Origin: Candidatus Gastranaerophilales bacterium
Lineage (GTDB): Bacteria > Cyanobacteriota > Vampirovibrionia > Gastranaerophilales > Gastranaerophilaceae
DNA: 64,000 nt
Assembly (NCBI GenBank): GCA_017461425.1
Contig: JAFTXY010000013.1
Span: 1-64,000 of the forward strand
Direction of reading: 5' to 3'
Under the pieces are notes generated by a model. It worked only from the letters and a program-made list of their open reading frames with translations, made no database searches and was not told the DNA's origin. Below, in pieces: positions 1-64,000 of this stretch (the stretch's first letter is position 1; the number at the start of each line of letters is the position of its first letter). The position numbers were made by a program, and so were the translations under genes.

Positions 1-1
1 A

Positions 2-100
2 ATTTCTAATGATGAAGTTAAATTAGATTTATTTTATAAATATTTTAATTATTTTAAAGAAAAAAATAAAATAACTAATGAAAATAAATTCTTTAAATAA
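2..100 (+). CDS. C-terminal fragment of an upstream gene
   Basis: A reading frame is open from the window edge to a TAA at 98-100. It encodes 32 residues with Lys/Asn/Phe-rich composition typical of local coding sequence. It overlaps the start of the next gene by 23 bases in another frame. The rest of the gene lies outside the window, so no function can be given. It could be a chance open frame in AT-rich DNA. Confidence 0.4.
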   Translation: MSNDEVKLDLFYKYFNYFKEKNKITNENKFFK

Positions 101-1076
101 TGAGCTAAATTTTAAGTCTAGTTTGAATAATAAATTTTTATTAAAAAGCTTGGAAAAAATTTCTGACCATCCTGCAAGCTTTTGCGCTGGAGCTTCTTTT
201 ATTTGTGCAACAACAATCAAACCTCTTTCCATTTTATTAACCCCAAAAACCGATAAAGAAAATAAAAAAACATTCAGTATTGAAGCTTTTTCTTCTGCTT
301 TTATAAAACTTTTAACAACAAGCGCTGTAACAATACCAATTGAAAAAATAGTTAATAAAATAAGCAAAAACCCACAAGAATTTCTAAAAAAAGAAACTCT
401 GGAAAAATTAAAAAACGCAAAAGATTTTAACTTTTTAACACAGATAATAAAACAAGGGGCAAATATCATAACTGCTATTCCAAAATCAATGTTAACAGTT
501 GCTCTTATACCAATTTTAAATTCAATTTTATTTAAAGAAAAAAAAGAAAATAAAGATAATATTTTAAAAGAGACAATTAAAAAAGAAAACAATCCAAACT
601 TCATTGCCTTCAATGGAAATATAAACAAAAAAACAACCGATTTTATTTCTTCTTTAATAAATAATAAAACTCTTCAAAATTTTGCTACAAAAAATAGTAA
701 AAATGATAAAAATTTAGCTAAAGCAACATCTGTTGCAACAGATATAGTATTAGCAGGAAGCTCTGTTTTATCTATAAATAGCTCTAAAAAAATAGACAAA
801 AAAAATAAAAAACCTCTAATGATAAATAAAATTGTATCAACAGGAATAAGTATTATTACTGGTTGCATTGCTGATAGTTTAATCCAAAACAACACAAAAA
901 ATTTCATAGAAAAATTTATTACAGCCAACAAAAACAACCCAAAACTTCCAAAATATATTGAAGGTATTAATATCTTAAGACCAACTATTGTTTTTGCTTT
1001 AATTTATTATGGATTAATTCCAATGATATCAACATATACAAGCGATAAATTAAGCAAAGTTGAAAACAAAAATTAA
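78..1076 (+). CDS. FKSS-tagged hydrophobic membrane protein, unknown function
   Basis: The product is 332 residues and I do not recognise the family. The N-terminus (MKINSLNNELNFKSS) carries the Phe-Lys-Ser/Gly motif seen on several unrelated proteins in this window. Hydrophobic stretches near residues 36-58, 125-155, 215-230, 250-270 and 295-320 suggest a multi-pass or membrane-associated protein, separated by Lys/Asn-rich linkers. There is no Shine-Dalgarno. A TAAAAT lies five bases before the ATG, so the transcript may be leaderless, but the sequence is so AT-rich that this could be chance. No terminator is visible in the 190 bases after it. Confidence 0.7.
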   Translation: MKINSLNNELNFKSSLNNKFLLKSLEKISDHPASFCAGASFICATTIKPLSILLTPKTDKENKKTFSIEAFSSAFIKLLTTSAVTIPIEKIVNKISKNPQEFLKKETLEKLKNAKDFNFLTQIIKQGANIITAIPKSMLTVALIPILNSILFKEKKENKDNILKETIKKENNPNFIAFNGNINKKTTDFISSLINNKTLQNFATKNSKNDKNLAKATSVATDIVLAGSSVLSINSSKKIDKKNKKPLMINKIVSTGISIITGCIADSLIQNNTKNFIEKFITANKNNPKLPKYIEGINILRPTIVFALIYYGLIPMISTYTSDKLSKVENKN

Positions 1077-1268
1077 TTCAAAAATTGAAAAAATATTTGT
1101 CTATATAAAACTTTTTGTTACAAAATTATAAAGAAGGGCAAACGAAATAATTTACTTTAAAACTATGTTCATAGTATAATTTGTAAAATTTGTTAACATT
1201 GTTTTTTAAAGTAGCAAAAAAAAATTTATACAAGATTTGTATAATCAAATAAAACTGGAGAAAAGAAA

Positions 1269-2822
1269 ATGCGAATAACCCCCATTAACGTTAGAAACAA
1301 TTACAACTTTGGTCATAAAATTCTAATCGATATCGGAGCAAGTAATCCAAAAGGAAGCTGTAAGGTAAGAGGTATCTCAGAAGACGGTAGAGAAATCTTC
1401 AAAAGCAGTGGTTATTTAAACACTACCGTAAAAGGTTTCAGAATGAAAAAAGATGAAGAGACTGGCAAAAGAGATAATGGACAAGCCGATTTTATAACAA
1501 AATTAGATGATGTAATTTATAATGCGCATAGAAGAATTTTAGCAAGAGAAAAAAATGGCAAAATTGAATTCGCAAAAGACGAAAATGGAAGTGATGCACT
1601 AGATAGGCAATTGACAGGTGTTGCTGTTTTTGTACCAGGAACAACTTTTACAAATTGCCAAAATGATAGAATCGCTTTTATTCCAAACTTAAAAAATACA
1701 AAAGGCGAATCTTTAGTTGATATAGATTTCAAAAAATACGAAGAAGAACTTAGAAGTGGCGAAGATAGAGCAAAAGGTTTAGATATCAATCAAGAGCATT
1801 TTGATTTTATCGTTACAAAAGATTTAGGTGGTGCAGGTCTTGCTATTGCTAAAATTTTAGCTCAAAAAGGTGAGCTTAAAATTGGTGATTATATAATGGG
1901 CGTTATGACTGGTGGCGGCTTTGGTAGCGTTGATATCAAAGTTAAAGGGGATGAAGATACTCCTATTGTAGAATTTGAAACATCTGAAAGTAGTAGCTAC
2001 TTAACAGGTAATACTCTTATTTACCAAAAAATTAATTCAATTTTTGGCGATGTAACAGAATCTGAAAGTCCAGCCTATGAATTCAATAGATTAAAAGAAG
2101 AAATAGGAATTGAAAACTTATTTCCTGTTTTAGAAAAACTAGGCAGACAAGGCGTTAGTGTTAAATCTCACTTAAAATGCTATTTATCTGCATTAAATCT
2201 TCCTGTTAGCAACCAAGAGCTTGATGAAATAATTGAATTAGCTCAAAAAGTTGGTGATGCAAGATTGGTAAGTAATGATATAATGTATCTTCCAGTAACA
2301 GATGAAGAATTATATCAAGAAGTTAAAGCTTGTCCATACTTTAAAGAAGTTGACAGTGGCGATAAAGCTAAATATGCATTTTCAATTAATCATGATTTAG
2401 TTGATGATGAATCTGTTAAGAAAGCAAGAATTCATACAGTAAATGACTATGCAAACTCTGTATCATTAATTTCAATCAATAAAATCAATGATTGCATTAA
2501 CAAAGTATATTTGGTAGGTCCTTTTGCGCAAGGTCTAAACAGACACATCCAAGAAAATCAAGAAGAATACGGTGTCAGGGATTTACCATCGTTAATTCTT
2601 CAAAAAATTGAAACAAATACAGATAAAAATCATGCCGATCTTCCAAGCACAAGAAGATTAATGAAATTATACGACTTTAAAGTAATTTGTGATCCAGAAA
2701 TCAACTTCCCAGATAATACTTTTGCTGGTGATGTTTTATTGGATGATGATCTTAAATTCACACCAAACCGTGGTTCTTGGTTTTCTATTCCATTAAAAAA
2801 ATTAGCTCAAAATAATAAATAA
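1269..2822 (+). CDS. ROK/ASKHA-like (sugar-kinase fold) protein with N-terminal NFGHK tag
   Basis: The product is 517 residues. After an N-terminal segment ending NNYNFGHK comes ILIDIGASNPKGSCKV, like the phosphate-1 loop (DxGxxxxK) of ASKHA kinases. A Gly-rich segment near residues 180-220 (DLGGAGLAIAKIL, VMTGGGFGSVDIK) resembles the second phosphate/adenosine motifs of ROK glucokinases. A sugar kinase or ROK-type regulator is therefore possible, but the protein is much longer than the usual 300 residues and I see no HTH or zinc motif. The RBS is GGAG, ten bases upstream. A TATAAT at 1240-1245 is a likely -10. The next gene starts 19 bases after the stop. Confidence 0.6.
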   Translation: MRITPINVRNNYNFGHKILIDIGASNPKGSCKVRGISEDGREIFKSSGYLNTTVKGFRMKKDEETGKRDNGQADFITKLDDVIYNAHRRILAREKNGKIEFAKDENGSDALDRQLTGVAVFVPGTTFTNCQNDRIAFIPNLKNTKGESLVDIDFKKYEEELRSGEDRAKGLDINQEHFDFIVTKDLGGAGLAIAKILAQKGELKIGDYIMGVMTGGGFGSVDIKVKGDEDTPIVEFETSESSSYLTGNTLIYQKINSIFGDVTESESPAYEFNRLKEEIGIENLFPVLEKLGRQGVSVKSHLKCYLSALNLPVSNQELDEIIELAQKVGDARLVSNDIMYLPVTDEELYQEVKACPYFKEVDSGDKAKYAFSINHDLVDDESVKKARIHTVNDYANSVSLISINKINDCINKVYLVGPFAQGLNRHIQENQEEYGVRDLPSLILQKIETNTDKNHADLPSTRRLMKLYDFKVICDPEINFPDNTFAGDVLLDDDLKFTPNRGSWFSIPLKKLAQNNK

Positions 2823-2826
2823 TTTG

Positions 2827-2835
2827 TGCTATATT
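2827..2835 (+). promoter_or_regulatory. extended -10 of a leaderless gene
   Basis: TGC-TATATT is followed by six bases and then ATG at 2842. No Shine-Dalgarno is present. A start point about seven bases after the -10 would fall on the ATG. Confidence 0.5.
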
Positions 2836-2841
2836 AATTTT

Positions 2842-3573
2842 ATGAATAAAGAATTAGAAAAAACATTTGAATTAAGATATTCGGAACTTGATTGCAATTT
2901 AAATTTAAAACCATATGCACTATTTCATCACTTGCAAGATATTGCAAGTGATAGTGCTGAAAAATTAGATTTTGGATATTCTTATATTTCAAAAAAGAAT
3001 CTCGCTTGGTATTTATTAAAATACAGAATTGAGTTTTATGATTATCCAAAAAATGCACAAGAAATAACTCTAAAAACCGCACCCCGTGGTTATTTAAAAT
3101 TATTTGCATTTCGTGATTTTGAAATTATAAAAAATGAAAAAACTATTGCAAAAATAGCAAGCACTTGGGCATTAATCGACAAAAATACAGGTGCAATTGT
3201 ATCAATTGCAAACGCAATTCCCGATAATCCCTATATGAGCACATTTCAAAAACAAGAAAACGACTTATCTTATCAAAAAATTCCAGCTATTGAAAATGTT
3301 ACACTAGAAAAAACATTTGAAATCCGTTTTGAAGATATAGATGTTAATAAACATGTTAATAATTCAAACTATATTTTATGGGCATTAGAAACTCTTGATT
3401 TCAATTCAAGAACTCGTGAAATCAAGACAATAGATGTTAACTATAAAAAAGAAATAACATACGGACAAAAAGTTGTTTCACAAGTAGAGATTAAAGATAA
3501 TATTACAAATCATGTTCTTAAATGCGAAGCAACTGATGAAATTTTATGCAATATTTTAATTCAATGGCAATAA
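2842..3573 (+). CDS. acyl-ACP thioesterase (FatA/FatB-like)
   Basis: The product is 243 residues and hydrolyses acyl-ACP to free fatty acid. It has the double hot-dog layout of the acyl-ACP thioesterase family. The first hot-dog contains the ELDCNLNLKPYALFHHLQDIA segment and a KNLAWYLLKYRIEF strand. The second begins around residue 155 with FEDIDVNKHVNNSNYILWALE, which holds the conserved Asn/His positions of the active site. The start at 2842 is preferred over an in-frame ATG 18 bases earlier: the shorter start fits the family and sits six bases from a -10 element. The gene is convergent with an acyl-CoA synthetase across a shared terminator, which suggests fatty-acid recycling, although the two are not co-transcribed. 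Confidence 0.85.
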   Translation: MNKELEKTFELRYSELDCNLNLKPYALFHHLQDIASDSAEKLDFGYSYISKKNLAWYLLKYRIEFYDYPKNAQEITLKTAPRGYLKLFAFRDFEIIKNEKTIAKIASTWALIDKNTGAIVSIANAIPDNPYMSTFQKQENDLSYQKIPAIENVTLEKTFEIRFEDIDVNKHVNNSNYILWALETLDFNSRTREIKTIDVNYKKEITYGQKVVSQVEIKDNITNHVLKCEATDEILCNILIQWQ

Positions 3574-3600
3574 GAAAGACCGATTAAATCGGTCTTTCTT
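3572..3600. terminator. bidirectional rho-independent terminator
   Basis: A perfect 13-base inverted repeat (AAGAAAGACCGAT / ATCGGTCTTTCTT) has a three-base loop and overlaps the stop of the thioesterase. An A-rich left flank and T-rich right flank suit both converging genes. Confidence 0.85.
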
Positions 3601-3615
3601 ATTATCTTATTTTTT

Positions 3616-5289
3616 TTAAGCATTAACAAGTTTTTTAACTTCGTTTCTTTTTACTTTTCTTGTTGTAGTTTTAGGCAACGCTTCTTTTAAAACATATACA
3701 CTACTTGGACGTTTATATTGGGTTAATTGCATAGATAATGTTTTAACATCAGCTTTCACCATCGCTTCAACTTCTTCATTGGTGTGATTTTTATATAAAT
3801 CTTCTTTTGGAACAACAACAGCTACAACTTCTTCTGCGCCATCTTTTGAACCAAATGATCTTACACTTCCAAATACACAAACCTCTGCGAAGTTTTCTCC
3901 TTTTTCTAAAACAGTTTCTACTTCTTCAGGGAATACTTTTTTACCGCCTTGCAAAACAATCATATTTTTAATTCTACCTGTAATATAAATATGACCATCT
4001 TTATCAATTTTTGCGATATCACCAGTATGCAACCAGCCATCTGGGTCAATAACCTCTGCGGTTAATTCTGGTTGATTATGGTAACCTTTCATAACAGAAG
4101 GTCCTTTTAGTTGAAGTTCGCCCGTTTGTGAATCAATTCTTGCTTCAAAATGTTTTAATGGACGACCAACAGAAGCCAAAACTGAACGTTTATCAGTATT
4201 AACTGAAACCACAGGGCTTGTTTCTGATAAGCCATAACCTTGATACACTTTAATACCAAGTCTTTCAAAAAATCTTCCAACATTAACATCTAATGGTGCA
4301 CCACCAGAAATACAACCTATAAAATTACCGCCAAATTTATCATGGATTTTTTTGAATAATATTTTCTTAATACCATAACTTGGGATAAATTTTGCTATAT
4401 GATACATTGTTTGGAATAATATTTGAGTAATTTTTGGTGCATTTTTTAATTCTGACTCAATTCCTGCTTTTAATAATTTTAAAAATGCAGGTACTACAAT
4501 CATGAATTCAACTTTTTTCTCTTGCATAATTCCCAAAATATCTTTTGGTTTTAAGCTTTGAGTGTAATAAACAGAAAAACCATAGTTTAAGAATGTACAG
4601 AAACCAACAGTCATTTCAAACAAATGATTCATTGGAAGAATAGACAATGCTCTAACTTGTTTTCCACCAAGAATTTCATCAAGCGCATATCCTAAATCTT
4701 CTAATTGACTTGTTATATTTGCAAAAGTGATTTCAACACCTTTTGGTTGTCCAGTTGTGCCTGATGTATAAATAATAAATGCAGTAGATTTAGAGCTTCT
4801 TCTTCTCCATTTTGCATTGTATATATCTGGAACATCATATACATTTACTGCGTCTGCATTTTTTGAATGTTGATCTAAAACAAATATATATTTAATACTT
4901 GGAATTTCATTTTTTAGTTCACGAGCAGTATCTATATATTGTTGAGATGCAAAAATAAATGTTGGCTGAGCATCCATTAAAATTGATTTTAATTCATATT
5001 TAGTTAATTTAACATCTAATGGCACTGTAACCATGCCTGATAATGCAGAAGCAAAAACAGCAGTTGCGTATTCTGGTTTTGATTCAGATAATATTGCTAA
5101 TCTTTCACCTTTTGGAACGTTTAATTCATCAATAATATATCTTGCAACTTTTCTTGATAATTGACCAATTCCTTTGTAAGTAAATTCTTTCCATCCAAAA
5201 GAATCTCTTGTCCCTAAGGCAATCTTTTCTTGGTAATCACGTGTTTTGTCTTCCAAAATAGAAAGAACGTCTTTACTTCTTAACCCCAT
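3616..5289 (-). CDS. AMP-forming long-chain acyl-CoA synthetase (FadD/AAE family)
   Basis: The product is 557 residues and activates a fatty acid to acyl-AMP and then acyl-CoA (or possibly acyl-ACP). Visible ANL-superfamily motifs are the P-loop IIYTSGTTGQPKGVE at residues 172-186, YQGYGLSETSP in the middle, GWLHTGDIAKID with the ATP-ribose Asp, the hinge GRIKNMIVLQGGKKV, and the C-terminal Lys region PKTTTRKVKRNEV. There is no signal peptide, so it is cytosolic or peripheral at the membrane. An AAGGGA RBS sits upstream of the ATG. Whether it acts on exogenous acids or on those released by the neighbouring thioesterase cannot be told from sequence. Confidence 0.9.
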   Translation of the reverse strand: MGLRSKDVLSILEDKTRDYQEKIALGTRDSFGWKEFTYKGIGQLSRKVARYIIDELNVPKGERLAILSESKPEYATAVFASALSGMVTVPLDVKLTKYELKSILMDAQPTFIFASQQYIDTARELKNEIPSIKYIFVLDQHSKNADAVNVYDVPDIYNAKWRRRSSKSTAFIIYTSGTTGQPKGVEITFANITSQLEDLGYALDEILGGKQVRALSILPMNHLFEMTVGFCTFLNYGFSVYYTQSLKPKDILGIMQEKKVEFMIVVPAFLKLLKAGIESELKNAPKITQILFQTMYHIAKFIPSYGIKKILFKKIHDKFGGNFIGCISGGAPLDVNVGRFFERLGIKVYQGYGLSETSPVVSVNTDKRSVLASVGRPLKHFEARIDSQTGELQLKGPSVMKGYHNQPELTAEVIDPDGWLHTGDIAKIDKDGHIYITGRIKNMIVLQGGKKVFPEEVETVLEKGENFAEVCVFGSVRSFGSKDGAEEVVAVVVPKEDLYKNHTNEEVEAMVKADVKTLSMQLTQYKRPSSVYVLKEALPKTTTRKVKRNEVKKLVNA

Positions 5290-5408
5290 GTTTATCCCTT
5301 ACTATCATAAACTACAAACTTAATTTAATTCTATTAATTATTTTATTAAATGTCAAAATAATTTATCTTTACAATTTTTTGTATATTTTTTGACATTTAT
5401 AATCGTTT

Positions 5409-5437
5409 TTGATAGCTTGTAAAAGTTAAGATATATT
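5409..5437 (+). promoter_or_regulatory. sigma70-type promoter of the PBP-TolC gene
   Basis: TTGATA (5409-5414), a 17-base spacer and TATATT (5432-5437) lie 13 bases before the ATG. The RBS TTAGGAG lies between the -10 and the start. Confidence 0.6.
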
Positions 5438-5450
5438 CGGGATTAGGAGT

Positions 5451-7907
5451 ATGAGAATTAAGAAATTATTATCATTCATGCTAACATTGTTAGTATTTTC
5501 AATGTATAGCACAGCTGCATTAGCTATTGTTGAACCAAAAGCAGCAGCAAAAAAGGCAACTCAACAAAATGTGAGAACTATGGAATTAGCCTTTGTTTTT
5601 GATGGTCCATCAGACAAAAATGCTAGTGTTTCAAAAATTTTTCAAGAAACAATTACTAAGTCTTTATACCCAGATTATAAAGCATCTTTTCCAAAAGACT
5701 TGGTTTTCACTGGAAACTGGAGTGAAGCAGGTGCAAAAGCAGCATCTGATAAAGCTTTGGCTTCTAGAGCAAAAATGGTTATCTCTCTTGGCTATATGTC
5801 AAGCATGTATTTAACTAACAAACAAAACAACAAAAAATTTGTTTTAACAATTGATGAATATGGTTTAAGAGAACTTGGCTCTAATGCGTTCTTTAACCCT
5901 GTTAAACAGTATGTAAATGATTTTATTTTATTCAAAAAATTAGTTCCTACACAACAAAAAACAGCAATCTTAATTAATGAAAATTTCTACAAAACCCAAA
6001 AAGATTGGCATGGAATTATTGAGAAAAAATTCAAAGAAAAAGATCTTGATATGAATTTTGTTGTACTTCCTGTAAGTGCAAAAGATTTAAATGCGTCAAT
6101 CGGAAAAATTCCATCAGATGTTGATGCAGTTTTTGTTACACCAATGTTTAACTTATCAACAGAACAAAGAAAAGAAATGTATGATAATTTAAATGCTAAA
6201 AAATTATATACTTTCTCAGCTGTTGGTGCAGAAGATGTTAAACTTGGCGCTTTATTAGGTACATCAACACCAGATACTGATAGAAAATTAGCAGAAGCTA
6301 CAAGTTTCTCCATCCATGGTGTTTTACATGGTAAAGCAGTTAAAAACGAACAAATTAAATTCTATGATGACGAAGTAATTTACTATAACGCAGATATAGG
6401 TTATATGCTTGGTTATAGTGCACCATTAAGATTGCTAGGTAACGCACAAATTATCACAAGCAGAGAATTGCCTGTATATGATTTATCTTATGTTTTCAAC
6501 ACAATGTCTGAAAGCAACTTAGATATTAAAAGAAAGAAATTCTTAGTTGATGCAGCTCGCAGAAGCGCAATATCTTCTTTCTTAAGATACTTACCAACAT
6601 TAAGAATTGATTTAGGTCATCAATCTTATAACGATTCATACGCAGAATCATACACAGATGTTCCAAGAACTGTTGGACAATTTGTTGTTGGTATAGATCA
6701 AGTTATCTATTCACCAGATTTAGTTACAAATATTATTGTTAAAAACAAAAAACTTAAATTCGACAAAGCTGAAAAGCTTGTAACTGAACAAACAATAGGA
6801 CACAAACTTGGTAATTTATATATTGAAACTTTAATGTTTGAAAACATGATTAAAGTTCAAGAAGAATATGTAAAAGAAACAAGAGAAAATCTTGCTATCG
6901 CAAGAGTTAGAGAAAAAGCAGGAAGATGCGGTCCTGAAGAGGCTCTTCGTTGGGCTGGTCAAGTTAATGAAGCTGAGAAAAAACTTCTTAGCATGAATGC
7001 TGATTATAAAAACTTAAAAATCACAATCAATAAGCTTTTATACAAAGACCAAAAAGAAGATTTCAGATTTAAACCTTTAACAGCTACAGATCCTGCATTC
7101 TTCACTTCAGATTTACATGTAATCGACCATGTAAGAACACCACAAAAATTAGCTAAATTCACAGATATGCTAGTTGAAGAAGTTATCGCTGTTTCTCCTG
7201 AAACAACAAAATTAAAAGCAGCAATTGCAATGAAAAAAGCAGAAATGAGCAATTATGCGCAAAAATTCATTCTTCCAAGCGCTAAATTATCTGTAGAATT
7301 TGGTAAACAATTCGATAGAGATCTTCCATACGAAAGAAATGGACACTATCCTGCAATGGGTTATGCTGGACTTGTTAATATGTTCGCACCTGGAACATTT
7401 GCTTCCCCAATGGGTCCATACTATGGCTTAAATGAATCTTCAACAAGAGTTATGATAGCTGCTCAATGGAAACCTATTGAAGGTGGTCACAAAATTGCAG
7501 AAATCGCTCGTTGCAAAGCTGAATTAAATGAGCTTAATGCATATTTAGCTCAAGTTAATACAGAACTTGAAATGAATGTTAGAGAAGTTGTTAATAGAGC
7601 AATTGCAAAATACTTCTTGATTGAAAAATCATATAAATCTATGTTTGCACAAACTGAAAACTATCAAAGAGTTAAAGCTAAATACTTAAAAGGCGAAGCT
7701 CCGATTGCACAATTAGTTGATGCACAAAATTTATATACACATTCAAAAGTTGATGCCCTAAATTCTCAATATGACTTCTTTAAAGAATTATTATGGGTAC
7801 AAAGAGGTCTTGTTTCAATCAACTGGACAAAAGCTACAGACAAAGCTAAAAAATGGGTTCAAGGTATTCCTGATATCCTGCCAGCAGAACAAGATTTCAC
7901 ATTATAA
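5451..7907 (+). CDS. fusion of periplasmic-binding-like domain and TolC-family outer-membrane domain
   Basis: The product is 818 residues. A Sec signal peptide (about residues 1-26, ending STAALA) is followed at about 40-340 by a domain with the alternating strand/helix pattern of ABC_sub_bind-type binding proteins: MELAFVFDGPSDKNA, KMVISLGYMSSMYL, AVFVTPMFNLSTEQ. From about 365 to 800 it has the long amphipathic helices of an outer-membrane efflux (TolC/OEP) protein, such as LGNLYIETLMFENMIKVQEE and GEAPIAQLVDAQNLYTHSK. TolC proteins are normally about 450 residues without the N-terminal domain. I infer an export channel whose periplasmic part carries a ligand-sensing module. The gene is monocistronic with its own promoter and terminator. 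Confidence 0.75.
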   Translation: MRIKKLLSFMLTLLVFSMYSTAALAIVEPKAAAKKATQQNVRTMELAFVFDGPSDKNASVSKIFQETITKSLYPDYKASFPKDLVFTGNWSEAGAKAASDKALASRAKMVISLGYMSSMYLTNKQNNKKFVLTIDEYGLRELGSNAFFNPVKQYVNDFILFKKLVPTQQKTAILINENFYKTQKDWHGIIEKKFKEKDLDMNFVVLPVSAKDLNASIGKIPSDVDAVFVTPMFNLSTEQRKEMYDNLNAKKLYTFSAVGAEDVKLGALLGTSTPDTDRKLAEATSFSIHGVLHGKAVKNEQIKFYDDEVIYYNADIGYMLGYSAPLRLLGNAQIITSRELPVYDLSYVFNTMSESNLDIKRKKFLVDAARRSAISSFLRYLPTLRIDLGHQSYNDSYAESYTDVPRTVGQFVVGIDQVIYSPDLVTNIIVKNKKLKFDKAEKLVTEQTIGHKLGNLYIETLMFENMIKVQEEYVKETRENLAIARVREKAGRCGPEEALRWAGQVNEAEKKLLSMNADYKNLKITINKLLYKDQKEDFRFKPLTATDPAFFTSDLHVIDHVRTPQKLAKFTDMLVEEVIAVSPETTKLKAAIAMKKAEMSNYAQKFILPSAKLSVEFGKQFDRDLPYERNGHYPAMGYAGLVNMFAPGTFASPMGPYYGLNESSTRVMIAAQWKPIEGGHKIAEIARCKAELNELNAYLAQVNTELEMNVREVVNRAIAKYFLIEKSYKSMFAQTENYQRVKAKYLKGEAPIAQLVDAQNLYTHSKVDALNSQYDFFKELLWVQRGLVSINWTKATDKAKKWVQGIPDILPAEQDFTL

Positions 7908-7915
7908 TCTTTTTC

Positions 7916-7944
7916 AAAAGACCTCCAATAAGGAGGTCTTTTTT
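7916..7944 (+). terminator. rho-independent terminator
   Basis: AAAAGACCTCC and GGAGGTCTTTT form an 11-bp stem with a five-base loop, followed by T residues. It directly follows the PBP-TolC gene. Confidence 0.9.
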
Positions 7945-8003
7945 ATAACAAAAAAAATTATTCTCACGTTTTTTACATATAACAATTTTAAAAAGGGAAA
8001 ATC

Positions 8004-8996
8004 ATGAGGATATATAATTGTAATAATTTAAATTTTAAAGGGTATGATGCATTGCCATTAAAAAGAATCTATGCAGAAAAAAATGCAGGAGCAAAATTCG
8101 AAAAAGAAATGCAAGAAGTTGCACAAAAAGAAGGGTTTGAGTTTTGCCTTGTTGAAGATGATAATTGGAAATGGATGCAAGATCAAAAAACTATAATAGA
8201 AAAATTTGGACACCCTTATATTATTGCAAAAAACAAAAGTGTTAGTTCAGAATTTATGTCTGAAATGGCAAATAGATTTGGAATTAACTCACATGAAAGC
8301 GATTCCTTTTCAACAGGCGGAAACACATTTATTGGAAAATATCCAAATGGAGAAAAATGGATGTTGATAGGCGAAAAAGAAAATTTAAAAGATTTAGATA
8401 TGGTTTCAAGAACCTATGGAATCAAAAGAGAAAATATTTTCACCATTCCACAACAAAATTTTCATATTGATATGAATATAAGACCTGTTGGATATCCATA
8501 TGTTTTAGTAAACGACCCTGATTTAGTAAATAAAAAATTTAATAATCTTCAAGAAAGTTGGAGAAGACCAAAAGCTAGTTATTTTTTTGAATCTGATCAC
8601 AATCAACTCAACAAAAGATTAAAAGAAGAGGGGTATAGCGATTGTAACTCCGTTTGTGATGCACTAGCAGAAGCAGGCTTTATTCCAATAAGAATTGCAG
8701 GAGTATATACAAGAGGAATTAATTTTATGAATGCTATTGTAAATAAACATGAAGATGGCACAATGACATACATAACTAATAATCCAAATTTAAGAGATAG
8801 TGCTTATTGCGATACTTTAAAAGAAGACTTTGCAAAAACCTTAAAAGAAATGATACCAGAAATAAAAAATGTTTATTTTATTGGTGGCGAAACAGATACT
8901 ACTGGATACAATCCTATTACCCAATCGCTCAACTGGGGAAATGGTGGTTTACATTGCATGACATTAGAAGAGCCAAATTTTGATATTTGGGGATAA
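8004..8996 (+). CDS. pentein-fold, peptidylarginine-deiminase-like protein, paralogue 1
   Basis: The product is 330 residues and one of three paralogues here (also 10937-11941 and 26151-27155). It starts with an NFKGYDALPLKR tag (residues 10-21). It then shows motifs in the order of guanidine-modifying enzymes (agmatine and peptidylarginine deiminases): WMQDQK with Asp60, GGN at 105-107, HID with His154 and Asp156, and GGLHCMT with Cys318. The pattern is closest to the PAD catalytic domain (WxQDE, HxDxF, xHC). The conserved tail LEEPNF follows the Cys. A hydrolase or transferase acting on Arg or another guanidine is inferred; the substrate is unknown. The RBS AAGGGA lies eight bases upstream. 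No signal peptide is visible. Confidence 0.65.
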   Translation: MRIYNCNNLNFKGYDALPLKRIYAEKNAGAKFEKEMQEVAQKEGFEFCLVEDDNWKWMQDQKTIIEKFGHPYIIAKNKSVSSEFMSEMANRFGINSHESDSFSTGGNTFIGKYPNGEKWMLIGEKENLKDLDMVSRTYGIKRENIFTIPQQNFHIDMNIRPVGYPYVLVNDPDLVNKKFNNLQESWRRPKASYFFESDHNQLNKRLKEEGYSDCNSVCDALAEAGFIPIRIAGVYTRGINFMNAIVNKHEDGTMTYITNNPNLRDSAYCDTLKEDFAKTLKEMIPEIKNVYFIGGETDTTGYNPITQSLNWGNGGLHCMTLEEPNFDIWG

Positions 8997-9050
8997 TAAA
9001 TTTCAATATTTAAATTAAGCATGCTAAAATCTTTTTGTCTGGAAAATAAT

Positions 9051-9401
9051 ATGAACAAAAAGATTTTTAGTTGTAAAAAAAACAAAGAAAGAATAAGTTT
9101 TACAAAAGAATTTAAAAGAAGAGCATTAATTGAATTGTCAAAAGGAAAAACTCCGGAAGATATTTTAAATAATGCAACACATTTTGATATAAAAACATCG
9201 GATAAAAAATATTATTCAAAATTAATGCATAAATGGAGATGTGAACTTTATAAAAATTCTAAATTCATCGCTTTTAATTCTATTACACCAAGTATTGAAG
9301 ATATAAAAAAAGAAATCGAAGATATCGGAGAAGATGAAGAATTTGATGAAATAAACGAAATGTTTAAGAAAAGATTAAAAGAAAAACAAAAAAAGCAGTA
9401 A
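9051..9401 (+). CDS. small basic HTH-like protein
   Basis: The product is 116 residues from the ATG at 9051. An in-frame ATG at 9021 would add ten residues, but GGAAA sits eight bases before 9051. The segment FTKEFKRRALIELSKGKTPE resembles the first helix-turn-helix of IS3/transposase-like OrfA and related DNA-binding proteins. A KYYSKLMHKWRCELYK helix and an acidic then Lys-rich C-terminus follow. There are no neighbouring transposase or inverted repeats, so a domesticated regulator is as likely as a mobile-element relic. Function is unknown. Confidence 0.55.
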   Translation: MNKKIFSCKKNKERISFTKEFKRRALIELSKGKTPEDILNNATHFDIKTSDKKYYSKLMHKWRCELYKNSKFIAFNSITPSIEDIKKEIEDIGEDEEFDEINEMFKKRLKEKQKKQ

Positions 9402-9551
9402 AAAACAGCTAAAATTACAGCAATCGTCAATATTACACTCAATATTAATTTTTTTTAAGAAAATAAAAAAAATGAATTTGACAAAAGATTATTTTTTTGG
9501 TTTTATATTAGTACAGAGTCATTCTGAACAAGGTATAGAAGGAGTTGCTAA

Positions 9552-10148
9552 ATGCAAGAAAAAGAATTACCAAAAAATATGGGTAAAAAAATAGTAGATG
9601 CACTTAAGCAACAAGATTTTGACGAAGTTACAGAAGACAATATACTTGGAACAGAAGCATTTGACGATTCTGATGAGTTCTCTTTAGATAATATCGAGTC
9701 TGACTCAAAAGAAACAGCTTTTGATTTCGGAGCTTCAGGCAAAGACTATCAACCTGTTTTTTCTGTTAACGAAGAAGAAGTTGAACCAAATCCTGATTTA
9801 AAACTGTCAATTGAAAATGAAGAAGATGTTGAAGAATTTGAAATGCCAAACAACATCAACGTTTTAAAAAGATTAATTTCTCAATTGCCAACAGGCGTAC
9901 CAAGACAAACTGGAGCTCAAATTATCAGACAAACAATCGAAGCGCTTGGAATTCCAATGAAGACAGTTCTTCAAGACGCACAAAGAGTTAGAGATTGTTT
10001 AAATAGCTCAATAAAAGATTGTAATTATACAGTTCAAGAATATAAAAGCAATATTAGAACTCTTGAAAAACAAGCTGCAAGCTATCAAAAACAACTAAAT
10101 AAGTTAAACGATATTATCGGTTTGTTTGTGTATAACGAAAAAAAATAA
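9552..10148 (+). CDS. acidic coiled-coil protein, unknown function
   Basis: The product is 198 residues and I do not recognise the family. Residues 1-95 are strongly acidic and low-complexity, probably disordered. Residues 100-140 form a compact segment (LISQLPTGVPRQTGAQIIRQ, then TIEALGIPMKTVLQDAQ). Residues 145-190 look like a coiled coil (YKSNIRTLEKQAASYQKQLN). The layout recalls cytoplasmic scaffold or polarity proteins, but that is only a resemblance. A strong RBS (GAAGGAG) precedes the ATG. A TTGACA at 9478-9483 is a candidate -35, with the best -10 (TATATT, 9504-9509) at an unusually long 20-base spacing. tRNA-Glu follows immediately. Confidence 0.7.
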   Translation: MQEKELPKNMGKKIVDALKQQDFDEVTEDNILGTEAFDDSDEFSLDNIESDSKETAFDFGASGKDYQPVFSVNEEEVEPNPDLKLSIENEEDVEEFEMPNNINVLKRLISQLPTGVPRQTGAQIIRQTIEALGIPMKTVLQDAQRVRDCLNSSIKDCNYTVQEYKSNIRTLEKQAASYQKQLNKLNDIIGLFVYNEKK

Positions 10149-10155
10149 GTTTTAA

Positions 10156-10231
10156 GCCCCCATCGTCTAGAGGCCTAGGACAACACCCTTTCACGGTGTA
10201 GACAGGGATTCGAATTCCCTTGGGGGTACCA
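10156..10231 (+). tRNA. tRNA-Glu(UUC), chloroplast/cyanobacterial type
   Basis: A full cloverleaf is visible. The anticodon arm is ACACC-CTTTCAC-GGTGT (anticodon TTC), the T arm AGGGA-TTCGAAT-TCCCT, and the acceptor GCCCCCA/TGGGGGT, with an encoded CCA. The G1:U72 end pair and the opening GCCCCCATCGTCTAGAGG match the cyanobacterial and plastid trnE form rather than the enterobacterial one. A terminator follows. Confidence 0.97.
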
Positions 10232-10241
10232 TATAAAATAT

Positions 10242-10263
10242 AAGCGCCAAATGGCGCTTTTTT
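10242..10263 (+). terminator. rho-independent terminator after tRNA-Glu
   Basis: AAGCGCC-AAAT-GGCGCTT followed by a T run. Confidence 0.9.
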
Positions 10264-10272
10264 AATGCCTTA

Positions 10273-10281
10273 TGGTACAAT
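10273..10281 (+). promoter_or_regulatory. extended -10 of a leaderless small gene
   Basis: TGG-TACAAT, then six bases, then ATG at 10288. No Shine-Dalgarno. Confidence 0.5.
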
Positions 10282-10287
10282 TTATTT

Positions 10288-10479
10288 ATGAAAGATTTAA
10301 TATCAATACTATGTCTACTATCCGTTCCGATTGTTAAAGTTATCATTATTTTGATAATTATAACTTGTTTTTTACCTGATGGGTGGCTTAAGGATTCTCT
10401 TTGTTTTATTATTGCACTTTTAATTGTTTTAGGTTTAATTGTTGGCTTTTTCTTATTTTGCATGAACTTATTTAAATAA
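10288..10479 (+). CDS. small two-helix membrane protein
   Basis: The product is 63 residues, nearly all hydrophobic. There are two predicted membrane segments (about residues 4-28 and 38-60) separated by a short LPDGWLKDS turn. It has no Shine-Dalgarno, but the -10 element lies exactly six bases before the ATG, as at other leaderless starts in this window. This is the main reason for calling it. Function is unknown. Confidence 0.5.
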   Translation: MKDLISILCLLSVPIVKVIIILIIITCFLPDGWLKDSLCFIIALLIVLGLIVGFFLFCMNLFK

Positions 10480-10518
10480 TTTTCGTTTTATAAAATAAGA
10501 TTAAATAAGGAAAATATA

Positions 10519-10935
10519 ATGAAAAAATTATTAGTTTCATTTTTAACTTTATTATTTTTATCAACTTCGGTTTTCGCTGGAACAATAAATTCTTATGATA
10601 AATATGGTTCAAAAAGTGGCTCATATAAAACCTACGGCTCAACAACAACCAAATACAATAAATATGGGTCTAAAGAAAAAACTTATAAAAAATCTGGAAA
10701 TAAAACGACAGAATATAATAGATATGGTTCAAAAACCGCAACTTATAAAAAATCTGGCTCAACTACAATAAAATATGATAAAAATGGCAGAAAACAAGCA
10801 ACATATAGAACATCAGGTTCTACAACAAATGTCTATGATAAATACGGTAGAAAAACAGGCTATTATAAGAAAAAATCAAATGGAAAAGTTGTAGAATACG
10901 ATAAATACGGGCGTAAAATAGGCACATATAAGTGA
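10519..10935 (+). CDS. secreted YDKYG-repeat protein
   Basis: The product is 138 residues. A signal peptide (MKKLLVSFLTLLFLSTSVFA) precedes about five to six imperfect tandem repeats of 19-22 residues with the pattern Y-[DN]-[KR]-[YN]-G-[SR]-K-x-x-[TS]-Y-[KR]-x-S-G-[SN]-x-T. The repeats are rich in Tyr, Lys, Ser and Gly and likely form extended beta-strand units on the cell surface or in the periplasm. The repeat resembles generic 'YD'-type beta repeats, but no catalytic domain is attached. An AAGGAAAA RBS precedes the ATG. It is convergent with the following gene, whose stop lies two bases away. Confidence 0.8.
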   Translation: MKKLLVSFLTLLFLSTSVFAGTINSYDKYGSKSGSYKTYGSTTTKYNKYGSKEKTYKKSGNKTTEYNRYGSKTATYKKSGSTTIKYDKNGRKQATYRTSGSTTNVYDKYGRKTGYYKKKSNGKVVEYDKYGRKIGTYK

Positions 10936-10936
10936 A

Positions 10937-11941
10937 TTAAACCCATACATCAAAATTAGGCTCTTCAAGACTCATACAATGAATACCGCCCGCACCCCCT
11001 ATTAAATTATCCATCAACTCATTAGATTCACCATAATTTTCACCTTGTATAAAATAAATATCTCGAAGTTTTGGTGAATTTTTATCCGTCAAGCCTATTT
11101 GTTTTAATTTTTTCCTTAATTCTTGTTCAAATATATCTTGGTATTTTGAAATATTCTTTGAGTCGCATTTTGAAGAATTAGTTATATATGAAATAGATTT
11201 ATCCTCATGCATATTTACAACGGCATTAATAAAATTTATTCCAGCTTCAAAAACACCGCCTATAGGAATTGGCTTAAAACCAGCCCTTTCTAATTCTTTG
11301 ATATTTCTTTTATATATAGCCATTTGAGGAGCAATTTTATCCAGTTCTCTATTATTAAGTGGCTTATTATAACCATGCGCTTTATTTCTATATTCTAAAG
11401 CTAACTTAGGGTTATTCACCAATACATAAGGATAACCTATTGGTCTAACAGATAAATCAAGATGATAATCTTGTTGCTGTACATAAAAAATATTTTCTTC
11501 TTTGATATCATAAAATTTTGAAATTTGAGATGTTCTATCAGAAAAGAATTTTTCTCGAGAACCAATCATCATCCATTTTTCACCATTTGGATATTTACCA
11601 ATAAAGAAATTGCCACCTTGCACAAAACCCAAATTTCTTTGATTTAAGCTAAATAACTGTGCATTCATCCCGTATTGTAACATTATTGCAGGTACATGTT
11701 CTTGAAAAAAATCGCCACATTCTTCCATTAACAAAAATGGTTTTTTATCACGTTCTAAAATAACCTTGCAATCTTGATTAAAACTTCCATTATACAAGGA
11801 AGTCTTAACTTCAAAACCTTCCCTTTTTGAAACATCAAAAAGCTCATCTTCTATTTTTCCCCAAGAAGAAGCAATATGGAGTTTTTTTAAAGGAAGCGCA
11901 TCATAGCCTTTAAAATTTATATTATTTGCAGATATTTTCAC
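10937..11941 (-). CDS. pentein-fold, peptidylarginine-deiminase-like protein, paralogue 2
   Basis: The product is 334 residues with a GTG start preceded by AAGGG at five bases. The tag NFKGYDALPLKK is at residues 9-20. Catalytic-type motifs are NQDCK with Asp57, GGN ending at Asn111, YHLD with His160 and Asp162, and GGIHCMS with Cys322. The conserved blocks IGKYPNGEKWMMIG, RPIGYPYVLVNNP and LEEPNFDVW match the other two paralogues closely, while the regions between diverge. It is the most diverged of the three around the first motif (the preceding Trp is lost). Inference and doubts are as for paralogue 1. Confidence 0.65.
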   Translation of the reverse strand: MKISANNINFKGYDALPLKKLHIASSWGKIEDELFDVSKREGFEVKTSLYNGSFNQDCKVILERDKKPFLLMEECGDFFQEHVPAIMLQYGMNAQLFSLNQRNLGFVQGGNFFIGKYPNGEKWMMIGSREKFFSDRTSQISKFYDIKEENIFYVQQQDYHLDLSVRPIGYPYVLVNNPKLALEYRNKAHGYNKPLNNRELDKIAPQMAIYKRNIKELERAGFKPIPIGGVFEAGINFINAVVNMHEDKSISYITNSSKCDSKNISKYQDIFEQELRKKLKQIGLTDKNSPKLRDIYFIQGENYGESNELMDNLIGGAGGIHCMSLEEPNFDVWV

Positions 11942-12121
11942 GATACCCTTACAACATTTAAAAACAAAAATTTTTGCTTAAATAATTCTTAAAACTCCTG
12001 CAAATAGAATTAAACCAAATTTCAAATAAACAATTTTGTTTCAATATTATTAACATTTGTTACAAAAAGGCAATAATATATCATTTATATACTTTTTATA
12101 TATAAGAGTGAGAATAAGATT

Positions 12122-14302
12122 ATGATAGATGGCTTAAACATACCTCAAAATACTGGTTGCAATTGCGAAATTCCGCACATTACAATGTCGCTATTAATCG
12201 ACATTGAAAAAGCCGATAAAAATGATGATGGCAAATTAGATACAACAGAACTTGCGCAACTTATAAGAACAAATAAATCAATGTCTGAATTTAGCGAAGA
12301 AGAAATTCTCCAAATTTTTGATGAAATTCAAACATATACGCAAAAAAATGAAGAAAATAAAGAAGACGAGCTTGCTTCTCTTGAATTAGAGGATTTAGAA
12401 GCATTAATTGATGAACTCCAAGGAGATACCGACACAGAAAACACAGAAGATATAGAAAATATAGAAGAAATTGAAGAAGAATTACCTTTCTTTATTACAG
12501 AAGAAACCGATGAAGCTAATTGGACTTTACATAAAGAATCAGAAAAAGAGCTTGATGAGTTAATTCTTACAAGTGGACTTTTATCTGAAGAAACTGCAGA
12601 ATTAAAAATAAAGAATTCTGAAAACTTAAACAGAGTCTATGAAGAAATTTTAGAACAAAAGAAAAATAACCCAAATATTACAGATGAAGAATTAAGCGAA
12701 TTATATGCTGAATTAACTCAATATCTAGAAGAAAGAAAAACAATAGAAGAAACTATATTAAATGAATTAAAAATAATAGAAGAAGATACACAAAACAAAG
12801 AAAAATCAGAACTTGCAAAAAGTATAAAAGACAAAATAACATTTATACAAGAAAAAAGAGCTAATTTTGATTATGCACAAAACAACCCTGTTGATATAGA
12901 AGATGTTGAAGACACTGAAACAGTACCGCCAACAGAAACTCCAGACAATGCTGGTGGCGGAGGTGGAGGTGCAAAACCTGGTTCCGTAACTCCAGAACCA
13001 CCAGCAGAAACTTTTGATAATATGGATATCAACAAACTAAAATTAGAAGTTGATAAAAGAAAAGGTGCGCATGATGAAGCAAAGGGAAATCTTGAAAAAT
13101 TAAAATCTGAAAATGCGCTATCAGTCAAAAAAAATGATTTAAATAATGCACGAGAAAAATATGATGAAGTATTAAAAAGCATTCCTGAGGGAGATAAGGC
13201 TGTTGATGATAAAAAAGCCGAATTACAACAAAAAAATGAAGAAATAAAAATTCAAGAAGGAACAATTGCGAGTCACAAAGATAGCCTTATTCAAACATCA
13301 ATTACAATAAGCGAAAAGAATTTGGAACTTGCAAGTGCCAAAGAGCGCCTTAGTGCCTTAGAAACTGCGCAAGAAGCTTGGAAGGCTAGCAAATTAGAAG
13401 GTGCAGAACAAGAAGCAGGAAATTTTGATAGCGAAATTATTACACTTAAAGAAACAATTACTACACTTGAAGAAGATATACCAACTTTAGAGGCAAAAAA
13501 AGGAGAGCTTGAAGCATTAATACCTGAAGAAGAAAAAAAATTAGAACAATTAAACCAAGAAAAAGATAAACTTGAAGCAGAACTTCTTGAATTATTAAAT
13601 AAAAATCCTGAACTACAAGCAAGCTTGAAAGAAGCATCTGAAAATGTTAAAAAAATTGAGAATGAAATAAAAGAAATTGAAGAAACAAGAACAGAAGAAA
13701 TCAAAAAAGCACAAGAAGATTTAACAGCAAAAGAAAAATCATATCTTGAAGTAAAATTAATTTATGAAAGACGAACAGCAGAAATAAAATATCCAACAAA
13801 AATGGAACACACTGTAGTCCATGAGGGAGAAGAATATCTAAGCGTACTATCACAAGAAGAAATTGAAAAATTAAGAAAATACGCAGCAGCACATGGTTAT
13901 GCAAATATCTATGAAGGTTGGTCCGATAAATGCTTACATGCGGCTTATGAATATGAATTATACGCAGAAGGCGATAAAGCAAGCAGTTTACATCAATATA
14001 TGTCTGAAGATCTTGATGAAACTATACAAAAAATGGCAGAAACATTAAACAACGGCAATACGGTTGTTGCAAAAGTAAATACTCAAAAAGGAACAAGGCA
14101 CTTTGTACTTGTAATAGGTATCAAAAAAGATGCTAAAGCTCCATACAAAGAAAGTGATTTCTTATGTATTGATAGTTATAACCATGAAGTAGATAAAATG
14201 GGGCAACCAGGAGAAGAGGCTATTAAAAACGGCAACTACAGAACATTATACCCACAACATGGCAAATATTGGCTTGCAAGTCACGTAGTAGATTTTCGAT
14301 GA
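12122..14302 (+). CDS. EF-hand, coiled-coil protein with C-terminal papain/C39-like cysteine peptidase domain
   Basis: The product is 726 residues. A canonical EF-hand loop at residues 32-43 (DKNDDGKLDTTE) has acidic ligands at positions 1, 5, 9 and 12 and Asn at 3. A long acidic region with a PETPDNAGGGGGGA linker (around 270-290) and a coiled coil (about 305-550) follow. The last 130 residues contain DKCLHAAY with Cys604, TRHFVLVIG with His660, and LCIDSYN with Asp684. This is the order and context of C39/papain-like bacterial cysteine peptidases. No N-terminal signal peptide is visible. A calcium-responsive peptidase or amidase is inferred. The promoter is unclear; a terminator follows. 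Confidence 0.65.
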   Translation: MIDGLNIPQNTGCNCEIPHITMSLLIDIEKADKNDDGKLDTTELAQLIRTNKSMSEFSEEEILQIFDEIQTYTQKNEENKEDELASLELEDLEALIDELQGDTDTENTEDIENIEEIEEELPFFITEETDEANWTLHKESEKELDELILTSGLLSEETAELKIKNSENLNRVYEEILEQKKNNPNITDEELSELYAELTQYLEERKTIEETILNELKIIEEDTQNKEKSELAKSIKDKITFIQEKRANFDYAQNNPVDIEDVEDTETVPPTETPDNAGGGGGGAKPGSVTPEPPAETFDNMDINKLKLEVDKRKGAHDEAKGNLEKLKSENALSVKKNDLNNAREKYDEVLKSIPEGDKAVDDKKAELQQKNEEIKIQEGTIASHKDSLIQTSITISEKNLELASAKERLSALETAQEAWKASKLEGAEQEAGNFDSEIITLKETITTLEEDIPTLEAKKGELEALIPEEEKKLEQLNQEKDKLEAELLELLNKNPELQASLKEASENVKKIENEIKEIEETRTEEIKKAQEDLTAKEKSYLEVKLIYERRTAEIKYPTKMEHTVVHEGEEYLSVLSQEEIEKLRKYAAAHGYANIYEGWSDKCLHAAYEYELYAEGDKASSLHQYMSEDLDETIQKMAETLNNGNTVVAKVNTQKGTRHFVLVIGIKKDAKAPYKESDFLCIDSYNHEVDKMGQPGEEAIKNGNYRTLYPQHGKYWLASHVVDFR

Positions 14303-14337
14303 TGTAAATAAAAAAACTTAATGTAGGGAATAAAATT

Positions 14338-14360
14338 GGAGCAATAGGCTCCTTTTTTTT
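14338..14360 (+). terminator. rho-independent terminator
   Basis: GGAGC-AATAG-GCTCC followed by eight T residues. It separates the cysteine-peptidase gene from the YAGP-repeat gene. Confidence 0.85.
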
Positions 14361-14381
14361 GGTTTTAAAACATTGTGTCAT

Positions 14382-14426
14382 TTGTAATATTTGTTAATAT
14401 ATGTTAAAATACCCACATAATTGTGG
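14382..14426 (+). promoter_or_regulatory. promoter and downstream dyad of the YAGP-repeat gene
   Basis: TTGTAA (14382-14387), a 17-base spacer and TGT-TAAAAT (-10 at 14405-14410) are followed at once by the dyad CCACA-TAAT-TGTGG (14413-14426). The dyad would lie across the transcription start and could be an operator or a 5' stem. Confidence 0.5.
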
Positions 14427-14466
14427 AATTTTATAAATAAGATGTTTTTTCTTATAAAGAGGTAAT

Positions 14467-15207
14467 ATGAAAAAGAACAATAAAATTAGACCAGAATTAG
14501 CAAGCTTTATACTAGCAGCGACATTATTAAACACAACTGCTTTTGCAGGATTTTTGCCAATATCTGTTGAAAAAGTTAAAAACATCTCAAATCAGACAGA
14601 AGCAGAAAAGATTTTAAGTGAAATTGAAGCAAAAGAACAAGCTCAATTATCGAATGGAATAAATTACACAATTGCAGATGCAACAACTGTATTTACAGAT
14701 TCTTATTCTACTCCTGCCCTTAAATATGCTGGTCCTGAATTTTTTCCTCCTGTACATCAAGAAATGGATATCATAACTCCATCGATACCAAAATATGCTG
14801 GTCCTGAATTAATACAAATGCCTAAATATGCTGGTCCTGAATTAATACAAATGCCTAAATACGCAGGACCTGAATTAATTATTCAACAAATGCCAAAATA
14901 TGCTGGTCCTGTAATTGACAATTCAATGCATTCAATAGTGCGCTATGCGGGTCCTGAAATGGATACAATAAAACCAACAATGGTTCGCTATGCTGGTCCT
15001 GAAATGGATACAATTATGCCGACAATGGTTCGCTACGCGGGTCCTGAAATCAATACTCAACTACATACACAAGTTGAAAGCCTAATCGCCAGATATGCTG
15101 GTCCTGCTGCTCCTGTATTAACCCCAATTATGCCAAGATACGCAGGTCCTGAAACATTTGAAATTCAATATACAATGCCAAGATATGCAGGTCCTACAGC
15201 TTTTTAA
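14467..15207 (+). CDS. secreted-type repeat protein with eleven [KR]YAGP units, candidate RiPP precursor
   Basis: The product is 246 residues with no Cys. The leader looks like a Sec signal (hydrophobic core LASFILAATLL, then TTAFAG at about 28), followed by a spacer to about residue 85. YAGP occurs eleven times (Tyr at 87, 110, 121, 132, 145, 160, 175, 190, 210, 225, 240), always after Lys (first five) or Arg (last six) and usually before Glu. In the repeat region every Lys/Arg directly precedes YAGP, except Lys169, which precedes Pro. Trypsin-like cleavage would therefore release peptides of 11-23 residues starting YAGP. Synonymous codons vary between units (Ala GCT, GCA, GCG; Pro CCT), so the protein sequence, not the DNA, is conserved. 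A radical SAM/SPASM gene follows 73 bases later. I know of no described class with this core. Confidence 0.8.
   Translation: MKKNNKIRPELASFILAATLLNTTAFAGFLPISVEKVKNISNQTEAEKILSEIEAKEQAQLSNGINYTIADATTVFTDSYSTPALKYAGPEFFPPVHQEMDIITPSIPKYAGPELIQMPKYAGPELIQMPKYAGPELIIQQMPKYAGPVIDNSMHSIVRYAGPEMDTIKPTMVRYAGPEMDTIMPTMVRYAGPEINTQLHTQVESLIARYAGPAAPVLTPIMPRYAGPETFEIQYTMPRYAGPTAF
14725..15195 (+). repeat. degenerate tandem repeat encoding YAGP units
   Basis: Eleven copies of a 12-base unit (mostly TATGCTGGTCCT, with synonymous variants) occur at intervals of 33, 39, 45, 60 or 69 bases. The commonest interval is 45 bases (15 residues). Two adjacent units are near-identical over 33 bases, pointing to recent duplication. 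Confidence 0.9.
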
Positions 15208-15243
15208 ATCAATAAATTGTACTACTTATAATCTAAATTAATA

Positions 15244-15252
15244 TGCTATAAT
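15244..15252 (+). promoter_or_regulatory. extended -10 upstream of the radical SAM/SPASM gene
   Basis: TGC-TATAAT lies 29 bases before the ATG, and no good -35 is visible. The same TGCTATAATTAC string occurs before the YtxH gene at 19843. The enzyme gene could have its own promoter as well as read-through from the repeat gene. Confidence 0.45.
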
Positions 15253-15280
15253 TACCTTAGTATTTATTTGGGAAGTATAA

Positions 15281-16315
15281 ATGTATAATTTAAAAATTGC
15301 CGTTTGGGAGATTACTTTAAGATGCAACATTCATTGTTTGCATTGTGGTTCTAGTGCTGACACAAATGTTAGACCAAAAGAACTTACAACTGATGAAGCC
15401 TTGGATTTAATAGAACAACTTGCTGATTTAGGTTGCGAAAGAGTTGTATTATCAGGTGGTGAACCATTTTTAAGAAAAGATTGGGCGGTTCTTGCAATGA
15501 GAATAAAAGAACTCGGCATGAGAGTTTCTTTTATTTCAAATGGTTATGTTGTAAATGATGATCTTGTAGATTTATTAAAAATAATCAATCCGGCGGGAAT
15601 AAGCTTCAGCCTAGACGGCGGTTGCGCCAAAACCCATGATTATATAAGAGGCAAAAAAGGTGTATTTAAAAGATGTATTAACGCTCTTAAAATTACATCT
15701 GATGCAGGGTTATACTCTTCCGCTGTTAGCTCAATTCATAAAGGTAATATCAAAGAATTACCTCAAATTTTAGAATTATTATTAGAAAACAATGTTTGCG
15801 CTTGGCAAATTCAAACAGCAACCCCACAAGGCAGAATGCCAAGAGAATTAGCGCTAAATGCTGATGAATATTATGAATTAGCTAAATTTATTGCCGATAA
15901 TAAACAAAAATATAAAAACATCTTAAGAATTTTAGCTGCAGATTGCATTGGTTATTATTCTGTTTTATCTCCATATATCGAAGATGCACCTTGGACGGGT
16001 TGCCATGCGGGTATGAGAGTTATCGGAATAGAATCAGATGGAAGCATTAAAGGATGTTTATCTATCCATGGCGACAACTTTATAGAAGGAAATATAAGAG
16101 AACAGTCTTTAAAAGACATATGGACTTCTAAAGAAAACTTTAAATACAACAGAAGATTTTCGCCAAATCAACTAGAAGGCATTTGCAAAAATTGTAAATA
16201 TGGTTCAATATGTCGTGGCGGATGTTCTGAAAAATCCCTAAGTTTCACAGGCACTCGCTATGGAAGCCCTTATTGCATGTATAATTACGAAAAAGAAAAA
16301 GGAATTATTAAATAA
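15281..16315 (+). CDS. radical SAM/SPASM peptide-modifying enzyme (putative maturase)
   Basis: The product is 344 residues. The radical SAM cluster motif is C15-x3-C19-x2-C22 (LRCNIHCLHCGS), with GGEP at 59-62. The C-terminal SPASM domain supplies C241, C259 (after Gly254-x4), then C302-x2-C305-x5-C311-x3-C315 and C332, a complete seven-Cys set for two extra 4Fe-4S clusters. SPASM proteins of this size commonly modify ribosomal peptides (PqqE, AlbA, anSME, cyclophane synthases). Its position just downstream of the YAGP-repeat gene suggests that protein is the substrate. The Tyr, Ala or Pro of each unit could be cross-linked, excised or oxidised; sequence alone does not say. No separate RRE domain is evident. 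It overlaps the convergent TPR gene by eight bases. Confidence 0.85.
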   Translation: MYNLKIAVWEITLRCNIHCLHCGSSADTNVRPKELTTDEALDLIEQLADLGCERVVLSGGEPFLRKDWAVLAMRIKELGMRVSFISNGYVVNDDLVDLLKIINPAGISFSLDGGCAKTHDYIRGKKGVFKRCINALKITSDAGLYSSAVSSIHKGNIKELPQILELLLENNVCAWQIQTATPQGRMPRELALNADEYYELAKFIADNKQKYKNILRILAADCIGYYSVLSPYIEDAPWTGCHAGMRVIGIESDGSIKGCLSIHGDNFIEGNIREQSLKDIWTSKENFKYNRRFSPNQLEGICKNCKYGSICRGGCSEKSLSFTGTRYGSPYCMYNYEKEKGIIK

Positions 16316-16865
16316 ATTTTTCTATGCTTTTCAATAAATCATTTGCTAAAGGATAACATGGATTAATCTTTAAACAAGATTTGATTGATTTATATGCATC
16401 TGTATATTTTTCTAATCCAATATATGCCTTGGCAATATCATAATGATTTTTTGCATATTTTTTATCAAAAGTAACCGCTTTTTTAAAGTACGATACAGCC
16501 AATTTATAATCTTTTTTAGAATAATATATATTACCATACACATTATATGCTTCTGCATCATTAGGCGCTATTTGAATTGCATAATCTAAATATTTACATG
16601 CAGTATCTATATCTTTGATATTTTCAAAAAATACCCAAGCGATGTTATTAGCAGAGCGAATATCATTAGGATTTATTGCTATTGCTTTTTTATAATGAGC
16701 AACAGCTAATTCATATTCACGCATTGCGTCATAAGTAAGCCCAAGATTATAATATGAAACAGAATTATTGACATCTAATGCCAATGCTTGCAAATAATAC
16801 ATCAAAGCCTTTTGAAAATCTTGTTTAAAATATGAATCCGCACCTAATTTAAATAATCTTTGCAT
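16308..16865 (-). CDS. TPR-repeat protein
   Basis: The product is 185 residues formed almost entirely of five tetratricopeptide repeats. Examples are ALMYYLQALALDVNNSVSYY, AVAHYKKAIAINPNDIRSAN and AVSYFKKAVTFDKKYAKNHY. There is no signal peptide or extra domain, so it is probably a cytosolic adaptor. It is convergent with the radical SAM gene and overlaps its 3' end. AAGGTAG lies before the ATG. A link to the peptide system is possible only by position. Confidence 0.85.
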   Translation of the reverse strand: MQRLFKLGADSYFKQDFQKALMYYLQALALDVNNSVSYYNLGLTYDAMREYELAVAHYKKAIAINPNDIRSANNIAWVFFENIKDIDTACKYLDYAIQIAPNDAEAYNVYGNIYYSKKDYKLAVSYFKKAVTFDKKYAKNHYDIAKAYIGLEKYTDAYKSIKSCLKINPCYPLANDLLKSIEKFI

Positions 16866-16953
16866 ACAATCTACCTTGTTTATAATTCTTTCTTAATTAT
16901 ATACGAGAAAATGACATTAAAAAAGTATTATTGCAAAGATTTATATTTTTAAA

Positions 16954-17319
16954 TTAATGGACATTTAAAGCTTTTTCAATTTCACCATTAATAACAAATT
17001 GCAAACGTTTTAGGTCGAACGGATGGACAAATTTTGATGAACCATGGGGAATTACAAGAGGTAAATTAACTTTTTCAGTTAGGGGAACAACCGCATGAGA
17101 ACCACGTTTCATAAGTACGTCATATCCTAATTCTCGATAAATTGCAACGGCATCATCAAAAGTTGCATTAATATGTTTAAAATTTTTTGCATCTTTAATT
17201 ATTTGCGCAAGCTTTCTTGCCTTAGAGCTTCCAAAAGAAGTCTGCTCATTAATTTGTTGCAATTTTTGCGAATTTGAATAACTATTTATTGCATTATAAG
17301 AACTAAAATTTAATTTCAT
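16954..17319 (-). CDS. HicA-like domain protein with N-terminal TSFG tag
   Basis: The product is 121 residues. Residues about 50-118 resemble the HicA/YcfA double-stranded-RNA-binding-like fold: FDDAVAIYRELGYDVLMKRG, then SHAVVPL with the conserved GSH catalytic-type His, VIPHGSSK, and DLKRLQFVINGEIEKAL. HicA toxins are usually 55-85 residues; here a 45-residue N-terminal extension ends in the TSFGSSKARK motif like other lineage proteins. No HicB antitoxin gene lies beside it. It may therefore be a domesticated RNA-binding protein rather than a toxin. Confidence 0.55.
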   Translation of the reverse strand: MKLNFSSYNAINSYSNSQKLQQINEQTSFGSSKARKLAQIIKDAKNFKHINATFDDAVAIYRELGYDVLMKRGSHAVVPLTEKVNLPLVIPHGSSKFVHPFDLKRLQFVINGEIEKALNVH

Positions 17320-17407
17320 ATAATTTTTAAAAAGAAAAGCAGCAAAAATTGCTTAATTATATATTTAATTTTAACATTATTTTACAAATATTTAATAACA
17401 AAAAAAA

Positions 17408-17837
17408 ATGAATGAAAAATTAATGTCAGAATACGGTTTTCATGGCGGAAATTTAAGTAATGAAACAATTAATTCAATTTATGACAAAATTAAAAAACAA
17501 AGAGAAGCGCAACAATCTGCGATAATGCAGCAACAAATGTTAAATCAACAAATGATGCAAGACCAAACATTTCAACAACAAATGATACAACAACAATTAA
17601 TACAACAGCAAATGATGCAACAAATACACATGCAACATGTCATGATGACAACACCAGGCTTGGGTATTTGCTAATAATTACAATAAAAAAACAAAAACGA
17701 AAGAAACTGCCGCACACAAAAGAAGAATCTTTGCGGATAAAAGTCCTTTACTCCCGCCTCCGCCGCTCAATAAACCACTCCCAAATGAAACAAAACCTTG
17801 CTCAGCATGTAGCAGATCATATTTTAAAACACAATAG
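17408..17837 (+). pseudogene. Gln/Met-rich protein gene split by a +1 frameshift
   Basis: The first frame (17408-17674) encodes 88 residues with a low-complexity Q/M tract (residues 35-75) ending TPGLGIC-stop. Shifting +1 at the GGG at 17662-17664 opens a frame that runs 57 more codons to TAG at 17835-17837. It has protein-like content: NKKTKTKETAAHKRR, SPLLPPPPLNKPLPN, and a CSACSRSYF Cys pair. The two halves read as one protein of about 143 residues. A one-base insertion, an assembly error or programmed frameshifting would each explain it. There is no clear RBS. Function is unknown. Confidence 0.5.
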
Positions 17838-17943
17838 GGATTGTTACAGTTTATATTCGAAAAGCTTAATTTTTTATTAAGTTACAACGTATTTCTTATT
17901 TTCTCAGGTATTATTAACATGTAATATTGGGAGAAAGAATTTC

Positions 17944-19275
17944 ATGGACTTATTAACTTGGGATGATGTAAAGGAACAAATTAAAGATACTGATAATTCA
18001 ATTTTATTAGGAAATGGTTTTTCGATTAGTTATAAAGCTGATGACTTTAACCAAAAAAGCATATTAAAAGAGATTGACTTTTTAGCCGAGTCAATTGATG
18101 TATCTGACATTGAAGAATGTATTAAAGACACACAAAAACTTGTTCAAGATAGTAATACAAAAACAGTACCTCAGGACATAATTAGAGAATGGATAAAAGA
18201 AAAACTGCAAAAAGCTTTTATTGAAAAATTATTTAATAAAATGCCTGCTACAATTAAAGATAAAAAAGACTATGATGAAAAAACGTTAAAACCATATAAA
18301 GAATTTTTATCACACTATAAAAAATTTTTCTCTTTAAATTATGATCCTTTGTTGTATTGGATGTCTTTAAAATTTATGAATAAGGGTGATAAAGATATTA
18401 ACGCTGTACTTGATTGGGAAACTAAAAAAGCAAATTCAACTGCAGGGACAAAAAATTACGAAAAGGCAGAAGGTAAGATTAAAGAATGCTATGCCAAATG
18501 CATTAATGCCATAAGAGAAAATATTTTTATTAAAAAAATCTGTAAAAAAGATTATACTGTTCAGGTTATGTATGACAATGAATGTTTATTAAATGAAACT
18601 CTCGAAAAAATGGAAGAAGATAAGGTTATTTCGTTAAAGAAAGTTTCTTCTAAAATTTGTGAAAATATAGAAGCTGCAGCATCGAAAAAAGAAAGCTTAA
18701 AAAATGAATATGAAAAAATTGAACTACAAACGAAATCTGATTATGATTCCAAAAGGGCGGAAATTATTTCAAACAAAGAAGATGGTTTAGAAATTAATTT
18801 TACGGATGGCTTTTTAAATAATTCAGAAACAAAAAAACTAGAATGGAGTGAGCAAAATGAACAAAATGCATTTTTCCTACATGGCGCATTTCATATTCTT
18901 GAAAAGGGCGGTAAAATTATCAAAATAAAAGCAGATGACACAAATACAATGCTCTCAAATATAAAAAAAGAATGGGTTGAAGGATATGATTCTCTAACTG
19001 TTTTAGAAAGTGAGCACAAGAATAAAATACAAGAAATTGATGCTTCAGACTATTTAAAATATTGTTTCACACAATTTAAATCTATTAATGGAATTTTGGT
19101 TACTTTCGGAGTTTCCTTTTTAGATAGTGACAATCATATTATTGATGCAATAAATAGCAATCCAAATCTGGAAAAAATATTTATTGGTTGTTACGATAAT
19201 CCTAGTGAAGCGTTATTGGAAAAATTTAAGGACAATTCAAAAATATTCTATTTTTCAACTAAAGGTATTTTATAA
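17944..19275 (+). CDS. DUF4917/SIR2-like protein
   Basis: The product is 443 residues. Motifs recall DUF4917 proteins, a SIR2-like Rossmann group: ILLGNGFSI (residues 20-28) as the nucleotide-binding Gly loop, FSLNYDPLLYW (129-139), FFLHGAFHIL with His313, and LVTFGVSFLDSDNHI near 385. A Lys-rich, partly coiled-coil insertion at about 145-285 makes it longer than the usual 330-350 residues. SIR2-fold proteins of this kind often act as NAD-consuming effectors of phage defence; that role here is inference. It is a single gene in an atypical patch next to tRNA-Asn. The RBS is GGGAGA. Confidence 0.6.
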   Translation: MDLLTWDDVKEQIKDTDNSILLGNGFSISYKADDFNQKSILKEIDFLAESIDVSDIEECIKDTQKLVQDSNTKTVPQDIIREWIKEKLQKAFIEKLFNKMPATIKDKKDYDEKTLKPYKEFLSHYKKFFSLNYDPLLYWMSLKFMNKGDKDINAVLDWETKKANSTAGTKNYEKAEGKIKECYAKCINAIRENIFIKKICKKDYTVQVMYDNECLLNETLEKMEEDKVISLKKVSSKICENIEAAASKKESLKNEYEKIELQTKSDYDSKRAEIISNKEDGLEINFTDGFLNNSETKKLEWSEQNEQNAFFLHGAFHILEKGGKIIKIKADDTNTMLSNIKKEWVEGYDSLTVLESEHKNKIQEIDASDYLKYCFTQFKSINGILVTFGVSFLDSDNHIIDAINSNPNLEKIFIGCYDNPSEALLEKFKDNSKIFYFSTKGIL

Positions 19276-19629
19276 TACCGACTTGCATGTATAAACACTT
19301 CCGACTTGCTTCCGAGTTCGGAGGGTGCAGTTTCAAAATGGACTTTTTGTCCGAAAAGTGTCATCTGGGGAATGTGGCGATATATTTAGGTTTTAGCGGT
19401 TTGGGTGGATTTATTGTGGAAAGTTGCCGCCAAATTGAGGACAATAAAGCGACTTTCTGTGTAGTTTCAGTCAACCACTCGGAAGAGGGTGTAATTCAAA
19501 CGTAAAGCCGAAAGGCGGCAGAAAAATAATTTTTTAAATGTCCCATTAAAACCCATTTGTTCTCAAACACAAGGAACTTTAAACAAAACAAAAACCACCA
19601 TAAAAGTGGTCTTGTTTTGCAATAAAAAA
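19276..19629. other. gene-poor island of higher GC beside tRNA-Asn
   Basis: From 19278 to about 19520 the base composition is clearly richer in G and C than anything nearby. CCGACTTGC occurs twice (19278-19286 and 19301-19309), followed by an imperfect hairpin CCGACT...AGTTCGG. A 72-codon open frame (19287-19505) exists but has no RBS, and codon use unlike the neighbours. GCCGAAAGGC follows at about 19506. It may be the remnant of a mobile element or an RNA. I see no transposase and no convincing gene. Confidence 0.45.
19581..19610 (-). terminator. terminator for tRNA-Asn
   Basis: On the minus strand, ACCAC-loop-GTGGT is followed by T-rich sequence (the A-rich tract 19581-19593 on the plus strand). 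It lies 20 bases after the tRNA 3' end. Confidence 0.7.
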
Positions 19630-19701
19630 CTCCCCAGGTTGGACTCGAACCAACAACCTACCGGTTAACAGCCGGTTGCTCCGCCATTGAGCTACTGAGG
19701 A
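19630..19701 (-). tRNA. tRNA-Asn(GUU)
   Basis: The minus-strand cloverleaf has acceptor TCCTCAG/CTGGGGA, anticodon loop CTGTTAA (anticodon GTT), T loop TTCGAGT and discriminator G, as expected for Asn. CCA is not encoded. Confidence 0.96.
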
Positions 19702-19807
19702 TTAACGGCATACCTTTTATAAGGTACTTTATTATAATAACAAAAAAATTTTTTTTAGCAAGCATTTTTTATTATACTTTTTGGGACTTTAAAGTTAAGT
19801 GAAAAAA

Positions 19808-19816
19808 TGCTATAAT
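19808..19816 (+). promoter_or_regulatory. extended -10 of the YtxH operon
   Basis: TGC-TATAAT is followed by the RBS AAGGAG at 19832-19837 and ATG at 19843. A weak TTAAAG stands 16 bases upstream of the -10. Confidence 0.6.
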
Positions 19817-19842
19817 TACTTACAAGTTTAAAAGGAGAAGAT

Positions 19843-20154
19843 ATGTGTAAAAAAGACGACAATTCATTCGGCTTTGCAATGGGAATATTGGCCGGGGTCG
19901 TAGGTGGCGTTGTAGCTGGTATATTACTTGCACCAAAATCAGGCGAAGAATCAAGAAAAGAATTAAAAGAAACGGTTGATAATTTAAGAGAAAAATATTC
20001 TCCTGAAATTATTCAAGCAAAAGAACAAGCAATTAACGCCATAAAAGGCACAAAAGAAAAAGTTGAAGATGCTTATAAAAAATTTAATGATTATCTAAAA
20101 GCAAAACAACTTGCAAAAGCCAAAAACAACGAAACAAACGTTGATGAAATGTAG
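19843..20154 (+). CDS. YtxH-domain protein 1
   Basis: The product is 103 residues. A Gly/Ala-rich membrane segment (MGILAGVVGGVVAGILLAP, about residues 12-30) is followed directly by KSGEESRKELKE and a charged helix with no further membrane segment. This is the standard YtxH/general-stress layout: a single N-terminal anchor and a cytoplasmic amphipathic helix. It is the first gene of a three-gene operon with DUF948 and a second YtxH protein, which together may form an envelope-associated stress complex. The role is poorly defined in the family. Confidence 0.85.
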   Translation: MCKKDDNSFGFAMGILAGVVGGVVAGILLAPKSGEESRKELKETVDNLREKYSPEIIQAKEQAINAIKGTKEKVEDAYKKFNDYLKAKQLAKAKNNETNVDEM

Positions 20155-20160
20155 GTTGTT

Positions 20161-20514
20161 ATGCCAGAAGCAAGTGTAAGTTTTTCAATATTAATGTTTG
20201 TCAGCATATTTTGCTTATTAGTTTTAACATTCTTTGTTGTTAAATTAATCATTAGCGTTACAAAATTAACCGATAATGCAAATGTTATAGCAACAAATGT
20301 TAAACAAGAAATAGAACCAACATTAAAAGAATTAAAAGAAGCTGCAAAATCAATTAATTCAATTGCAAACAGCGCAGACACAAAATTTCAAAACTCAAAA
20401 GCAAGTATTGCTTCATTAATTGGGGCAACTGCATGCTTGGGGGGCAAATTAAAAAGTTTTTCTCAAGGGATAATGAAAGGAATATCCTTTGGAATGGGTT
20501 TGTTTAAAAAATAA
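20161..20514 (+). CDS. DUF948-family membrane protein
   Basis: The product is 117 residues with one N-terminal membrane helix (about residues 7-33, FSILMFVSIFCLLVLTFFVV). An amphipathic region with heptad-like spacing (TDNANVIATNVKQEIEPTLK, then ELKEAAKSINSIAN) follows, as in DUF948 proteins, which are recurrent neighbours of YtxH genes. It starts six bases after the first YtxH gene and is followed 15 bases later by the second. The C-terminal GKLKSFSQGIMKGISFGMG stretch may pack against the membrane. Confidence 0.75.
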   Translation: MPEASVSFSILMFVSIFCLLVLTFFVVKLIISVTKLTDNANVIATNVKQEIEPTLKELKEAAKSINSIANSADTKFQNSKASIASLIGATACLGGKLKSFSQGIMKGISFGMGLFKK

Positions 20515-20529
20515 AGAAAGGAAATAACT

Positions 20530-20796
20530 ATGTCAGCAGGTAAATTTATAGCAGGTTTCGTAGTTGGCGGTATTGTAGGCGCATTAACTGGTGTATTATT
20601 AGCTCCACAATCAGGCGAAGAAACTCGTGAAATGATAAAAGAATCTTCTCAAAAAGCATATGATAAAGCACATAGCGCAGTAAAAGAAATCCAAGAAAAA
20701 GCTGAATCAATCAGCAATGATATGGCTAAAAAAGGCGAAGAATTAGTTAACAAAATTCAAGGCATGATTGATAAACAAAAAAATCAAGAAGGTTAA
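20530..20796 (+). CDS. YtxH-domain protein 2
   Basis: The product is 88 residues with the same plan as the first YtxH protein: a Gly-rich anchor (FIAGFVVGGIVGALTGVLLAP, about residues 6-26), QSGEETREMIKE, and a charged helix to the end. The RBS AAGGAAA lies upstream. The pair probably arose by duplication around the DUF948 gene. A hairpin follows the stop. Confidence 0.85.
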   Translation: MSAGKFIAGFVVGGIVGALTGVLLAPQSGEETREMIKESSQKAYDKAHSAVKEIQEKAESISNDMAKKGEELVNKIQGMIDKQKNQEG

Positions 20797-20815
20797 TTAA
20801 TAATAAATTAGACTA

Positions 20816-20847
20816 TTAAAAGGATTGGTGTTTTCCAATCCTTTTAA
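20816..20847 (+). terminator. hairpin terminator between the YtxH operon and the prepilin gene
   Basis: The 13-bp stem TTAAAAGGATTGG / CCAATCCTTTTAA has a six-base loop. The T tract is short and interrupted, so termination may be partial. The prepilin ATG is 18 bases downstream. Confidence 0.65.
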
Positions 20848-20864
20848 TATAAGAAAGGAATTTA

Positions 20865-21656
20865 ATGAAAAAAGGGTTTACACTGGCTGAATTAATGATT
20901 GTTTTAGTTGTTGTTGGAGTTCTATCTGCAATTATTATGCCAATCGCATTCCAATCAGCGCCTGACGAGGCTGCTTTAAAATTTAGAAAAGGATACAATA
21001 CCCTGGGACAAGCTGTCAGAGAATTAGTTAATTCATACGATTATTATCAAGAAGGCGATTTAAGAATAATGGCAAATGGAAATGCTGTTAGCTCCTCAAC
21101 ATATTTATGTGAAACCTTGGCTGATGTTATGAATACAAAAAGTGTGAATTGCAGTACTGCTGGCAATGCATTAGACTGCACTAAACCCGGAGGATGGTAT
21201 GCACATGGACACACAACTCCTGATTGGGGTGATTCTTTTAGAACATCACCGGATGAAGCTTGTAGGGTAAGAGCAAAAGCTGTTGGAGCTGAAATTGTCG
21301 GAAATGATGATATTGTATGGTATCAACCAACACCAGCTCTGCATTTTACTTCTATGGCAGAATGCACATATCCAGGGCAAGGAAAAAAATTATTTGGCGC
21401 ACCACTCGAAACACATGTTGGAGATCAATTTGATTATGACCCTGTTTATAAAGTAATCTGCATGGATATTGATGGAATACATCCAAATGCTTGCGATGAA
21501 ACCGACCAAGACCTAAATTGGGACGCTAAAAGAATTGAAGAATGTTGCGTAAATGAATGCCCTTTTGGCTTTGGGATACGAGCAGACGGCAAAATGATGC
21601 TTGGTGCAAGAGCGCAAGCTTGGATAGAAAAATCAGTTCAAAAGGGAGATAATTAA
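20865..21656 (+). CDS. type IV prepilin-like protein
   Basis: The product is 263 residues. The N-terminus MKKG-FTLAELMIVLVVVGVLSAIIMP is a class III (prepilin peptidase) signal with Gly before the cleaved Phe and Glu at +5. The mature domain is Cys-rich (ten or more Cys, including ECCVNECPFG near the end), implying disulfide-bonded extracellular folding. There is no signal of a major-pilin C-terminal loop that I recognise, so a minor pilin or pseudopilin is as likely. PilT is encoded 4 kb away. The RBS AAGAAAGG precedes the ATG. Confidence 0.85.
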   Translation: MKKGFTLAELMIVLVVVGVLSAIIMPIAFQSAPDEAALKFRKGYNTLGQAVRELVNSYDYYQEGDLRIMANGNAVSSSTYLCETLADVMNTKSVNCSTAGNALDCTKPGGWYAHGHTTPDWGDSFRTSPDEACRVRAKAVGAEIVGNDDIVWYQPTPALHFTSMAECTYPGQGKKLFGAPLETHVGDQFDYDPVYKVICMDIDGIHPNACDETDQDLNWDAKRIEECCVNECPFGFGIRADGKMMLGARAQAWIEKSVQKGDN

Positions 21657-22582
21657 TTTTTAATTATTTCTAACATTTTTTTAACACAAATTTTTGAGTC
21701 GTGATTTAATTTAATAAATTCACGGCTCTTTTTAACAATTCTTGTATATTCTTCTTGATTTTTTATATAAAAATCTATCTTTTGAGCTAAATCATCAATA
21801 TCATTATAAATTGGAATAACATTATCAAATAAATCCAACTCTTCTCTTAAATCAGAAATAATTAATCTTTCACAAGCCATAACCTGAATTGTTCTATAAT
21901 TCAAAGAAGATATTCCTTGAGCATTTATATTATAAATGATTTTTGTTTGATTTATAGCATGAGCCATATCTTTTTCATTATCAATAAAACCTTTGTAAGC
22001 CAACTTTAAAATATTTTTTTCAACATCAGTTTTACATCTTAAAAGCGCATCGAGATAATGTTTTTCAATTCCATAATAACAAAATTTTAAATGTGGCAAT
22101 TTTTTATTTAATTCTAAAAACATATTTAATCTTAAATCTGTATCCAATCGCCCCATAAAGCCAACATCATATACTGGTTTAAGATAATTTTTATAAACAT
22201 TACAATTCACAAAATGAGGCAAATAATTTAGATTTTCTTTACTGGATAATTCTCTATCCCAATAAAAAACATAGATATCATTATTTTTTAGATATTTATT
22301 ATATTCAATATAGCCAACACCAGAAGTTTTTTCTTGAATTACATCTGAAAAATAAGCAATGCAAGGAATTTTTAAACTATAATCAATTTTTAATTTTATA
22401 GGAGAAAAATCATATCCAACAATAAATTCAAAATCATCTTTAATATATTTTTGAAAATCAAAATCTTTTAATTCGTCAAAAATAACAACATCATACCCAT
22501 TTTCCCTAAAACCATCAAAAATACTTGAAGATGTGAGTCTTCCACCTATACTATGGGGTAATATTGCAAGAATTTTTTTCAT
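21653..22582 (-). CDS. CgeB-like glycosyltransferase
   Basis: The product is 309 residues. The N-terminal half has short Rossmann elements (MKKILAILPHSIGGRL, YFSDVIQEKTSG). The C-terminal half shows the CgeB/Glyco_trans_1_2 pattern: VGFMGRLDTDLR, KIIYNINAQGISSLNYRTIQ, then VMACERLIISD and the PIYNDIDDLAQKIDFYIKN segment. It probably transfers a sugar from a nucleotide sugar in the cytosol; the acceptor is unknown. It starts within the last codons of recO (ATGA overlap, 22579-22582), so the two are translationally coupled. It converges on the prepilin gene with a four-base overlap. Confidence 0.75.
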   Translation of the reverse strand: MKKILAILPHSIGGRLTSSSIFDGFRENGYDVVIFDELKDFDFQKYIKDDFEFIVGYDFSPIKLKIDYSLKIPCIAYFSDVIQEKTSGVGYIEYNKYLKNNDIYVFYWDRELSSKENLNYLPHFVNCNVYKNYLKPVYDVGFMGRLDTDLRLNMFLELNKKLPHLKFCYYGIEKHYLDALLRCKTDVEKNILKLAYKGFIDNEKDMAHAINQTKIIYNINAQGISSLNYRTIQVMACERLIISDLREELDLFDNVIPIYNDIDDLAQKIDFYIKNQEEYTRIVKKSREFIKLNHDSKICVKKMLEIIKN

Positions 22583-23361
22583 TTTATCGCCGTTTTTTCT
22601 AAAACTTCAAAGATTTTTGTTTTTTTATTAGAAATGTTGTCAATATATTTTTTCATAAATAAGAAACATTTTTCCAAAACCACATCGTTAACTAAATCAT
22701 CATATTTTGTTTTTTCACTAAATTCAGATTTAGATAATTCCAACAAAAATAAACCTATTTTATAATTAATTTTCACACAATTAGAAAAAGAGGCATTATC
22801 AACACATTCTGGACACAAAAAGCTATTCTCGGAATATGAAAAATATGAATCAACCTCTATTTCTTTTTGACAAATTGAACAATAATTAAAATCTAAACCC
22901 CAGCCCAAAAAATTCATAAGCTTAATTTGAAATTTTAAAACCGTAAGCATTATTTCGTTTTTTGTATTTGAATTTGTAATTTTTTGATAAGCATTGAAAA
23001 TTAAATCATAAATTTGTTCATAATTTTCATCTTGGTTATATTGTTTAGAGCAAAAATTATTAACAAGCTCAGCTATATACATAGAATAAGACATCTTATC
23101 TAAATCATATCTTATTTTTGAAAAAGTATTTAAGCTTTGGGCTTGAGCTATTGTATCAAGATTTTTTCCCTCAAAAAGCATTAATTGGTTTGCAATAAAC
23201 ATTTGTATTCTAGCACCAAGTTTTGATTTTGGTCTTTTAGCTCCCTTTGCAACTGCACGCATAAGCCCTTTTGTTTTAGAAAACATAACAACAATACTAT
23301 CATTATCGTTTAATGGATAGTTTTTTAAGTTTATTGCTTCTGTAACAAAACTTTTTTTCAA
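22579..23361 (-). CDS. recO: DNA repair protein RecO
   Basis: The product is 260 residues. The N-terminal OB fold contains LKNYPLNDNDSIVVMFSKTK and RAVAKGAKRPKSKLG, the RecO signature that helps load RecA on SSB-coated DNA. A C-terminal zinc site has CSICQKE and CPECV. Length fits the family. It lies in an operon downstream of the zinc-ribbon gene at 23371 (gap nine bases) and overlaps the glycosyltransferase by four bases. Confidence 0.9.
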   Translation of the reverse strand: MKKSFVTEAINLKNYPLNDNDSIVVMFSKTKGLMRAVAKGAKRPKSKLGARIQMFIANQLMLFEGKNLDTIAQAQSLNTFSKIRYDLDKMSYSMYIAELVNNFCSKQYNQDENYEQIYDLIFNAYQKITNSNTKNEIMLTVLKFQIKLMNFLGWGLDFNYCSICQKEIEVDSYFSYSENSFLCPECVDNASFSNCVKINYKIGLFLLELSKSEFSEKTKYDDLVNDVVLEKCFLFMKKYIDNISNKKTKIFEVLEKTAIK

Positions 23362-23370
23362 AATTAAACC

Positions 23371-24753
23371 TTAATTTATTGAATTCAAAAAGTCTTCAAG
23401 CGCATAATTTTGAATATTTACTTTGATATTAGAATTAATATCTTCAATCATTTTTCTGTAATTTTCTCTGATATTAATATCTTTATCGATAATATAAATT
23501 TCTTCAACTTGGTTTGAAACCATTAATGCGCTTTTTAATAAATTCAAAGTAATCTTTTCGTCAAATGTTGGATGAATTAAAAGCCATACTTTTGAATTTG
23601 CCAGAGTTACCATTGAATTATTATAATAATCAATATTTAATTCACCATTTGCTTTATTTGAATAAAAACTTGGCAACATTGCACCCTTACATTTTGGACA
23701 TTGCAAAACTAAAGGAGTTATTTGGCTATTATTTAAATATTCATTTGAACATTCGCAACATCTAAATAAATTTGTTAAACCAAACATTGGTAATAGATTT
23801 AATTTCTTTTCTTCATTGCTTTCAAAAAGACCATAAGATAATTCGCATTCGTTAATCAAATTTGTTAAATTAGAGCTTAGAGTGTTTGTTATCAAGCTTA
23901 ATTTATTTTCTTTTGTTTTTAATTGGTCTAAAATATTTTTAATTTCAGAAACATTTGTATTTGATTGAGTATTGATTTCAGAAATCAATCCCAAAATTTC
24001 ATTTATTGAAGTGTGTTCTTCTTGAATTTTTGAAACTAATTTTCTATATTTTGTAATATTTTTTGTCTTTTCCAATGAGCTATCTTGGAAATAAAAAATT
24101 GCAATTGATTTCAATTCTTTTTCTATTTCTTGATGTTGCTCTTCATGATGAATTGTTTCTGGTATATTTTCTTGATAATTAATTTCAGAATTAACTTCTT
24201 CATGTTTTTCTTCAACAACTTCTTTTATTTTATTTTCTTCGATAACCTGAGGTTGCACTTGAAGATTTGGCTGATTAATATAATTATTTTGTACAGGAGT
24301 ATATTCCTTAAATGGTTCTGCACTATATGGGCTTTGTGCAAAAGTTTGTGAATGCTCTTCTGTTTTATCAGCACCAAATGCATCAAAAGCACTTAGTTTT
24401 TGTTCTTCTTTTTCAACAGGAGTGCTATAACTTAAAGAAGTTAAACTTGAAACCCTGTTTTGATTTAAAGATTCATAAGGAGATGAAGCAACATCAACTT
24501 TCACCCCTTGAGAAGTTAAAATATCTTCTATTGTAGGAGATAAAATATCTTTAACATCTTCTGGAATAGATGGATTATTAGAAACATCAGCGAATATTTC
24601 TTTCAACATATCTAAATATTCAAATTTAAAGCCACTATGATATTTCTCATGAAGCTTATAAGCTCCGTCTTTTAATAACTTAAAATCCATTTTTCTTAAT
24701 GCGACTTCAAGTCTTTTAATTGTCATAATCTCTGTTTCCGGAAATGGCGCCAT
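23371..24753 (-). CDS. zinc-ribbon protein of unknown function
   Basis: The product is 460 residues. Residues 1-80 are a helical domain; 85-210 are low-complexity, Pro/Gln/Glu-rich; 215-315 are helical, coiled-coil-like. The C-terminal domain has a four-Cys ribbon (C332-x2-C335 and C352-x2-C355, CPKCKGAMLP) and then a Rossmann-like stretch (KVWLLIHPTFDEKITLNLLK). The ribbon plus 'LP' context faintly recalls the zinc module of sirtuins, but the NAD-binding motifs are missing. It is co-directional with pilT (gap 22 bases) and recO. The RBS is AAAGGAG. I do not recognise the family. Confidence 0.65.
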   Translation of the reverse strand: MAPFPETEIMTIKRLEVALRKMDFKLLKDGAYKLHEKYHSGFKFEYLDMLKEIFADVSNNPSIPEDVKDILSPTIEDILTSQGVKVDVASSPYESLNQNRVSSLTSLSYSTPVEKEEQKLSAFDAFGADKTEEHSQTFAQSPYSAEPFKEYTPVQNNYINQPNLQVQPQVIEENKIKEVVEEKHEEVNSEINYQENIPETIHHEEQHQEIEKELKSIAIFYFQDSSLEKTKNITKYRKLVSKIQEEHTSINEILGLISEINTQSNTNVSEIKNILDQLKTKENKLSLITNTLSSNLTNLINECELSYGLFESNEEKKLNLLPMFGLTNLFRCCECSNEYLNNSQITPLVLQCPKCKGAMLPSFYSNKANGELNIDYYNNSMVTLANSKVWLLIHPTFDEKITLNLLKSALMVSNQVEEIYIIDKDINIRENYRKMIEDINSNIKVNIQNYALEDFLNSIN

Positions 24754-24775
24754 ATCTTACTCCTTTAATTAATTA

Positions 24776-25873
24776 TTATAAAATCGATTCATCTACACCA
24801 GTATTTCTGTATATACCTCTAAGCATTTGTTCCATTTCTACTTTTTCGAGGCTATACTCAATGGCTGTTTCTTTTGTTATTTTTCCATTTTCATATAATT
24901 CATATAGTGATGCGTTCATTGTTTTAATATTTTGTTGCTTGCTTTTTTGCATTAGAAGTTCAACATCATGGAATTTTCCATCTTTTATATAGTCAACAAC
25001 GGTTGATGTAAATGTTAATATTTCAACTGCTGGAACTAAAACGCCATCATTTGTTGTTGGAACAAGTTGCTGGTGAATAACACCTCTGATACAATTTGCA
25101 AGTCTTTTCATAAATTGATCTTGGGAAGCTTCATCTATAAAACCTTTTAATCTATTAATTGAAGCTACGGTTCCATTTGTGTGCAAAGTGGAGAAAACAA
25201 GGTGACCGGTTTCTGATGCTTCAATTGCACTCAACAATGTTTCTTTATCCCTAATTTCACCAACCAATATAACATCAGGGTCCTGCCTTAAAGCATATTT
25301 AATACCAGTTTTGAAATCCTGAACATCAATATCGAGGCTTCTTTGAGTTATTATTGATTTTTTATCTTCATAAACAAACTCGACTGGATCTTCAATTGTA
25401 ATAATGTGTCTTTTATGGTTTTGATTAATTGTTTCAATCATACTTGACAAAGTAGTTGATTTACCAGAACCAGTCGCCCCAGTAACAAAAACAATTCCAT
25501 TATTAAAATTAGTGTATTCTTTTAAATATTCAGGTAAACCCAAAGATTCAATTGGCTTGATATTATATGGAATTGCTCTAAAAGTAAATTTCCCATAATG
25601 TAGCTCTTTACAGTAATTTACCCTATATCTAGATAATCCTTTTATTTCATAAATATAATCAATATCTTGTAATTCACTAACTTTTGCCCTATAAACTTGC
25701 GGAAGAGTTTTATCTAAAATATTTTGTATATCTTGATATGTAACAACATCAGATACAATTTTATATATTTCACCATTAATTCTTAACGAAGGGGATTTAT
25801 CACAATTCAAATGTATGTCAGATGCTTGTGCCTTGTGCGACTTTTTCAAAAAATCATCTAAATCAAATACCAT
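24776..25873 (-). CDS. pilT: twitching-motility/pilus-retraction ATPase PilT
   Basis: The product is 365 residues, the usual length for PilT. An N-terminal PAS-like domain (HKAQASDIHLNCDKSPSLRI) is followed by Walker A GATGSGKST, the Asp-box region TIEDPVEFVYEDKKS, the Walker B region DPDVILVGEIRDKET with the following AIEASETGHLVFSTLHTN His-box. It powers type IV pilus retraction at the inner membrane. Its most likely partner here is the prepilin at 20865. The RBS AAGGAG and a sigma70-like promoter lie upstream. Confidence 0.92.
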   Translation of the reverse strand: MVFDLDDFLKKSHKAQASDIHLNCDKSPSLRINGEIYKIVSDVVTYQDIQNILDKTLPQVYRAKVSELQDIDYIYEIKGLSRYRVNYCKELHYGKFTFRAIPYNIKPIESLGLPEYLKEYTNFNNGIVFVTGATGSGKSTTLSSMIETINQNHKRHIITIEDPVEFVYEDKKSIITQRSLDIDVQDFKTGIKYALRQDPDVILVGEIRDKETLLSAIEASETGHLVFSTLHTNGTVASINRLKGFIDEASQDQFMKRLANCIRGVIHQQLVPTTNDGVLVPAVEILTFTSTVVDYIKDGKFHDVELLMQKSKQQNIKTMNASLYELYENGKITKETAIEYSLEKVEMEQMLRGIYRNTGVDESIL

Positions 25874-25894
25874 CTTAAACTCCTTATAGGAATA

Positions 25895-25923
25895 TTTTAT
25901 AATTTATTTTTAAGTAATGCAAT
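25895..25923 (-). promoter_or_regulatory. sigma70-like promoter of the pilT operon
   Basis: On the minus strand, TTGCAT (25918-25923), a 17-base spacer and TAAAAT (25895-25900) lie just upstream of the pilT RBS. Confidence 0.5.
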
Positions 25924-26000
25924 TTCTTTAAGCAAAACTTAAAATTACTTATTAAAATATTTGATATCTATTTATTTTTTATGCAAAATAAAGAATATAT

Positions 26001-26073
26001 GGGGCATTAGCGCAGTTGGTAGCGCACAACACTGGCAGTGTTGGGGTCACGAGTTCGAATCTCGTATGCTCCA
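26001..26073 (+). tRNA. tRNA-Ala(GGC)
   Basis: The acceptor GGGGCAT/ATGCTCC has the alanine identity pair G3:U70. The anticodon arm is CAACA-CTGGCAG-TGTTG (anticodon GGC), the T arm ACGAG-TTCGAAT-CTCGT, and the discriminator A. CCA is not encoded. Confidence 0.97.
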
Positions 26074-26150
26074 TTTTATTGCAAATGCAAGCTTTAATTA
26101 TTTTAACACGCAAGGCAAAATTTAATTTTGAGGGTTTTTATAAAACCATT

Positions 26151-27155
26151 ATGAAATTATCCCCACAAGCATTAACATTCAAAGGTTACGACGCAGCACC
26201 TTTAAGAAGAATTTTTGTTGACTCGCATTATAGCGAGCCATTTTATGAAGAACTTAAAACAGTTGGGAAACAAGAGAGTTTTGATATAGAATGTACTTGC
26301 GACTGCAGAAAATGGATACAAGATGACAAAGTTATTGTTGAAAGAAATTTAAACCCACACCTTGTTGCTGATTGGCAAACAAGCAACGCCTTTATTTCGG
26401 AATTAAAATACACTTGGGGAATAACAGGCTCAAGAGAATATGGGCTTTTAACAGGTGGTAACACATTTATCGGAAAACTTCCAAATGGCGAAAAATGGCT
26501 TTTAATGGGAAAAAACGAAAGAAGAATCTGCGATGACCCAGATAAAATTTCTAAAACTTATGGAGTTAAAGTTGAAAACTTAAATTATCTTCCTCAGCAA
26601 GATTTTCACTTAGACATGTTTTTAAGACCAATTGGCTATCCTTATATTTTAGTCAATGATCCAAAACTAGCAAAAGAAAATTTAGAAAAATATTGTCAAG
26701 AACATCCTGAAAACAAATCAATAATGGATGAATTTTTAAAATGGAATGAAAGACGAAAAAGACATTATGCAGATTGCGAAGAAACAATTGCAAAACTTGA
26801 AGAAATTGGCTTTATCCCAATAAGAATTGCAGGAGTTTACACAGAAGGCATAAACTTTATGAATGCAATTGTAAATAAACACAAAGATGGCAAAATATCA
26901 TACATAACAAATTCAACAAAAGGAAATTATGTAACAACATATAATGATATAGAAAAAATATTTGAAAATGACTTAAAAAACAAAGTTCCAAACATAGACA
27001 AAGTACATTTTATTGCTGGCAGAAGTTCTGTTGACTATATGGATCCCGATATATATTACACTGATGGAAATTATATGATGTCAAATATTAAAAATAACAG
27101 CGGCGGATTACATTGTATGACATTAGAAGAACCTAATTTTGAACAATGGGCATAA
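26151..27155 (+). CDS. pentein-fold, peptidylarginine-deiminase-like protein, paralogue 3
   Basis: The product is 334 residues from the ATG at 26151. The open frame extends back into tRNA-Ala, but the MKLSPQALTFKGYDAAPLRR start matches its paralogues. Motifs are CDCRKWIQDDK with Asp58 (close to the PAD WIQDE segment), GGN at 102-104, FHLD with His153 and Asp155, and GGLHCMT with Cys322. Three Cys precede the first motif. TATAAA six bases before the ATG and no Shine-Dalgarno hint at a leaderless message. It is the paralogue closest to 8004-8996. Confidence 0.65.
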   Translation: MKLSPQALTFKGYDAAPLRRIFVDSHYSEPFYEELKTVGKQESFDIECTCDCRKWIQDDKVIVERNLNPHLVADWQTSNAFISELKYTWGITGSREYGLLTGGNTFIGKLPNGEKWLLMGKNERRICDDPDKISKTYGVKVENLNYLPQQDFHLDMFLRPIGYPYILVNDPKLAKENLEKYCQEHPENKSIMDEFLKWNERRKRHYADCEETIAKLEEIGFIPIRIAGVYTEGINFMNAIVNKHKDGKISYITNSTKGNYVTTYNDIEKIFENDLKNKVPNIDKVHFIAGRSSVDYMDPDIYYTDGNYMMSNIKNNSGGLHCMTLEEPNFEQWA

Positions 27156-27217
27156 TTACTAGCAATTTTTATCAAAAAAATTACTTTATTAAACTATGTT
27201 TATTGAAAGGCAATAAA

Positions 27218-28357
27218 ATGAATATTCCAAAAATTAATTTTGCACAAAATATACAAAAACTATCTCAACAAAAAGCTGTTCCAAGAATAAATCAGCTTGC
27301 TTGTGATACTGTTTCTTTTTCAGGAGCAAAAGCGCTCGAAGCAGGGACAGATGCTATGGTTGAAACATTAAGAAAAATTGGAGATTTCTTAGCACAAGGC
27401 AAATATAAACTTGTATCTGATGCAACATCATTAATTCAAGCAGGAAAAATAAAAGAAGCAATAGAATTTTTAAATAAAAATGCTCCATTGGAAGGTGCTA
27501 TAAAAGTTATAGATGACGGGATTGAAGTTTTAGGAAAAGATTGGGATGGAAGCCCGGTAACTAAAATATTTAAAAATGTTCCAGGATTTAAAAACTTAGG
27601 TCTCCAAGAAACATTTACTCCTGAAGTCAGGGCAAAATTATTAAAAGAAGCTTTTGGAATAGAACCTAAAACAACAGTTGGTATGGTTGGATGGACAAAT
27701 GTTAAACCTCAAAATGTTGCAGGTGGAACATCTCTAACAAAAGGCGAACTAACTCAAAAATATATAGAAGCAACAGAAGAATTTTATGAACCAGTAGATA
27801 GATATCTTAGAAGCATTGGAATGCAACCAACAGATAGAGCACTTGTTTCAAGTGTCAGCTACGATGGTGTTGATAAAGCAATAATGGATATTGGCGAAAA
27901 AAATGGAATTAACACTTTGACAATTACCCCATTTACATATGCACAATATGGAAGAGAGCTTCATCCGCATCCAACTGTTATAACTGATACAATATCTCAA
28001 TATGTTGATGGGTATGGACAATTAACAGATGCTATTGTTGTAACAGGCGGAAGAGATCACGCATTTAAATTTGATGCAGGCGGGAAATGGACCAAACAAA
28101 GTAATGGTTTGATTATTCCTGTTGATGTTTTAAAAGATTTCAAAGGAATAGAAGTGCCTGCAACAATAAACGGAAAAATTGAAAATGCGGCTGCTTGTGC
28201 ATATGAAACATTCTCTGATCCATTACCAAGTGGCTTGGTTGATAAGTTTAAAACATTACCATCAGATTCAACAAAACAAGATTTACAACATCCCGCTCAG
28301 CAAGCTTTAGCTGCGGCAATGGCAGATAAATTAATTGAAAATGGTTTAAAATTATAA
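27218..28357 (+). CDS. VSFSG-tagged protein, unknown function
   Basis: The product is 379 residues. The ATG at 27218 is chosen because GAAAGG lies seven bases upstream; a 24-codon in-frame extension overlaps the previous gene. The N-terminal region includes CDTVSFSGAKALE, another variant of the F[KSG]G tag. The body (about 140-370) has Rossmann-like features: TTVGMVGWTNVKPQ, RALVSSVSYDGVDKAIMDIG, and DAIVVTGGRDHAFKFDAGG. These suggest a nucleotide- or sugar-binding fold. I do not recognise the family and offer no function. Confidence 0.65.
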   Translation: MNIPKINFAQNIQKLSQQKAVPRINQLACDTVSFSGAKALEAGTDAMVETLRKIGDFLAQGKYKLVSDATSLIQAGKIKEAIEFLNKNAPLEGAIKVIDDGIEVLGKDWDGSPVTKIFKNVPGFKNLGLQETFTPEVRAKLLKEAFGIEPKTTVGMVGWTNVKPQNVAGGTSLTKGELTQKYIEATEEFYEPVDRYLRSIGMQPTDRALVSSVSYDGVDKAIMDIGEKNGINTLTITPFTYAQYGRELHPHPTVITDTISQYVDGYGQLTDAIVVTGGRDHAFKFDAGGKWTKQSNGLIIPVDVLKDFKGIEVPATINGKIENAAACAYETFSDPLPSGLVDKFKTLPSDSTKQDLQHPAQQALAAAMADKLIENGLKL

Positions 28358-28406
28358 TTTATTTATTTTTCCGCAAAAATATTATTGTTTTAAAAAATTG
28401 ACGAGT

Positions 28407-28412
28407 TACAAT
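28407..28412 (+). promoter_or_regulatory. -10 of a leaderless gene
   Basis: TACAAT, six bases, then ATG at 28419. TTGTTT at 28385-28390 is a possible -35 (16-base spacer). Confidence 0.5.
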
Positions 28413-28418
28413 TTAATT

Positions 28419-29054
28419 ATGGAATCCGTTAATGAAAATCTTTTATATTTTTTAGACAATAAGCCATATATAAATATGACAAACGCATGCACCAACGCAT
28501 GTGTTTTTTGCTTAAGAAATCAAAAAGATGATGTTCAAGGAGCAAATCTTTGGCTCGATAAAGATAATGTAGCAGCTTGTGATGTAATAGCTCAAATTGA
28601 ATTAAAAAAAGATATTATATCCAAATCCGAAGAAATTGTTTTTTGTGGCTATGGTGAACCATTAATTAAAATTAATGAAGTAGTTGAAATATCTAAATAT
28701 TTAAAAGAAAATTATCCAAATATTAAAATCAGAATCAACACAAATGGACATGCAAACGCAATCCATAAAAGAAATGTTGCAATTGAATTAGCACCATATG
28801 TTGACTTAATTTCAATAAGTTTGAATGGAGAAAATGAAGAAACTTACAATAAAGTTTCAAACCCAAAAATAGATAACGCATACGAAGAAGTAAAAAGATT
28901 TATTCGTGCTTGCGTTGAAGAAAAAATTAAAACAGTAACAACAATCGTATCTAATGTTCCAAATTATCCTGTAAATGTAGAAAGATGCGAAATTGTTGCA
29001 AAATCTCTTGGAGCTAAATTTAGAGCAAGAGAATTCATAGTAAATGGCTACTAA
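28419..29054 (+). CDS. small radical SAM protein (TatD-associated type)
   Basis: The product is 211 residues. The C-x3-C-x2-C motif lies in MTNACTNACVFCLRN near residues 22-36. VFCGYGEPLIKI follows as the GGE-like SAM-binding motif, then RINTNGHAN and LISISLNGENEETYNKV. Size and motifs fit the TatD-nuclease-associated radical SAM family, whose substrate is not established; no tatD gene is visible here. There is no SPASM domain. The TTG at 28398 would extend the frame, but ATG 28419 fits the family and its -10 spacing. The acetate-CoA ligase gene follows 22 bases later. Confidence 0.75.
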   Translation: MESVNENLLYFLDNKPYINMTNACTNACVFCLRNQKDDVQGANLWLDKDNVAACDVIAQIELKKDIISKSEEIVFCGYGEPLIKINEVVEISKYLKENYPNIKIRINTNGHANAIHKRNVAIELAPYVDLISISLNGENEETYNKVSNPKIDNAYEEVKRFIRACVEEKIKTVTTIVSNVPNYPVNVERCEIVAKSLGAKFRAREFIVNGY

Positions 29055-29076
29055 AAATTAGAGGAAAGGACATAAA

Positions 29077-31239
29077 ATGCTAAGTAAAATTATGAAACCA
29101 AAATCAATAGCTGTTATCGGCGCTTCAACTAAGCCAAAAACTATTGGTTCTGAATTAATGCAAAGATTAAGAGATTATAAATTTCAAGGAAATATTTATC
29201 CTGTAAACCCAAAAGGTGGGGTTATTGAAGGTTTTCAAGCATATACTTCTGTTTTAGAAATTCCTGGCGAAGTTGATTTTGCAGTAATCATTGTTCCTCA
29301 AAAATTTGTTTTAGCTGCAATTGATGAATGTAATCAAAAAGGAATTAAAGGTATTTGTATAATTTCTGCAGGCTTTAAAGAATCAGGCGCAGAAGGTGCT
29401 GCAGCCGAAAAAGAATTACTAGAAAAAGTTAAAGCTTACGGTATGAGATTAGTTGGTCCAAACTGCTTGGGCGTTTTAAATACAAACCCGGAAGTATCAA
29501 TGGACGCAACATTTGCTGAATCATTACCAATCAGAGGCGATATTGGTTTTGTTTCTCAATCAGGCGCACTTGGTGGCGGTATTTTAAATATTTTAAAAGA
29601 CTTAAACGTTGGTTTTGCACAATTCATTTCAATTGGCAACCAAGCAGACGTTAATGCTGAAACTGCAATTGAATATTGGGAAAATGATGATGATGTAAAA
29701 CAAATTCTTCTTTATATGGAATCAATCCAAAACCCAGAAAACTTTAGAAAATTAGCTACAAGAATTTCTAAAAAGAAACCTATTGTTGCCCTAAAAGCTG
29801 GCAGAAGTGCTGCTGGTGCAAGTGCAGCAAGTTCTCACACAGGTTCTTTAGCAGGTGCAGATAAAGCAGCAAACGCATTATTAGCACAATCTGGCGTTAT
29901 TAGAGAATATTCATTGAAAAACTTATTTGCAACAGCAAAAGTATTTTCTAATTGCCCAATTCCAAAAGGCGATAGAGTTGCAATCATTACAAACTCTGGC
30001 GGTCCTGGAATTATGGCAACAGATGCAATTTGTGAATATGGTATGCAAATTGCTCCAATTACGGATGCTACAAAAGATAAATTAAGAAGCTTCTTACCTG
30101 CAGCAGCTTCCGTTAAAAACCCAATCGATATGATTGCATCAGCTCCAATTGAACATTATATGCAAACATTAGAAACAGTTATTGCTGATGATAACGTTGA
30201 TATGATTATGGTTATTTATCTTCCATTCTTAGGATTAAAAGATATAGATGTTGCTAAAGCTATTATGGAAATAAAAGCAAGAAATCCACAAAAACCTGTT
30301 ATCGGCGTATTTATGACAACATCTGACTTCTTTACAAAACTTTCTGAAATGGATGTTAATATGCCATTCTTTATGTATGCAGAAGAAGCAGCGGAAGGCT
30401 TAAATAGATTAAATCAACAAAGAATTTGGCAAGAAAGACCAGTTGGCTCAATTCCAACATACAATGTTGATAGAGCAAGAGCAGAACAAATTATTAAACA
30501 ATCAATCCATGAAGGTCGTGCTCAATTAACAACTCGTGAATCAATTGATGTTTTAGATGCTTACGGAATAAGAGTTTGCAAATCTGGTTTTGCAACTAAT
30601 ATCGACGAAGTTGTTTCTATTGGAAATTCAATCGGATACCCTGTTGTTATGAAAATGACTTCTAAAACAACATCGCACAAAACTGATGTTGGTGGCGTAA
30701 GAGTTAATATTCAATCAGAAGAACAATTAAGAGCAGAATATAATGATTTAATTGCTAAATTAACTGAAAAAGGTTTAATTGATGGTCTTGAAGGTGTAAT
30801 CATTCAAGAAATGGTTAAAGGTAATCGTGAAATGGTTTGTGGTATTGCGACAGACCCACAATACGGACCAATGATGATGTTTGGTTTAGGCGGCGTGTTT
30901 ATCGAAGTTATGAAAGATGTAACATTCAGAATTGCTCCTTTAACAGACGTTGATGCGGCTGAAATGATTAAATCAGTAAAAGCATATAAATTATTAGAAG
31001 GTGCTCGTGGTACAACTCCTGCTCAAATGGATCAAATTCAAGAAACATTATTAAGATTATCTCAATTAGTTTCTGATTATCCATTCATTGATGAATTAGA
31101 TATCAATCCTCTTCTAATTTCAGAAAAAACAGGTGAAGGTATCGCTGTTGATGGACGCATCAAAGTTCGTCTAGAAGAAGCAATGGATAAATTATCAGGT
31201 GGCTGTGTTTGTGGTTCTTGCCACGGCTGCTGCCACTAA
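29077..31239 (+). CDS. ADP-forming acetate-CoA ligase, fused alpha-beta
   Basis: The product is 720 residues. It interconverts acetyl-CoA, ADP and phosphate with acetate, CoA and ATP, giving substrate-level phosphorylation in fermenters. Residues 1-460 are the alpha part: a CoA-binding domain (IAVIGASTKPKTIGSELMQR) and ligase domains with phospho-accepting His254 in SSHTGSLAG. Residues about 480-700 are the ATP-grasp beta part (VVMKMTSKTTSHKTDVGGVR, GVIIQEMVKG). The C-terminus is odd: eleven residues, CVCGSCHGCCH (710-720), with five Cys and two His. It has a good RBS (GAGGAAAGG) and a strong terminator. Confidence 0.9.
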   Translation: MLSKIMKPKSIAVIGASTKPKTIGSELMQRLRDYKFQGNIYPVNPKGGVIEGFQAYTSVLEIPGEVDFAVIIVPQKFVLAAIDECNQKGIKGICIISAGFKESGAEGAAAEKELLEKVKAYGMRLVGPNCLGVLNTNPEVSMDATFAESLPIRGDIGFVSQSGALGGGILNILKDLNVGFAQFISIGNQADVNAETAIEYWENDDDVKQILLYMESIQNPENFRKLATRISKKKPIVALKAGRSAAGASAASSHTGSLAGADKAANALLAQSGVIREYSLKNLFATAKVFSNCPIPKGDRVAIITNSGGPGIMATDAICEYGMQIAPITDATKDKLRSFLPAAASVKNPIDMIASAPIEHYMQTLETVIADDNVDMIMVIYLPFLGLKDIDVAKAIMEIKARNPQKPVIGVFMTTSDFFTKLSEMDVNMPFFMYAEEAAEGLNRLNQQRIWQERPVGSIPTYNVDRARAEQIIKQSIHEGRAQLTTRESIDVLDAYGIRVCKSGFATNIDEVVSIGNSIGYPVVMKMTSKTTSHKTDVGGVRVNIQSEEQLRAEYNDLIAKLTEKGLIDGLEGVIIQEMVKGNREMVCGIATDPQYGPMMMFGLGGVFIEVMKDVTFRIAPLTDVDAAEMIKSVKAYKLLEGARGTTPAQMDQIQETLLRLSQLVSDYPFIDELDINPLLISEKTGEGIAVDGRIKVRLEEAMDKLSGGCVCGSCHGCCH

Positions 31240-31260
31240 TAAATTAATTTCTATTTTAAA

Positions 31261-31288
31261 ACACCGAGTAAAACTCGGTGTTTTTTTT
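31261..31288 (+). terminator. rho-independent terminator
   Basis: ACACCGAG-TAAAA-CTCGGTGT followed by eight T residues. Confidence 0.92.
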
Positions 31289-31392
31289 GTAAATAATTGT
31301 TACATTTCACCATATCTTCATAAAGTTTATACAAAAAATTGCCGAATACGAATAAGGACAATAAATTTCTATTTCGAAAGGAACAATGGAAT

Positions 31393-34281
31393 ATGGGAAA
31401 CAACTTTGGCTCTAATAATGACTTAATAAATATGCTACAGAGCACAGTAATGAATGACAGCTGGCTTAGCGAAATGTATGGCCAACAAAGAGCTGATCAA
31501 CAAAGCGAATTAAAGAAAATTTTTACCGTTGTTTCTGGAAACAATATTAACGAATCTCAAAAAGATCAATTGATTAAAAGACGTGGGGAACTTCAAGAGC
31601 AAGTTGAACGTCTTGAAGCAAAAATGGCTGTTTTAGAAGAAGAATTAGCTAAAAACCAATCAAAAATTGACAAACTAGCAAACGAACTTACCAGTTTAAT
31701 TGCTGGCGTTGGCGCTCAAACAGAACAAATGGAAAAAGACCATGAAAAATACGTCAAAGCTGCAATTAATGATGTATTTAGCATGTATAGACGCAATAAA
31801 ATTGGAAAAGATGAAATAAGTTCTGAAATTTATATAAGAATTAAAGGTGCAAATTTAACTGGCAAATCTTCTAAAATTGAAGAAATGCTAAACAAAATTA
31901 GTGGAAAAAATTCTGAAATTCAAGGCCTTGTTAATGATGCAAGCATTTGGCTTGATGAAAGAAACTTATTAGAAACAAGATATGGTATAACAAAATCTAC
32001 ATACGATTTATTAAATAGCAATATCCAAAATATTGGCGCATTAGAGAAAAAATACACAAATTCAGACTATAATGCAACAATTCCATTATATTCGCCAGAA
32101 AAGACTGCTACAATTTCTGAATTATTCCAGGATGAAAACTTAAATGTAGCTCCAACAAATAATTTACAACAAGAAGGCGCAACAAAGGGCACATTAGATT
32201 CAGTTCAAGAAAAATATGCACAATATTTTAATGTCGAAAAGACAGGCTCAGATGAATATTCTTCAAGCAACAAAGCAGTAGTTGCTTTAGGAAAAGCGCT
32301 CGATGAAGGTTTATTAACAGATTTAGCAAACACAAATTTACCAACAAGTGCAATTCAAGAATTTTTATCGACAAACTTTAAAACCGCAGGACTCAAATTT
32401 AACGACAAAGGCAAATTTGTTATCCCAATTGGACATGGGAACCAAGCTCAAAAAATCTACAAACAAGTTAATACTTTCTTTGAAGATAGACAAAACAATC
32501 CATTCTTGGGCGTACCAAATACTTGGGGTGATGCAGGTAATACAATTTCATCAAATAATCAATTGAAAGCATTGTCAGAAAACTATGGCGAAATTTTAAA
32601 TAAATTAAAACCAAGTGTTTCATTTGACGAACAAGGTAATAAAACGGTAACTGGTTTTACATTCAAAGAAGCAATGTTTGCTTTATTTAACCCCGATACT
32701 GGTTTATTTAAAAATTGCGGCATAAAATATAATCCAGAAGAACAAAATGGAAAACCAAGCTACACAATTGAACGTGGCGGTGATGAAGAAACAGCAAATT
32801 TCTACAAAAATTTAAGCGACAAAATTTACACTATTTGGGGCGTAAGACCTGAACTTGGTGATGAATTTGAAACATATGATGTTGAAGATAACACAGTCCG
32901 TGTTGATCCATTAAGTTTTAATTATGATGGTGCTCAATATACATTGGCTTTTGATAGAAATAAAGATGGTAAATTCAATGTTGGAAAAGATGAAAATGGC
33001 GAGTTTAACTCATCAGAATTCATTGGTGGCAAAGGCAACTGGCTAGAAGATTTAAAATCTTTAGATACAAATAATGACGGCAAAATCGAAGGCGACGAGC
33101 TTAAAGAATTAAAACTAATTAAGACAAATTTCAAAGATAACGCAGAAACAAAATTCGATGGCGATTTCTTAAGAGAAGAAACAACAACTATTGGATACTC
33201 TATAACAAACGCAAAAGAATTTGGAATGCATACAATTGTTTTAAGAGATGAAAACGATCCAACAAAAGGCATTGAAGCAACATCTGTTGTTAATAGCGAT
33301 ACAGGATTTAACGATATAAATGGTTCTGATATATATAACGATTCCTTTAAATTAACGACTGATTTTGCAAATGGAGATGATGCATTAGTTGTCACAAGAA
33401 AAGATGACAGTAAAGAATACCTAAGTACAGTATTTGATGGTGTTAAAGATGCAAAATATCAACTGGGTATGTCAGAAAATGAAGTAAATGAAATTATCGA
33501 AAAAGATTATGGCGAATATGATGAATTTGCAAACAAATATGGAACCACATTTGATAATATTGCAATTCTTAAAAATGCAAACAGAGCAGGTGCGGAAGCA
33601 AGAAATCTATTCGATAAAGCATTAGATAGAATTGATAGACATGAAAAAACTGAATTAGCGAAAGCTGGAAACAAAGCTGCATCATACACTTATGGCACTT
33701 CTTGGGAAACAGAAATGCAAGATAACGTCGTCAAAGAAGCAAGCAGACAAGGTGTTTCAATAAACATGGAGCAAGCAAAAGGTATGTACATTCTTGACAA
33801 ATCTTTAAGCGCTCAAAAAATTGTTGAAAAATGCTTAGAACTACAAGCGGATACAGATGATATTGCAAACGAAAAAGCAATTGCACCAGAAGCTTGGAAA
33901 GTGCTAAATCAAGCGCTAAAATCAAATATCAAATTCCCAGAAGATATAAACATTTCTGATGAAATTTTAGGTTTACTAAAAAAAGGCGAACTAAAATCAA
34001 CACAAGAAGTAGTCGATTATCTTAAAGAAAAATATGGCGAAAATGATGTCGCTGTAAATGTTTCAAATAATGAAATCGGTTTCAGCTCAGAAAGAGAAAA
34101 AGAAATCTACGAAGCATTTAACCAAGTATTTAACAACGCAAATCTTCCAGATAGAGTCGTTGATGCACTAGTAGATTTATGTAGAGCGCAACGAAACAAC
34201 ATGCACACAATGATTAATACCAACAATGAAAGTATTGATGCTACAGAATTAGCTAATCGATTCTTACAAAAATACCTATAA
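31393..34281 (+). CDS. large EF-hand/coiled-coil protein, unknown function
   Basis: The product is 962 residues from the ATG at 31393, with AAAGGA upstream. A longer frame begins at 31339 but lacks an RBS. Residues about 35-120 form a coiled coil (LQEQVERLEAKMAVLEEELA). A canonical EF-hand loop lies at 558-569 (DTNNDGKIEGDE), with a degenerate one at 521-532 (DRNKDGKFNVGK), both set in an acidic region. There is no signal peptide. The mix of a coiled coil and EF-hand recalls the protein at 12122, but the C-terminal half shows no peptidase motif. It may be a calcium-binding structural or exported protein. Confidence 0.7.
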   Translation: MGNNFGSNNDLINMLQSTVMNDSWLSEMYGQQRADQQSELKKIFTVVSGNNINESQKDQLIKRRGELQEQVERLEAKMAVLEEELAKNQSKIDKLANELTSLIAGVGAQTEQMEKDHEKYVKAAINDVFSMYRRNKIGKDEISSEIYIRIKGANLTGKSSKIEEMLNKISGKNSEIQGLVNDASIWLDERNLLETRYGITKSTYDLLNSNIQNIGALEKKYTNSDYNATIPLYSPEKTATISELFQDENLNVAPTNNLQQEGATKGTLDSVQEKYAQYFNVEKTGSDEYSSSNKAVVALGKALDEGLLTDLANTNLPTSAIQEFLSTNFKTAGLKFNDKGKFVIPIGHGNQAQKIYKQVNTFFEDRQNNPFLGVPNTWGDAGNTISSNNQLKALSENYGEILNKLKPSVSFDEQGNKTVTGFTFKEAMFALFNPDTGLFKNCGIKYNPEEQNGKPSYTIERGGDEETANFYKNLSDKIYTIWGVRPELGDEFETYDVEDNTVRVDPLSFNYDGAQYTLAFDRNKDGKFNVGKDENGEFNSSEFIGGKGNWLEDLKSLDTNNDGKIEGDELKELKLIKTNFKDNAETKFDGDFLREETTTIGYSITNAKEFGMHTIVLRDENDPTKGIEATSVVNSDTGFNDINGSDIYNDSFKLTTDFANGDDALVVTRKDDSKEYLSTVFDGVKDAKYQLGMSENEVNEIIEKDYGEYDEFANKYGTTFDNIAILKNANRAGAEARNLFDKALDRIDRHEKTELAKAGNKAASYTYGTSWETEMQDNVVKEASRQGVSINMEQAKGMYILDKSLSAQKIVEKCLELQADTDDIANEKAIAPEAWKVLNQALKSNIKFPEDINISDEILGLLKKGELKSTQEVVDYLKEKYGENDVAVNVSNNEIGFSSEREKEIYEAFNQVFNNANLPDRVVDALVDLCRAQRNNMHTMINTNNESIDATELANRFLQKYL

Positions 34282-34302
34282 GAAATTTATTGTTACACAC
34301 AG

Positions 34303-34328
34303 GAGCCTATTTATTAATAGGCTCTTTT
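34303..34328 (+). terminator. rho-independent terminator
   Basis: GAGCCTATT-TATT-AATAGGCTC followed by T residues. It overlaps the 3' end of convergent bioB. Confidence 0.8.
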
Positions 34329-35233
34329 AATGTTTTGTTTGCTAATCTAACCATTTCTTTATCATTATCAGCACTAAACCCTGTTGTTGTTAAATAATTT
34401 CCAACAATAGCGCTATCTACGCAATTATTTATTAATAATTGGATATTTTTTTCAGATAATCTTGCTTTTTTGCCCCCAGCAAGACGTATAGAAGATTCTG
34501 GATTAGCAATTTTAAATACCGCAATTGTTCTTATAATATTCTCTTCGTCAATTTTATCAAAATAATTTTCAAAAGGTGTGCCTTTGATTGGCATTAAAAG
34601 ATTGACAGGAATACTATCTGGTTTAATTTGAGCTAATTCCATAGCCATTTCAATTCTTTGTTCAATAGATTCGCCCATTCCAATAATTACACCACAACAA
34701 AGTTCTATTCCCGCTTTTTTAATATTATTACAAGTATCAATTCTATCCTGATAAGTATGGGTTGTGCATATTTCACTATGATAGCTTTCACAAGTATTTA
34801 TATTATGATGGAAACGATTCAAGCCAGCTTCTTTTAGTTTTTGAGCTTGCTCGAAAGAACAAATTCCAATACTAGCGCATGATTTTAAGCCAAGAGCATT
34901 TATTTCTTTAATCATTTTCAATAATTCATCAAAATCTTTGGCTTCATCAGGAGTTTTCCCTGAGGTAACAATAGCAAAGTTTATAGCACCATTTTCTTTT
35001 GATTCTACAGCAGTTTTTTTAACCTCTTCAACAGACACCAAAGGATGGGTATAAATTTCAGTATTATAATGAGTTGATTGGGCACAATATTTGCAATTTT
35101 GTGAACATTTGCCTGTTCTTGCAGATATCAAAGAACAAAATTCAAATTCTTCAAATGTATATTTTTTAGCTTCTTTCAATAATTCTTCTAATGGCAAGTT
35201 GTATAATTTTAATAACTCTTCTTTTGTTTTCAT
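34307..35233 (-). CDS. bioB: biotin synthase
   Basis: The product is 308 residues. It inserts sulfur into dethiobiotin using a radical SAM 4Fe-4S cluster (C-x3-C-x2-C in KCSQNCKYCAQS) and a 2Fe-2S cluster. Family signatures are EFEFCSLISARTGKCS, GAINFAIVTSG, HHNINTCESYH and CCGVIIGMGE. The start at 35233 is chosen over a 41-codon extension because GAGGGA lies seven bases before it and the extension would run through the bioD start. It is divergent from bioD with 28 bases between. Confidence 0.93.
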   Translation of the reverse strand: MKTKEELLKLYNLPLEELLKEAKKYTFEEFEFCSLISARTGKCSQNCKYCAQSTHYNTEIYTHPLVSVEEVKKTAVESKENGAINFAIVTSGKTPDEAKDFDELLKMIKEINALGLKSCASIGICSFEQAQKLKEAGLNRFHHNINTCESYHSEICTTHTYQDRIDTCNNIKKAGIELCCGVIIGMGESIEQRIEMAMELAQIKPDSIPVNLLMPIKGTPFENYFDKIDEENIIRTIAVFKIANPESSIRLAGGKKARLSEKNIQLLINNCVDSAIVGNYLTTTGFSADNDKEMVRLANKTLKEPINK

Positions 35234-35249
35234 TTTAATTCCCTCGTTG

Positions 35250-35255
35250 TACAAT
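35250..35255 (+). promoter_or_regulatory. -10 of leaderless bioD
   Basis: TACAAT, six bases, then the bioD ATG at 35262. It lies in the 28-base gap to divergent bioB, so the two promoters must overlap coding sequence. Confidence 0.5.
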
Positions 35256-35261
35256 TTTAGC

Positions 35262-35933
35262 ATGAACAATTCTTTATTTATAACAGGATGTGATACTGAT
35301 ATCGGAAAAACCTTTGTTTCCATTGGTTTATGTCTTGCATTAGAAAAAGAAAACAAAAATGTTGGATACTTTAAACCATTTCAATCAGGAGCAATTGAAA
35401 AAGACGATAAACTTTTAGCTCCAGATATCGAAGAATTAAAAAAATATTCATCAAGCATAAAAACTAAATATTCTTATCTTTTAAAAGGTGAGGTTTCGCC
35501 ATATTTGGCAAGTAATATCAATAATATCAAAATTGATATATCAAAAATTAAAAATGACCTAGAAACATTCAAATCCCAAAATGATTTTACAATCATAGAA
35601 GGTGCTGGCGGATTATATTGTCCGGCTTTCAAAGGAATGCTTTTTTGCGACATAATAAAAAGTTTGGAACAAGAAATTATAATTGTTACAACCCCAAATT
35701 TAGGAAGAATTAACCATACTTTAATGACAATTGATTGTGCTAAAAAAAACAATATCAAAATAAAAGGTTTAATTATAAACAAAATGCCTTTTGAAAAAAC
35801 TTTATCTCAAGAAAATTTCATTAAAGAACTAACTGATTTTTGTGATGAAAAAATTTTAGGCATTATACCTGACATTAAAAATCCAACAAAAAAAGATATG
35901 CAAGAAATTTTTTCTTTTGCATCTAATCTATAA
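35262..35933 (+). CDS. bioD: dethiobiotin synthetase
   Basis: The product is 223 residues. It forms the ureido ring from diaminopelargonate, CO2 and ATP. The P-loop is GCDTDIGKTFVSIG near residues 8-21. KPFQSG and EGAGGLYCP follow as the family's substrate and Mg motifs. The true start is 35262; the frame runs 57 codons further upstream only because it is antisense to bioB. It has no Shine-Dalgarno. Its 3' end overlaps convergent bioC by 11 bases. Confidence 0.92.
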   Translation: MNNSLFITGCDTDIGKTFVSIGLCLALEKENKNVGYFKPFQSGAIEKDDKLLAPDIEELKKYSSSIKTKYSYLLKGEVSPYLASNINNIKIDISKIKNDLETFKSQNDFTIIEGAGGLYCPAFKGMLFCDIIKSLEQEIIIVTTPNLGRINHTLMTIDCAKKNNIKIKGLIINKMPFEKTLSQENFIKELTDFCDEKILGIIPDIKNPTKKDMQEIFSFASNL

Positions 35934-36624
35934 TATATATGGGCTTATAGGTTAATTTATTCTTGTATTTTTCATCTAAAATTTTAATTCCTGTTTTAAT
36001 TTCTTTAATATCAAAATTATCAGAAATTGCATTGACTCCAGTTAATTTTATATGTCTTAAAAGTTCATTTGGACTATTAAATTGCAAGGTATGAATTTCT
36101 TGTATAATTTTTGCATTAGCAGAAAAAATCTTTTCTATTTCTTCGATTGTCTTATATTCAAGGCTTACATTGAACGCATCTCTAATTTCATAAAAATTGT
36201 CTGTAGCGAAAATTGTAATAGCAATTTTTCCATCATTTGTTAAATAAGATTTTAATCTTTTAATTGTGTTTTCAAATTCGCAACACCATTGCAAACTTGC
36301 ATTTGCAATAATTAAATCAAATTTTTGATTAGATGAAAATTTTTCAACATCAGTTTTTAAAAAAGAAATTTTAGGGCTTAAATTTTTAATTTTATCAAAA
36401 CTATCAACTATATCTATTGCTAAATAATTATCAAAATCAAATTTTTCGACTATTTTTCTAGTTAATAAACCAGAATAAGAACCTATTTCTAAAATATTAG
36501 TATACTTCTTATTTTCAAGCAACAAAACCAGTTTTTCTGCCATTAATTCTTGAATTATTGCATTTTCATCATAAAAATTTATACTATTTTTAAATTTCTT
36601 TTCAACCAAATTTTTGTCAATCAC
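35923..36624 (-). CDS. bioC: malonyl-ACP O-methyltransferase BioC
   Basis: The product is 233 residues. A class I SAM methyltransferase (motif I NILEIGSYSGLLT, DLIIANASLQWCCE) methylates malonyl-ACP to start pimelate synthesis. The GTG at 36624 forms a GTGA overlap with the bioG stop and has GGAG upstream, so I prefer it to the TTG at 36639. It is the last gene of bioF-bioG-bioC. Confidence 0.85.
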   Translation of the reverse strand: MIDKNLVEKKFKNSINFYDENAIIQELMAEKLVLLLENKKYTNILEIGSYSGLLTRKIVEKFDFDNYLAIDIVDSFDKIKNLSPKISFLKTDVEKFSSNQKFDLIIANASLQWCCEFENTIKRLKSYLTNDGKIAITIFATDNFYEIRDAFNVSLEYKTIEEIEKIFSANAKIIQEIHTLQFNSPNELLRHIKLTGVNAISDNFDIKEIKTGIKILDEKYKNKLTYKPIYIID

Positions 36625-37259
36625 AACAATTCGCTCCAAGCAGAATATTCTTCAAAAGGACAATGAGTTGCATTAATTTCTTTTATTAATGCCTTGTTTT
36701 GCCAAAAATTTAATTGATTTTTGTATGGAACAATTTTATCATTTTTAGAAATTATAGCTGTATCAAACCCTAATTCATCTTTTAAAACAATTTTTTGAAT
36801 AGAGATTAATTCATCTTTCAATTCAGGCAATTCTCTTGTTATAGTTATGTTTGGATTTAATTTTCCATTATCAAACATATTTTTAATAAACTTATCTCTT
36901 GACTCTTCATTTAAATATTTTGTTGTAATATTGTATATTTTTTTAGGGATTCCAAAATCATCATCAATTATTTTTGTTGTGCCATTTATGGCAATTTTTT
37001 TGTCAAAAGAATTAAAAACATTCTTAAATAAAGAAACAACATAAACCCCCATAGACCAAGAAATTAGATATTTTTTCTCATATTTATCAAATTCAAATTC
37101 TTTAAAATTAAATTCCAAGTTTTTATAATCAAACAAAATTAAAACATTAAAATCATTATATTTTAGATGTTTAACTGGAGTTTCATTCATACCCCAGCCA
37201 TTTAAAAAAACAATCAGTTTATTATTTTCTTTTGTTTTATTTAACCAAAAATATTGCAT
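36621..37259 (-). CDS. bioG: pimeloyl-ACP methyl ester esterase BioG
   Basis: The product is 212 residues. DUF452/BioG signature segments are NKLIVFLNGWGMNE, then LISWSMGVYVVSL with the nucleophile elbow GxSxG-like SWSMG Ser, and ATHCPFEEYSAW carrying the catalytic His. It removes the methyl ester that ends BioC-dependent pimeloyl synthesis. It overlaps bioF by 19 bases and bioC by four, so the three are coupled. Confidence 0.85.
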   Translation of the reverse strand: MQYFWLNKTKENNKLIVFLNGWGMNETPVKHLKYNDFNVLILFDYKNLEFNFKEFEFDKYEKKYLISWSMGVYVVSLFKNVFNSFDKKIAINGTTKIIDDDFGIPKKIYNITTKYLNEESRDKFIKNMFDNGKLNPNITITRELPELKDELISIQKIVLKDELGFDTAIISKNDKIVPYKNQLNFWQNKALIKEINATHCPFEEYSAWSELL

Positions 37260-38368
37260 ATTTCCTCATATTTTATATCAGCAGTTAAAGAAATTCTAAG
37301 TCTTGATGTACCTTGTGGCACTGTTGGAGGGTTTATTGGCAAAACATAAAATCCATTATTTTGCAGTTCTTGCGCTTTGCTTGATGTTAATTTAGCATCG
37401 TTTAAAATCATTGGAATAATTTGCGAGGAACTTATTGTTGGATATCTTAAATGAACTTTATTAAATAAATCATTCAACTTTTCTTTTTGTGATTTTAAAA
37501 ATTTATACTTTTCATCAAATAAAAAATTACTCCACATAACATTTACAGGCGCAATGGCAGTTGAAAATATAAAACTTGATGCTTTATTTATTAAATAATC
37601 AATTATTATTTTATTTGCAACACAAATAGCTCCAGATGATGCTAAAGCTTTTCCTAATGTAATTGTTATTATATCAACTTCAGATAATAAATTTTCTTCT
37701 TCTGAAACTCCACATAAATTTTCACCAAAAACACCGAACGCATGTGCTTCATCAATCATCAATAGGCAATTATATTTTTTCTTCAATTCGACCAGCTTTT
37801 TAATATCGGCTATATCTCCATCCATCGAAAAAACAGATTCAGAAATAATAATCGCATTATTGAATTCGTTTCTTTTTTCTTTTAATAATTTTTCTAAATT
37901 TTCATAATCATTGTGCTTATAGCGAAAATGTTGTGCCAAAGATAGTTTCAATCCAGAAACGATGCTTGCATGATTTAATTTATCTGAAAATATACAATCA
38001 TTTTTTTGCAATAAAGCACTTATAATTCCTTGATTGCACTGATATCCTGTATTAAATATCAGCGCAGAATCTTTTTTAAAAAGATTAGCAAATTTTTGTT
38101 CCAATTTGTTATACACACAAGATGTTCCCGTTAATAAGCGTGCAGAAGCGGATGAAAACAAAAATTCTGGATTATTTTTATATCTATCGATAAATTCCAA
38201 TTTCAAATCTTTATTTGTGCTTATATTTAAATAATCATTAGATGATAAATTAAGCATCTTTTTACCATTAACTATAATAAATTTTTCTTCTTTATAATCA
38301 ATATCTTTGATGCTTCTAAAACATGAATTTAATTTTAATTCATCCAATTTTTTTTCAAAATTTTGCAT
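37241..38368 (-). CDS. bioF: 8-amino-7-oxononanoate synthase
   Basis: The product is 375 residues. It is a PLP-dependent condensation enzyme joining pimeloyl-ACP/CoA and alanine. Visible family segments are NYLNISTNKDLKLEF, FSSASARLLTGTSCVYNKLE, LLMIDEAHAFGVFGENL and ITITLGKALASSGAICV with the PLP Lys. The ATG at 38368 is chosen over a ten-codon extension because a TGC-TATTAT -10 lies six bases upstream. It is first in bioF-bioG-bioC. No bioA or bioK is seen in the window. Confidence 0.92.
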   Translation of the reverse strand: MQNFEKKLDELKLNSCFRSIKDIDYKEEKFIIVNGKKMLNLSSNDYLNISTNKDLKLEFIDRYKNNPEFLFSSASARLLTGTSCVYNKLEQKFANLFKKDSALIFNTGYQCNQGIISALLQKNDCIFSDKLNHASIVSGLKLSLAQHFRYKHNDYENLEKLLKEKRNEFNNAIIISESVFSMDGDIADIKKLVELKKKYNCLLMIDEAHAFGVFGENLCGVSEEENLLSEVDIITITLGKALASSGAICVANKIIIDYLINKASSFIFSTAIAPVNVMWSNFLFDEKYKFLKSQKEKLNDLFNKVHLRYPTISSSQIIPMILNDAKLTSSKAQELQNNGFYVLPINPPTVPQGTSRLRISLTADIKYEEICNIFG

Positions 38369-38374
38369 AGAAAA

Positions 38375-38383
38375 ATAATAGCA
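38375..38383 (-). promoter_or_regulatory. extended -10 of leaderless bioF
   Basis: On the minus strand, TGC-TATTAT, six bases, then ATG. The -35 region coincides with the terminator hairpin of the upstream gene (38385-38410). Confidence 0.5.
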
Positions 38384-38384
38384 C

Positions 38385-38410
38385 AAAAGCTCTGCCATAG
38401 CAGAGCTTTT
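38385..38410 (-). terminator. terminator of the membrane-protein gene, abutting the bioF promoter
   Basis: AAAAGCTCTGC and GCAGAGCTTTT form an 11-bp stem with a four-base loop. Two bases separate it from the bioF extended -10. Confidence 0.8.
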
Positions 38411-38430
38411 AGTTTAGATAAATTATTAAA

Positions 38431-38898
38431 TTAAGCCATAATGCTGTATTTAATTAAATTTGTAATTCCATATATCATAGCTACAAAATAAACGCAAGCA
38501 ATAGCTAAAGTTAAAACTTTTTGAAAATCTCCAAAAATAATTAATTTGCTATTTTTCTTTAATTCTTTATAGCTTAAATATTCTTTTTGATATGGTTGTT
38601 CTGGAAGTTTTGTTTCAAGATATTCCAAAACTTTTGCATATTTAACTTTTATCAAAATTTGATAAGAATCAATATTCATCCACCACAACAAAGAAACAGC
38701 TACACCCACAAAGCTAAGAATTACAACAGGCATATCTTGTGGAAATAATGTACTTAAAATATAAATTGTTAATAAAGTTATAATGTTTAAAACTAAATAA
38801 AATCTATTTGTAGAAAATTGCCTATCAATAAATTTTTCTTTTGCATCAGAATAAATTCTATATTGTTCTAATATTAAATATTTTTCATCTTTATCCAT
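38431..38898 (-). CDS. two-helix membrane protein, unknown function
   Basis: The product is 155 residues. The ATG at 38898 is chosen because AAAAGGAG lies nine bases upstream; an 11-codon extension exists. A soluble start (KYLILEQYRIYSDAKEKFID) precedes two membrane helices (about residues 32-52 and 57-78). A basic region and a third hydrophobic segment at the C-terminus (LTLAIACVYFVAMIYGI) follow. The layout resembles small 'RipA/YcaP-like' membrane proteins without giving a function. It is monocistronic. Confidence 0.65.
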   Translation of the reverse strand: MDKDEKYLILEQYRIYSDAKEKFIDRQFSTNRFYLVLNIITLLTIYILSTLFPQDMPVVILSFVGVAVSLLWWMNIDSYQILIKVKYAKVLEYLETKLPEQPYQKEYLSYKELKKNSKLIIFGDFQKVLTLAIACVYFVAMIYGITNLIKYSIMA

Positions 38899-38975
38899 TG
38901 AATTACACTCCTTTTCAACTAAGTCTAGCATAATTTCAAGATAAGCATTTAATATAAAAGTATGATTTTACTGGG

Positions 38976-38999
38976 AAAAAAAATGGGGTACATACCCCA
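38976..38999 (-). terminator. terminator of the def-fmt-aroH-M16 run
   Basis: On the minus strand, TGGGGTA-TG-TACCCCA followed by eight T residues. Confidence 0.85.
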
Positions 39000-39015
39000 A
39001 TTCGCATACTAGCCG

Positions 39016-39088
39016 AAGCATTAACAACACAATAATAATACCTTTAATAAATAAAAAAGAAAAGGTATTATTAAGAAATGTAATGCTT
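39016..39088. other. nested inverted repeats, possible structured RNA
   Basis: The outer stem AAGCATTA (39016-39023) pairs with TAATGCTT (39081-39088). The inner 12-bp stem AATAATACCTTT (39034-39045) pairs with AAAGGTATTATT (39061-39072). The element lies between the M16 gene and its terminator, so on the minus strand it would be a long structured 3' UTR or small RNA. Confidence 0.45.
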
Positions 39089-39111
39089 TTAGATGAGTCT
39101 ATATAAGGATT

Positions 39112-40338
39112 TTAAAATTTATATTCATCAGGAGCCAATATTGTTACTAATTTTGGCATCGATAACAATCTTTTTGCCATATCGGAAACATCTTGAGCAG
39201 TAACATTATTTACATCATCTAAAAATAATTCATTATATTGCAAGCCCAAACCCATCATATAATTGTATCCGTTTACAGCCCCAATTTGAGAATTATTTTG
39301 AGTAAAATATTTTAATCTGCCAGAAATGTTTTCCTTAGCACCCTTTAATTCATCATCTGTTACAAGATTATCTGCCAATTTTTGTAATTCATCTTTAAAA
39401 CCATCTAATGATTTTTGAATATTATTTGGTGCAGTGCCAATATACATATTAAAAATTGCGCTATGAAGCATTGTGTCATATTGGCTTCTAACAGTATATG
39501 CAAGCCCTTGTTTATCTCTAAGATTTACAAAAAGTCTTGATGAAAGTCCGCTTGAACCTAAAATATTATTCATTACAGCATATTTAGCACACAAAGGACT
39601 ATTGAATGAATCAATTAACCAACCTTGTATAATTTGTGCTTGAGATGCATCGTTTTTAGATATCCAAATAGTTTCATCTTGTTGAATTTCATTTTTAAAA
39701 ACATCTTGAATTTCATTTTCAGAAATTTTTGATTCCATAAAAGGAAATTCATTAGCAAAAAAATCAATCAAATCTTGTTCGTTATTATAATCACCAACAA
39801 CTACAATTGATTTTTCTGCTTCTAGCATTTGTTTGTGCGCAAAAATTATGTCTTCTTTTGCTATATTATCGATATCTTCTAAAATCTTTGTATGACAAGA
39901 AGAATAAGGATGTTCTTTGAAAATATTTCTAACAAAAGTATCTGTTAATTTCATTTTAGGATTATCTAAATCAGAAACAATTTCACCTTTTATTTTAAAT
40001 ACTTCCTTTTCGAAATCATCAAAAGTAGAATTTATTATTAAATCTTTCACAAGCTCCATTGCATGTTTAAAATCTTCATTTAAAAATATTAACGAAATCT
40101 TAATATAATCTTGTTTTGCTTTTACAGAAATATCTATACACTCATTTTCAAATTCATTAGCAAGTTCTAATGCTGAATATTTTTTAGTACCTTGAAGTAA
40201 TAATCTTGCCAATATTGAATTTACGCCATTATATTTTTCTTTTTTGCTAACTTTAAAGAAAAAACTAACGCTATATCTTGGTGTTGAAGGAGATTTATGT
40301 AATAAGATATTTATTCCGTTTTTATTATAATGCTGCAT
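39112..40338 (-). CDS. M16-family peptidase-like protein, non-catalytic partner
   Basis: The product is 408 residues. It has the M16 fold pattern (ARLLLQGTKKYSALELANEF, LAYTVRSQYDTMLHSAIFNM with the substrate-binding Arg-Tyr-type segment), but the HxxEH zinc site is absent. Bacterial M16 proteins often work as active/inactive pairs; the upstream gene encodes the HFVEH partner. The two overlap by 14 bases, so expression is coupled. No signal peptide, so the pair may be cytosolic. Confidence 0.85.
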   Translation of the reverse strand: MQHYNKNGINILLHKSPSTPRYSVSFFFKVSKKEKYNGVNSILARLLLQGTKKYSALELANEFENECIDISVKAKQDYIKISLIFLNEDFKHAMELVKDLIINSTFDDFEKEVFKIKGEIVSDLDNPKMKLTDTFVRNIFKEHPYSSCHTKILEDIDNIAKEDIIFAHKQMLEAEKSIVVVGDYNNEQDLIDFFANEFPFMESKISENEIQDVFKNEIQQDETIWISKNDASQAQIIQGWLIDSFNSPLCAKYAVMNNILGSSGLSSRLFVNLRDKQGLAYTVRSQYDTMLHSAIFNMYIGTAPNNIQKSLDGFKDELQKLADNLVTDDELKGAKENISGRLKYFTQNNSQIGAVNGYNYMMGLGLQYNELFLDDVNNVTAQDVSDMAKRLLSMPKLVTILAPDEYKF

Positions 40339-41674
40339 TGTTTTCTCCTTTTGGCAATAGTATGCTTACTGAAACATTTTTAGGATTTAAATATTTTTTT
40401 GCAACTTTTTGCAAATATTTGCAATCAATATCATTTAATGTTTTTAAATATTTTTTAGGCAAGTTTAAATCTTCGCAAACTGTTACCCAATATCCAATAC
40501 TATCCGCAATATCTGAAACCATTTCAGAATCCTGTGCAAAATTAACTTTTGCACGTTTTTTGGCTTTTTTTAATTCTTCTTCTTCAATTTTTTCCAAGCC
40601 TTTTAAATATTCTTTTAACTCGTTTTCGACAATATCTTTTTTATCAGCATTAAAATTAGCTTCAATAAAGAAATTATCACCATCTTTAAATTGATAATGA
40701 CAGCTTTCAATTTGATAATAATATGGCTCATCTTGAGACTCTACAAGATTTTTATACAATCTTGAACTTTTACCATCACCCAAAATTGTTGATAATAAAT
40801 CAAGCGCAATTGTTTCTTTTAAATTTTTAGCACTATCGCATAATGCACCAATCATTATATAGCCTGTGTTTACTTCTGAGTAATCAAAAACTGTTTTTGG
40901 TTTTTTTATTTTTATTTCAGGTTTTTTCTTATCAGTTTTACATTTTTGAATTTTTTCATCTGTTGAAAAAACAAAATTTTCTTCGACCAATTTCAAAACT
41001 TCATTTTCATCATATTCGCCAACAACAATTGTGGTAATATTTTTAGGTGAATAAAAAGTTTTATAATATCTTTTAATCTCTTCTTGAGAAATATTTGCAA
41101 TAATTTCTTTTGTTCCAATCACTTCTCTTTTGTATGGATGATTTTCATACATTGATTTATTTAAATTTTTATATACCTTTCTCCAATTGTTATCTTCTCC
41201 CATTCGAATTTCTTCAATAACAACATATCTTTCTCTTTTTTCACTAGGAGCTTCACCATTTGGATTAAATTCAGGCCCGATTTCTTCTTTTGGGAATTGA
41301 GCATCAACCATCATATCAGCATGCATATGAAAAGCAAGAGGAAAATGCTCTTTTGGAATATTTATATAATAAAAAGTATAGTCTTTCCAGGTTGCTGCAT
41401 TTATAATGCCGCCTTTTTCCTCCATTGTTCTATCAAAAACACCGGCTGGATATTTTGTTGTGCCTTTAAACAAAAGATGTTCAACAAAATGAGATACGCC
41501 GTTATTTTGTGCATTTTCATTAATGGAACCGGTTTTAACCCAAGAGCTAACATTAATCATTGGGCTTTCTTTTCTTGCTAAAACAACTTTATGACCATTT
41601 TTATATGTAAAAACTTTTAAAGGTTCTGATAAATATGGATATTCTACTAATTCCTTTTTTATAATCTTTGTCAT
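40325..41674 (-). CDS. M16-family zinc peptidase, catalytic partner
   Basis: The product is 449 residues. The zinc site is His62-Phe-Val-Glu65-His66 (SHFVEHLLFKG), and the downstream Glu lies in YVVIEEIRMGEDN near residue 154. An insertion of roughly 12 residues (IGPEFNPNGEAPSEK region) lies before that Glu compared with the usual spacing. It is a processing or clean-up peptidase of the pitrilysin/PqqL group. It sits downstream of def, fmt and aroH in the same direction. The RBS AAAGGTG precedes the ATG. Confidence 0.88.
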   Translation of the reverse strand: MTKIIKKELVEYPYLSEPLKVFTYKNGHKVVLARKESPMINVSSWVKTGSINENAQNNGVSHFVEHLLFKGTTKYPAGVFDRTMEEKGGIINAATWKDYTFYYINIPKEHFPLAFHMHADMMVDAQFPKEEIGPEFNPNGEAPSEKRERYVVIEEIRMGEDNNWRKVYKNLNKSMYENHPYKREVIGTKEIIANISQEEIKRYYKTFYSPKNITTIVVGEYDENEVLKLVEENFVFSTDEKIQKCKTDKKKPEIKIKKPKTVFDYSEVNTGYIMIGALCDSAKNLKETIALDLLSTILGDGKSSRLYKNLVESQDEPYYYQIESCHYQFKDGDNFFIEANFNADKKDIVENELKEYLKGLEKIEEEELKKAKKRAKVNFAQDSEMVSDIADSIGYWVTVCEDLNLPKKYLKTLNDIDCKYLQKVAKKYLNPKNVSVSILLPKGENNAAL

Positions 41675-41686
41675 TCTATCACCTTT

Positions 41687-42049
41687 TTAAATATCTTGTC
41701 TTAAAATTTTTGCACCTTTTAAATAAATATGTCTTATTTCATTTTGCATTTTGTTAGTATTTATATTCAACAATATTCTAAGGCACATTTTCAAACTATT
41801 TTCAACATCTAATTCGTGATAACACATCATTGGAACCTGATTAAATCCACAATCAATGCGAGCATATTTTGCTGGGAAATCAGCATTTAAATCAGTTGTC
41901 AAAGTAAAAATTGCAAATGCAATATCTTCTTTATTTATTTCGTTTTGCTTAAGCATTTCATTTAACAATTCAACTGTTGCGTTTTGAATTTCTTCTTTTG
42001 TATTGGAATTTAGTGTAATTGCACCCCTAACGCCTCTTGAAAATACCAT
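41687..42049 (-). CDS. aroH: chorismate mutase, AroH class
   Basis: The product is 120 residues. It converts chorismate to prephenate. The AroH-type fold is recognised by the start RGVRGAITLNSNTKEEI, FTLTTDLNADFPAKYAR and HIYLKGAKILRQD, which match the Bacillus-type trimeric enzyme. The start overlaps the last base of fmt. Length is normal. Confidence 0.9.
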   Translation of the reverse strand: MVFSRGVRGAITLNSNTKEEIQNATVELLNEMLKQNEINKEDIAFAIFTLTTDLNADFPAKYARIDCGFNQVPMMCYHELDVENSLKMCLRILLNINTNKMQNEIRHIYLKGAKILRQDI

Positions 42050-42981
42050 TATATAAACATATCTCCTATGCTAATTCTTGCCCCATTTGCCCAAGCGGAG
42101 GCATTCATTTCACCTTTTCCCTCCGGTTTAATTGTTACCAATTTTAGGGCATCTTTAGAACACTTAACTACAATTCCATCTTTTAAAACATCAATTATTT
42201 CGCCATTTTTACCATTTTGGGCTTCTATTGTTTCGGTTTTTAATACTTTTACTATTTTATTTTGAAAAGTTGTATGATTTGTATTTATTTGGTACATTCC
42301 TCTAATTTTATTATGCAGAGCCTTTGCATCCATTGACCAATCAATAACTTTTTCTTCTTTTTTAATTTTTTTTGTAAAAGTAGCATCTTGATGTTTTTGA
42401 GGAATAGATTTTAATGTTCCATTTTCAATACCTTTTAATGTATCATCAAGTAATTTTGGACTTCTTTTAGATATTTCTATCATTAATTCAATAACATTCA
42501 TATTTGAAGTTATTTGAATTTTATCTTGTAAGCATATATCACCCGCATCAAGCTCTAATACTGTTTTCATTGTTGTAATTCCAGTATATTCACATCCATC
42601 AATAATAGATTGAGCTATAGGATTTGCACCACGATATAAAGGCAATAAACTTGCATGAAGATTGATTGTTGCATATTTTGGAATATCAATAACTTCTTGA
42701 GATAAAATTTGACCAAAAGCAAAAGTAATGAAAAAATCTGGTTTCATTTCTTTTAATTTTTCAATCATGTCATTTTCTTTTGAAATTTTATCTGGCTCAA
42801 AAACAGCAATATTATTTTCTTTTGCCATTTTTGTTATATTTCTTTCAACTATTTTTTTGCCTCTATTTTGCGCTTTTGCCTTTTGAGTTACAAGAGCCAA
42901 AACTTCATAATCACTAGATTTTATAAAATATTCAAAACTTTCTAGCGCAATATCTGGAGTAGCAAAAAATACTATTCTCAT
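42049..42981 (-). CDS. fmt: methionyl-tRNA formyltransferase
   Basis: The product is 310 residues. It formylates initiator Met-tRNA. Catalytic-region motif INLHASLLPLYRGANPI and TTMKTVLELDAGDI are visible, and the C-terminal OB-like domain follows from about residue 205 (VIDWSMDAKALHNKIRGM). It lies two bases after def, the standard pairing for N-terminal formyl-Met metabolism. Confidence 0.94.
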   Translation of the reverse strand: MRIVFFATPDIALESFEYFIKSSDYEVLALVTQKAKAQNRGKKIVERNITKMAKENNIAVFEPDKISKENDMIEKLKEMKPDFFITFAFGQILSQEVIDIPKYATINLHASLLPLYRGANPIAQSIIDGCEYTGITTMKTVLELDAGDICLQDKIQITSNMNVIELMIEISKRSPKLLDDTLKGIENGTLKSIPQKHQDATFTKKIKKEEKVIDWSMDAKALHNKIRGMYQINTNHTTFQNKIVKVLKTETIEAQNGKNGEIIDVLKDGIVVKCSKDALKLVTIKPEGKGEMNASAWANGARISIGDMFI

Positions 42982-42983
42982 TT

Positions 42984-43616
42984 TTATTCCTTGCTATTTT
43001 CTAATTCTTCAATTTCTTTTCTGAATTTTTCAATTTCTTCCGGATGTTCTTTTTCCCAAGCTACAATCTCATCTTCCAATTCTTTTTCTTCTAAAAGATA
43101 TTCTTCTTGAACAGATGGAAGATTATATTTAGCTAAAACTTCATTTGCAACAAACTTATTTCTGCAATGATCAATAAACATATGACCTTCTAAATGATCA
43201 AACTCATGTTGAATTGCTCTAGCTAATAATTCGCCATCTTTCGCTTCAATAACAAATGGTCGCCCATTTATATCAAGAGCTTTCACCATTACATTTTTAT
43301 ATCTGCGAACAACGGTATATGCTTTTGGGAAGCTTAAACATCCTTCATAGCTATTTATTGCACCTGATTTTTTAATTATTTTAGGATTTACAAAAACCAT
43401 CGGATCAATTGGGCCTGATGGATCAGAAACATCGATAACAAATATTCTTAAACTTTCTCCAACTTGAGGAGCGGCAAGCCCAACACCATTAGAATGATAC
43501 ATTGTTTCCAACATATCATTAATCAATGTTTTAATTTTTTTTGATATTTTTATAACTTCCTTGGATTTTTCCCTTAATATAGGGTCTCCGTATTGAACAA
43601 TTTTTAATATAGACAT
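42984..43616 (-). CDS. def: peptide deformylase
   Basis: The product is 210 residues. All three motifs are present: GVGLAAPQVG (44-53), EGCLSFP with Cys93, and HEFDH with His137, Glu138 and His141. It removes the formyl group from nascent proteins. A Glu/Lys-rich C-terminal tail of about 40 residues is longer than in E. coli. The -10 (TGT-TAGAAT) stands six bases before the ATG with no Shine-Dalgarno. Confidence 0.95.
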   Translation of the reverse strand: MSILKIVQYGDPILREKSKEVIKISKKIKTLINDMLETMYHSNGVGLAAPQVGESLRIFVIDVSDPSGPIDPMVFVNPKIIKKSGAINSYEGCLSFPKAYTVVRRYKNVMVKALDINGRPFVIEAKDGELLARAIQHEFDHLEGHMFIDHCRNKFVANEVLAKYNLPSVQEEYLLEEKELEDEIVAWEKEHPEEIEKFRKEIEELENSKE

Positions 43617-43622
43617 ACCTAA

Positions 43623-43631
43623 ATTCTAACA
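43623..43631 (-). promoter_or_regulatory. extended -10 of leaderless def
   Basis: On the minus strand, TGT-TAGAAT, six bases, then ATG. It drives def-fmt-aroH-M16-M16. Confidence 0.5.
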
Positions 43632-43687
43632 CATTAAAAAACAAAATAAAATAATTTTGATGTAATATTAGTATAAAAGGAGAATAT

Positions 43688-44632
43688 ATGACAAAAGAAG
43701 AAAGAGTTTGCCAATTTTATAAATTATCCATAAGAAAAAATGGAAATATCTTTCCTTGTTGTCTTGCAATCGGAAGCTCGTATATAGGTAATCTTTTTGA
43801 AGAAGATATAATCAAAAAAATCGCCACAAAAAATGTTGAATGCGAATGCACATTATATAAAAATCGTCCAATTAAGGAAAATGAAAAACCAAACGTTCAA
43901 AGAATTCATATAGAATTCTCAAATGAATGTCAAGCAAAATGCATTTGTTGTAATCAACAAAAAGAAAAAATGGAAAACGAAGATATCCATCTTCAAAAAT
44001 TAGATGAACTTATTAAAAATTACAAACCAAAATACATAACAGTAATTGGCGGAGAAGTTTTAATTCAAAAAAAATCTCTTGATTGGATAGAAAAAATTAA
44101 AAACAAATATCCTGATATTTCTTTTGATATAGTAACAAATCTTTGTGTTGGAGAAAATACAATCAAAAGGGCTATTAAAATTTTTGATGATATAACGGTT
44201 TCCATTCTTGGTTTTAGCCAAAATACATACAATAGAATTATGGGACTAGATTTTGATAAAACTATAAAAAATGTTGAATACATTTTAGCTAATTCTAATG
44301 TTAAAATTCGTCCAAAATATCTTTTAATGCCAACGAATATGTATGAAATTGGTTCATTTTTAAAATGGGCATTAAAATTAAATACACAAAAAATTTATTT
44401 GCATAATATTAGAGAATTTAGACAATGTTGTAATTTGGAAGATGCTTATTGGAATAACACATTTAATCAAATTGAAACAGAATTAAAAGAAATTTTAATT
44501 CAAAACAAAGATTTAATAATATCTAAAAACAGACATTTTATTTCAATACACGATATTTTAGCCGAAAAAACAAATATGAATACTTTTATTCAAGAACAAG
44601 GTTTTGAAAATATCATAAAAATCACTTCATAA
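43688..44632 (+). CDS. radical SAM protein with N-terminal Cys cluster
   Basis: The product is 314 residues. The radical SAM motif is C-x3-C-x2-C in NECQAKCICCNQQ (about residues 78-90), followed by ITVIGGEVLIQKK as a GGE-type motif. The N-terminus has CQFYKLSIRKNGNIFPCCLA and CECTLYK, a SPASM-like arrangement placed before rather than after the core. It probably binds a second cluster. It is convergent with the SDR gene of the glycan locus (11-base overlap) and has a good RBS (AAGGAG). Substrate is unknown; peptide, sugar or cofactor are all possible. Confidence 0.75.
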   Translation: MTKEERVCQFYKLSIRKNGNIFPCCLAIGSSYIGNLFEEDIIKKIATKNVECECTLYKNRPIKENEKPNVQRIHIEFSNECQAKCICCNQQKEKMENEDIHLQKLDELIKNYKPKYITVIGGEVLIQKKSLDWIEKIKNKYPDISFDIVTNLCVGENTIKRAIKIFDDITVSILGFSQNTYNRIMGLDFDKTIKNVEYILANSNVKIRPKYLLMPTNMYEIGSFLKWALKLNTQKIYLHNIREFRQCCNLEDAYWNNTFNQIETELKEILIQNKDLIISKNRHFISIHDILAEKTNMNTFIQEQGFENIIKITS

Positions 44633-45464
44633 CTTTGAGATGATTAAATAAAATTTTTAACCCATCTTTATAAGAAGTAAATTTTAATTCAGGTAATTCA
44701 TTCAACAATCTTGAATTGTCACCTGTATATTCTGGTGCCAAAATTGGATTTTTTATAATTATTTCTGATTTAAAATCAGAAATTTCATTCACCAATTCAG
44801 AAATTTCAAATAAACTTATAGATTCATTCGGGGTGACATTAATTATATTTTCTTGTGGTGTTTTTATTAAAAATTTTTCTATAATTTTTGCTAAATCTTC
44901 GATATATAAATAATCAAATATAACGTTTTGGTTAATTATTATTGGTTCTTTTTTTAAATTTTGTTCTATTGCATACGTTGGAAATCTTGTTTCTTTTTCA
45001 TTTTTACCATAACAAGCAAAAATATTTAAACAAACAACATCTTTTCTATCTTGAATTTTTTTAGCAATAAGCATTTTGGATTCGCCATATAAATCTTTTG
45101 GAATTACTCTTGAAATTTCTTCTTCTTTAATTTTGCGCAAATTTCTCGATTTATCATACATTGCGCCAGAACCAAAAAGAATTATTTTAACATTATCATT
45201 TTTAAATTTTAAAAGATTATCAACCATTTTTAAATTGTCAGAAATTGTTGAATTTCTATCAATTTCGCCTCGAACGCCGCCAATGGAAGCACAATGGATA
45301 ATATAATCAATTTGATTTTCAATAAAATATTTTTTTACTTCTTCTTCGTTAATCAAATTTAATTCATTACTTCTTGGAGATAAAACATTATATTTATCAC
45401 TGAAATATTCTTTTAAATTTTTACCGACAAAGCCACCAGAGCCTGTTATTAAAAGTGTTTTCAT
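44622..45464 (-). CDS. NAD(P)-dependent sugar epimerase/reductase (SDR)
   Basis: The product is 280 residues. It has the Rossmann motif GSGGFVGKNL and the catalytic YGESK Tyr/Lys pair. It is short for an epimerase and lies directly downstream of rfbH. In CDP-3,6-dideoxyhexose pathways an SDR performs the last ketone reduction (abequose, paratose or YerF-type), which is the role I infer here. The RBS GGAG lies in the last codons of rfbH. Confidence 0.8.
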   Translation of the reverse strand: MKTLLITGSGGFVGKNLKEYFSDKYNVLSPRSNELNLINEEEVKKYFIENQIDYIIHCASIGGVRGEIDRNSTISDNLKMVDNLLKFKNDNVKIILFGSGAMYDKSRNLRKIKEEEISRVIPKDLYGESKMLIAKKIQDRKDVVCLNIFACYGKNEKETRFPTYAIEQNLKKEPIIINQNVIFDYLYIEDLAKIIEKFLIKTPQENIINVTPNESISLFEISELVNEISDFKSEIIIKNPILAPEYTGDNSRLLNELPELKFTSYKDGLKILFNHLKVMK

Positions 45465-45467
45465 ATA

Positions 45468-46814
45468 TTACTCCATAAAATATTTATGAATTACATCTGA
45501 TATTTTATCCATATGTTTTTCATCTAAATTTGGAAAAGTGCCAACCCAAAACGTGTTATTCATAATATAATCTGCATTTGGAAGCATTTTATAATGTGTT
45601 TCATTTAAATCTTTAGAATTTAGAATTTCAGAATCATTAATCCTTAATTGAATTTCATTTTCAACAAACATTGGTTGTCTTAAAATATTACCCGCAAATA
45701 ATTGACGAGTTCCAATTCCATTTTTTTCCAAATATTCAACAAGTGCTTGTTTAGTATATTTTTCACTTGGTTTTGTAGAAATTATAAAACCAAACCAAGA
45801 TGGTTTAACCTCGTTATTAATTTTTGGAAGAATTAAAAATTGCGATAAATCTTCTAATTTTTTCATTAGATAATTAGCATTTTGAGTTCTTTTTTCTAAA
45901 AACACAGGAAGCTTTCTTAATTGAGACAAACCGATTGCAGCCTGCATATCGGTAATTTTTAAATTAAAACCAACATGAGAATATGTATATTTATGATCAT
46001 ATCCATAAGGTAAATTTCCTAATTGCATAGAAAATCTTTTACCGCATTTATTATCTTGTCCAGGTCTACAACTACAATCTCTGCCCCAATCACGAAAAGA
46101 ACGAATTATATCATATAATTTTCTATCATTAGTCGCCAAGGCTCCACCTTCACCCATTGTTATATGATGAGCCGGATAAAAACTATATGTTCCAATATGT
46201 CCAATTGTTCCTGCTTTTTTATTATTGTATTCGGCGCCAAGAGCATCACAGCTATCTTCAATTAGCCAAAGATTATGCTTTTCACAAAGCGCAACAATTT
46301 TATCCATATCAAACATATTACCCAAAGTGTGCGCCAACATTATTACTTTTGTTTTAGGAGTTATTGCTTTTTCTATTTGTTCAACATCAATATTATATGT
46401 GCCGACCTCGCAATCGACAAAAACAGGAACTAAACCTTGTTGAATAATAGGAGTAATTGTTGTTGGAAAACCGGATGCAACAGTAATTACTTCATCACCC
46501 TTTTTAACTTGTTTATCACCTAATTTGTATGAAGTTAAAGCGCTTAGCGCCAATAAATTTGCACTAGAACCAGAATTAACAGTTAAAACATAATTAACTC
46601 CTAGATATTTTGCAAATTCCTTTTCAAATTCATCATTAAATCTGCCTGCTGTAAGCCACATATCCATTGAGGCTTCAACCATATTTATTAAATCTTCTTC
46701 ATCCAATAATTTTCCAGATGGCGGGATATAATCCAATTCTTTTTTATTACCAAAAGCAACTTGATAATATTCTTTAATTGAATCTATTACTTTTTGCCTT
46801 GCTTTATTTTCCAT
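45468..46814 (-). CDS. rfbH: CDP-6-deoxy-L-threo-D-glycero-4-hexulose-3-dehydrase (E1)
   Basis: The product is 448 residues. It is a DegT-fold enzyme that uses pyridoxamine phosphate and a 2Fe-2S cluster to remove the C3 hydroxyl. The catalytic Lys is replaced by His (SFYPAHHITMGEGG, His216). The cluster ligands Cys189, Cys247, Cys249 and Cys257 match the E1 pattern C-x57-C-x-C-x7-C exactly. This separates it from ordinary sugar aminotransferases. E1 needs an NADH-dependent reductase partner (E3, RfbI/AscD); none is seen in the window. Confidence 0.93.
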   Translation of the reverse strand: MENKARQKVIDSIKEYYQVAFGNKKELDYIPPSGKLLDEEDLINMVEASMDMWLTAGRFNDEFEKEFAKYLGVNYVLTVNSGSSANLLALSALTSYKLGDKQVKKGDEVITVASGFPTTITPIIQQGLVPVFVDCEVGTYNIDVEQIEKAITPKTKVIMLAHTLGNMFDMDKIVALCEKHNLWLIEDSCDALGAEYNNKKAGTIGHIGTYSFYPAHHITMGEGGALATNDRKLYDIIRSFRDWGRDCSCRPGQDNKCGKRFSMQLGNLPYGYDHKYTYSHVGFNLKITDMQAAIGLSQLRKLPVFLEKRTQNANYLMKKLEDLSQFLILPKINNEVKPSWFGFIISTKPSEKYTKQALVEYLEKNGIGTRQLFAGNILRQPMFVENEIQLRINDSEILNSKDLNETHYKMLPNADYIMNNTFWVGTFPNLDEKHMDKISDVIHKYFME

Positions 46815-46815
46815 T

Positions 46816-48108
46816 TTATACCCCTAATACATATTTGCTTTTATTTATTATAGAAACTATTTTCTTATTGCATCCATTTTTTTTCAAAATAGATTTCATA
46901 AATTTATAATTTTTTAGAGCAACCAACAAAATATCAAAATCCAAATCTTTTATTTCATCTGGCTTATATGTTTTAATTTCAAAATATTTTTCTTCATTAA
47001 AACCCTCAAATCTTTTATCAGATATTCCAACTATATTCAATTTAGACATATCAAAATTTTCAAACAAAACATCCGATACTAAACCTGCTCCGTATAATAA
47101 TATTTTTTTATTTTTATATTTTTTTGCTAATTTATCAATATATTTTTGTTCATTAATCACATTAAAATATTCAAACCAAGATTCTTTTTCCCTAATAAAA
47201 GAATATTTATAATTTTTTAAAGATAGATTTATTCTTAAAAAAGCTAAAATAAATTTGATTTTTTGTTCAAAATTTAAAAATCTAAAAATTTGCTGATAGT
47301 TATAAAAATAACCATTTCTATGAACATTATTTAATATTACAATTGTTTTAAATAAATCATACAAGGACTTATGAAAATGTCTTAATCCATTAATTATTTC
47401 AATTTGTTTTTTTCTGTCTTTAATTAATTCTATCGATGTTATATAGCCAACAGACCACAAAATATTGAATTTTGTTTTTGGAATATCATCAAAATCCAAT
47501 CCTCTATGATATGTTGTTGCAAAATCAGGATTTACACCAATATAAACAATATCTTCACTTGGATTATAAAACCTATTATTATCGTTTATATTTTTTGCAC
47601 AAAGCGCTAAATGAGGAAATAAAAATCGAATATTATCATAAGCATTTGCTAAAACTGTTGATGTTATATTTTTTGTTTTATAGATGCAGGCTGAAATTAA
47701 TGATGCTTTATAATATATATCTGCTATTGTTTCATCTATTTTTCTTGTAAAAATAACATCATAATTATTTTCTATTGCATTTTCAATTTCATTCCAAACA
47801 TGCCAGCTATATTTATCATTATCACCCAATAACCAAACATATTCTTTTTTAGCAAGTTCATATGCTCTTGCAATGTTAGCATTCCCACCGATATTTTTAT
47901 TATGTTTAATATGAATTAAATTAGAAAATTTTTCTTGATATTCATTCAAAATTTCCGTTGTGCCATCATCAGAATTATTATTCAAAACAGTTATATTTAA
48001 ATCCCTAACAGGAGAATCAACAGCAAATAACTGCTCAAGTGTTTTTATTAAAAACTCTTTTCTGTTGTATGTAACTATAAAAATTTCAAGTTTATCTTTT
48101 AAATTCAT
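46816..48108 (-). CDS. family 2 glycosyltransferase with C-terminal Rossmann domain
   Basis: The product is 430 residues. The N-terminal GT-A domain starts LEIFIVTYNRKEFLIKTLEQ and has LNNNSDDGTTEIL, then a DND-type site in VWLLGDNDKYS. The last 120 residues form a separate Rossmann-like domain: NKKILLYGAGLVSDVLFENF, IVGISDKRFEGF, DFDILLVALKNYKF. The same domain occurs twice in the protein at 56177. It is in an operon between rfbG and rfbH. Confidence 0.82.
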   Translation of the reverse strand: MNLKDKLEIFIVTYNRKEFLIKTLEQLFAVDSPVRDLNITVLNNNSDDGTTEILNEYQEKFSNLIHIKHNKNIGGNANIARAYELAKKEYVWLLGDNDKYSWHVWNEIENAIENNYDVIFTRKIDETIADIYYKASLISACIYKTKNITSTVLANAYDNIRFLFPHLALCAKNINDNNRFYNPSEDIVYIGVNPDFATTYHRGLDFDDIPKTKFNILWSVGYITSIELIKDRKKQIEIINGLRHFHKSLYDLFKTIVILNNVHRNGYFYNYQQIFRFLNFEQKIKFILAFLRINLSLKNYKYSFIREKESWFEYFNVINEQKYIDKLAKKYKNKKILLYGAGLVSDVLFENFDMSKLNIVGISDKRFEGFNEEKYFEIKTYKPDEIKDLDFDILLVALKNYKFMKSILKKNGCNKKIVSIINKSKYVLGV

Positions 48109-49154
48109 TACAAGCCTTGTTTTTCCATATATTCTTTTATTTGTTCAATAGAATAATCTAGCATATTTTCGCTATTATAATATTTTTTATACCAACTAAC
48201 TGTTTTTTCTATTGCAATATCTGCGCTATATGCAGGCTTCCAACCTAATAAATCTTTTGCTTTTTGATTATTAAGCATTAAAAGATTTGCCTCATGTAAT
48301 GAACTTTTTTCACCAACAATTACTTCGCCTTTTTGATAGTTTATACATACTTTTTTTGCTACATCTTGAACAGTTAAAATACTATCTTCATTTGGTCCAA
48401 AATTAAAACCTTGAGCAAATTCTCTCTTACCCTCTAATAATTTTTGTCCTAACATTAAATAGCCAAATAATGGCTCTAGAACCAACTGCCAAGGGCGAAT
48501 TGCAATAGGATTTCTTATTTCAATTGGAATATTTTGATTTATCGACCTTACGCAATCTGGCACCAATCTATCTTGCGCCCAATCTCCCCCGCCAATAACA
48601 TTTCCGGCTCTTGCCGTTGCTAATAAAAACCCATTTTCTAAAAAAGAACGACGATATGAAGATGACATAATTTCAACGCAAGCCTTAGATGATGAATACA
48701 TATCATAACCACCCATAGCATCATCTTCTTTATATGCATAATTTTGCTCTTTATTTTCATAGCATTTATCAGTTGTTATGTTAACAAATGCTTGAACAGT
48801 ATCGCATTTTCTTGCAGCTTCTAAAACATTTAAAGTGCCAATAACATTGGTTTTATATGTTAATAATGGTTCACTATATGAATATCTAACCAAAGGTTGT
48901 GCAGCAAGATGAAAAATTATGTCTGGTTTGAAATCATTCATTGCTCTTTGCAGTTTATTTTCATCTAAAATATCCCCAAAACAGCCATTATTTAAACCTA
49001 AAATATTATATAAAGAAGGATTTGTATTTGGTTCTAAAGAATACCCATAAACTTCAGCATTAAGCTCTCTTAACCATAAATTAAGCCAAGAACCCTTAAA
49101 ACCTGTATGTCCAGTCAGAAAAACTTTTTTATTTTTATAGATATTTTTAAACAA
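48108..49154 (-). CDS. rfbG: CDP-glucose 4,6-dehydratase
   Basis: The product is 348 residues. An extended SDR with GHTGFKGSWLNLWL, the RfbG-specific form of the NAD motif, and the YDMYSSSKACVE catalytic Tyr/Lys. RAGNVIGGGDWAQDRLVPD is diagnostic for CDP-glucose dehydratases. It supplies CDP-4-keto-6-deoxyglucose to RfbH. The stop shares a base with the following glycosyltransferase start. Confidence 0.94.
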   Translation of the reverse strand: MFKNIYKNKKVFLTGHTGFKGSWLNLWLRELNAEVYGYSLEPNTNPSLYNILGLNNGCFGDILDENKLQRAMNDFKPDIIFHLAAQPLVRYSYSEPLLTYKTNVIGTLNVLEAARKCDTVQAFVNITTDKCYENKEQNYAYKEDDAMGGYDMYSSSKACVEIMSSSYRRSFLENGFLLATARAGNVIGGGDWAQDRLVPDCVRSINQNIPIEIRNPIAIRPWQLVLEPLFGYLMLGQKLLEGKREFAQGFNFGPNEDSILTVQDVAKKVCINYQKGEVIVGEKSSLHEANLLMLNNQKAKDLLGWKPAYSADIAIEKTVSWYKKYYNSENMLDYSIEQIKEYMEKQGL

Positions 49155-49203
49155 ACTAAAACTCCTAAATTATGTTTTTATTATATTATAATTCATCAAC
49201 GTG

Positions 49204-49212
49204 TGCTACAAT
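49204..49212 (+). promoter_or_regulatory. extended -10 of a leaderless glycosyltransferase gene
   Basis: TGC-TACAAT, six bases, then ATG at 49219. No Shine-Dalgarno. Confidence 0.5.
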
Positions 49213-49218
49213 TATTCT

Positions 49219-50322
49219 ATGATGGTTTCCGTTCTAATACCTTATTATAACGATAGAGAATATCTATCACAAGCAATCGAATCAGTTCTTAATCAAACAT
49301 ACAAAGATTTTGAATTGATTTTAATCAACCATGCAACAACTGATGATTGCAGAGAAATTGCTCATTCATATAATGATAAAAGAATTAAACATATTGATAT
49401 GGAAGAAAATTATGGTGCTGGCGGAGGAATGATTATTTCAAAATTCCTTGAAAATGCCAAAGGTAAGTATGTTAAATTGTTTTGTGCAGATGATGTTATG
49501 TATCCGAATTGCTTAGAAAATTTAGTAAATTACATGGAAAAACATCCTGAAAAAGATTTTATTTTTGGAAATGTCGAATATATTGATGAAAATAATAAAC
49601 CAACCGGAGAAAATTGGTTTAAAAATAGAGCTGGTTTTTCAATAGAAAATGATGAAGCAGGTTGTCTTTTAACATATTTTAAAGGATGCAGTATATTACC
49701 ATATATAGGCAGCTTTTGCAAAAAAGAACTATTTTCTACAATTAAAATAGACAAAACTTCAATTATGACCTTAGATATGTCTATTTGGGTTTTATTTCTT
49801 ATTAAGGACTACAAAATAGATTATTTTAACGAACTTGTAGCAGGATATAGAATCCATGAAAATCAAATGTCCAGCTCAAAACAAAAAAAAATTGCATATC
49901 AACGATGCGAATTTGAGTTTAAAAATTTTATGAATATATTTTTCGAATTTGAAAATATTGAACTTGCACGCAAAGTCTTTAAAAATAACCCAATCTTAAA
50001 GCATCCAAACTTAACGAAAGAAGATTTAAAATTTGCTATAGCATTTGAAATACTAATACATCCTAGCTCATGGTTCAGACAAAGCGGATACATATACATA
50101 TATAATTGTTTAAATGATGATAAAAAAAGAAATTATCTTAAAGAAAAATTTAATTTCGGAATAAAAGAATTTAGACAAATATATTCAAAAGGTGCAGAGT
50201 CTTTATTTCAACCTGCACAAACTTTATCGTTATCTCAAATTGGCTATATTTTCATTAAAAAACTGCTTTTCAAAATAACCTTTAGAGATTATTTCAAAAA
50301 CAAAAAATTAAAAGCGTTGTAA
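49219..50322 (+). CDS. family 2 glycosyltransferase
   Basis: The product is 367 residues. GT-A features are MVSVLIPYYNDREYLSQAIE, SVLNQTYKDFELILINHATT and VKLFCADDVMYPNCLENL with the metal-binding acidic pair. A GYRIHENQMSSSK segment follows. The ATG at 49219 (or 49222) is chosen over a GTG at 49201 because of the -10 spacing. It stands alone on the plus strand within an otherwise minus-strand glycan operon, so it is separately controlled. Confidence 0.85.
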   Translation: MMVSVLIPYYNDREYLSQAIESVLNQTYKDFELILINHATTDDCREIAHSYNDKRIKHIDMEENYGAGGGMIISKFLENAKGKYVKLFCADDVMYPNCLENLVNYMEKHPEKDFIFGNVEYIDENNKPTGENWFKNRAGFSIENDEAGCLLTYFKGCSILPYIGSFCKKELFSTIKIDKTSIMTLDMSIWVLFLIKDYKIDYFNELVAGYRIHENQMSSSKQKKIAYQRCEFEFKNFMNIFFEFENIELARKVFKNNPILKHPNLTKEDLKFAIAFEILIHPSSWFRQSGYIYIYNCLNDDKKRNYLKEKFNFGIKEFRQIYSKGAESLFQPAQTLSLSQIGYIFIKKLLFKITFRDYFKNKKLKAL

Positions 50323-50396
50323 TTATAAAGATATAACTTTTAGCATTTTTATAATTTTTGCCATTTTTTTGCTCTTTTTCCAATTTTCACACATTC

Positions 50397-51644
50397 TTAA
50401 TACCTTATAATTATTAACTTATATAAATGTCTAATAAACTTAATTAAATGCCTATATTTTATTTCAAGTATTGATAATTTTTCTTTAATTATTCTTTTAT
50501 ATTTTATTTTTAATAACTTCGCTTTAGTGCTAAATCCATACAGCTTTATTTTTTGCAATTTAATCGCTTCTTTTGAAGGTATATTTTGGGTTATTTTTAA
50601 ATCATTTTCTTCTAAAAAAAGTAAATATTTTTTGTATAAATCCTTGTAAGAGTTATTAATCAAATCAACATCGATAGAATTATATATTTCTTTAAAATTT
50701 TGTTCGTTTAAATTTAGACAATGAGGGATTTTTAAATAATTACACATTTCAGTAGCTCTTGAATCAGGATTACAACAAATTGCTAAAGTTCCAGAATTTA
50801 TCGATAAAATTGAGCCATGTAATCTATTACCAACTGCAAAATCAAATTTTGATACAAATTTTTTCCATTGTTCTATGTTTGAAAATATCTTATATTTTTT
50901 TTGAATTAATTTATTCAAGTTAAATTCATGTATGTTTTCATCAATTTCATTATAAGCACAAGCTTTTATAAAATATTCTTCTTGATTATCTTGCATAATT
51001 TGGTAATTTCTAACCAAAAATTCAATTGGGAAATAAGAAGTTAATAAAATTTTTTTATAATTTAAATTTTCTTTTTTTGCAATAATTCTATTTTCACCCA
51101 TTTCATAATAACTTGGACACCCAATAACGGAAGTGTTATCTATTCCGATATTATGTAAAACTTCTTGAGTATATTCGCCCCTTATTCCGATTTTTTTGCA
51201 ATTATCAGATAAGAACTTTAAAAAATCTATTAATTCTGGTTTTAATTTTTTATGAAAATCTTTATCAAATCCTTCAAAAGAATTTGCACCGAGTCCTGCA
51301 ATAATAACTGGTTTATTGAGTTTTTTAATGAAATTTTTAATATTTTCATATGGTAATTGTAATCCATACGATTCAGATATTCTTATTTGATCTTGCAAAA
51401 TTAAAAAAACATGGCTGCATTCATTGTTTATTTTTTCAATATCAACATCTTGTTTTGAAAAATCATAATTATAAATATTTTGAATATGATTTAATTTTTT
51501 TATTTTTCCAAAAACCGTTTTAATTAAAGCGTATGTTATATATGAATTACCGGTATTTCCAGCAATTGCAGACATAAGATTTTCATAAGATAAAATATCT
51601 TTTTTATTAATTGCTATATTACTATTAATAAAAAAAGGTTTCAT
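50397..51644 (-). CDS. polysaccharide pyruvyl transferase-like protein
   Basis: The product is 415 residues. PS_pyruv_trans-type features are SAIAGNTGNSYITYALIKTV near the start, KPVIIAGLGANSFEG, KKIGIRGEYTQEVLHNIGID, TSVIGCPSYY and FAVGNRLHGSILSINSGTLA. It may add ketal pyruvate to a glycan, or act as a glycosyltransferase, as some members do. The ATG at 51644 overlaps the preceding stop by one base. Confidence 0.78.
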   Translation of the reverse strand: MKPFFINSNIAINKKDILSYENLMSAIAGNTGNSYITYALIKTVFGKIKKLNHIQNIYNYDFSKQDVDIEKINNECSHVFLILQDQIRISESYGLQLPYENIKNFIKKLNKPVIIAGLGANSFEGFDKDFHKKLKPELIDFLKFLSDNCKKIGIRGEYTQEVLHNIGIDNTSVIGCPSYYEMGENRIIAKKENLNYKKILLTSYFPIEFLVRNYQIMQDNQEEYFIKACAYNEIDENIHEFNLNKLIQKKYKIFSNIEQWKKFVSKFDFAVGNRLHGSILSINSGTLAICCNPDSRATEMCNYLKIPHCLNLNEQNFKEIYNSIDVDLINNSYKDLYKKYLLFLEENDLKITQNIPSKEAIKLQKIKLYGFSTKAKLLKIKYKRIIKEKLSILEIKYRHLIKFIRHLYKLIIIRY

Positions 51645-52762
51645 TAGCTTTTGCACCCCGAAACTAATTTTATTATTGCAAAATATAAAGATTTTTTTTC
51701 ATATTTTTTTGCTTGTTTTATAATTTTTTTGACATCTAATGCGCCTGTTTTTGAACGCTCGGGATTAATTCTTCCACCAACAAAATTAATTGTAGCAATT
51801 TTTGATAACTTATAATACAAATATGCCGCAGCATTAACTTGTTTCCATGATAAATGATGATACTTAAATTCTTCATCTTGTTTAAAATAATCTTTTGTAT
51901 TTTTTTGAATTTTCATATCGGCATCTATAATAATTACAAGTTTTGATTTCGTAATTTGCTTTAACTCTTTAATGAAATTTATAAAACCATTCAAATCTTT
52001 TTTAGAAATATTTGAATTGTCATTCATCATTACATATTTTAAAATCATTGTATCGAATACATTATTTTCGGCATATTTTTTCAAATTTAAACAAACTTCA
52101 TTAAAGAAATCTCTGTTTTTTAGTTTTTTATACGTTTCTTTTGTGCCCGAATCTAATGATGTATTACATGTTTTAATTAATTTTGGAGTATCAGATAAAC
52201 TTGAAATAACATAATCAATTCTATTTGTTAAAGTTGAATTAGAAATCAATGTTAATTCAGTTTGTTCTTCAACATTATTTAAAAATCTTGCAATTTTATC
52301 TAAATCATTTATAAATAATGGCTCTCCGCCACCCAAAGCTATAGAAAATTTTTGTTTAAATAATTTATCATTATAAAATTTTTCTATGATAGGAAAAATC
52401 TCTCTTTGCGATTCAGAAAGTTTAGCTTTTAGTTTTTCTTCAGATAAAACACAATAATTACAATGAATATTGCAAGTTGTATAAGGATGCAATATCAAAC
52501 TTTCTATTGAGCCTACTTCAATATCATCCTCTTCTTTTTCGATTAAAAAAGGACACTCTTCACAAGTTTTTATTTCACCATTATTTATACCTTCAAAAAA
52601 ATCTCTCCTGGCTTTTTGAATATCTAAAACAGATAATTTATCAAGCGATATCTTATCAATTAAAAGAGCACAACGAGGGCAACATGCCTGAACTTGGTCA
52701 TTTATAATATGAAGTGCGCCCCATATATTTGAATCTAACCAAGTGCAAGTTTTTTTCTTCAT
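51644..52762 (-). CDS. radical SAM protein in the glycan locus
   Basis: The product is 372 residues. The core motif C-x3-C-x2-C is in TTCNIHCNYCVLS (near residue 97), followed by IALGGGEPLFINDL. The N-terminus holds CTWLD, ACCPRCALL and KTCEECPFL, an auxiliary cluster site placed before the core, as in the protein at 43688. It is co-transcribed with the ThDP enzyme (one-base contact) and the pyruvyltransferase. It might modify a sugar or lipid carrier; the substrate is unknown. Confidence 0.78.
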   Translation of the reverse strand: MKKKTCTWLDSNIWGALHIINDQVQACCPRCALLIDKISLDKLSVLDIQKARRDFFEGINNGEIKTCEECPFLIEKEEDDIEVGSIESLILHPYTTCNIHCNYCVLSEEKLKAKLSESQREIFPIIEKFYNDKLFKQKFSIALGGGEPLFINDLDKIARFLNNVEEQTELTLISNSTLTNRIDYVISSLSDTPKLIKTCNTSLDSGTKETYKKLKNRDFFNEVCLNLKKYAENNVFDTMILKYVMMNDNSNISKKDLNGFINFIKELKQITKSKLVIIIDADMKIQKNTKDYFKQDEEFKYHHLSWKQVNAAAYLYYKLSKIATINFVGGRINPERSKTGALDVKKIIKQAKKYEKKSLYFAIIKLVSGCKS

Positions 52763-54540
52763 TAAATCACATTCCCTTCAAATTCATCTCTGTCTAAAAA
52801 TGGATATAAATCCTCTAAGCTTGGGGAAATCATTGTACCATCATCCAATTTTTTTGCAGATAATTTTGGGGCAAAAATATAATCAGGAGAAAGCATAACT
52901 TCACATAAAATTGGACCAGATGAATTTAAAACATTTTTTATTTGTTCTTCCAAGTTATCTAATTTATCTATTTTTACTGTTTCAATTTCAAAAGCTTTTC
53001 CTATTTTTATAAAATCGGGTATTGAAACACCGCTATTTACAGTACAAGCAGTCATTCTGCCTTCAAAGAAATTCTTTTGGGTTTGCTGAATTGAAATATA
53101 GCCATTATTATTCAAAACAAAAAGCTTTATTGGCAAATTATAATGCTTAATTGTTTGCAATTCTTGTAAATTCATCATAATGGAGCCATCGCCTGCAAGA
53201 CATATTGTTCTTTTTAAATTATTTGCAAAACAAGCGCCAATTGCAGCAGGTAAATCATATCCCATAGAAGCATCGCCTGAATTCCAAATGTATCTTTGTC
53301 CTTTTTTAACTTTTCCAACCTGAAAAGGAACCAAAAAAGCAGTTCCATTACCACCTACAACAACTTCATCAGATGAAAATTCTTGAATTAATTTATCTAT
53401 AAAATAATACGGTTCAATTGGATTATGAGCAATTCTTTTTGCCTCTGTTAGTGGCGGATATTTTTTCTTAATATCGCTACACCAATTTAGCCAATTTTCA
53501 TTTTCAAATTTTTTGATGTCTTCTTTTAATAATTTCTGAATAAAAGTTTTGCAATCGGCATTTATTTTTACATCAGGAACAATCGTTGGTTTATCGAGTT
53601 CTGCTTTATCAATATCAACACAAACTAATTTTGCATTTTTTGCAAAATTTTCCCAATTATAACTAACTTGTCTTATATTATTTCTTGAACCAATTGATAA
53701 GACTAAATCAGCATTTTGTAATGCAAAATTTCCAGCTCTATTAGCCACTGTTCCTATTCTTGCAACAAAATTAGAATTATCATCTGATACAATATCAAAT
53801 CCATTCATAGTTGTTACTATTGGAATATTTAATTTTTCAATTAATTTATCAAATTCATCAATTGCGCCAGAAAGACGAATTCCATGTCCTGCTATAATTA
53901 GGGGTTTTTTTGAGTTGTTTAGTAATTCTTTCAATTTTATAATTTCATCATTAATGGAAGGCAGATCAATTTCATCTTCATTTTTATCATATTTTTTTAA
54001 TTTCGTTTCATCTATCATTGCCGCTTGAAGATTTATTGGAATATCAATCCAAACAGGACCTTTTCTACCATTTAGTGCAAGATAAATTGCTTTATCTAAA
54101 ACATATTTAATATCATTTGCATCAGTTAAAGAAACTGCATATTTTGTAATCGGTTTTACACAAGAAACAATATCAACTTCTTGATCGCCTAATTGTCTTA
54201 ATGAAATTTCGGGGCAACTTGATAACATTGTTTGAGTTTTTACTTGACCAGAAATATATAAAACAGGAACAGAATCACTCCATTGCCCAAAAACACCATT
54301 CAAACAATTCAATCCACCAGGACCAGTTGTTATATTAACAACTGCAAGTTCTTGATTAACCCTTGCATAACCTTCAGCAGCTATAGCACAAGCTTGTTCA
54401 TGGTGATTACAAATATATGGAATATATTTTCCAAAACTATCATTTAAATGCATTGCGCCACCACCAGAGACCATAAAAACATGGCGAATGTTATAAATCT
54501 CTTTTAATCTTTTTGCAACATAATCTGATAGTTTTATCAT
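52762..54540 (-). CDS. acetolactate-synthase-like ThDP enzyme, possible sugar-branching (YerE-like)
   Basis: The product is 592 residues. It has the acetohydroxyacid-synthase plan: N-terminal Pyr domain with Glu48 in NHHEQACAIAAEGYAR, central domain, and a C-terminal PP domain with GDGSIMMNLQELQTIKHY followed by NNNGY as the ThDP/Mg motif. Housekeeping ALS is usually in an ilv operon with a small subunit; none is here. Next to rfbF/G/H it is better explained as YerE-like, transferring a pyruvate-derived acetyl unit to a CDP-keto-deoxysugar. That is inference. Confidence 0.75.
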   Translation of the reverse strand: MIKLSDYVAKRLKEIYNIRHVFMVSGGGAMHLNDSFGKYIPYICNHHEQACAIAAEGYARVNQELAVVNITTGPGGLNCLNGVFGQWSDSVPVLYISGQVKTQTMLSSCPEISLRQLGDQEVDIVSCVKPITKYAVSLTDANDIKYVLDKAIYLALNGRKGPVWIDIPINLQAAMIDETKLKKYDKNEDEIDLPSINDEIIKLKELLNNSKKPLIIAGHGIRLSGAIDEFDKLIEKLNIPIVTTMNGFDIVSDDNSNFVARIGTVANRAGNFALQNADLVLSIGSRNNIRQVSYNWENFAKNAKLVCVDIDKAELDKPTIVPDVKINADCKTFIQKLLKEDIKKFENENWLNWCSDIKKKYPPLTEAKRIAHNPIEPYYFIDKLIQEFSSDEVVVGGNGTAFLVPFQVGKVKKGQRYIWNSGDASMGYDLPAAIGACFANNLKRTICLAGDGSIMMNLQELQTIKHYNLPIKLFVLNNNGYISIQQTQKNFFEGRMTACTVNSGVSIPDFIKIGKAFEIETVKIDKLDNLEEQIKNVLNSSGPILCEVMLSPDYIFAPKLSAKKLDDGTMISPSLEDLYPFLDRDEFEGNVI

Positions 54541-54553
54541 AATTTTCCTTTAT

Positions 54554-55372
54554 TTATTCAATAAATGCGCCTGCTTCTTTAATTGAATCTTTGTATCTTG
54601 ATTCTAGAACTTCAATTCTTTTACAATCTTCTTGAGAAATCGCATTATAAAAATTCTGTTTGTTTTTAATCCACATCAATTCAAAAGCAACAGCTTTCAA
54701 AATTCCTTTATCTGCATTTATATCTAAAAGCGCTTTTTGAGCATCAAAAATAACTTTTCTTGTTTCAAATCTATCTAAAGCTCCTTGTGGCAATCTTTTA
54801 AAAAATGGCAACGACATAGCTGAAACCCCACCGCCAATAACTAATTCTTTATTGTATTTTTTTGTAATTTCAGCAATTTTATACGCATAATCAAAAATTA
54901 TTTCATGATTTATATCATCTTTGCTCATACCCAAAGAACCTGTCATATCGGTTCTACCCATAACAATACCTGTTAAATCAGAAGCAAAATCGCTTTCTAA
55001 AATTTCTTCTAAACAATTGAAACCATACTTTGTTTCTATATTTATCAAAAATTTCATCTCATTTCTTTCATCTTCAGGAAAAGCCATTTTTGCTGCTTGA
55101 AGATATTTTTTAGCCGCATAAGGAGATTCTATCATTGGCGCAACAATAGTACTCACACCAATTGTTCTTGCATCATACATATCTTTCAATGCTTCACAAC
55201 CGCCAATTTTTATTGTTAAATCAAGCCCAGCTCTAGTAACAACCTCTTTTAATCTTAAAGCTTCTTCTAATCTTGTGCCTTCGGCTTCAAATTCTGCTTT
55301 TATACCTAAAACATGATGATTTTCTTTTAAATCAAGCAATGTCTCTACCATTTTCTTTTCTAAAAAATTCAT
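54554..55372 (-). CDS. HpcH/HpaI aldolase/citrate lyase-family protein
   Basis: The product is 272 residues. The TIM-barrel family pattern is visible: HVLGIKAEFEAEGTRLEEAL, IVAPMIESPYAAKKYLQAA, KFLINIETKYGFNCLEEIL and the metal-site MGRTDMTGSLG. These enzymes cleave or join pyruvate/oxaloacetate-type units. In this operon it may make or break the carbon extension of the deoxysugar, or supply the donor for the ThDP enzyme. The substrate is unknown. The RBS GAGGAAA precedes the ATG. Confidence 0.8.
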   Translation of the reverse strand: MNFLEKKMVETLLDLKENHHVLGIKAEFEAEGTRLEEALRLKEVVTRAGLDLTIKIGGCEALKDMYDARTIGVSTIVAPMIESPYAAKKYLQAAKMAFPEDERNEMKFLINIETKYGFNCLEEILESDFASDLTGIVMGRTDMTGSLGMSKDDINHEIIFDYAYKIAEITKKYNKELVIGGGVSAMSLPFFKRLPQGALDRFETRKVIFDAQKALLDINADKGILKAVAFELMWIKNKQNFYNAISQEDCKRIEVLESRYKDSIKEAGAFIE

Positions 55373-55384
55373 AAGGTTTCCTCG

Positions 55385-56164
55385 CTATTTTTGCCATAAA
55401 GCCCAAGGGGCACTATCATTTTGCCATAAGGCGGTTAATTCATTTTTATCTCTTAATGTATCCATTGGCTGCCAAAAACCAAGGTGTTTATATGCGTTTA
55501 ACTGATTATCTTTTGCAAGATTTTCTAATGGTTCTTTTTCAAAAGTTATATCATCACCATCTTTTATGTAATTTAAAACTTCTGGTTCGCAAACAAAATA
55601 TCCACCATTAATCCAACTTTCTTCACCTTTTGGTTTTTCCATAAATGATGTTATCATATCATTTTCTTTTATAACCAAAGCCCCAAATCTTCCTGCCAAT
55701 TGAACAGCAGACATTGTAATTAATTTTTTTGAATTTTCGTGTGCTTTTATTGTTTCTAGAATATTTATATCAGATATTCCATCCCCATATGTTAATAAAA
55801 ATCTTTCATTTCCAATATGCTCGCTAGCTTTTTTTATACGACTTCCTGTCATTGTATTTTCGCCAGTATAAAGCATAGTAACCCTCCAAGGTTCTTGGCG
55901 AGTCTTATGAATTTCAACACTATTACTTACCATATCAACAGTAACATCTGAATATCTCGTATAATAATTAATAAAATAATCTTTAATTATATGAGATTTA
56001 TAGCCTGTTAATATAATAAAATCGTTAAAGCCATAATAAGAATAAAGTTTCATTATGTGCCATAAAATTGGGCGCCCCCCAATTTCAACCATTGGTTTTG
56101 GTTTTAATTCAGTTTCCTCGGAAAGCCTTGTTCCTAATCCGCCAGCAAGTATTAAAACCTTCAT
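55385..56164 (-). CDS. rfbF: glucose-1-phosphate cytidylyltransferase
   Basis: The product is 259 residues. The nucleotidyltransferase motif LAGGLGTRLSEETELKPKPM and RfbF-specific MLYTGENTMTGSRIKKA, LLTYGDGISDIN and WINGGYFVCEPEV are visible. It makes CDP-glucose for RfbG. The ATG at 56164 is used because AAAGG lies seven bases upstream. Confidence 0.94.
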   Translation of the reverse strand: MKVLILAGGLGTRLSEETELKPKPMVEIGGRPILWHIMKLYSYYGFNDFIILTGYKSHIIKDYFINYYTRYSDVTVDMVSNSVEIHKTRQEPWRVTMLYTGENTMTGSRIKKASEHIGNERFLLTYGDGISDINILETIKAHENSKKLITMSAVQLAGRFGALVIKENDMITSFMEKPKGEESWINGGYFVCEPEVLNYIKDGDDITFEKEPLENLAKDNQLNAYKHLGFWQPMDTLRDKNELTALWQNDSAPWALWQK

Positions 56165-56176
56165 AAACAACCTTTC

Positions 56177-56953
56177 TTATAATGCCCATATTTCTTTAAC
56201 AAGAGTAATAAAAGATTTTTTAACCAATGGTTTTATCTTTATTTTTTTACCTTTTAATAAATCAAAATATAAATCTTCGATAATTGAAATATAATTTTTA
56301 GTAGTAACTATTACATAATCTGGCTTGATATTTTCAATATCACTTGGTGCAATTGTTTTATATCCAAGAAATTCTTCATTTTGGCAGTATATTTCAAATT
56401 TTTTATCAGCAATTCCTATAACATTTATTCCTGAAATATCGAAATATTTCATGATAACTTCAAGATATATTCCTGCACCATAAAATACGACTTTTTTATT
56501 TTTCAATTTTTTAATCAACTTAGGAAGAGTTTTGTCAAATTTATGTTTAAATAAATAATTTAAATTAGCTCTTTCTTCTTTTATGTCTTCAACAAACACT
56601 GTCTTGATTTTTTCTTCACAAATTCCTACTTTTGCAGAAAGATAATTTAAAATTGGGGCTGTATATTCATTTGTAACCAAGATATAATCATAATTTTCTT
56701 CAGTAATTTTTTCAGGAGAAATAGCTTTTAAATTAAGAAAAGATTTAACGTTAGCATTTTCAAATTTTTTATCAGCAATTGCAACAATATCAAGCTTTTT
56801 TATTAAATCAAATCTTTTATTTAATTCAATAAAACCCTCGCCAGCGCCATACAATAAAATTCTTTTCCCAGATATTTCAGATAACAAAATTTCAAGATGA
56901 TTTTTAAATTCATCAAGCTTTGTTTTTGCTAAAAAATATTTACTTAACACCAT
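56177..56953 (-). CDS. tandem Rossmann-domain protein of the glycan operon
   Basis: The product is 258 residues. Two copies of one domain occupy about 29-130 and 140-245. Each has K[RK][IV][LV][LF]YGAG near its start, then [VI][AG]IADKKFE, then an I[AS]P...YDYILVT/DYVIVTT strand. The domain is like the C-terminal module of some sugar methyltransferases and of the glycosyltransferase at 46816. It may bind a nucleotide sugar or NAD. There is no catalytic motif I can name. Confidence 0.7.
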   Translation of the reverse strand: MVLSKYFLAKTKLDEFKNHLEILLSEISGKRILLYGAGEGFIELNKRFDLIKKLDIVAIADKKFENANVKSFLNLKAISPEKITEENYDYILVTNEYTAPILNYLSAKVGICEEKIKTVFVEDIKEERANLNYLFKHKFDKTLPKLIKKLKNKKVVFYGAGIYLEVIMKYFDISGINVIGIADKKFEIYCQNEEFLGYKTIAPSDIENIKPDYVIVTTKNYISIIEDLYFDLLKGKKIKIKPLVKKSFITLVKEIWAL

Positions 56954-57000
56954 AAACTCCTTTTTAGAAAAATTCTATCATAATTAATTTCTTTAAACAA

Positions 57001-58260
57001 TTATATTTGAATATCTTTTAAGATAATATTTAAGATGTTTTCGGCAGCATTTGCATCAAAATTCATTTCATTATAAAGCTTTTGTCTTGCGCCAGATAAA
57101 ATGTCATTTTCAGGAAGAATTTGTAAATGTTTTTCTAATTCTTCTAGATTATAAATAGAAAAATATGTTTTCAATATTGGATTATTTGAATTTTTCATTT
57201 TTGAATTTTCACTAATCAAATGTATTAATGGTTTTTTAGTTGCAAAATATTCACCTAAAAAAGACCCACAATCTGTAATCATCATTTTTGATTTATTAAA
57301 TAATTCTAAATAATCACCACTTTCATATCTTATTCCAATTTCATCCCAAGCTTCATAATATTCTTTGACTTCTTTTTTTGTCATAATTTTATTATCGATT
57401 AATGCCTTAAAAAGCAGAGGATGCGGTTTGAAAATCCATTTTTGATTAGATTTTTTTGCATATTCTAAAATATATTTTCCACTCCAATCAAATGTGCTAT
57501 AACCTAGTCCAATTCCATTCACAGACCAATGCGGAGCATAAATTATATATTCGTTTTCATTTGAATTAGATTTAAAATTATCAAATAAAGGATAACCTGA
57601 AACAAAAAGGTTTTCTCCATTGTTTTCCATATTTTTAGCATATTTTTCTTTTGTTTGTTTATCGAAAACAAAATAATAATTAATATATTTATAAAATCTT
57701 AAATAATAATCCATTTCTAAAGTTTCAATCGGAAAATAATATGGAATATATGCGCTTAGCGCAAATTTTGAACATCTCGTTGGACCTTGCGATGTTTCAA
57801 TATACCATGGATGTTGATAAAAAATTATATCAGGTTTAAATTTTTCAAAAGAAATAAATTTTTCTTTTTTAATATCATATGCATATTTAACATTTAATTT
57901 TTTATTTTTAAAAAATTCATATGTATTAACAACTTCTTCTATCGTTTGATAGCTTGGATTATCAAAGTTTTTTGCAGCTGTTTTTGTAACCAAAATTAAT
58001 GGGTTAAATCTTTCATCTTTTAAGAATACATCATAAAGCGATTGGCATTTCCATTTGGTTTTGTCATATACATAAAAAACTATATTTATTTTTTTATTAT
58101 TTTTTAGTTTTTTTTGTATTTTTTTTATAACTAATGGTTTATTTTTTTTAACATAATTGATATTTTGTTGAATTTTTTTATTATAAAAATAATCTTTAAG
58201 CTTGTTATTTTTAAAGATTTTAAAAAGAAAATTTCCAATATTTTCGTAAGGTATAAACAT
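57001..58260 (-). CDS. CDP-glycerol glycerophosphotransferase-like protein
   Basis: The product is 419 residues. CDP-Glyphos family features are IFYQHPWYIETSQGPTR, YYFVFDKQTKEKYAKN, YIIYAPHWSVNG, WIFKPHPLL and MMITDCGSFLGEYFATKKP with the conserved Asp-Ser pair. It may transfer glycerol- or ribitol-phosphate, or a sugar, to the growing glycan at the inner face of the membrane. It is the first gene of the glycan operon with a consensus promoter seven bases before the ATG. Confidence 0.8.
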   Translation of the reverse strand: MFIPYENIGNFLFKIFKNNKLKDYFYNKKIQQNINYVKKNKPLVIKKIQKKLKNNKKINIVFYVYDKTKWKCQSLYDVFLKDERFNPLILVTKTAAKNFDNPSYQTIEEVVNTYEFFKNKKLNVKYAYDIKKEKFISFEKFKPDIIFYQHPWYIETSQGPTRCSKFALSAYIPYYFPIETLEMDYYLRFYKYINYYFVFDKQTKEKYAKNMENNGENLFVSGYPLFDNFKSNSNENEYIIYAPHWSVNGIGLGYSTFDWSGKYILEYAKKSNQKWIFKPHPLLFKALIDNKIMTKKEVKEYYEAWDEIGIRYESGDYLELFNKSKMMITDCGSFLGEYFATKKPLIHLISENSKMKNSNNPILKTYFSIYNLEELEKHLQILPENDILSGARQKLYNEMNFDANAAENILNIILKDIQI

Positions 58261-58267
58261 TACAAGG

Positions 58268-58296
58268 ATTATATAAAATTAGAAAAATTGTGTCAA
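58268..58296 (-). promoter_or_regulatory. perfect-consensus promoter of the glycan operon, leaderless start
   Basis: On the minus strand, TTGACA (58291-58296), exactly 17 bases, TATAAT (58268-58273), then seven bases and ATG at 58260. No Shine-Dalgarno is present. Confidence 0.75.
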
Positions 58297-58319
58297 TTTA
58301 GGTTAATCAGTAAAAACGT

Positions 58320-58868
58320 TTAAAATTTAACAGCACCTTGTCTTAAAATTTTATAACCTTGTTTTTCACAAAGTATAACTGTTGAAGGGAGATTTTCATT
58401 TTCTATATCATCAATTGGTTCTATAACATTTGCAACATTAGAAAATTTTTCTAACGCCTCTTTGTAATTTTTTACAGGAGGCTCGTTTGAGATATTGCAA
58501 GACGTTGTTGCCAAAACTCTTCCATCTATATTTGAAACAAGTTTTCTAAAATCATCACTATCAGGAATTCTTACACCAACAGTTGAAGAATTAGATGTTA
58601 TTTCATAAGAACATAAATCAGATTTTTCAAATATTAAAGTCAATCCGCCAGGAAGATATTTTTCAATTAAATCATAAGCATAATCTGGAATTTCTTTAAT
58701 ATATTTTTTTAAATATTCAAAAGAATCGCTCATCAATATCAAAGGTTTTTTTAAATCTCGTTTTTTTATTTCGTATATTTTTTTGATACCCTCAATATTA
58801 TCTGGTTCAACTCCAAAACCCCAAACAGTATCAGTTTTAAAAGCATAGACCATTTTATTAGACTGCAT
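58320..58868 (-). CDS. Sua5/YciO/YrdC protein (threonylcarbamoyl-AMP synthase)
   Basis: The product is 182 residues. YrdC signatures are FKTDTVWGFGVEP, KKRDLKKPLILMSDS, YLPGGLTLIFEKSD and VGVRIPDSDDF. It makes threonylcarbamoyl-AMP for t6A37 modification of tRNAs reading ANN codons. Short form, without the Sua5 C-terminal domain. The first ATG has AAGGA and overlaps murJ by 11 bases. Confidence 0.85.
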   Translation of the reverse strand: MQSNKMVYAFKTDTVWGFGVEPDNIEGIKKIYEIKKRDLKKPLILMSDSFEYLKKYIKEIPDYAYDLIEKYLPGGLTLIFEKSDLCSYEITSNSSTVGVRIPDSDDFRKLVSNIDGRVLATTSCNISNEPPVKNYKEALEKFSNVANVIEPIDDIENENLPSTVILCEKQGYKILRQGAVKF

Positions 58869-60474
58869 CTTTTTTCCTTTTTATAAATTTGTTTACAAGC
58901 TTTTCTTTTACATCTTGCATATATTCAATTTTTAAAATGTAAGATGAAATTATATATGCCAACAAAGAAGCACCAAATACTATTGCAACTTTAACTATTT
59001 TTAGAATAAAGCTATCTAATAAAACTTTTTCTAAAATTATATTTACAAAATCACCAATCAAAAATGCAATTGCTGCCGCTATAACAATTTTTATAATTTG
59101 AGATAAAAATGCTCTATAACCAATTGAAATTTTCTTTCTAATTAAAATAGCTAAAATTGTGCCATTGATTAAGGTGATTATTGTTGTAGATAATGCAATA
59201 CCATTAATTCCCATAGGTCCAACCAAGAGCGAATTAAATATTAATTTTAAAAATATAGAGCCTATTGCAATATAAAACGGGGTTTTTGAATCGTTAAATG
59301 AATAATACAATCTTGTAATAGAATCTCTAAACATATATGGGATAATCGATAAAGAAATAAAGAATAGTACTTCTGATACCATTAATGTTGCACTATGAGA
59401 AAAAGCTCCTCTTTCAAGCGCAAGAGATATTAAATCTACTCTTGAAATAAATATGAATATCATCAAATAAGCACCAACAAAAATCAGTGAACCAACACCT
59501 TTATTAAAATAATGTCTTACTTCATCAAATTTTTCTTGGACAACTAAACGAGAGAATAAAGGAAACAAAGGAACTAATAGTGCCGATAACATCAAACCAA
59601 CAGGAAATTGAAATATTCTATTTGCATAGCCATATGCTGTCCATTGACCTTCAGCAAGGCTTGAAGCGAAGAAAATATCAACATAAATTCCAATTTGTCC
59701 GATAGTTGAAGATAAAAACGCTGGCATTAATAACTCTAATATATCTTTAAAATTTTTATTATTAAAAAAATCAAAACAAGGCTTAAAAGTGTAACCCAAT
59801 TTAATCACAAAAGGAGTTTGTAAAAGCATTTGCAGTAAAGCGCCAATAGTTGTACCTATTGCAAGATAAAAACCTGTATCATCACCTTTTGAGAAAAATA
59901 AGGTCAAAATTATCCCAAAAGATAGCATTGATGGAGCAATGTTTGGTAATAAATAATGATTATATGTAACTAAAATTCCATAATACAACCCCAACAATGC
60001 ACCAACTAATATAACAGGTGACATTATTTTTAAATGCTGCGCTGCAAGCATAGTTAACTCAGGGCTTGCTTGCGAAATTATTATATTCATAACCTGCGTC
60101 GGGAAAAAGAAACAAATTAAAGCAATAGCCCCAAAAATCAATATAGAAAATGTTTCATATGTGTTAAATAATTTTTTAACGTTTAATTCTGGTTTTATGT
60201 TGAAATTTTTAATTATTTTTGAAAACACACTAACTGTTGCGCTATGAAACGGTCCGCCCATTCCACCAAGAATAACAATTGCAAGAGCAGGAATTTGATA
60301 TGCATAAAAATAAGCATCAGAAACCAAACTTGCTCCATAATAATTTGCAACAACGATATCTCTTAAAAAACCTGCAATTTTAGATAATAAAATCACAATA
60401 ACTATAAGCCCAGCGCTCTTTAAAAGATTTGGACGATTATCGTTTACTTTTTCTGCAATTTCTTCTTGAGCCAT
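58858..60474 (-). CDS. murJ: lipid II flippase MurJ (MVF family)
   Basis: The product is 538 residues with about 14 membrane helices. MurJ/MviN features are SKIAGFLRDIVVANYYGASL near the N-terminus, FFASSLAEGQWTAYGYANRI with conserved polar residues, and LYYSFNDSKTPFYIAIGSI. It flips the peptidoglycan precursor lipid II across the inner membrane. The GAAATTGC-rich N-terminal 25 residues precede the first helix. It overlaps spoIID by one base and the YrdC gene by 11. Confidence 0.9.
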   Translation of the reverse strand: MAQEEIAEKVNDNRPNLLKSAGLIVIVILLSKIAGFLRDIVVANYYGASLVSDAYFYAYQIPALAIVILGGMGGPFHSATVSVFSKIIKNFNIKPELNVKKLFNTYETFSILIFGAIALICFFFPTQVMNIIISQASPELTMLAAQHLKIMSPVILVGALLGLYYGILVTYNHYLLPNIAPSMLSFGIILTLFFSKGDDTGFYLAIGTTIGALLQMLLQTPFVIKLGYTFKPCFDFFNNKNFKDILELLMPAFLSSTIGQIGIYVDIFFASSLAEGQWTAYGYANRIFQFPVGLMLSALLVPLFPLFSRLVVQEKFDEVRHYFNKGVGSLIFVGAYLMIFIFISRVDLISLALERGAFSHSATLMVSEVLFFISLSIIPYMFRDSITRLYYSFNDSKTPFYIAIGSIFLKLIFNSLLVGPMGINGIALSTTIITLINGTILAILIRKKISIGYRAFLSQIIKIVIAAAIAFLIGDFVNIILEKVLLDSFILKIVKVAIVFGASLLAYIISSYILKIEYMQDVKEKLVNKFIKRKKDAV

Positions 60475-62150
60475 TATAAAAATTCCACACGATAAACAAC
60501 TTCTCTTCCTTTGTATTCTCTGTTTAAAGGAAGAAAATTAATTACATTTAAACCAGATTTCAAATATTGAGTGATATTTATTTTAACTAATTTATTTCTA
60601 GATGCACTTGTTGTATCTAGAAATTCAAATTCGTTTATTTTAAACGGAAACAAATCAACATTTCTATCGTTATTTATGATTAAATAAGCCTCTTTAAAAT
60701 TTTCATCATCAAAATAAAATTCAGTTTTATATGACATATTATGTTCATTGTATAAAACTTCCTTTGGGACTGTTGAAATATTTATACCAGTATAATAATG
60801 TTTTAAAATTTCAGGATATTTTTTACCCATTTTTGCTAAATTTGATGCACCAAATTGACTCATTCCAACACCATGACCAAACCCGCCACCTGTGATTATA
60901 AATTTTTCAGGATATTTATCGTCCCCAAAAGAATCAAATAATTTTATTCCAGTGCCTTCTGTATCAACTTCTAAATTTTCTTTTCCTTTGGTTTCTATAA
61001 AAAAGTTTGCACTAGGCAATATTGTATTATTTTTCTTTAAGACTCTTCTAATTCCCAATTCTTTTTTAACGACATAATCTTCTTCTTTTGTTGAAATTAA
61101 TAGCTCAGTAATTTTTCCAGATTGGGTTCTTTTTAATGGTTTAATTTCTTTTAAACCTATTAATTTAATATCGCCATCATATTTTGGTTCAACCAATCCA
61201 GCTTTTGATTGCTGTTGTAATGTTGTGTGCAATATTTCTTCTAATTCTTTTCTATCAAATTCAAAACTCCATCTAAATTTTGGAGAATTAATATCTAATC
61301 CATTATCTTTTTTAGAATAAAACTCTACAACATCATCTTCCGATTTTAAGGGTTTTTGCTTATCAAAATCTGGGCGAGATTTTAAATAAGGATGCAAATC
61401 TGGCATATTTCCTTGAGCAAAAACATCAACCCAATTATCAGTTATGCCACCAGATGTTGAAAAATATTGCGCCATAATAGGCTTTTCATTATACAAAGCA
61501 TATATTCCATTTGTTTCATCAACCGCCTTATCAGTTATTTCTCTATATGAATTTGCTCCATAATAAACTTGTGCTGCAGTTGAATCAACCAAATCATAAT
61601 TTAAATCCATATTAGCATTTAATGCATAATTTCTTGCTGCAATCGCTTGTGCTTTAAGAGCTTCTAACCCAAAAGAAACAGGCATTTCGTTTGGAACAAC
61701 TCCTTTAAGGTAATTTTGCATATCAACAATATTAATCAAATTAAAACTTTCATAATCCTTATAAAGTCTTAATTCAAACATTCCATTATATTTTGCAGGT
61801 TGCCCTTTTCTATTTAGATCCAAAAGTTCTAATTGAGAATTTGAACTAATCAATAATGGACCTTGTAGATTTTCATATTTCAATTCATCATCAACAAAAA
61901 CTTGAAACAAACTGTTGCCCATAATTATTTCAACAACTTTATTTTCTGAAATTTCTCCCGATTGATTTTGTTGCGATAAATCGATAATTTTAATAGGACT
62001 TTTTGATGATATTTTCACATTTTTATGATTAAATCTTGAAAAATTTTGGTCAGAAATTGCAACTCTTACAACTTTTTTTTCTTCTATTGCTAATGCGGAA
62101 AACGCAAAAAATAAACTTAAAAATAATACTAATAATAATTTAATTCTCAT
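60474..62150 (-). CDS. SpoIID/LytB-domain protein
   Basis: The product is 558 residues. A signal peptide (MRIKLLLVLFLSLFFAFSALA) is followed at about 140-330 by the SpoIID domain: MQNYLKGVVPNEMPVSFGLE, ALKAQAIAARNYAL, QYFSTSGGITDNW. A second SpoIID half is at about 415-450 (GGGFGHGVGMSQFGASNLAK). SpoIID is a lytic transglycosylase on denuded glycan; in non-spore-formers such proteins act in wall or amidase control. Coupling with murJ supports a cell-wall role. TAAAAT lies eight bases before the ATG. Confidence 0.87.
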   Translation of the reverse strand: MRIKLLLVLFLSLFFAFSALAIEEKKVVRVAISDQNFSRFNHKNVKISSKSPIKIIDLSQQNQSGEISENKVVEIIMGNSLFQVFVDDELKYENLQGPLLISSNSQLELLDLNRKGQPAKYNGMFELRLYKDYESFNLINIVDMQNYLKGVVPNEMPVSFGLEALKAQAIAARNYALNANMDLNYDLVDSTAAQVYYGANSYREITDKAVDETNGIYALYNEKPIMAQYFSTSGGITDNWVDVFAQGNMPDLHPYLKSRPDFDKQKPLKSEDDVVEFYSKKDNGLDINSPKFRWSFEFDRKELEEILHTTLQQQSKAGLVEPKYDGDIKLIGLKEIKPLKRTQSGKITELLISTKEEDYVVKKELGIRRVLKKNNTILPSANFFIETKGKENLEVDTEGTGIKLFDSFGDDKYPEKFIITGGGFGHGVGMSQFGASNLAKMGKKYPEILKHYYTGINISTVPKEVLYNEHNMSYKTEFYFDDENFKEAYLIINNDRNVDLFPFKINEFEFLDTTSASRNKLVKINITQYLKSGLNVINFLPLNREYKGREVVYRVEFL

Positions 62151-62220
62151 AATTAATAATTTTACAATTAAAAATTATTAATGTAAAATAAATAATGTTT
62201 ATCGCTTACGGAGGAAAATA

Positions 62221-63600
62221 ATGTCTTGTGAAGATAATCTAAGGAAATTTAGCTATGCTCAGTTGTTAAATTTCTGTATAGGTTTTTTTGGATTACAATT
62301 CGCTTGGCAAATGAGAATTATTTTGTCTGGCCCATTAACAGAATCACTTGGTGCAAGTCCATTATTATATGGTTTGATATGGCTTGCAGGACCTGTTACA
62401 GGTATTGTTGTGCAACCAATTATTGGTGCACTATCTGATAACACATTTACAAAATTCGGAAGAAGAATTCCTTATTTATTTTTTGGAGCATTGTTCGGAT
62501 CAATCGGTTTAATATTATTACCAAAAAGTGAATTTCTAGGAAATCTATTAGGCTCAAACATGCCTGTTTGGTTACCTTTATTTATAGCTGCAATATTTAT
62601 TTGGATGATTGATGCTTGCGTTAATGCTGCTCAAGGTCCATACAGAGCTTTAATTCCTGATAATATTCAAAAAAATCAACACGCTATTGCAAATTCTTTC
62701 TTAAGTTTTGCAATAGGACTTGGCTCAGTTGTTGCTGCAGGAACTGCTCCGTTTTTAAAATGGGCATTTAATTACCAAATGTCTATTGATGCACAATTTA
62801 CAATGGCAGGTGTTGCATTCACTTTGGGTATGTTATGGACTTGTTTTACATTTAGAGAACAAATTCCATCAAAAGAGCAAATGATGGAACAAAAATTAGA
62901 AGCTAAAAAAACAGTATCCAAATCATTTATAGAAAATGTAAAAGAATTTTTATCTTCAAGCCCTGAAGTTGGAAAAATCTGCACAATTCAATTCTTTGCT
63001 TGGATTGGTTTGATGAGTATGATGATATTCTTTACTCAATATGTAACCCATATTTTATACCAAGTTCCAAACACAGCAGAATTATCTGAAGCTATTGTTA
63101 AAACTTTTGAAGGTTCAATTGTTGAATCACAAAACTTTGCTTCAATTTGTTTTGCATTTTTTAATCTTATCTGTTTTGTTATAGCCATTCCTATTGCTAA
63201 AATGGCAGAAGCAAATGGAAACAAAAGAGTACATGCTGTTTCATTATTATTAATGATGCTTGCATATCTATTAATAGCTTTAATGCCAAACAAGGTAACA
63301 GTTTTTGCCGCTATGGGCCTTGCAGGTATTGGTTGGGCTTCAACTTTATCATTACCTTTTGCAATGCTTTCTAAATATATCAAAGAAGGCACAGAGGGTT
63401 CTGCAATGGGTATATTTAATTTATTTATTTCTGCTCCACAAGTACTTGTTTGCACATTACTTGCTTGGTTTATAAATAAATCAACATTTACAATGAATGG
63501 TTATACAAATAATCATTGGGATTATGCATTCTTATTTGGTGCAATTATGTTAATTATTTCAGCATTTATCACAATGTCAATCAAAGAAGAAAATGACTAA
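62221..63600 (+). CDS. MFS transporter, SLC45/GPH sugar-transporter type
   Basis: The product is 459 residues with 12 predicted membrane helices. Family features are GLIWLAGPVTGIVVQPIIGA, SDNTFTKFGRRIPYL (the MFS loop 2-3 motif in its SLC45/sucrose-transporter form) and DACVNAAQGPYRALIPDN. It probably moves a disaccharide with protons across the inner membrane. The RBS GGAGG precedes the ATG. It is divergent from spoIID with 70 bases between. Confidence 0.85.
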   Translation: MSCEDNLRKFSYAQLLNFCIGFFGLQFAWQMRIILSGPLTESLGASPLLYGLIWLAGPVTGIVVQPIIGALSDNTFTKFGRRIPYLFFGALFGSIGLILLPKSEFLGNLLGSNMPVWLPLFIAAIFIWMIDACVNAAQGPYRALIPDNIQKNQHAIANSFLSFAIGLGSVVAAGTAPFLKWAFNYQMSIDAQFTMAGVAFTLGMLWTCFTFREQIPSKEQMMEQKLEAKKTVSKSFIENVKEFLSSSPEVGKICTIQFFAWIGLMSMMIFFTQYVTHILYQVPNTAELSEAIVKTFEGSIVESQNFASICFAFFNLICFVIAIPIAKMAEANGNKRVHAVSLLLMMLAYLLIALMPNKVTVFAAMGLAGIGWASTLSLPFAMLSKYIKEGTEGSAMGIFNLFISAPQVLVCTLLAWFINKSTFTMNGYTNNHWDYAFLFGAIMLIISAFITMSIKEEND

Positions 63601-64000
63601 ACTAAAATAAATAACAAATAACCAAAATAAAAAAATCCGGCTAATATTAAAGATATGAGTCGGATTTTTTTATGCATCAATATATCTAACATAATCATTA
63701 AAGAAGCCAAAATTACAACGCAAGCATTTATTAAAATATTTAGATTTAAAACCCAAGAAGTTAATAAAATACCAATAGAAAATGGTATTGTAGCTTGAAA
63801 AACAGTCGCACCAATAACATTTGCCATAGCTAAATCATCTTTATCATTTTTTAACCAAATAATACTATTAACGCATTCTGGCAATTCTGTTGCAAAAGGA
63901 GTAATAACCAAACTTAAAACAACTGGGCTTAGACTATATATTTTTGCGAAATATTCAATTTCACCAACAAAAAAATGAACAGATAGAGTTAAAATAACTA
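63597..64000 (-). CDS. Na+/Ca2+ exchanger family protein, C-terminal part (5' end beyond window)
   Basis: About 133 C-terminal residues are visible, and the frame stays open to the window edge. Upstream of a TTG at 63909-63911 the frame continues as VHFFVGEIEYFAKIYSLSP and VVLSLVITPFATELPECVNS. The latter is the alpha-2 repeat of cation/Ca2+ exchangers, with the Thr-Glu-Leu-Pro-Glu ion site, followed by ALANVIGATVF-type sequence (DLAMANVIGATVFQATIPFS) and three more helices. The stop overlaps the MFS stop by four bases. Confidence 0.85.
   Translation of the reverse strand, partial: VILTLSVHFFVGEIEYFAKIYSLSPVVLSLVITPFATELPECVNSIIWLKNDKDDLAMANVIGATVFQATIPFSIGILLTSWVLNLNILINACVVILASLMIMLDILMHKKIRLISLILAGFFYFGYLLFILV
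63631..63671 (+). terminator. terminator of the MFS gene inside the convergent exchanger gene
   Basis: AAAAATCCGGCT pairs with AGTCGGATTTTT (one G:U), a 15-base loop, then T residues. It lies within the 3' end of the minus-strand exchanger gene. Confidence 0.7.

Follow-up and report, generated by a model that had tools for sequence, protein, structure and literature searches.

The window, by which we mean the whole stretch of 64,000 nucleotides of Candidatus Gastranaerophilales DNA that was analysed (source genome completeness 77.7%), contains a cassette of three neighbouring genes with the following features:

14467..15207, plus strand: precursor protein of 246 amino acids with eleven [KR]YAGP sites (ORF translation; R-YAGP proteins stand beside the related enzymes of loci L070-L074)
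14467..14547, plus strand: signal-peptide-like N-terminus of 27 amino acids ending in AFA (by eye from the translation)
14722..15195, plus strand: stretch holding all eleven predicted splice sites, K/R-Y-A-G-P (motif positions)
15281..16315, plus strand: PlpX-like radical SAM/SPASM enzyme of 344 amino acids, a predicted splicease (ORF; NCBIfam, Pfam, tree, residues and structural model)
16308..16865, minus strand: TPR protein of 185 amino acids, convergent, its 3' end overlapping the enzyme gene by 8 bases (Pfam TPR matches; conserved neighbourhood)

The original prediction described a secreted-type protein with eleven [KR]YAGP units, and these were counted in the 246-residue ORF. The YAGP sequences start at residues 87, 110, 121, 132, 145, 160, 175, 190, 210, 225 and 240 and are preceded by Lys five times and by Arg six times, for an expectation from composition of 0.008. 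The 12-base motif has six spellings, one of them used six times, and the basic residue before it is encoded by three codons (AAA, CGC and AGA), which means that recent copying does not account for all of the repeats. The protein begins with a signal-like segment, MKKNNKIRPELASFILAATLLNTTAFA (by eye), and contains no cysteine. Lys169, followed by Pro, is the sole Lys or Arg of the repeat region that does not precede YAGP, as had been noted; the predicted tryptic products are ten pieces of 11-23 residues, the range given originally, and a C-terminal 7-mer which that account had omitted. The precursor had no match in NCBIfam and a single chance-level match in Pfam (E 0.63), and no Nif11 or nitrile-hydratase-like (NHLP) leader was recognised on it in these scans. 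Upstream, at 12122-14302 (plus strand), a protein of 726 amino acids gave weak matches to EF-hand and C39-like peptidase models and a match to an SMC-like coiled coil (NCBIfam, Pfam). Another protein of the window with a signal peptide and YDKYGRK/KYGSK repeats (10519-10935, plus strand) was considered as a second substrate through its KYGS/RYGS repeats and rejected, since among 97 genomes its homologs occur in 17 others, 16 of them with no enzyme match; it is unlikely to be a splicease substrate.

The enzyme gene starts 73 bases past the precursor stop codon, as originally described, and its product has the CxxxCxxC motif (C15, C19, C22) and, as also described there, seven cysteines at the SPASM positions (C241, C259, C302, C305, C311, C315, C332), in agreement with Pfam (Radical_SAM 1.4e-25, SPASM 2.8e-10). 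The same two features mark the enzymes of PlpXY-type spliceotide systems. The top NCBIfam model was TIGR04103 with 247.5 bits, far below its equivalog cut-off of 725 bits. We take this family to be that of PlpX, IPR026482, also in view of the gene neighbourhoods of the L041-L051-type loci described below. The AlphaFold2 model (pLDDT 90) pairs a barrel with a SPASM domain and has no additional domain at the N-terminus; the PDB entries that matched it best were SkfB, PqqE and SuiB. SuiB and SkfB, the streptide and sactipeptide SPASM maturases, are thus among the closest solved folds, at 18-25% identity. Both carry an N-terminal RRE domain, which the window enzyme appears to lack, the first strand of its model running from residue 6.

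Relatives were collected with the enzyme sequence only. The searches covered 97 genomes, of which 18 (own included) matched, 383 genomes of the order, of which 54 matched, and the GTDB contig collection, where 80 of 317 relatives were kept as contig loci. The five closest of these 80 (L070-L074, 69-75% enzyme identity) all lie beside R-YAGP proteins, two of them in tandem at L071. A profile built from eight precursors matched seven of the 383 genomes, namely that of the window and the six that had supplied its other rows, so that the adjacency of all matches to the enzyme holds by construction and the absence of orphans is the informative part: no precursor without an enzyme neighbour, and no new family member, was found in the 383 genomes. 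A single-sequence search of 58 genomes (own included) returned the precursor itself and a chance-level match in G038, and missed the precursor of G014. The pairing of enzyme and precursor is therefore real, because the five closest relatives of an enzyme-only scan all adjoin R-YAGP proteins and no orphan turned up in the 383 genomes; the earlier proposal of a precursor with its modifying SPASM enzyme held up, also in the search that it had suggested for repeat proteins lacking such a neighbour. Over the 80 contig loci, at least two [KRLM]Y[AG][GVIPLS] motifs were present in 27 of 379 ORFs within 1.5 kb of the enzyme versus 4 of 468 farther away; 24 loci have a nearby ORF of this kind, and many distant loci have single-site peptides by eye. 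Among the 21 close loci (L070-L085, L087, L090, L092, L094, L100), 19 have a motif-bearing partner, L081 and L094 having none, and in the wider clade no substrate was visible at three deltaproteobacterial loci (L128, L144, L146). Within its genus the cassette is rare: the 27 other genomes gave an enzyme of 65% identity in G014, an other-branch enzyme of 40% in G002 and a broken remnant in G012. The remnant (G012:C54:25947-26315, loci L022 and L039), truncated and with a stop codon, suggests that the cassette was lost there.

The original prediction had overlooked the TPR gene. Of the 13 contig loci of at least 57% enzyme identity, 11 have a TPR homolog beside the cassette (L070-L078, L080, L081), and in the two others the contig ends 56 bases (L079) and 0 bases (L100) after the enzyme. 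At L076 and L080 the gene order is altered and the TPR gene retained, on the same strand as the precursor. The four best TPR matches in the 97 genomes (E up to 5.3e-25) lie next to the enzymes of G000, G014, G062 and G047, no other genome of the set having a complete close enzyme, and the subsequent matches (4e-20 and weaker) are other TPR proteins. No TPR homolog stands beside the enzyme of G080, which the contig end truncates, or beside the remnant of G012, and none was found at 12 loci of the longer-enzyme group. Judged by these neighbourhoods, the TPR gene is a conserved third member of the cassette, with close homologs found only there. According to excerpts of PMC10352776, some unrelated Bacteroidales RiPP clusters also have TPR genes, so that such a neighbour is not peculiar to this system.

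We then compared the sites in the relatives' precursors. The partner at L075, where the enzyme is 65% identical to that of the window, has MYGVP/QPLYGVP, and KYAPP occurs in partners at L076, L080 and L025. Other partners have KYGIP with KYAIV (L077), MYAVP/KYAPP/KYALP/KYGIP within an RTX-like protein (L079), mixed KYGIP, RYAVP and MYAVP (L100), LYGV (L083, L084, L087), MYGI (L085), VYGI (L092, L172), KYGANIG (L181, L182), AMYAAP (L184) and VYAYIPP (L185). Ala after Tyr appears equivalent to Gly, because YG and YA sites co-occur within single precursors (L073, L077, L079, L100). In 125 hand-collected sites of 28 precursors from 27 loci, Tyr is followed by Ala in 73 and Gly in 52, the collection pattern having demanded one or the other; the second residue after Tyr is not fixed (G, V, I, P, A, Y, L and others). 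The residue before Tyr, X, is K in 52 sites, R in 24, L in 19, M in 16, V in 12 and Q in 2. This hand-picked set omits L090 (a near copy of L085), L081, L094, L180, L183 (KYMPP type), L186 and L187, as well as further copies of contigs already used, the remoter Gastranaerophilales loci of KYGV type and every locus from archaea, clostridia and elusimicrobia, and the beta-roll YG of L078/L079 was excluded by requiring Pro. The class of X was uniform in 0.905 of within-precursor site pairs, versus a mean of 0.507 after shuffling (highest value in 2000 shuffles 0.629), a uniformity that is inflated by tandem duplication and, read from sequence, is as expected of P1 residues. As far as these alignments go, the constant part of the motif is Tyr followed by a small residue, and the relatives' sites are close to the known X-Tyr-Gly splice site.

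These comparisons bear on the release of eleven YAGP peptides by a trypsin-like protease, the model of the original prediction, in which the Lys and Arg residues are cleavage sites. The placement of every Lys and Arg of the window's repeat region except Lys169 before YAGP is in its favour, whereas precursors beside relatives of the enzyme have Met, Leu or Val in that place, and enzymes 57-65% identical to that of the window adjoin precursors with Met or Leu before Tyr (L075, L100). The basic residue is not the conserved part of the motif, because relatives carry Met or Leu there. Moreover, if Tyr is spliced a YAGP peptide cannot form. We consider this model very improbable.

The kinship of the enzyme points to splicing. 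It was compared with 14 TIGR04103-scoring enzymes of the same phylum, 10 over the family cut-off and 4 below, and was 30-37% identical to them: 35-37% over nearly the full length for 12 (205-219 bits) and 30-31% for the other two (170 and 177 bits), versus 25% and 23% (74 and 44 bits) for two further radical SAM proteins encoded in the window's genome. Of 386 genomes of the phylum, 28 gave a TIGR04103 match (E 1e-60), and in 20 the match exceeded the cut-off; these genomes are presumably photosynthetic cyanobacteria. A small ORF with an xYG site was visible in 20 of the 21 loci over the cut-off (the exception being L052). All 11 loci of the L041-L051 group have an [RQ]PLYGV site, e.g. QPLYGVVWPP, and a PlpY-like small LPRxxW ORF after the enzyme, a layout which, from its sequences, is the PlpX arrangement. 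An initial tree, which included other radical SAM proteins, suffered from long branches and was replaced by one of 78 enzymes. In it a branch with 100/100 support separates 68 related rows, including the window and the PlpX-like enzymes, from ten SPASM enzymes with a score for the heme b synthase model TIGR04545, of which two exceed its cut-off; TIGR03913, TIGR04133 and other SPASM families were outside this tree. For both trees proteins longer than 480 amino acids were cut to their last 420, and the second left out L041, L047, L048, L058, L120, L134, L142 and long-branch rows. Residues G23, S24, Q176, Q178, G224, G249 and G258 are present in 95-100% of 74 related sequences, in 14/14 PlpX-like enzymes but in no more than one of the ten outgroup enzymes, and WQxQ is common to the enzyme and the PlpX-type spliceases. 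With the ten TIGR04545-scoring enzymes as outgroup, the 100/100 branch and the shared residues indicate common descent of the enzyme with the broad splicease clade, and by these sequence characters it is grouped with the PlpX-type spliceases.

A different modification of Tyr, such as a cyclophane, an ether, another cross-link or an oxidation, would agree with the chemical diversity of SPASM enzymes and with sites that hold Tyr with conserved neighbours. Many NCBIfam SPASM families score with the enzyme, the second-best, TIGR03913 (220 bits), just 27 bits below TIGR04103, and all 17 enzymes of the alignment match both models. Such a modification is nevertheless improbable, since the shared residues and the QPLYGV-type sites match the PlpX systems and the variable residue two after Tyr provides no constant cross-link partner there. 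Tyrosine excision, listed originally as one option, is now the favoured chemistry on sequence grounds.

We therefore favour, with a probability of roughly 0.7, a three-gene cassette in which the [KR]YAGP sites would be spliced by tyramine loss to Lys/Arg ketoamides and the protein then exported. The PlpX-type splicease would act prior to export at each of the eleven [KR]-Tyr-Ala-Gly-Pro sites, removing a tyramine equivalent from Tyr and rejoining the chain, so that the preceding Lys or Arg would become an alpha-keto-beta-amino (ketoamide) residue followed by Ala-Gly-Pro, and the residue before Tyr would provide the side chain next to the ketone. The predicted mass change is -135.0757 Da per spliced site, up to -1485.8 Da in the precursor. 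The gene linkage, the motif family and the kinship of the enzyme are observations, whereas the chemistry, the part played by TPR, export and inhibition are inferred. Several points stand against this splicing scheme, among them the TIGR04103 score far under the cut-off, the close loci L081 and L094 with no motif-bearing partner, and the TIGR03913 match of all aligned enzymes. The window has Tyr-Ala sites only (none of its 11 YAGP sites is X-Tyr-Gly, homologs having XYG, XYA or both), whereas the published motif is X-Y-G, and X-Y-A processing was not found in the excerpts of published splicease accounts. Furthermore, PlpX works with PlpY, of which no homolog was found in the window or the 80 contig loci with an HMM of 14 PlpY-like ORFs (ORFs of at least 30 amino acids); the positive controls L041 and L055 fit the row-selection pattern of the HMM and show only that the scan works. 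The TPR protein, on which no signal peptide was seen, probably serves to present the repetitive substrate to the enzyme and so takes the place of PlpY.

After export through the precursor signal peptide, eleven basic ketoamide warheads would be displayed, and their simplest role would be reversible, multivalent inhibition of trypsin-like gut proteases. X is K, R, L, M or V in 123 of the 125 sites, a set that resembles the preferences of trypsin-like and chymotrypsin/elastase-like proteases, and by this restriction we read the spliced window protein as perhaps a multivalent inhibitor of trypsin-like proteases, the weakest step of the scheme. In the excerpts consulted, PMC10373908, citing Scott et al. 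2022, states that beta-residues confer potent protease inhibition and that XYG can direct several events within one precursor, and PMC11117315 presents spliceotides as protease inhibitors. The same splicing could serve another use, the ketoamides cross-linking, rigidifying or protecting a surface protein as electrophiles or backbone-editing residues, with no protease inhibition. Related precursors are whole proteins of up to 565 amino acids, lipoprotein-like by eye (L076, L025) or with an RTX beta-roll (L078, L079), and splicease-made ketoamides enter tetrazine ligation, according to published excerpts. A structural role would not predict an X nearly confined to five residues and mostly uniform per precursor, and in those excerpts the published spliceotide activity is protease inhibition; we regard this use as rather unlikely, and inhibition remains our reading of the function.

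The system was compared with PlpX/PlpY of Pleurocapsa sp. PCC 7319 (IPR026482). Both have a radical SAM/SPASM enzyme of the same clade and several sites per precursor, in which Tyr follows a variable residue and precedes a small one, and the LYGV/LYGI sites of PlpX-type precursors recur in relatives of the window enzyme (L075, L084, L087). The window's system differs in the Ala after Tyr, the basic residue before it, the eleven sites, the signal-like N-terminus in place of a Nif11/NHLP leader, and a TPR partner with no PlpY homolog. Scott et al. 2022 (Chem 8:2659), as represented in excerpts of citing papers, predicted 939 splicease systems, broadly distributed and giving protease-inhibitory beta-residues. 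Among the matches listed, nothing on point was found in the literature on YAGP or Gastranaerophilales RiPPs, and no paper among those listed, or in the excerpts consulted, describes such splicease systems with XYA sites and a TPR partner. On sequence evidence the system is one that would work like a splicease system, outside the strict PlpXY type, and the original view that it belongs to no described class had to be given up, since enzyme and motif fall with the PlpX-type spliceases and the X-Tyr-Gly site. A bolder reading, which we put forward tentatively and at less than even odds, is a TPR-assisted, PlpY-free splicease branch with both X-Tyr-Ala and X-Tyr-Gly as cutting sites, which makes a secreted protein of these gut bacteria, non-photosynthetic relatives of cyanobacteria, into an eleven-warhead, Lys/Arg-selective ketoamide inhibitor of trypsin-like proteases, including those of host digestion. 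If true, gut Gastranaerophilales would make ribosomal proteins with many ketoamide residues of gene-written side chain, as genetically encoded multivalent protease inhibitors; the known splice site would widen to X-Tyr-Ala, Lys/Arg ketoamides would be offered directly, and the TPR protein would be a candidate partner that may replace PlpY for engineering.

Some further loci were observed in the course of the analysis. At L183 (1041-1358, minus strand) a small protein with three TKYMPP, i.e. Met after Tyr, lies beside a splicease-type enzyme. The RTX-like calcium-binding beta-roll proteins of L078 (4235-5932) and L079 (2878-4488) carry MYAVP, KYAPP, KYAIP or KYALP, with KYGIP in L079. Enzymes of the splicease-type clade, some in tandem, are also found at L086 (5013-5886), L088, L093, L097, L098, L109 and L136, in Thermoplasmatota, Asgard archaea and an Elusimicrobium; the short peptides beside them end roughly in Y[GAS][ST][IV]..KDF, and several of these loci have a methyltransferase-like gene whose product has a C-terminus that looks TPR-like by eye. 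At the clostridial locus L127, an ORF beside a splicease-type enzyme (596-1084) combines a double-glycine (SGIAGG) leader with an EYGAP site, and a second such ORF (1-285) has MYAAPP.
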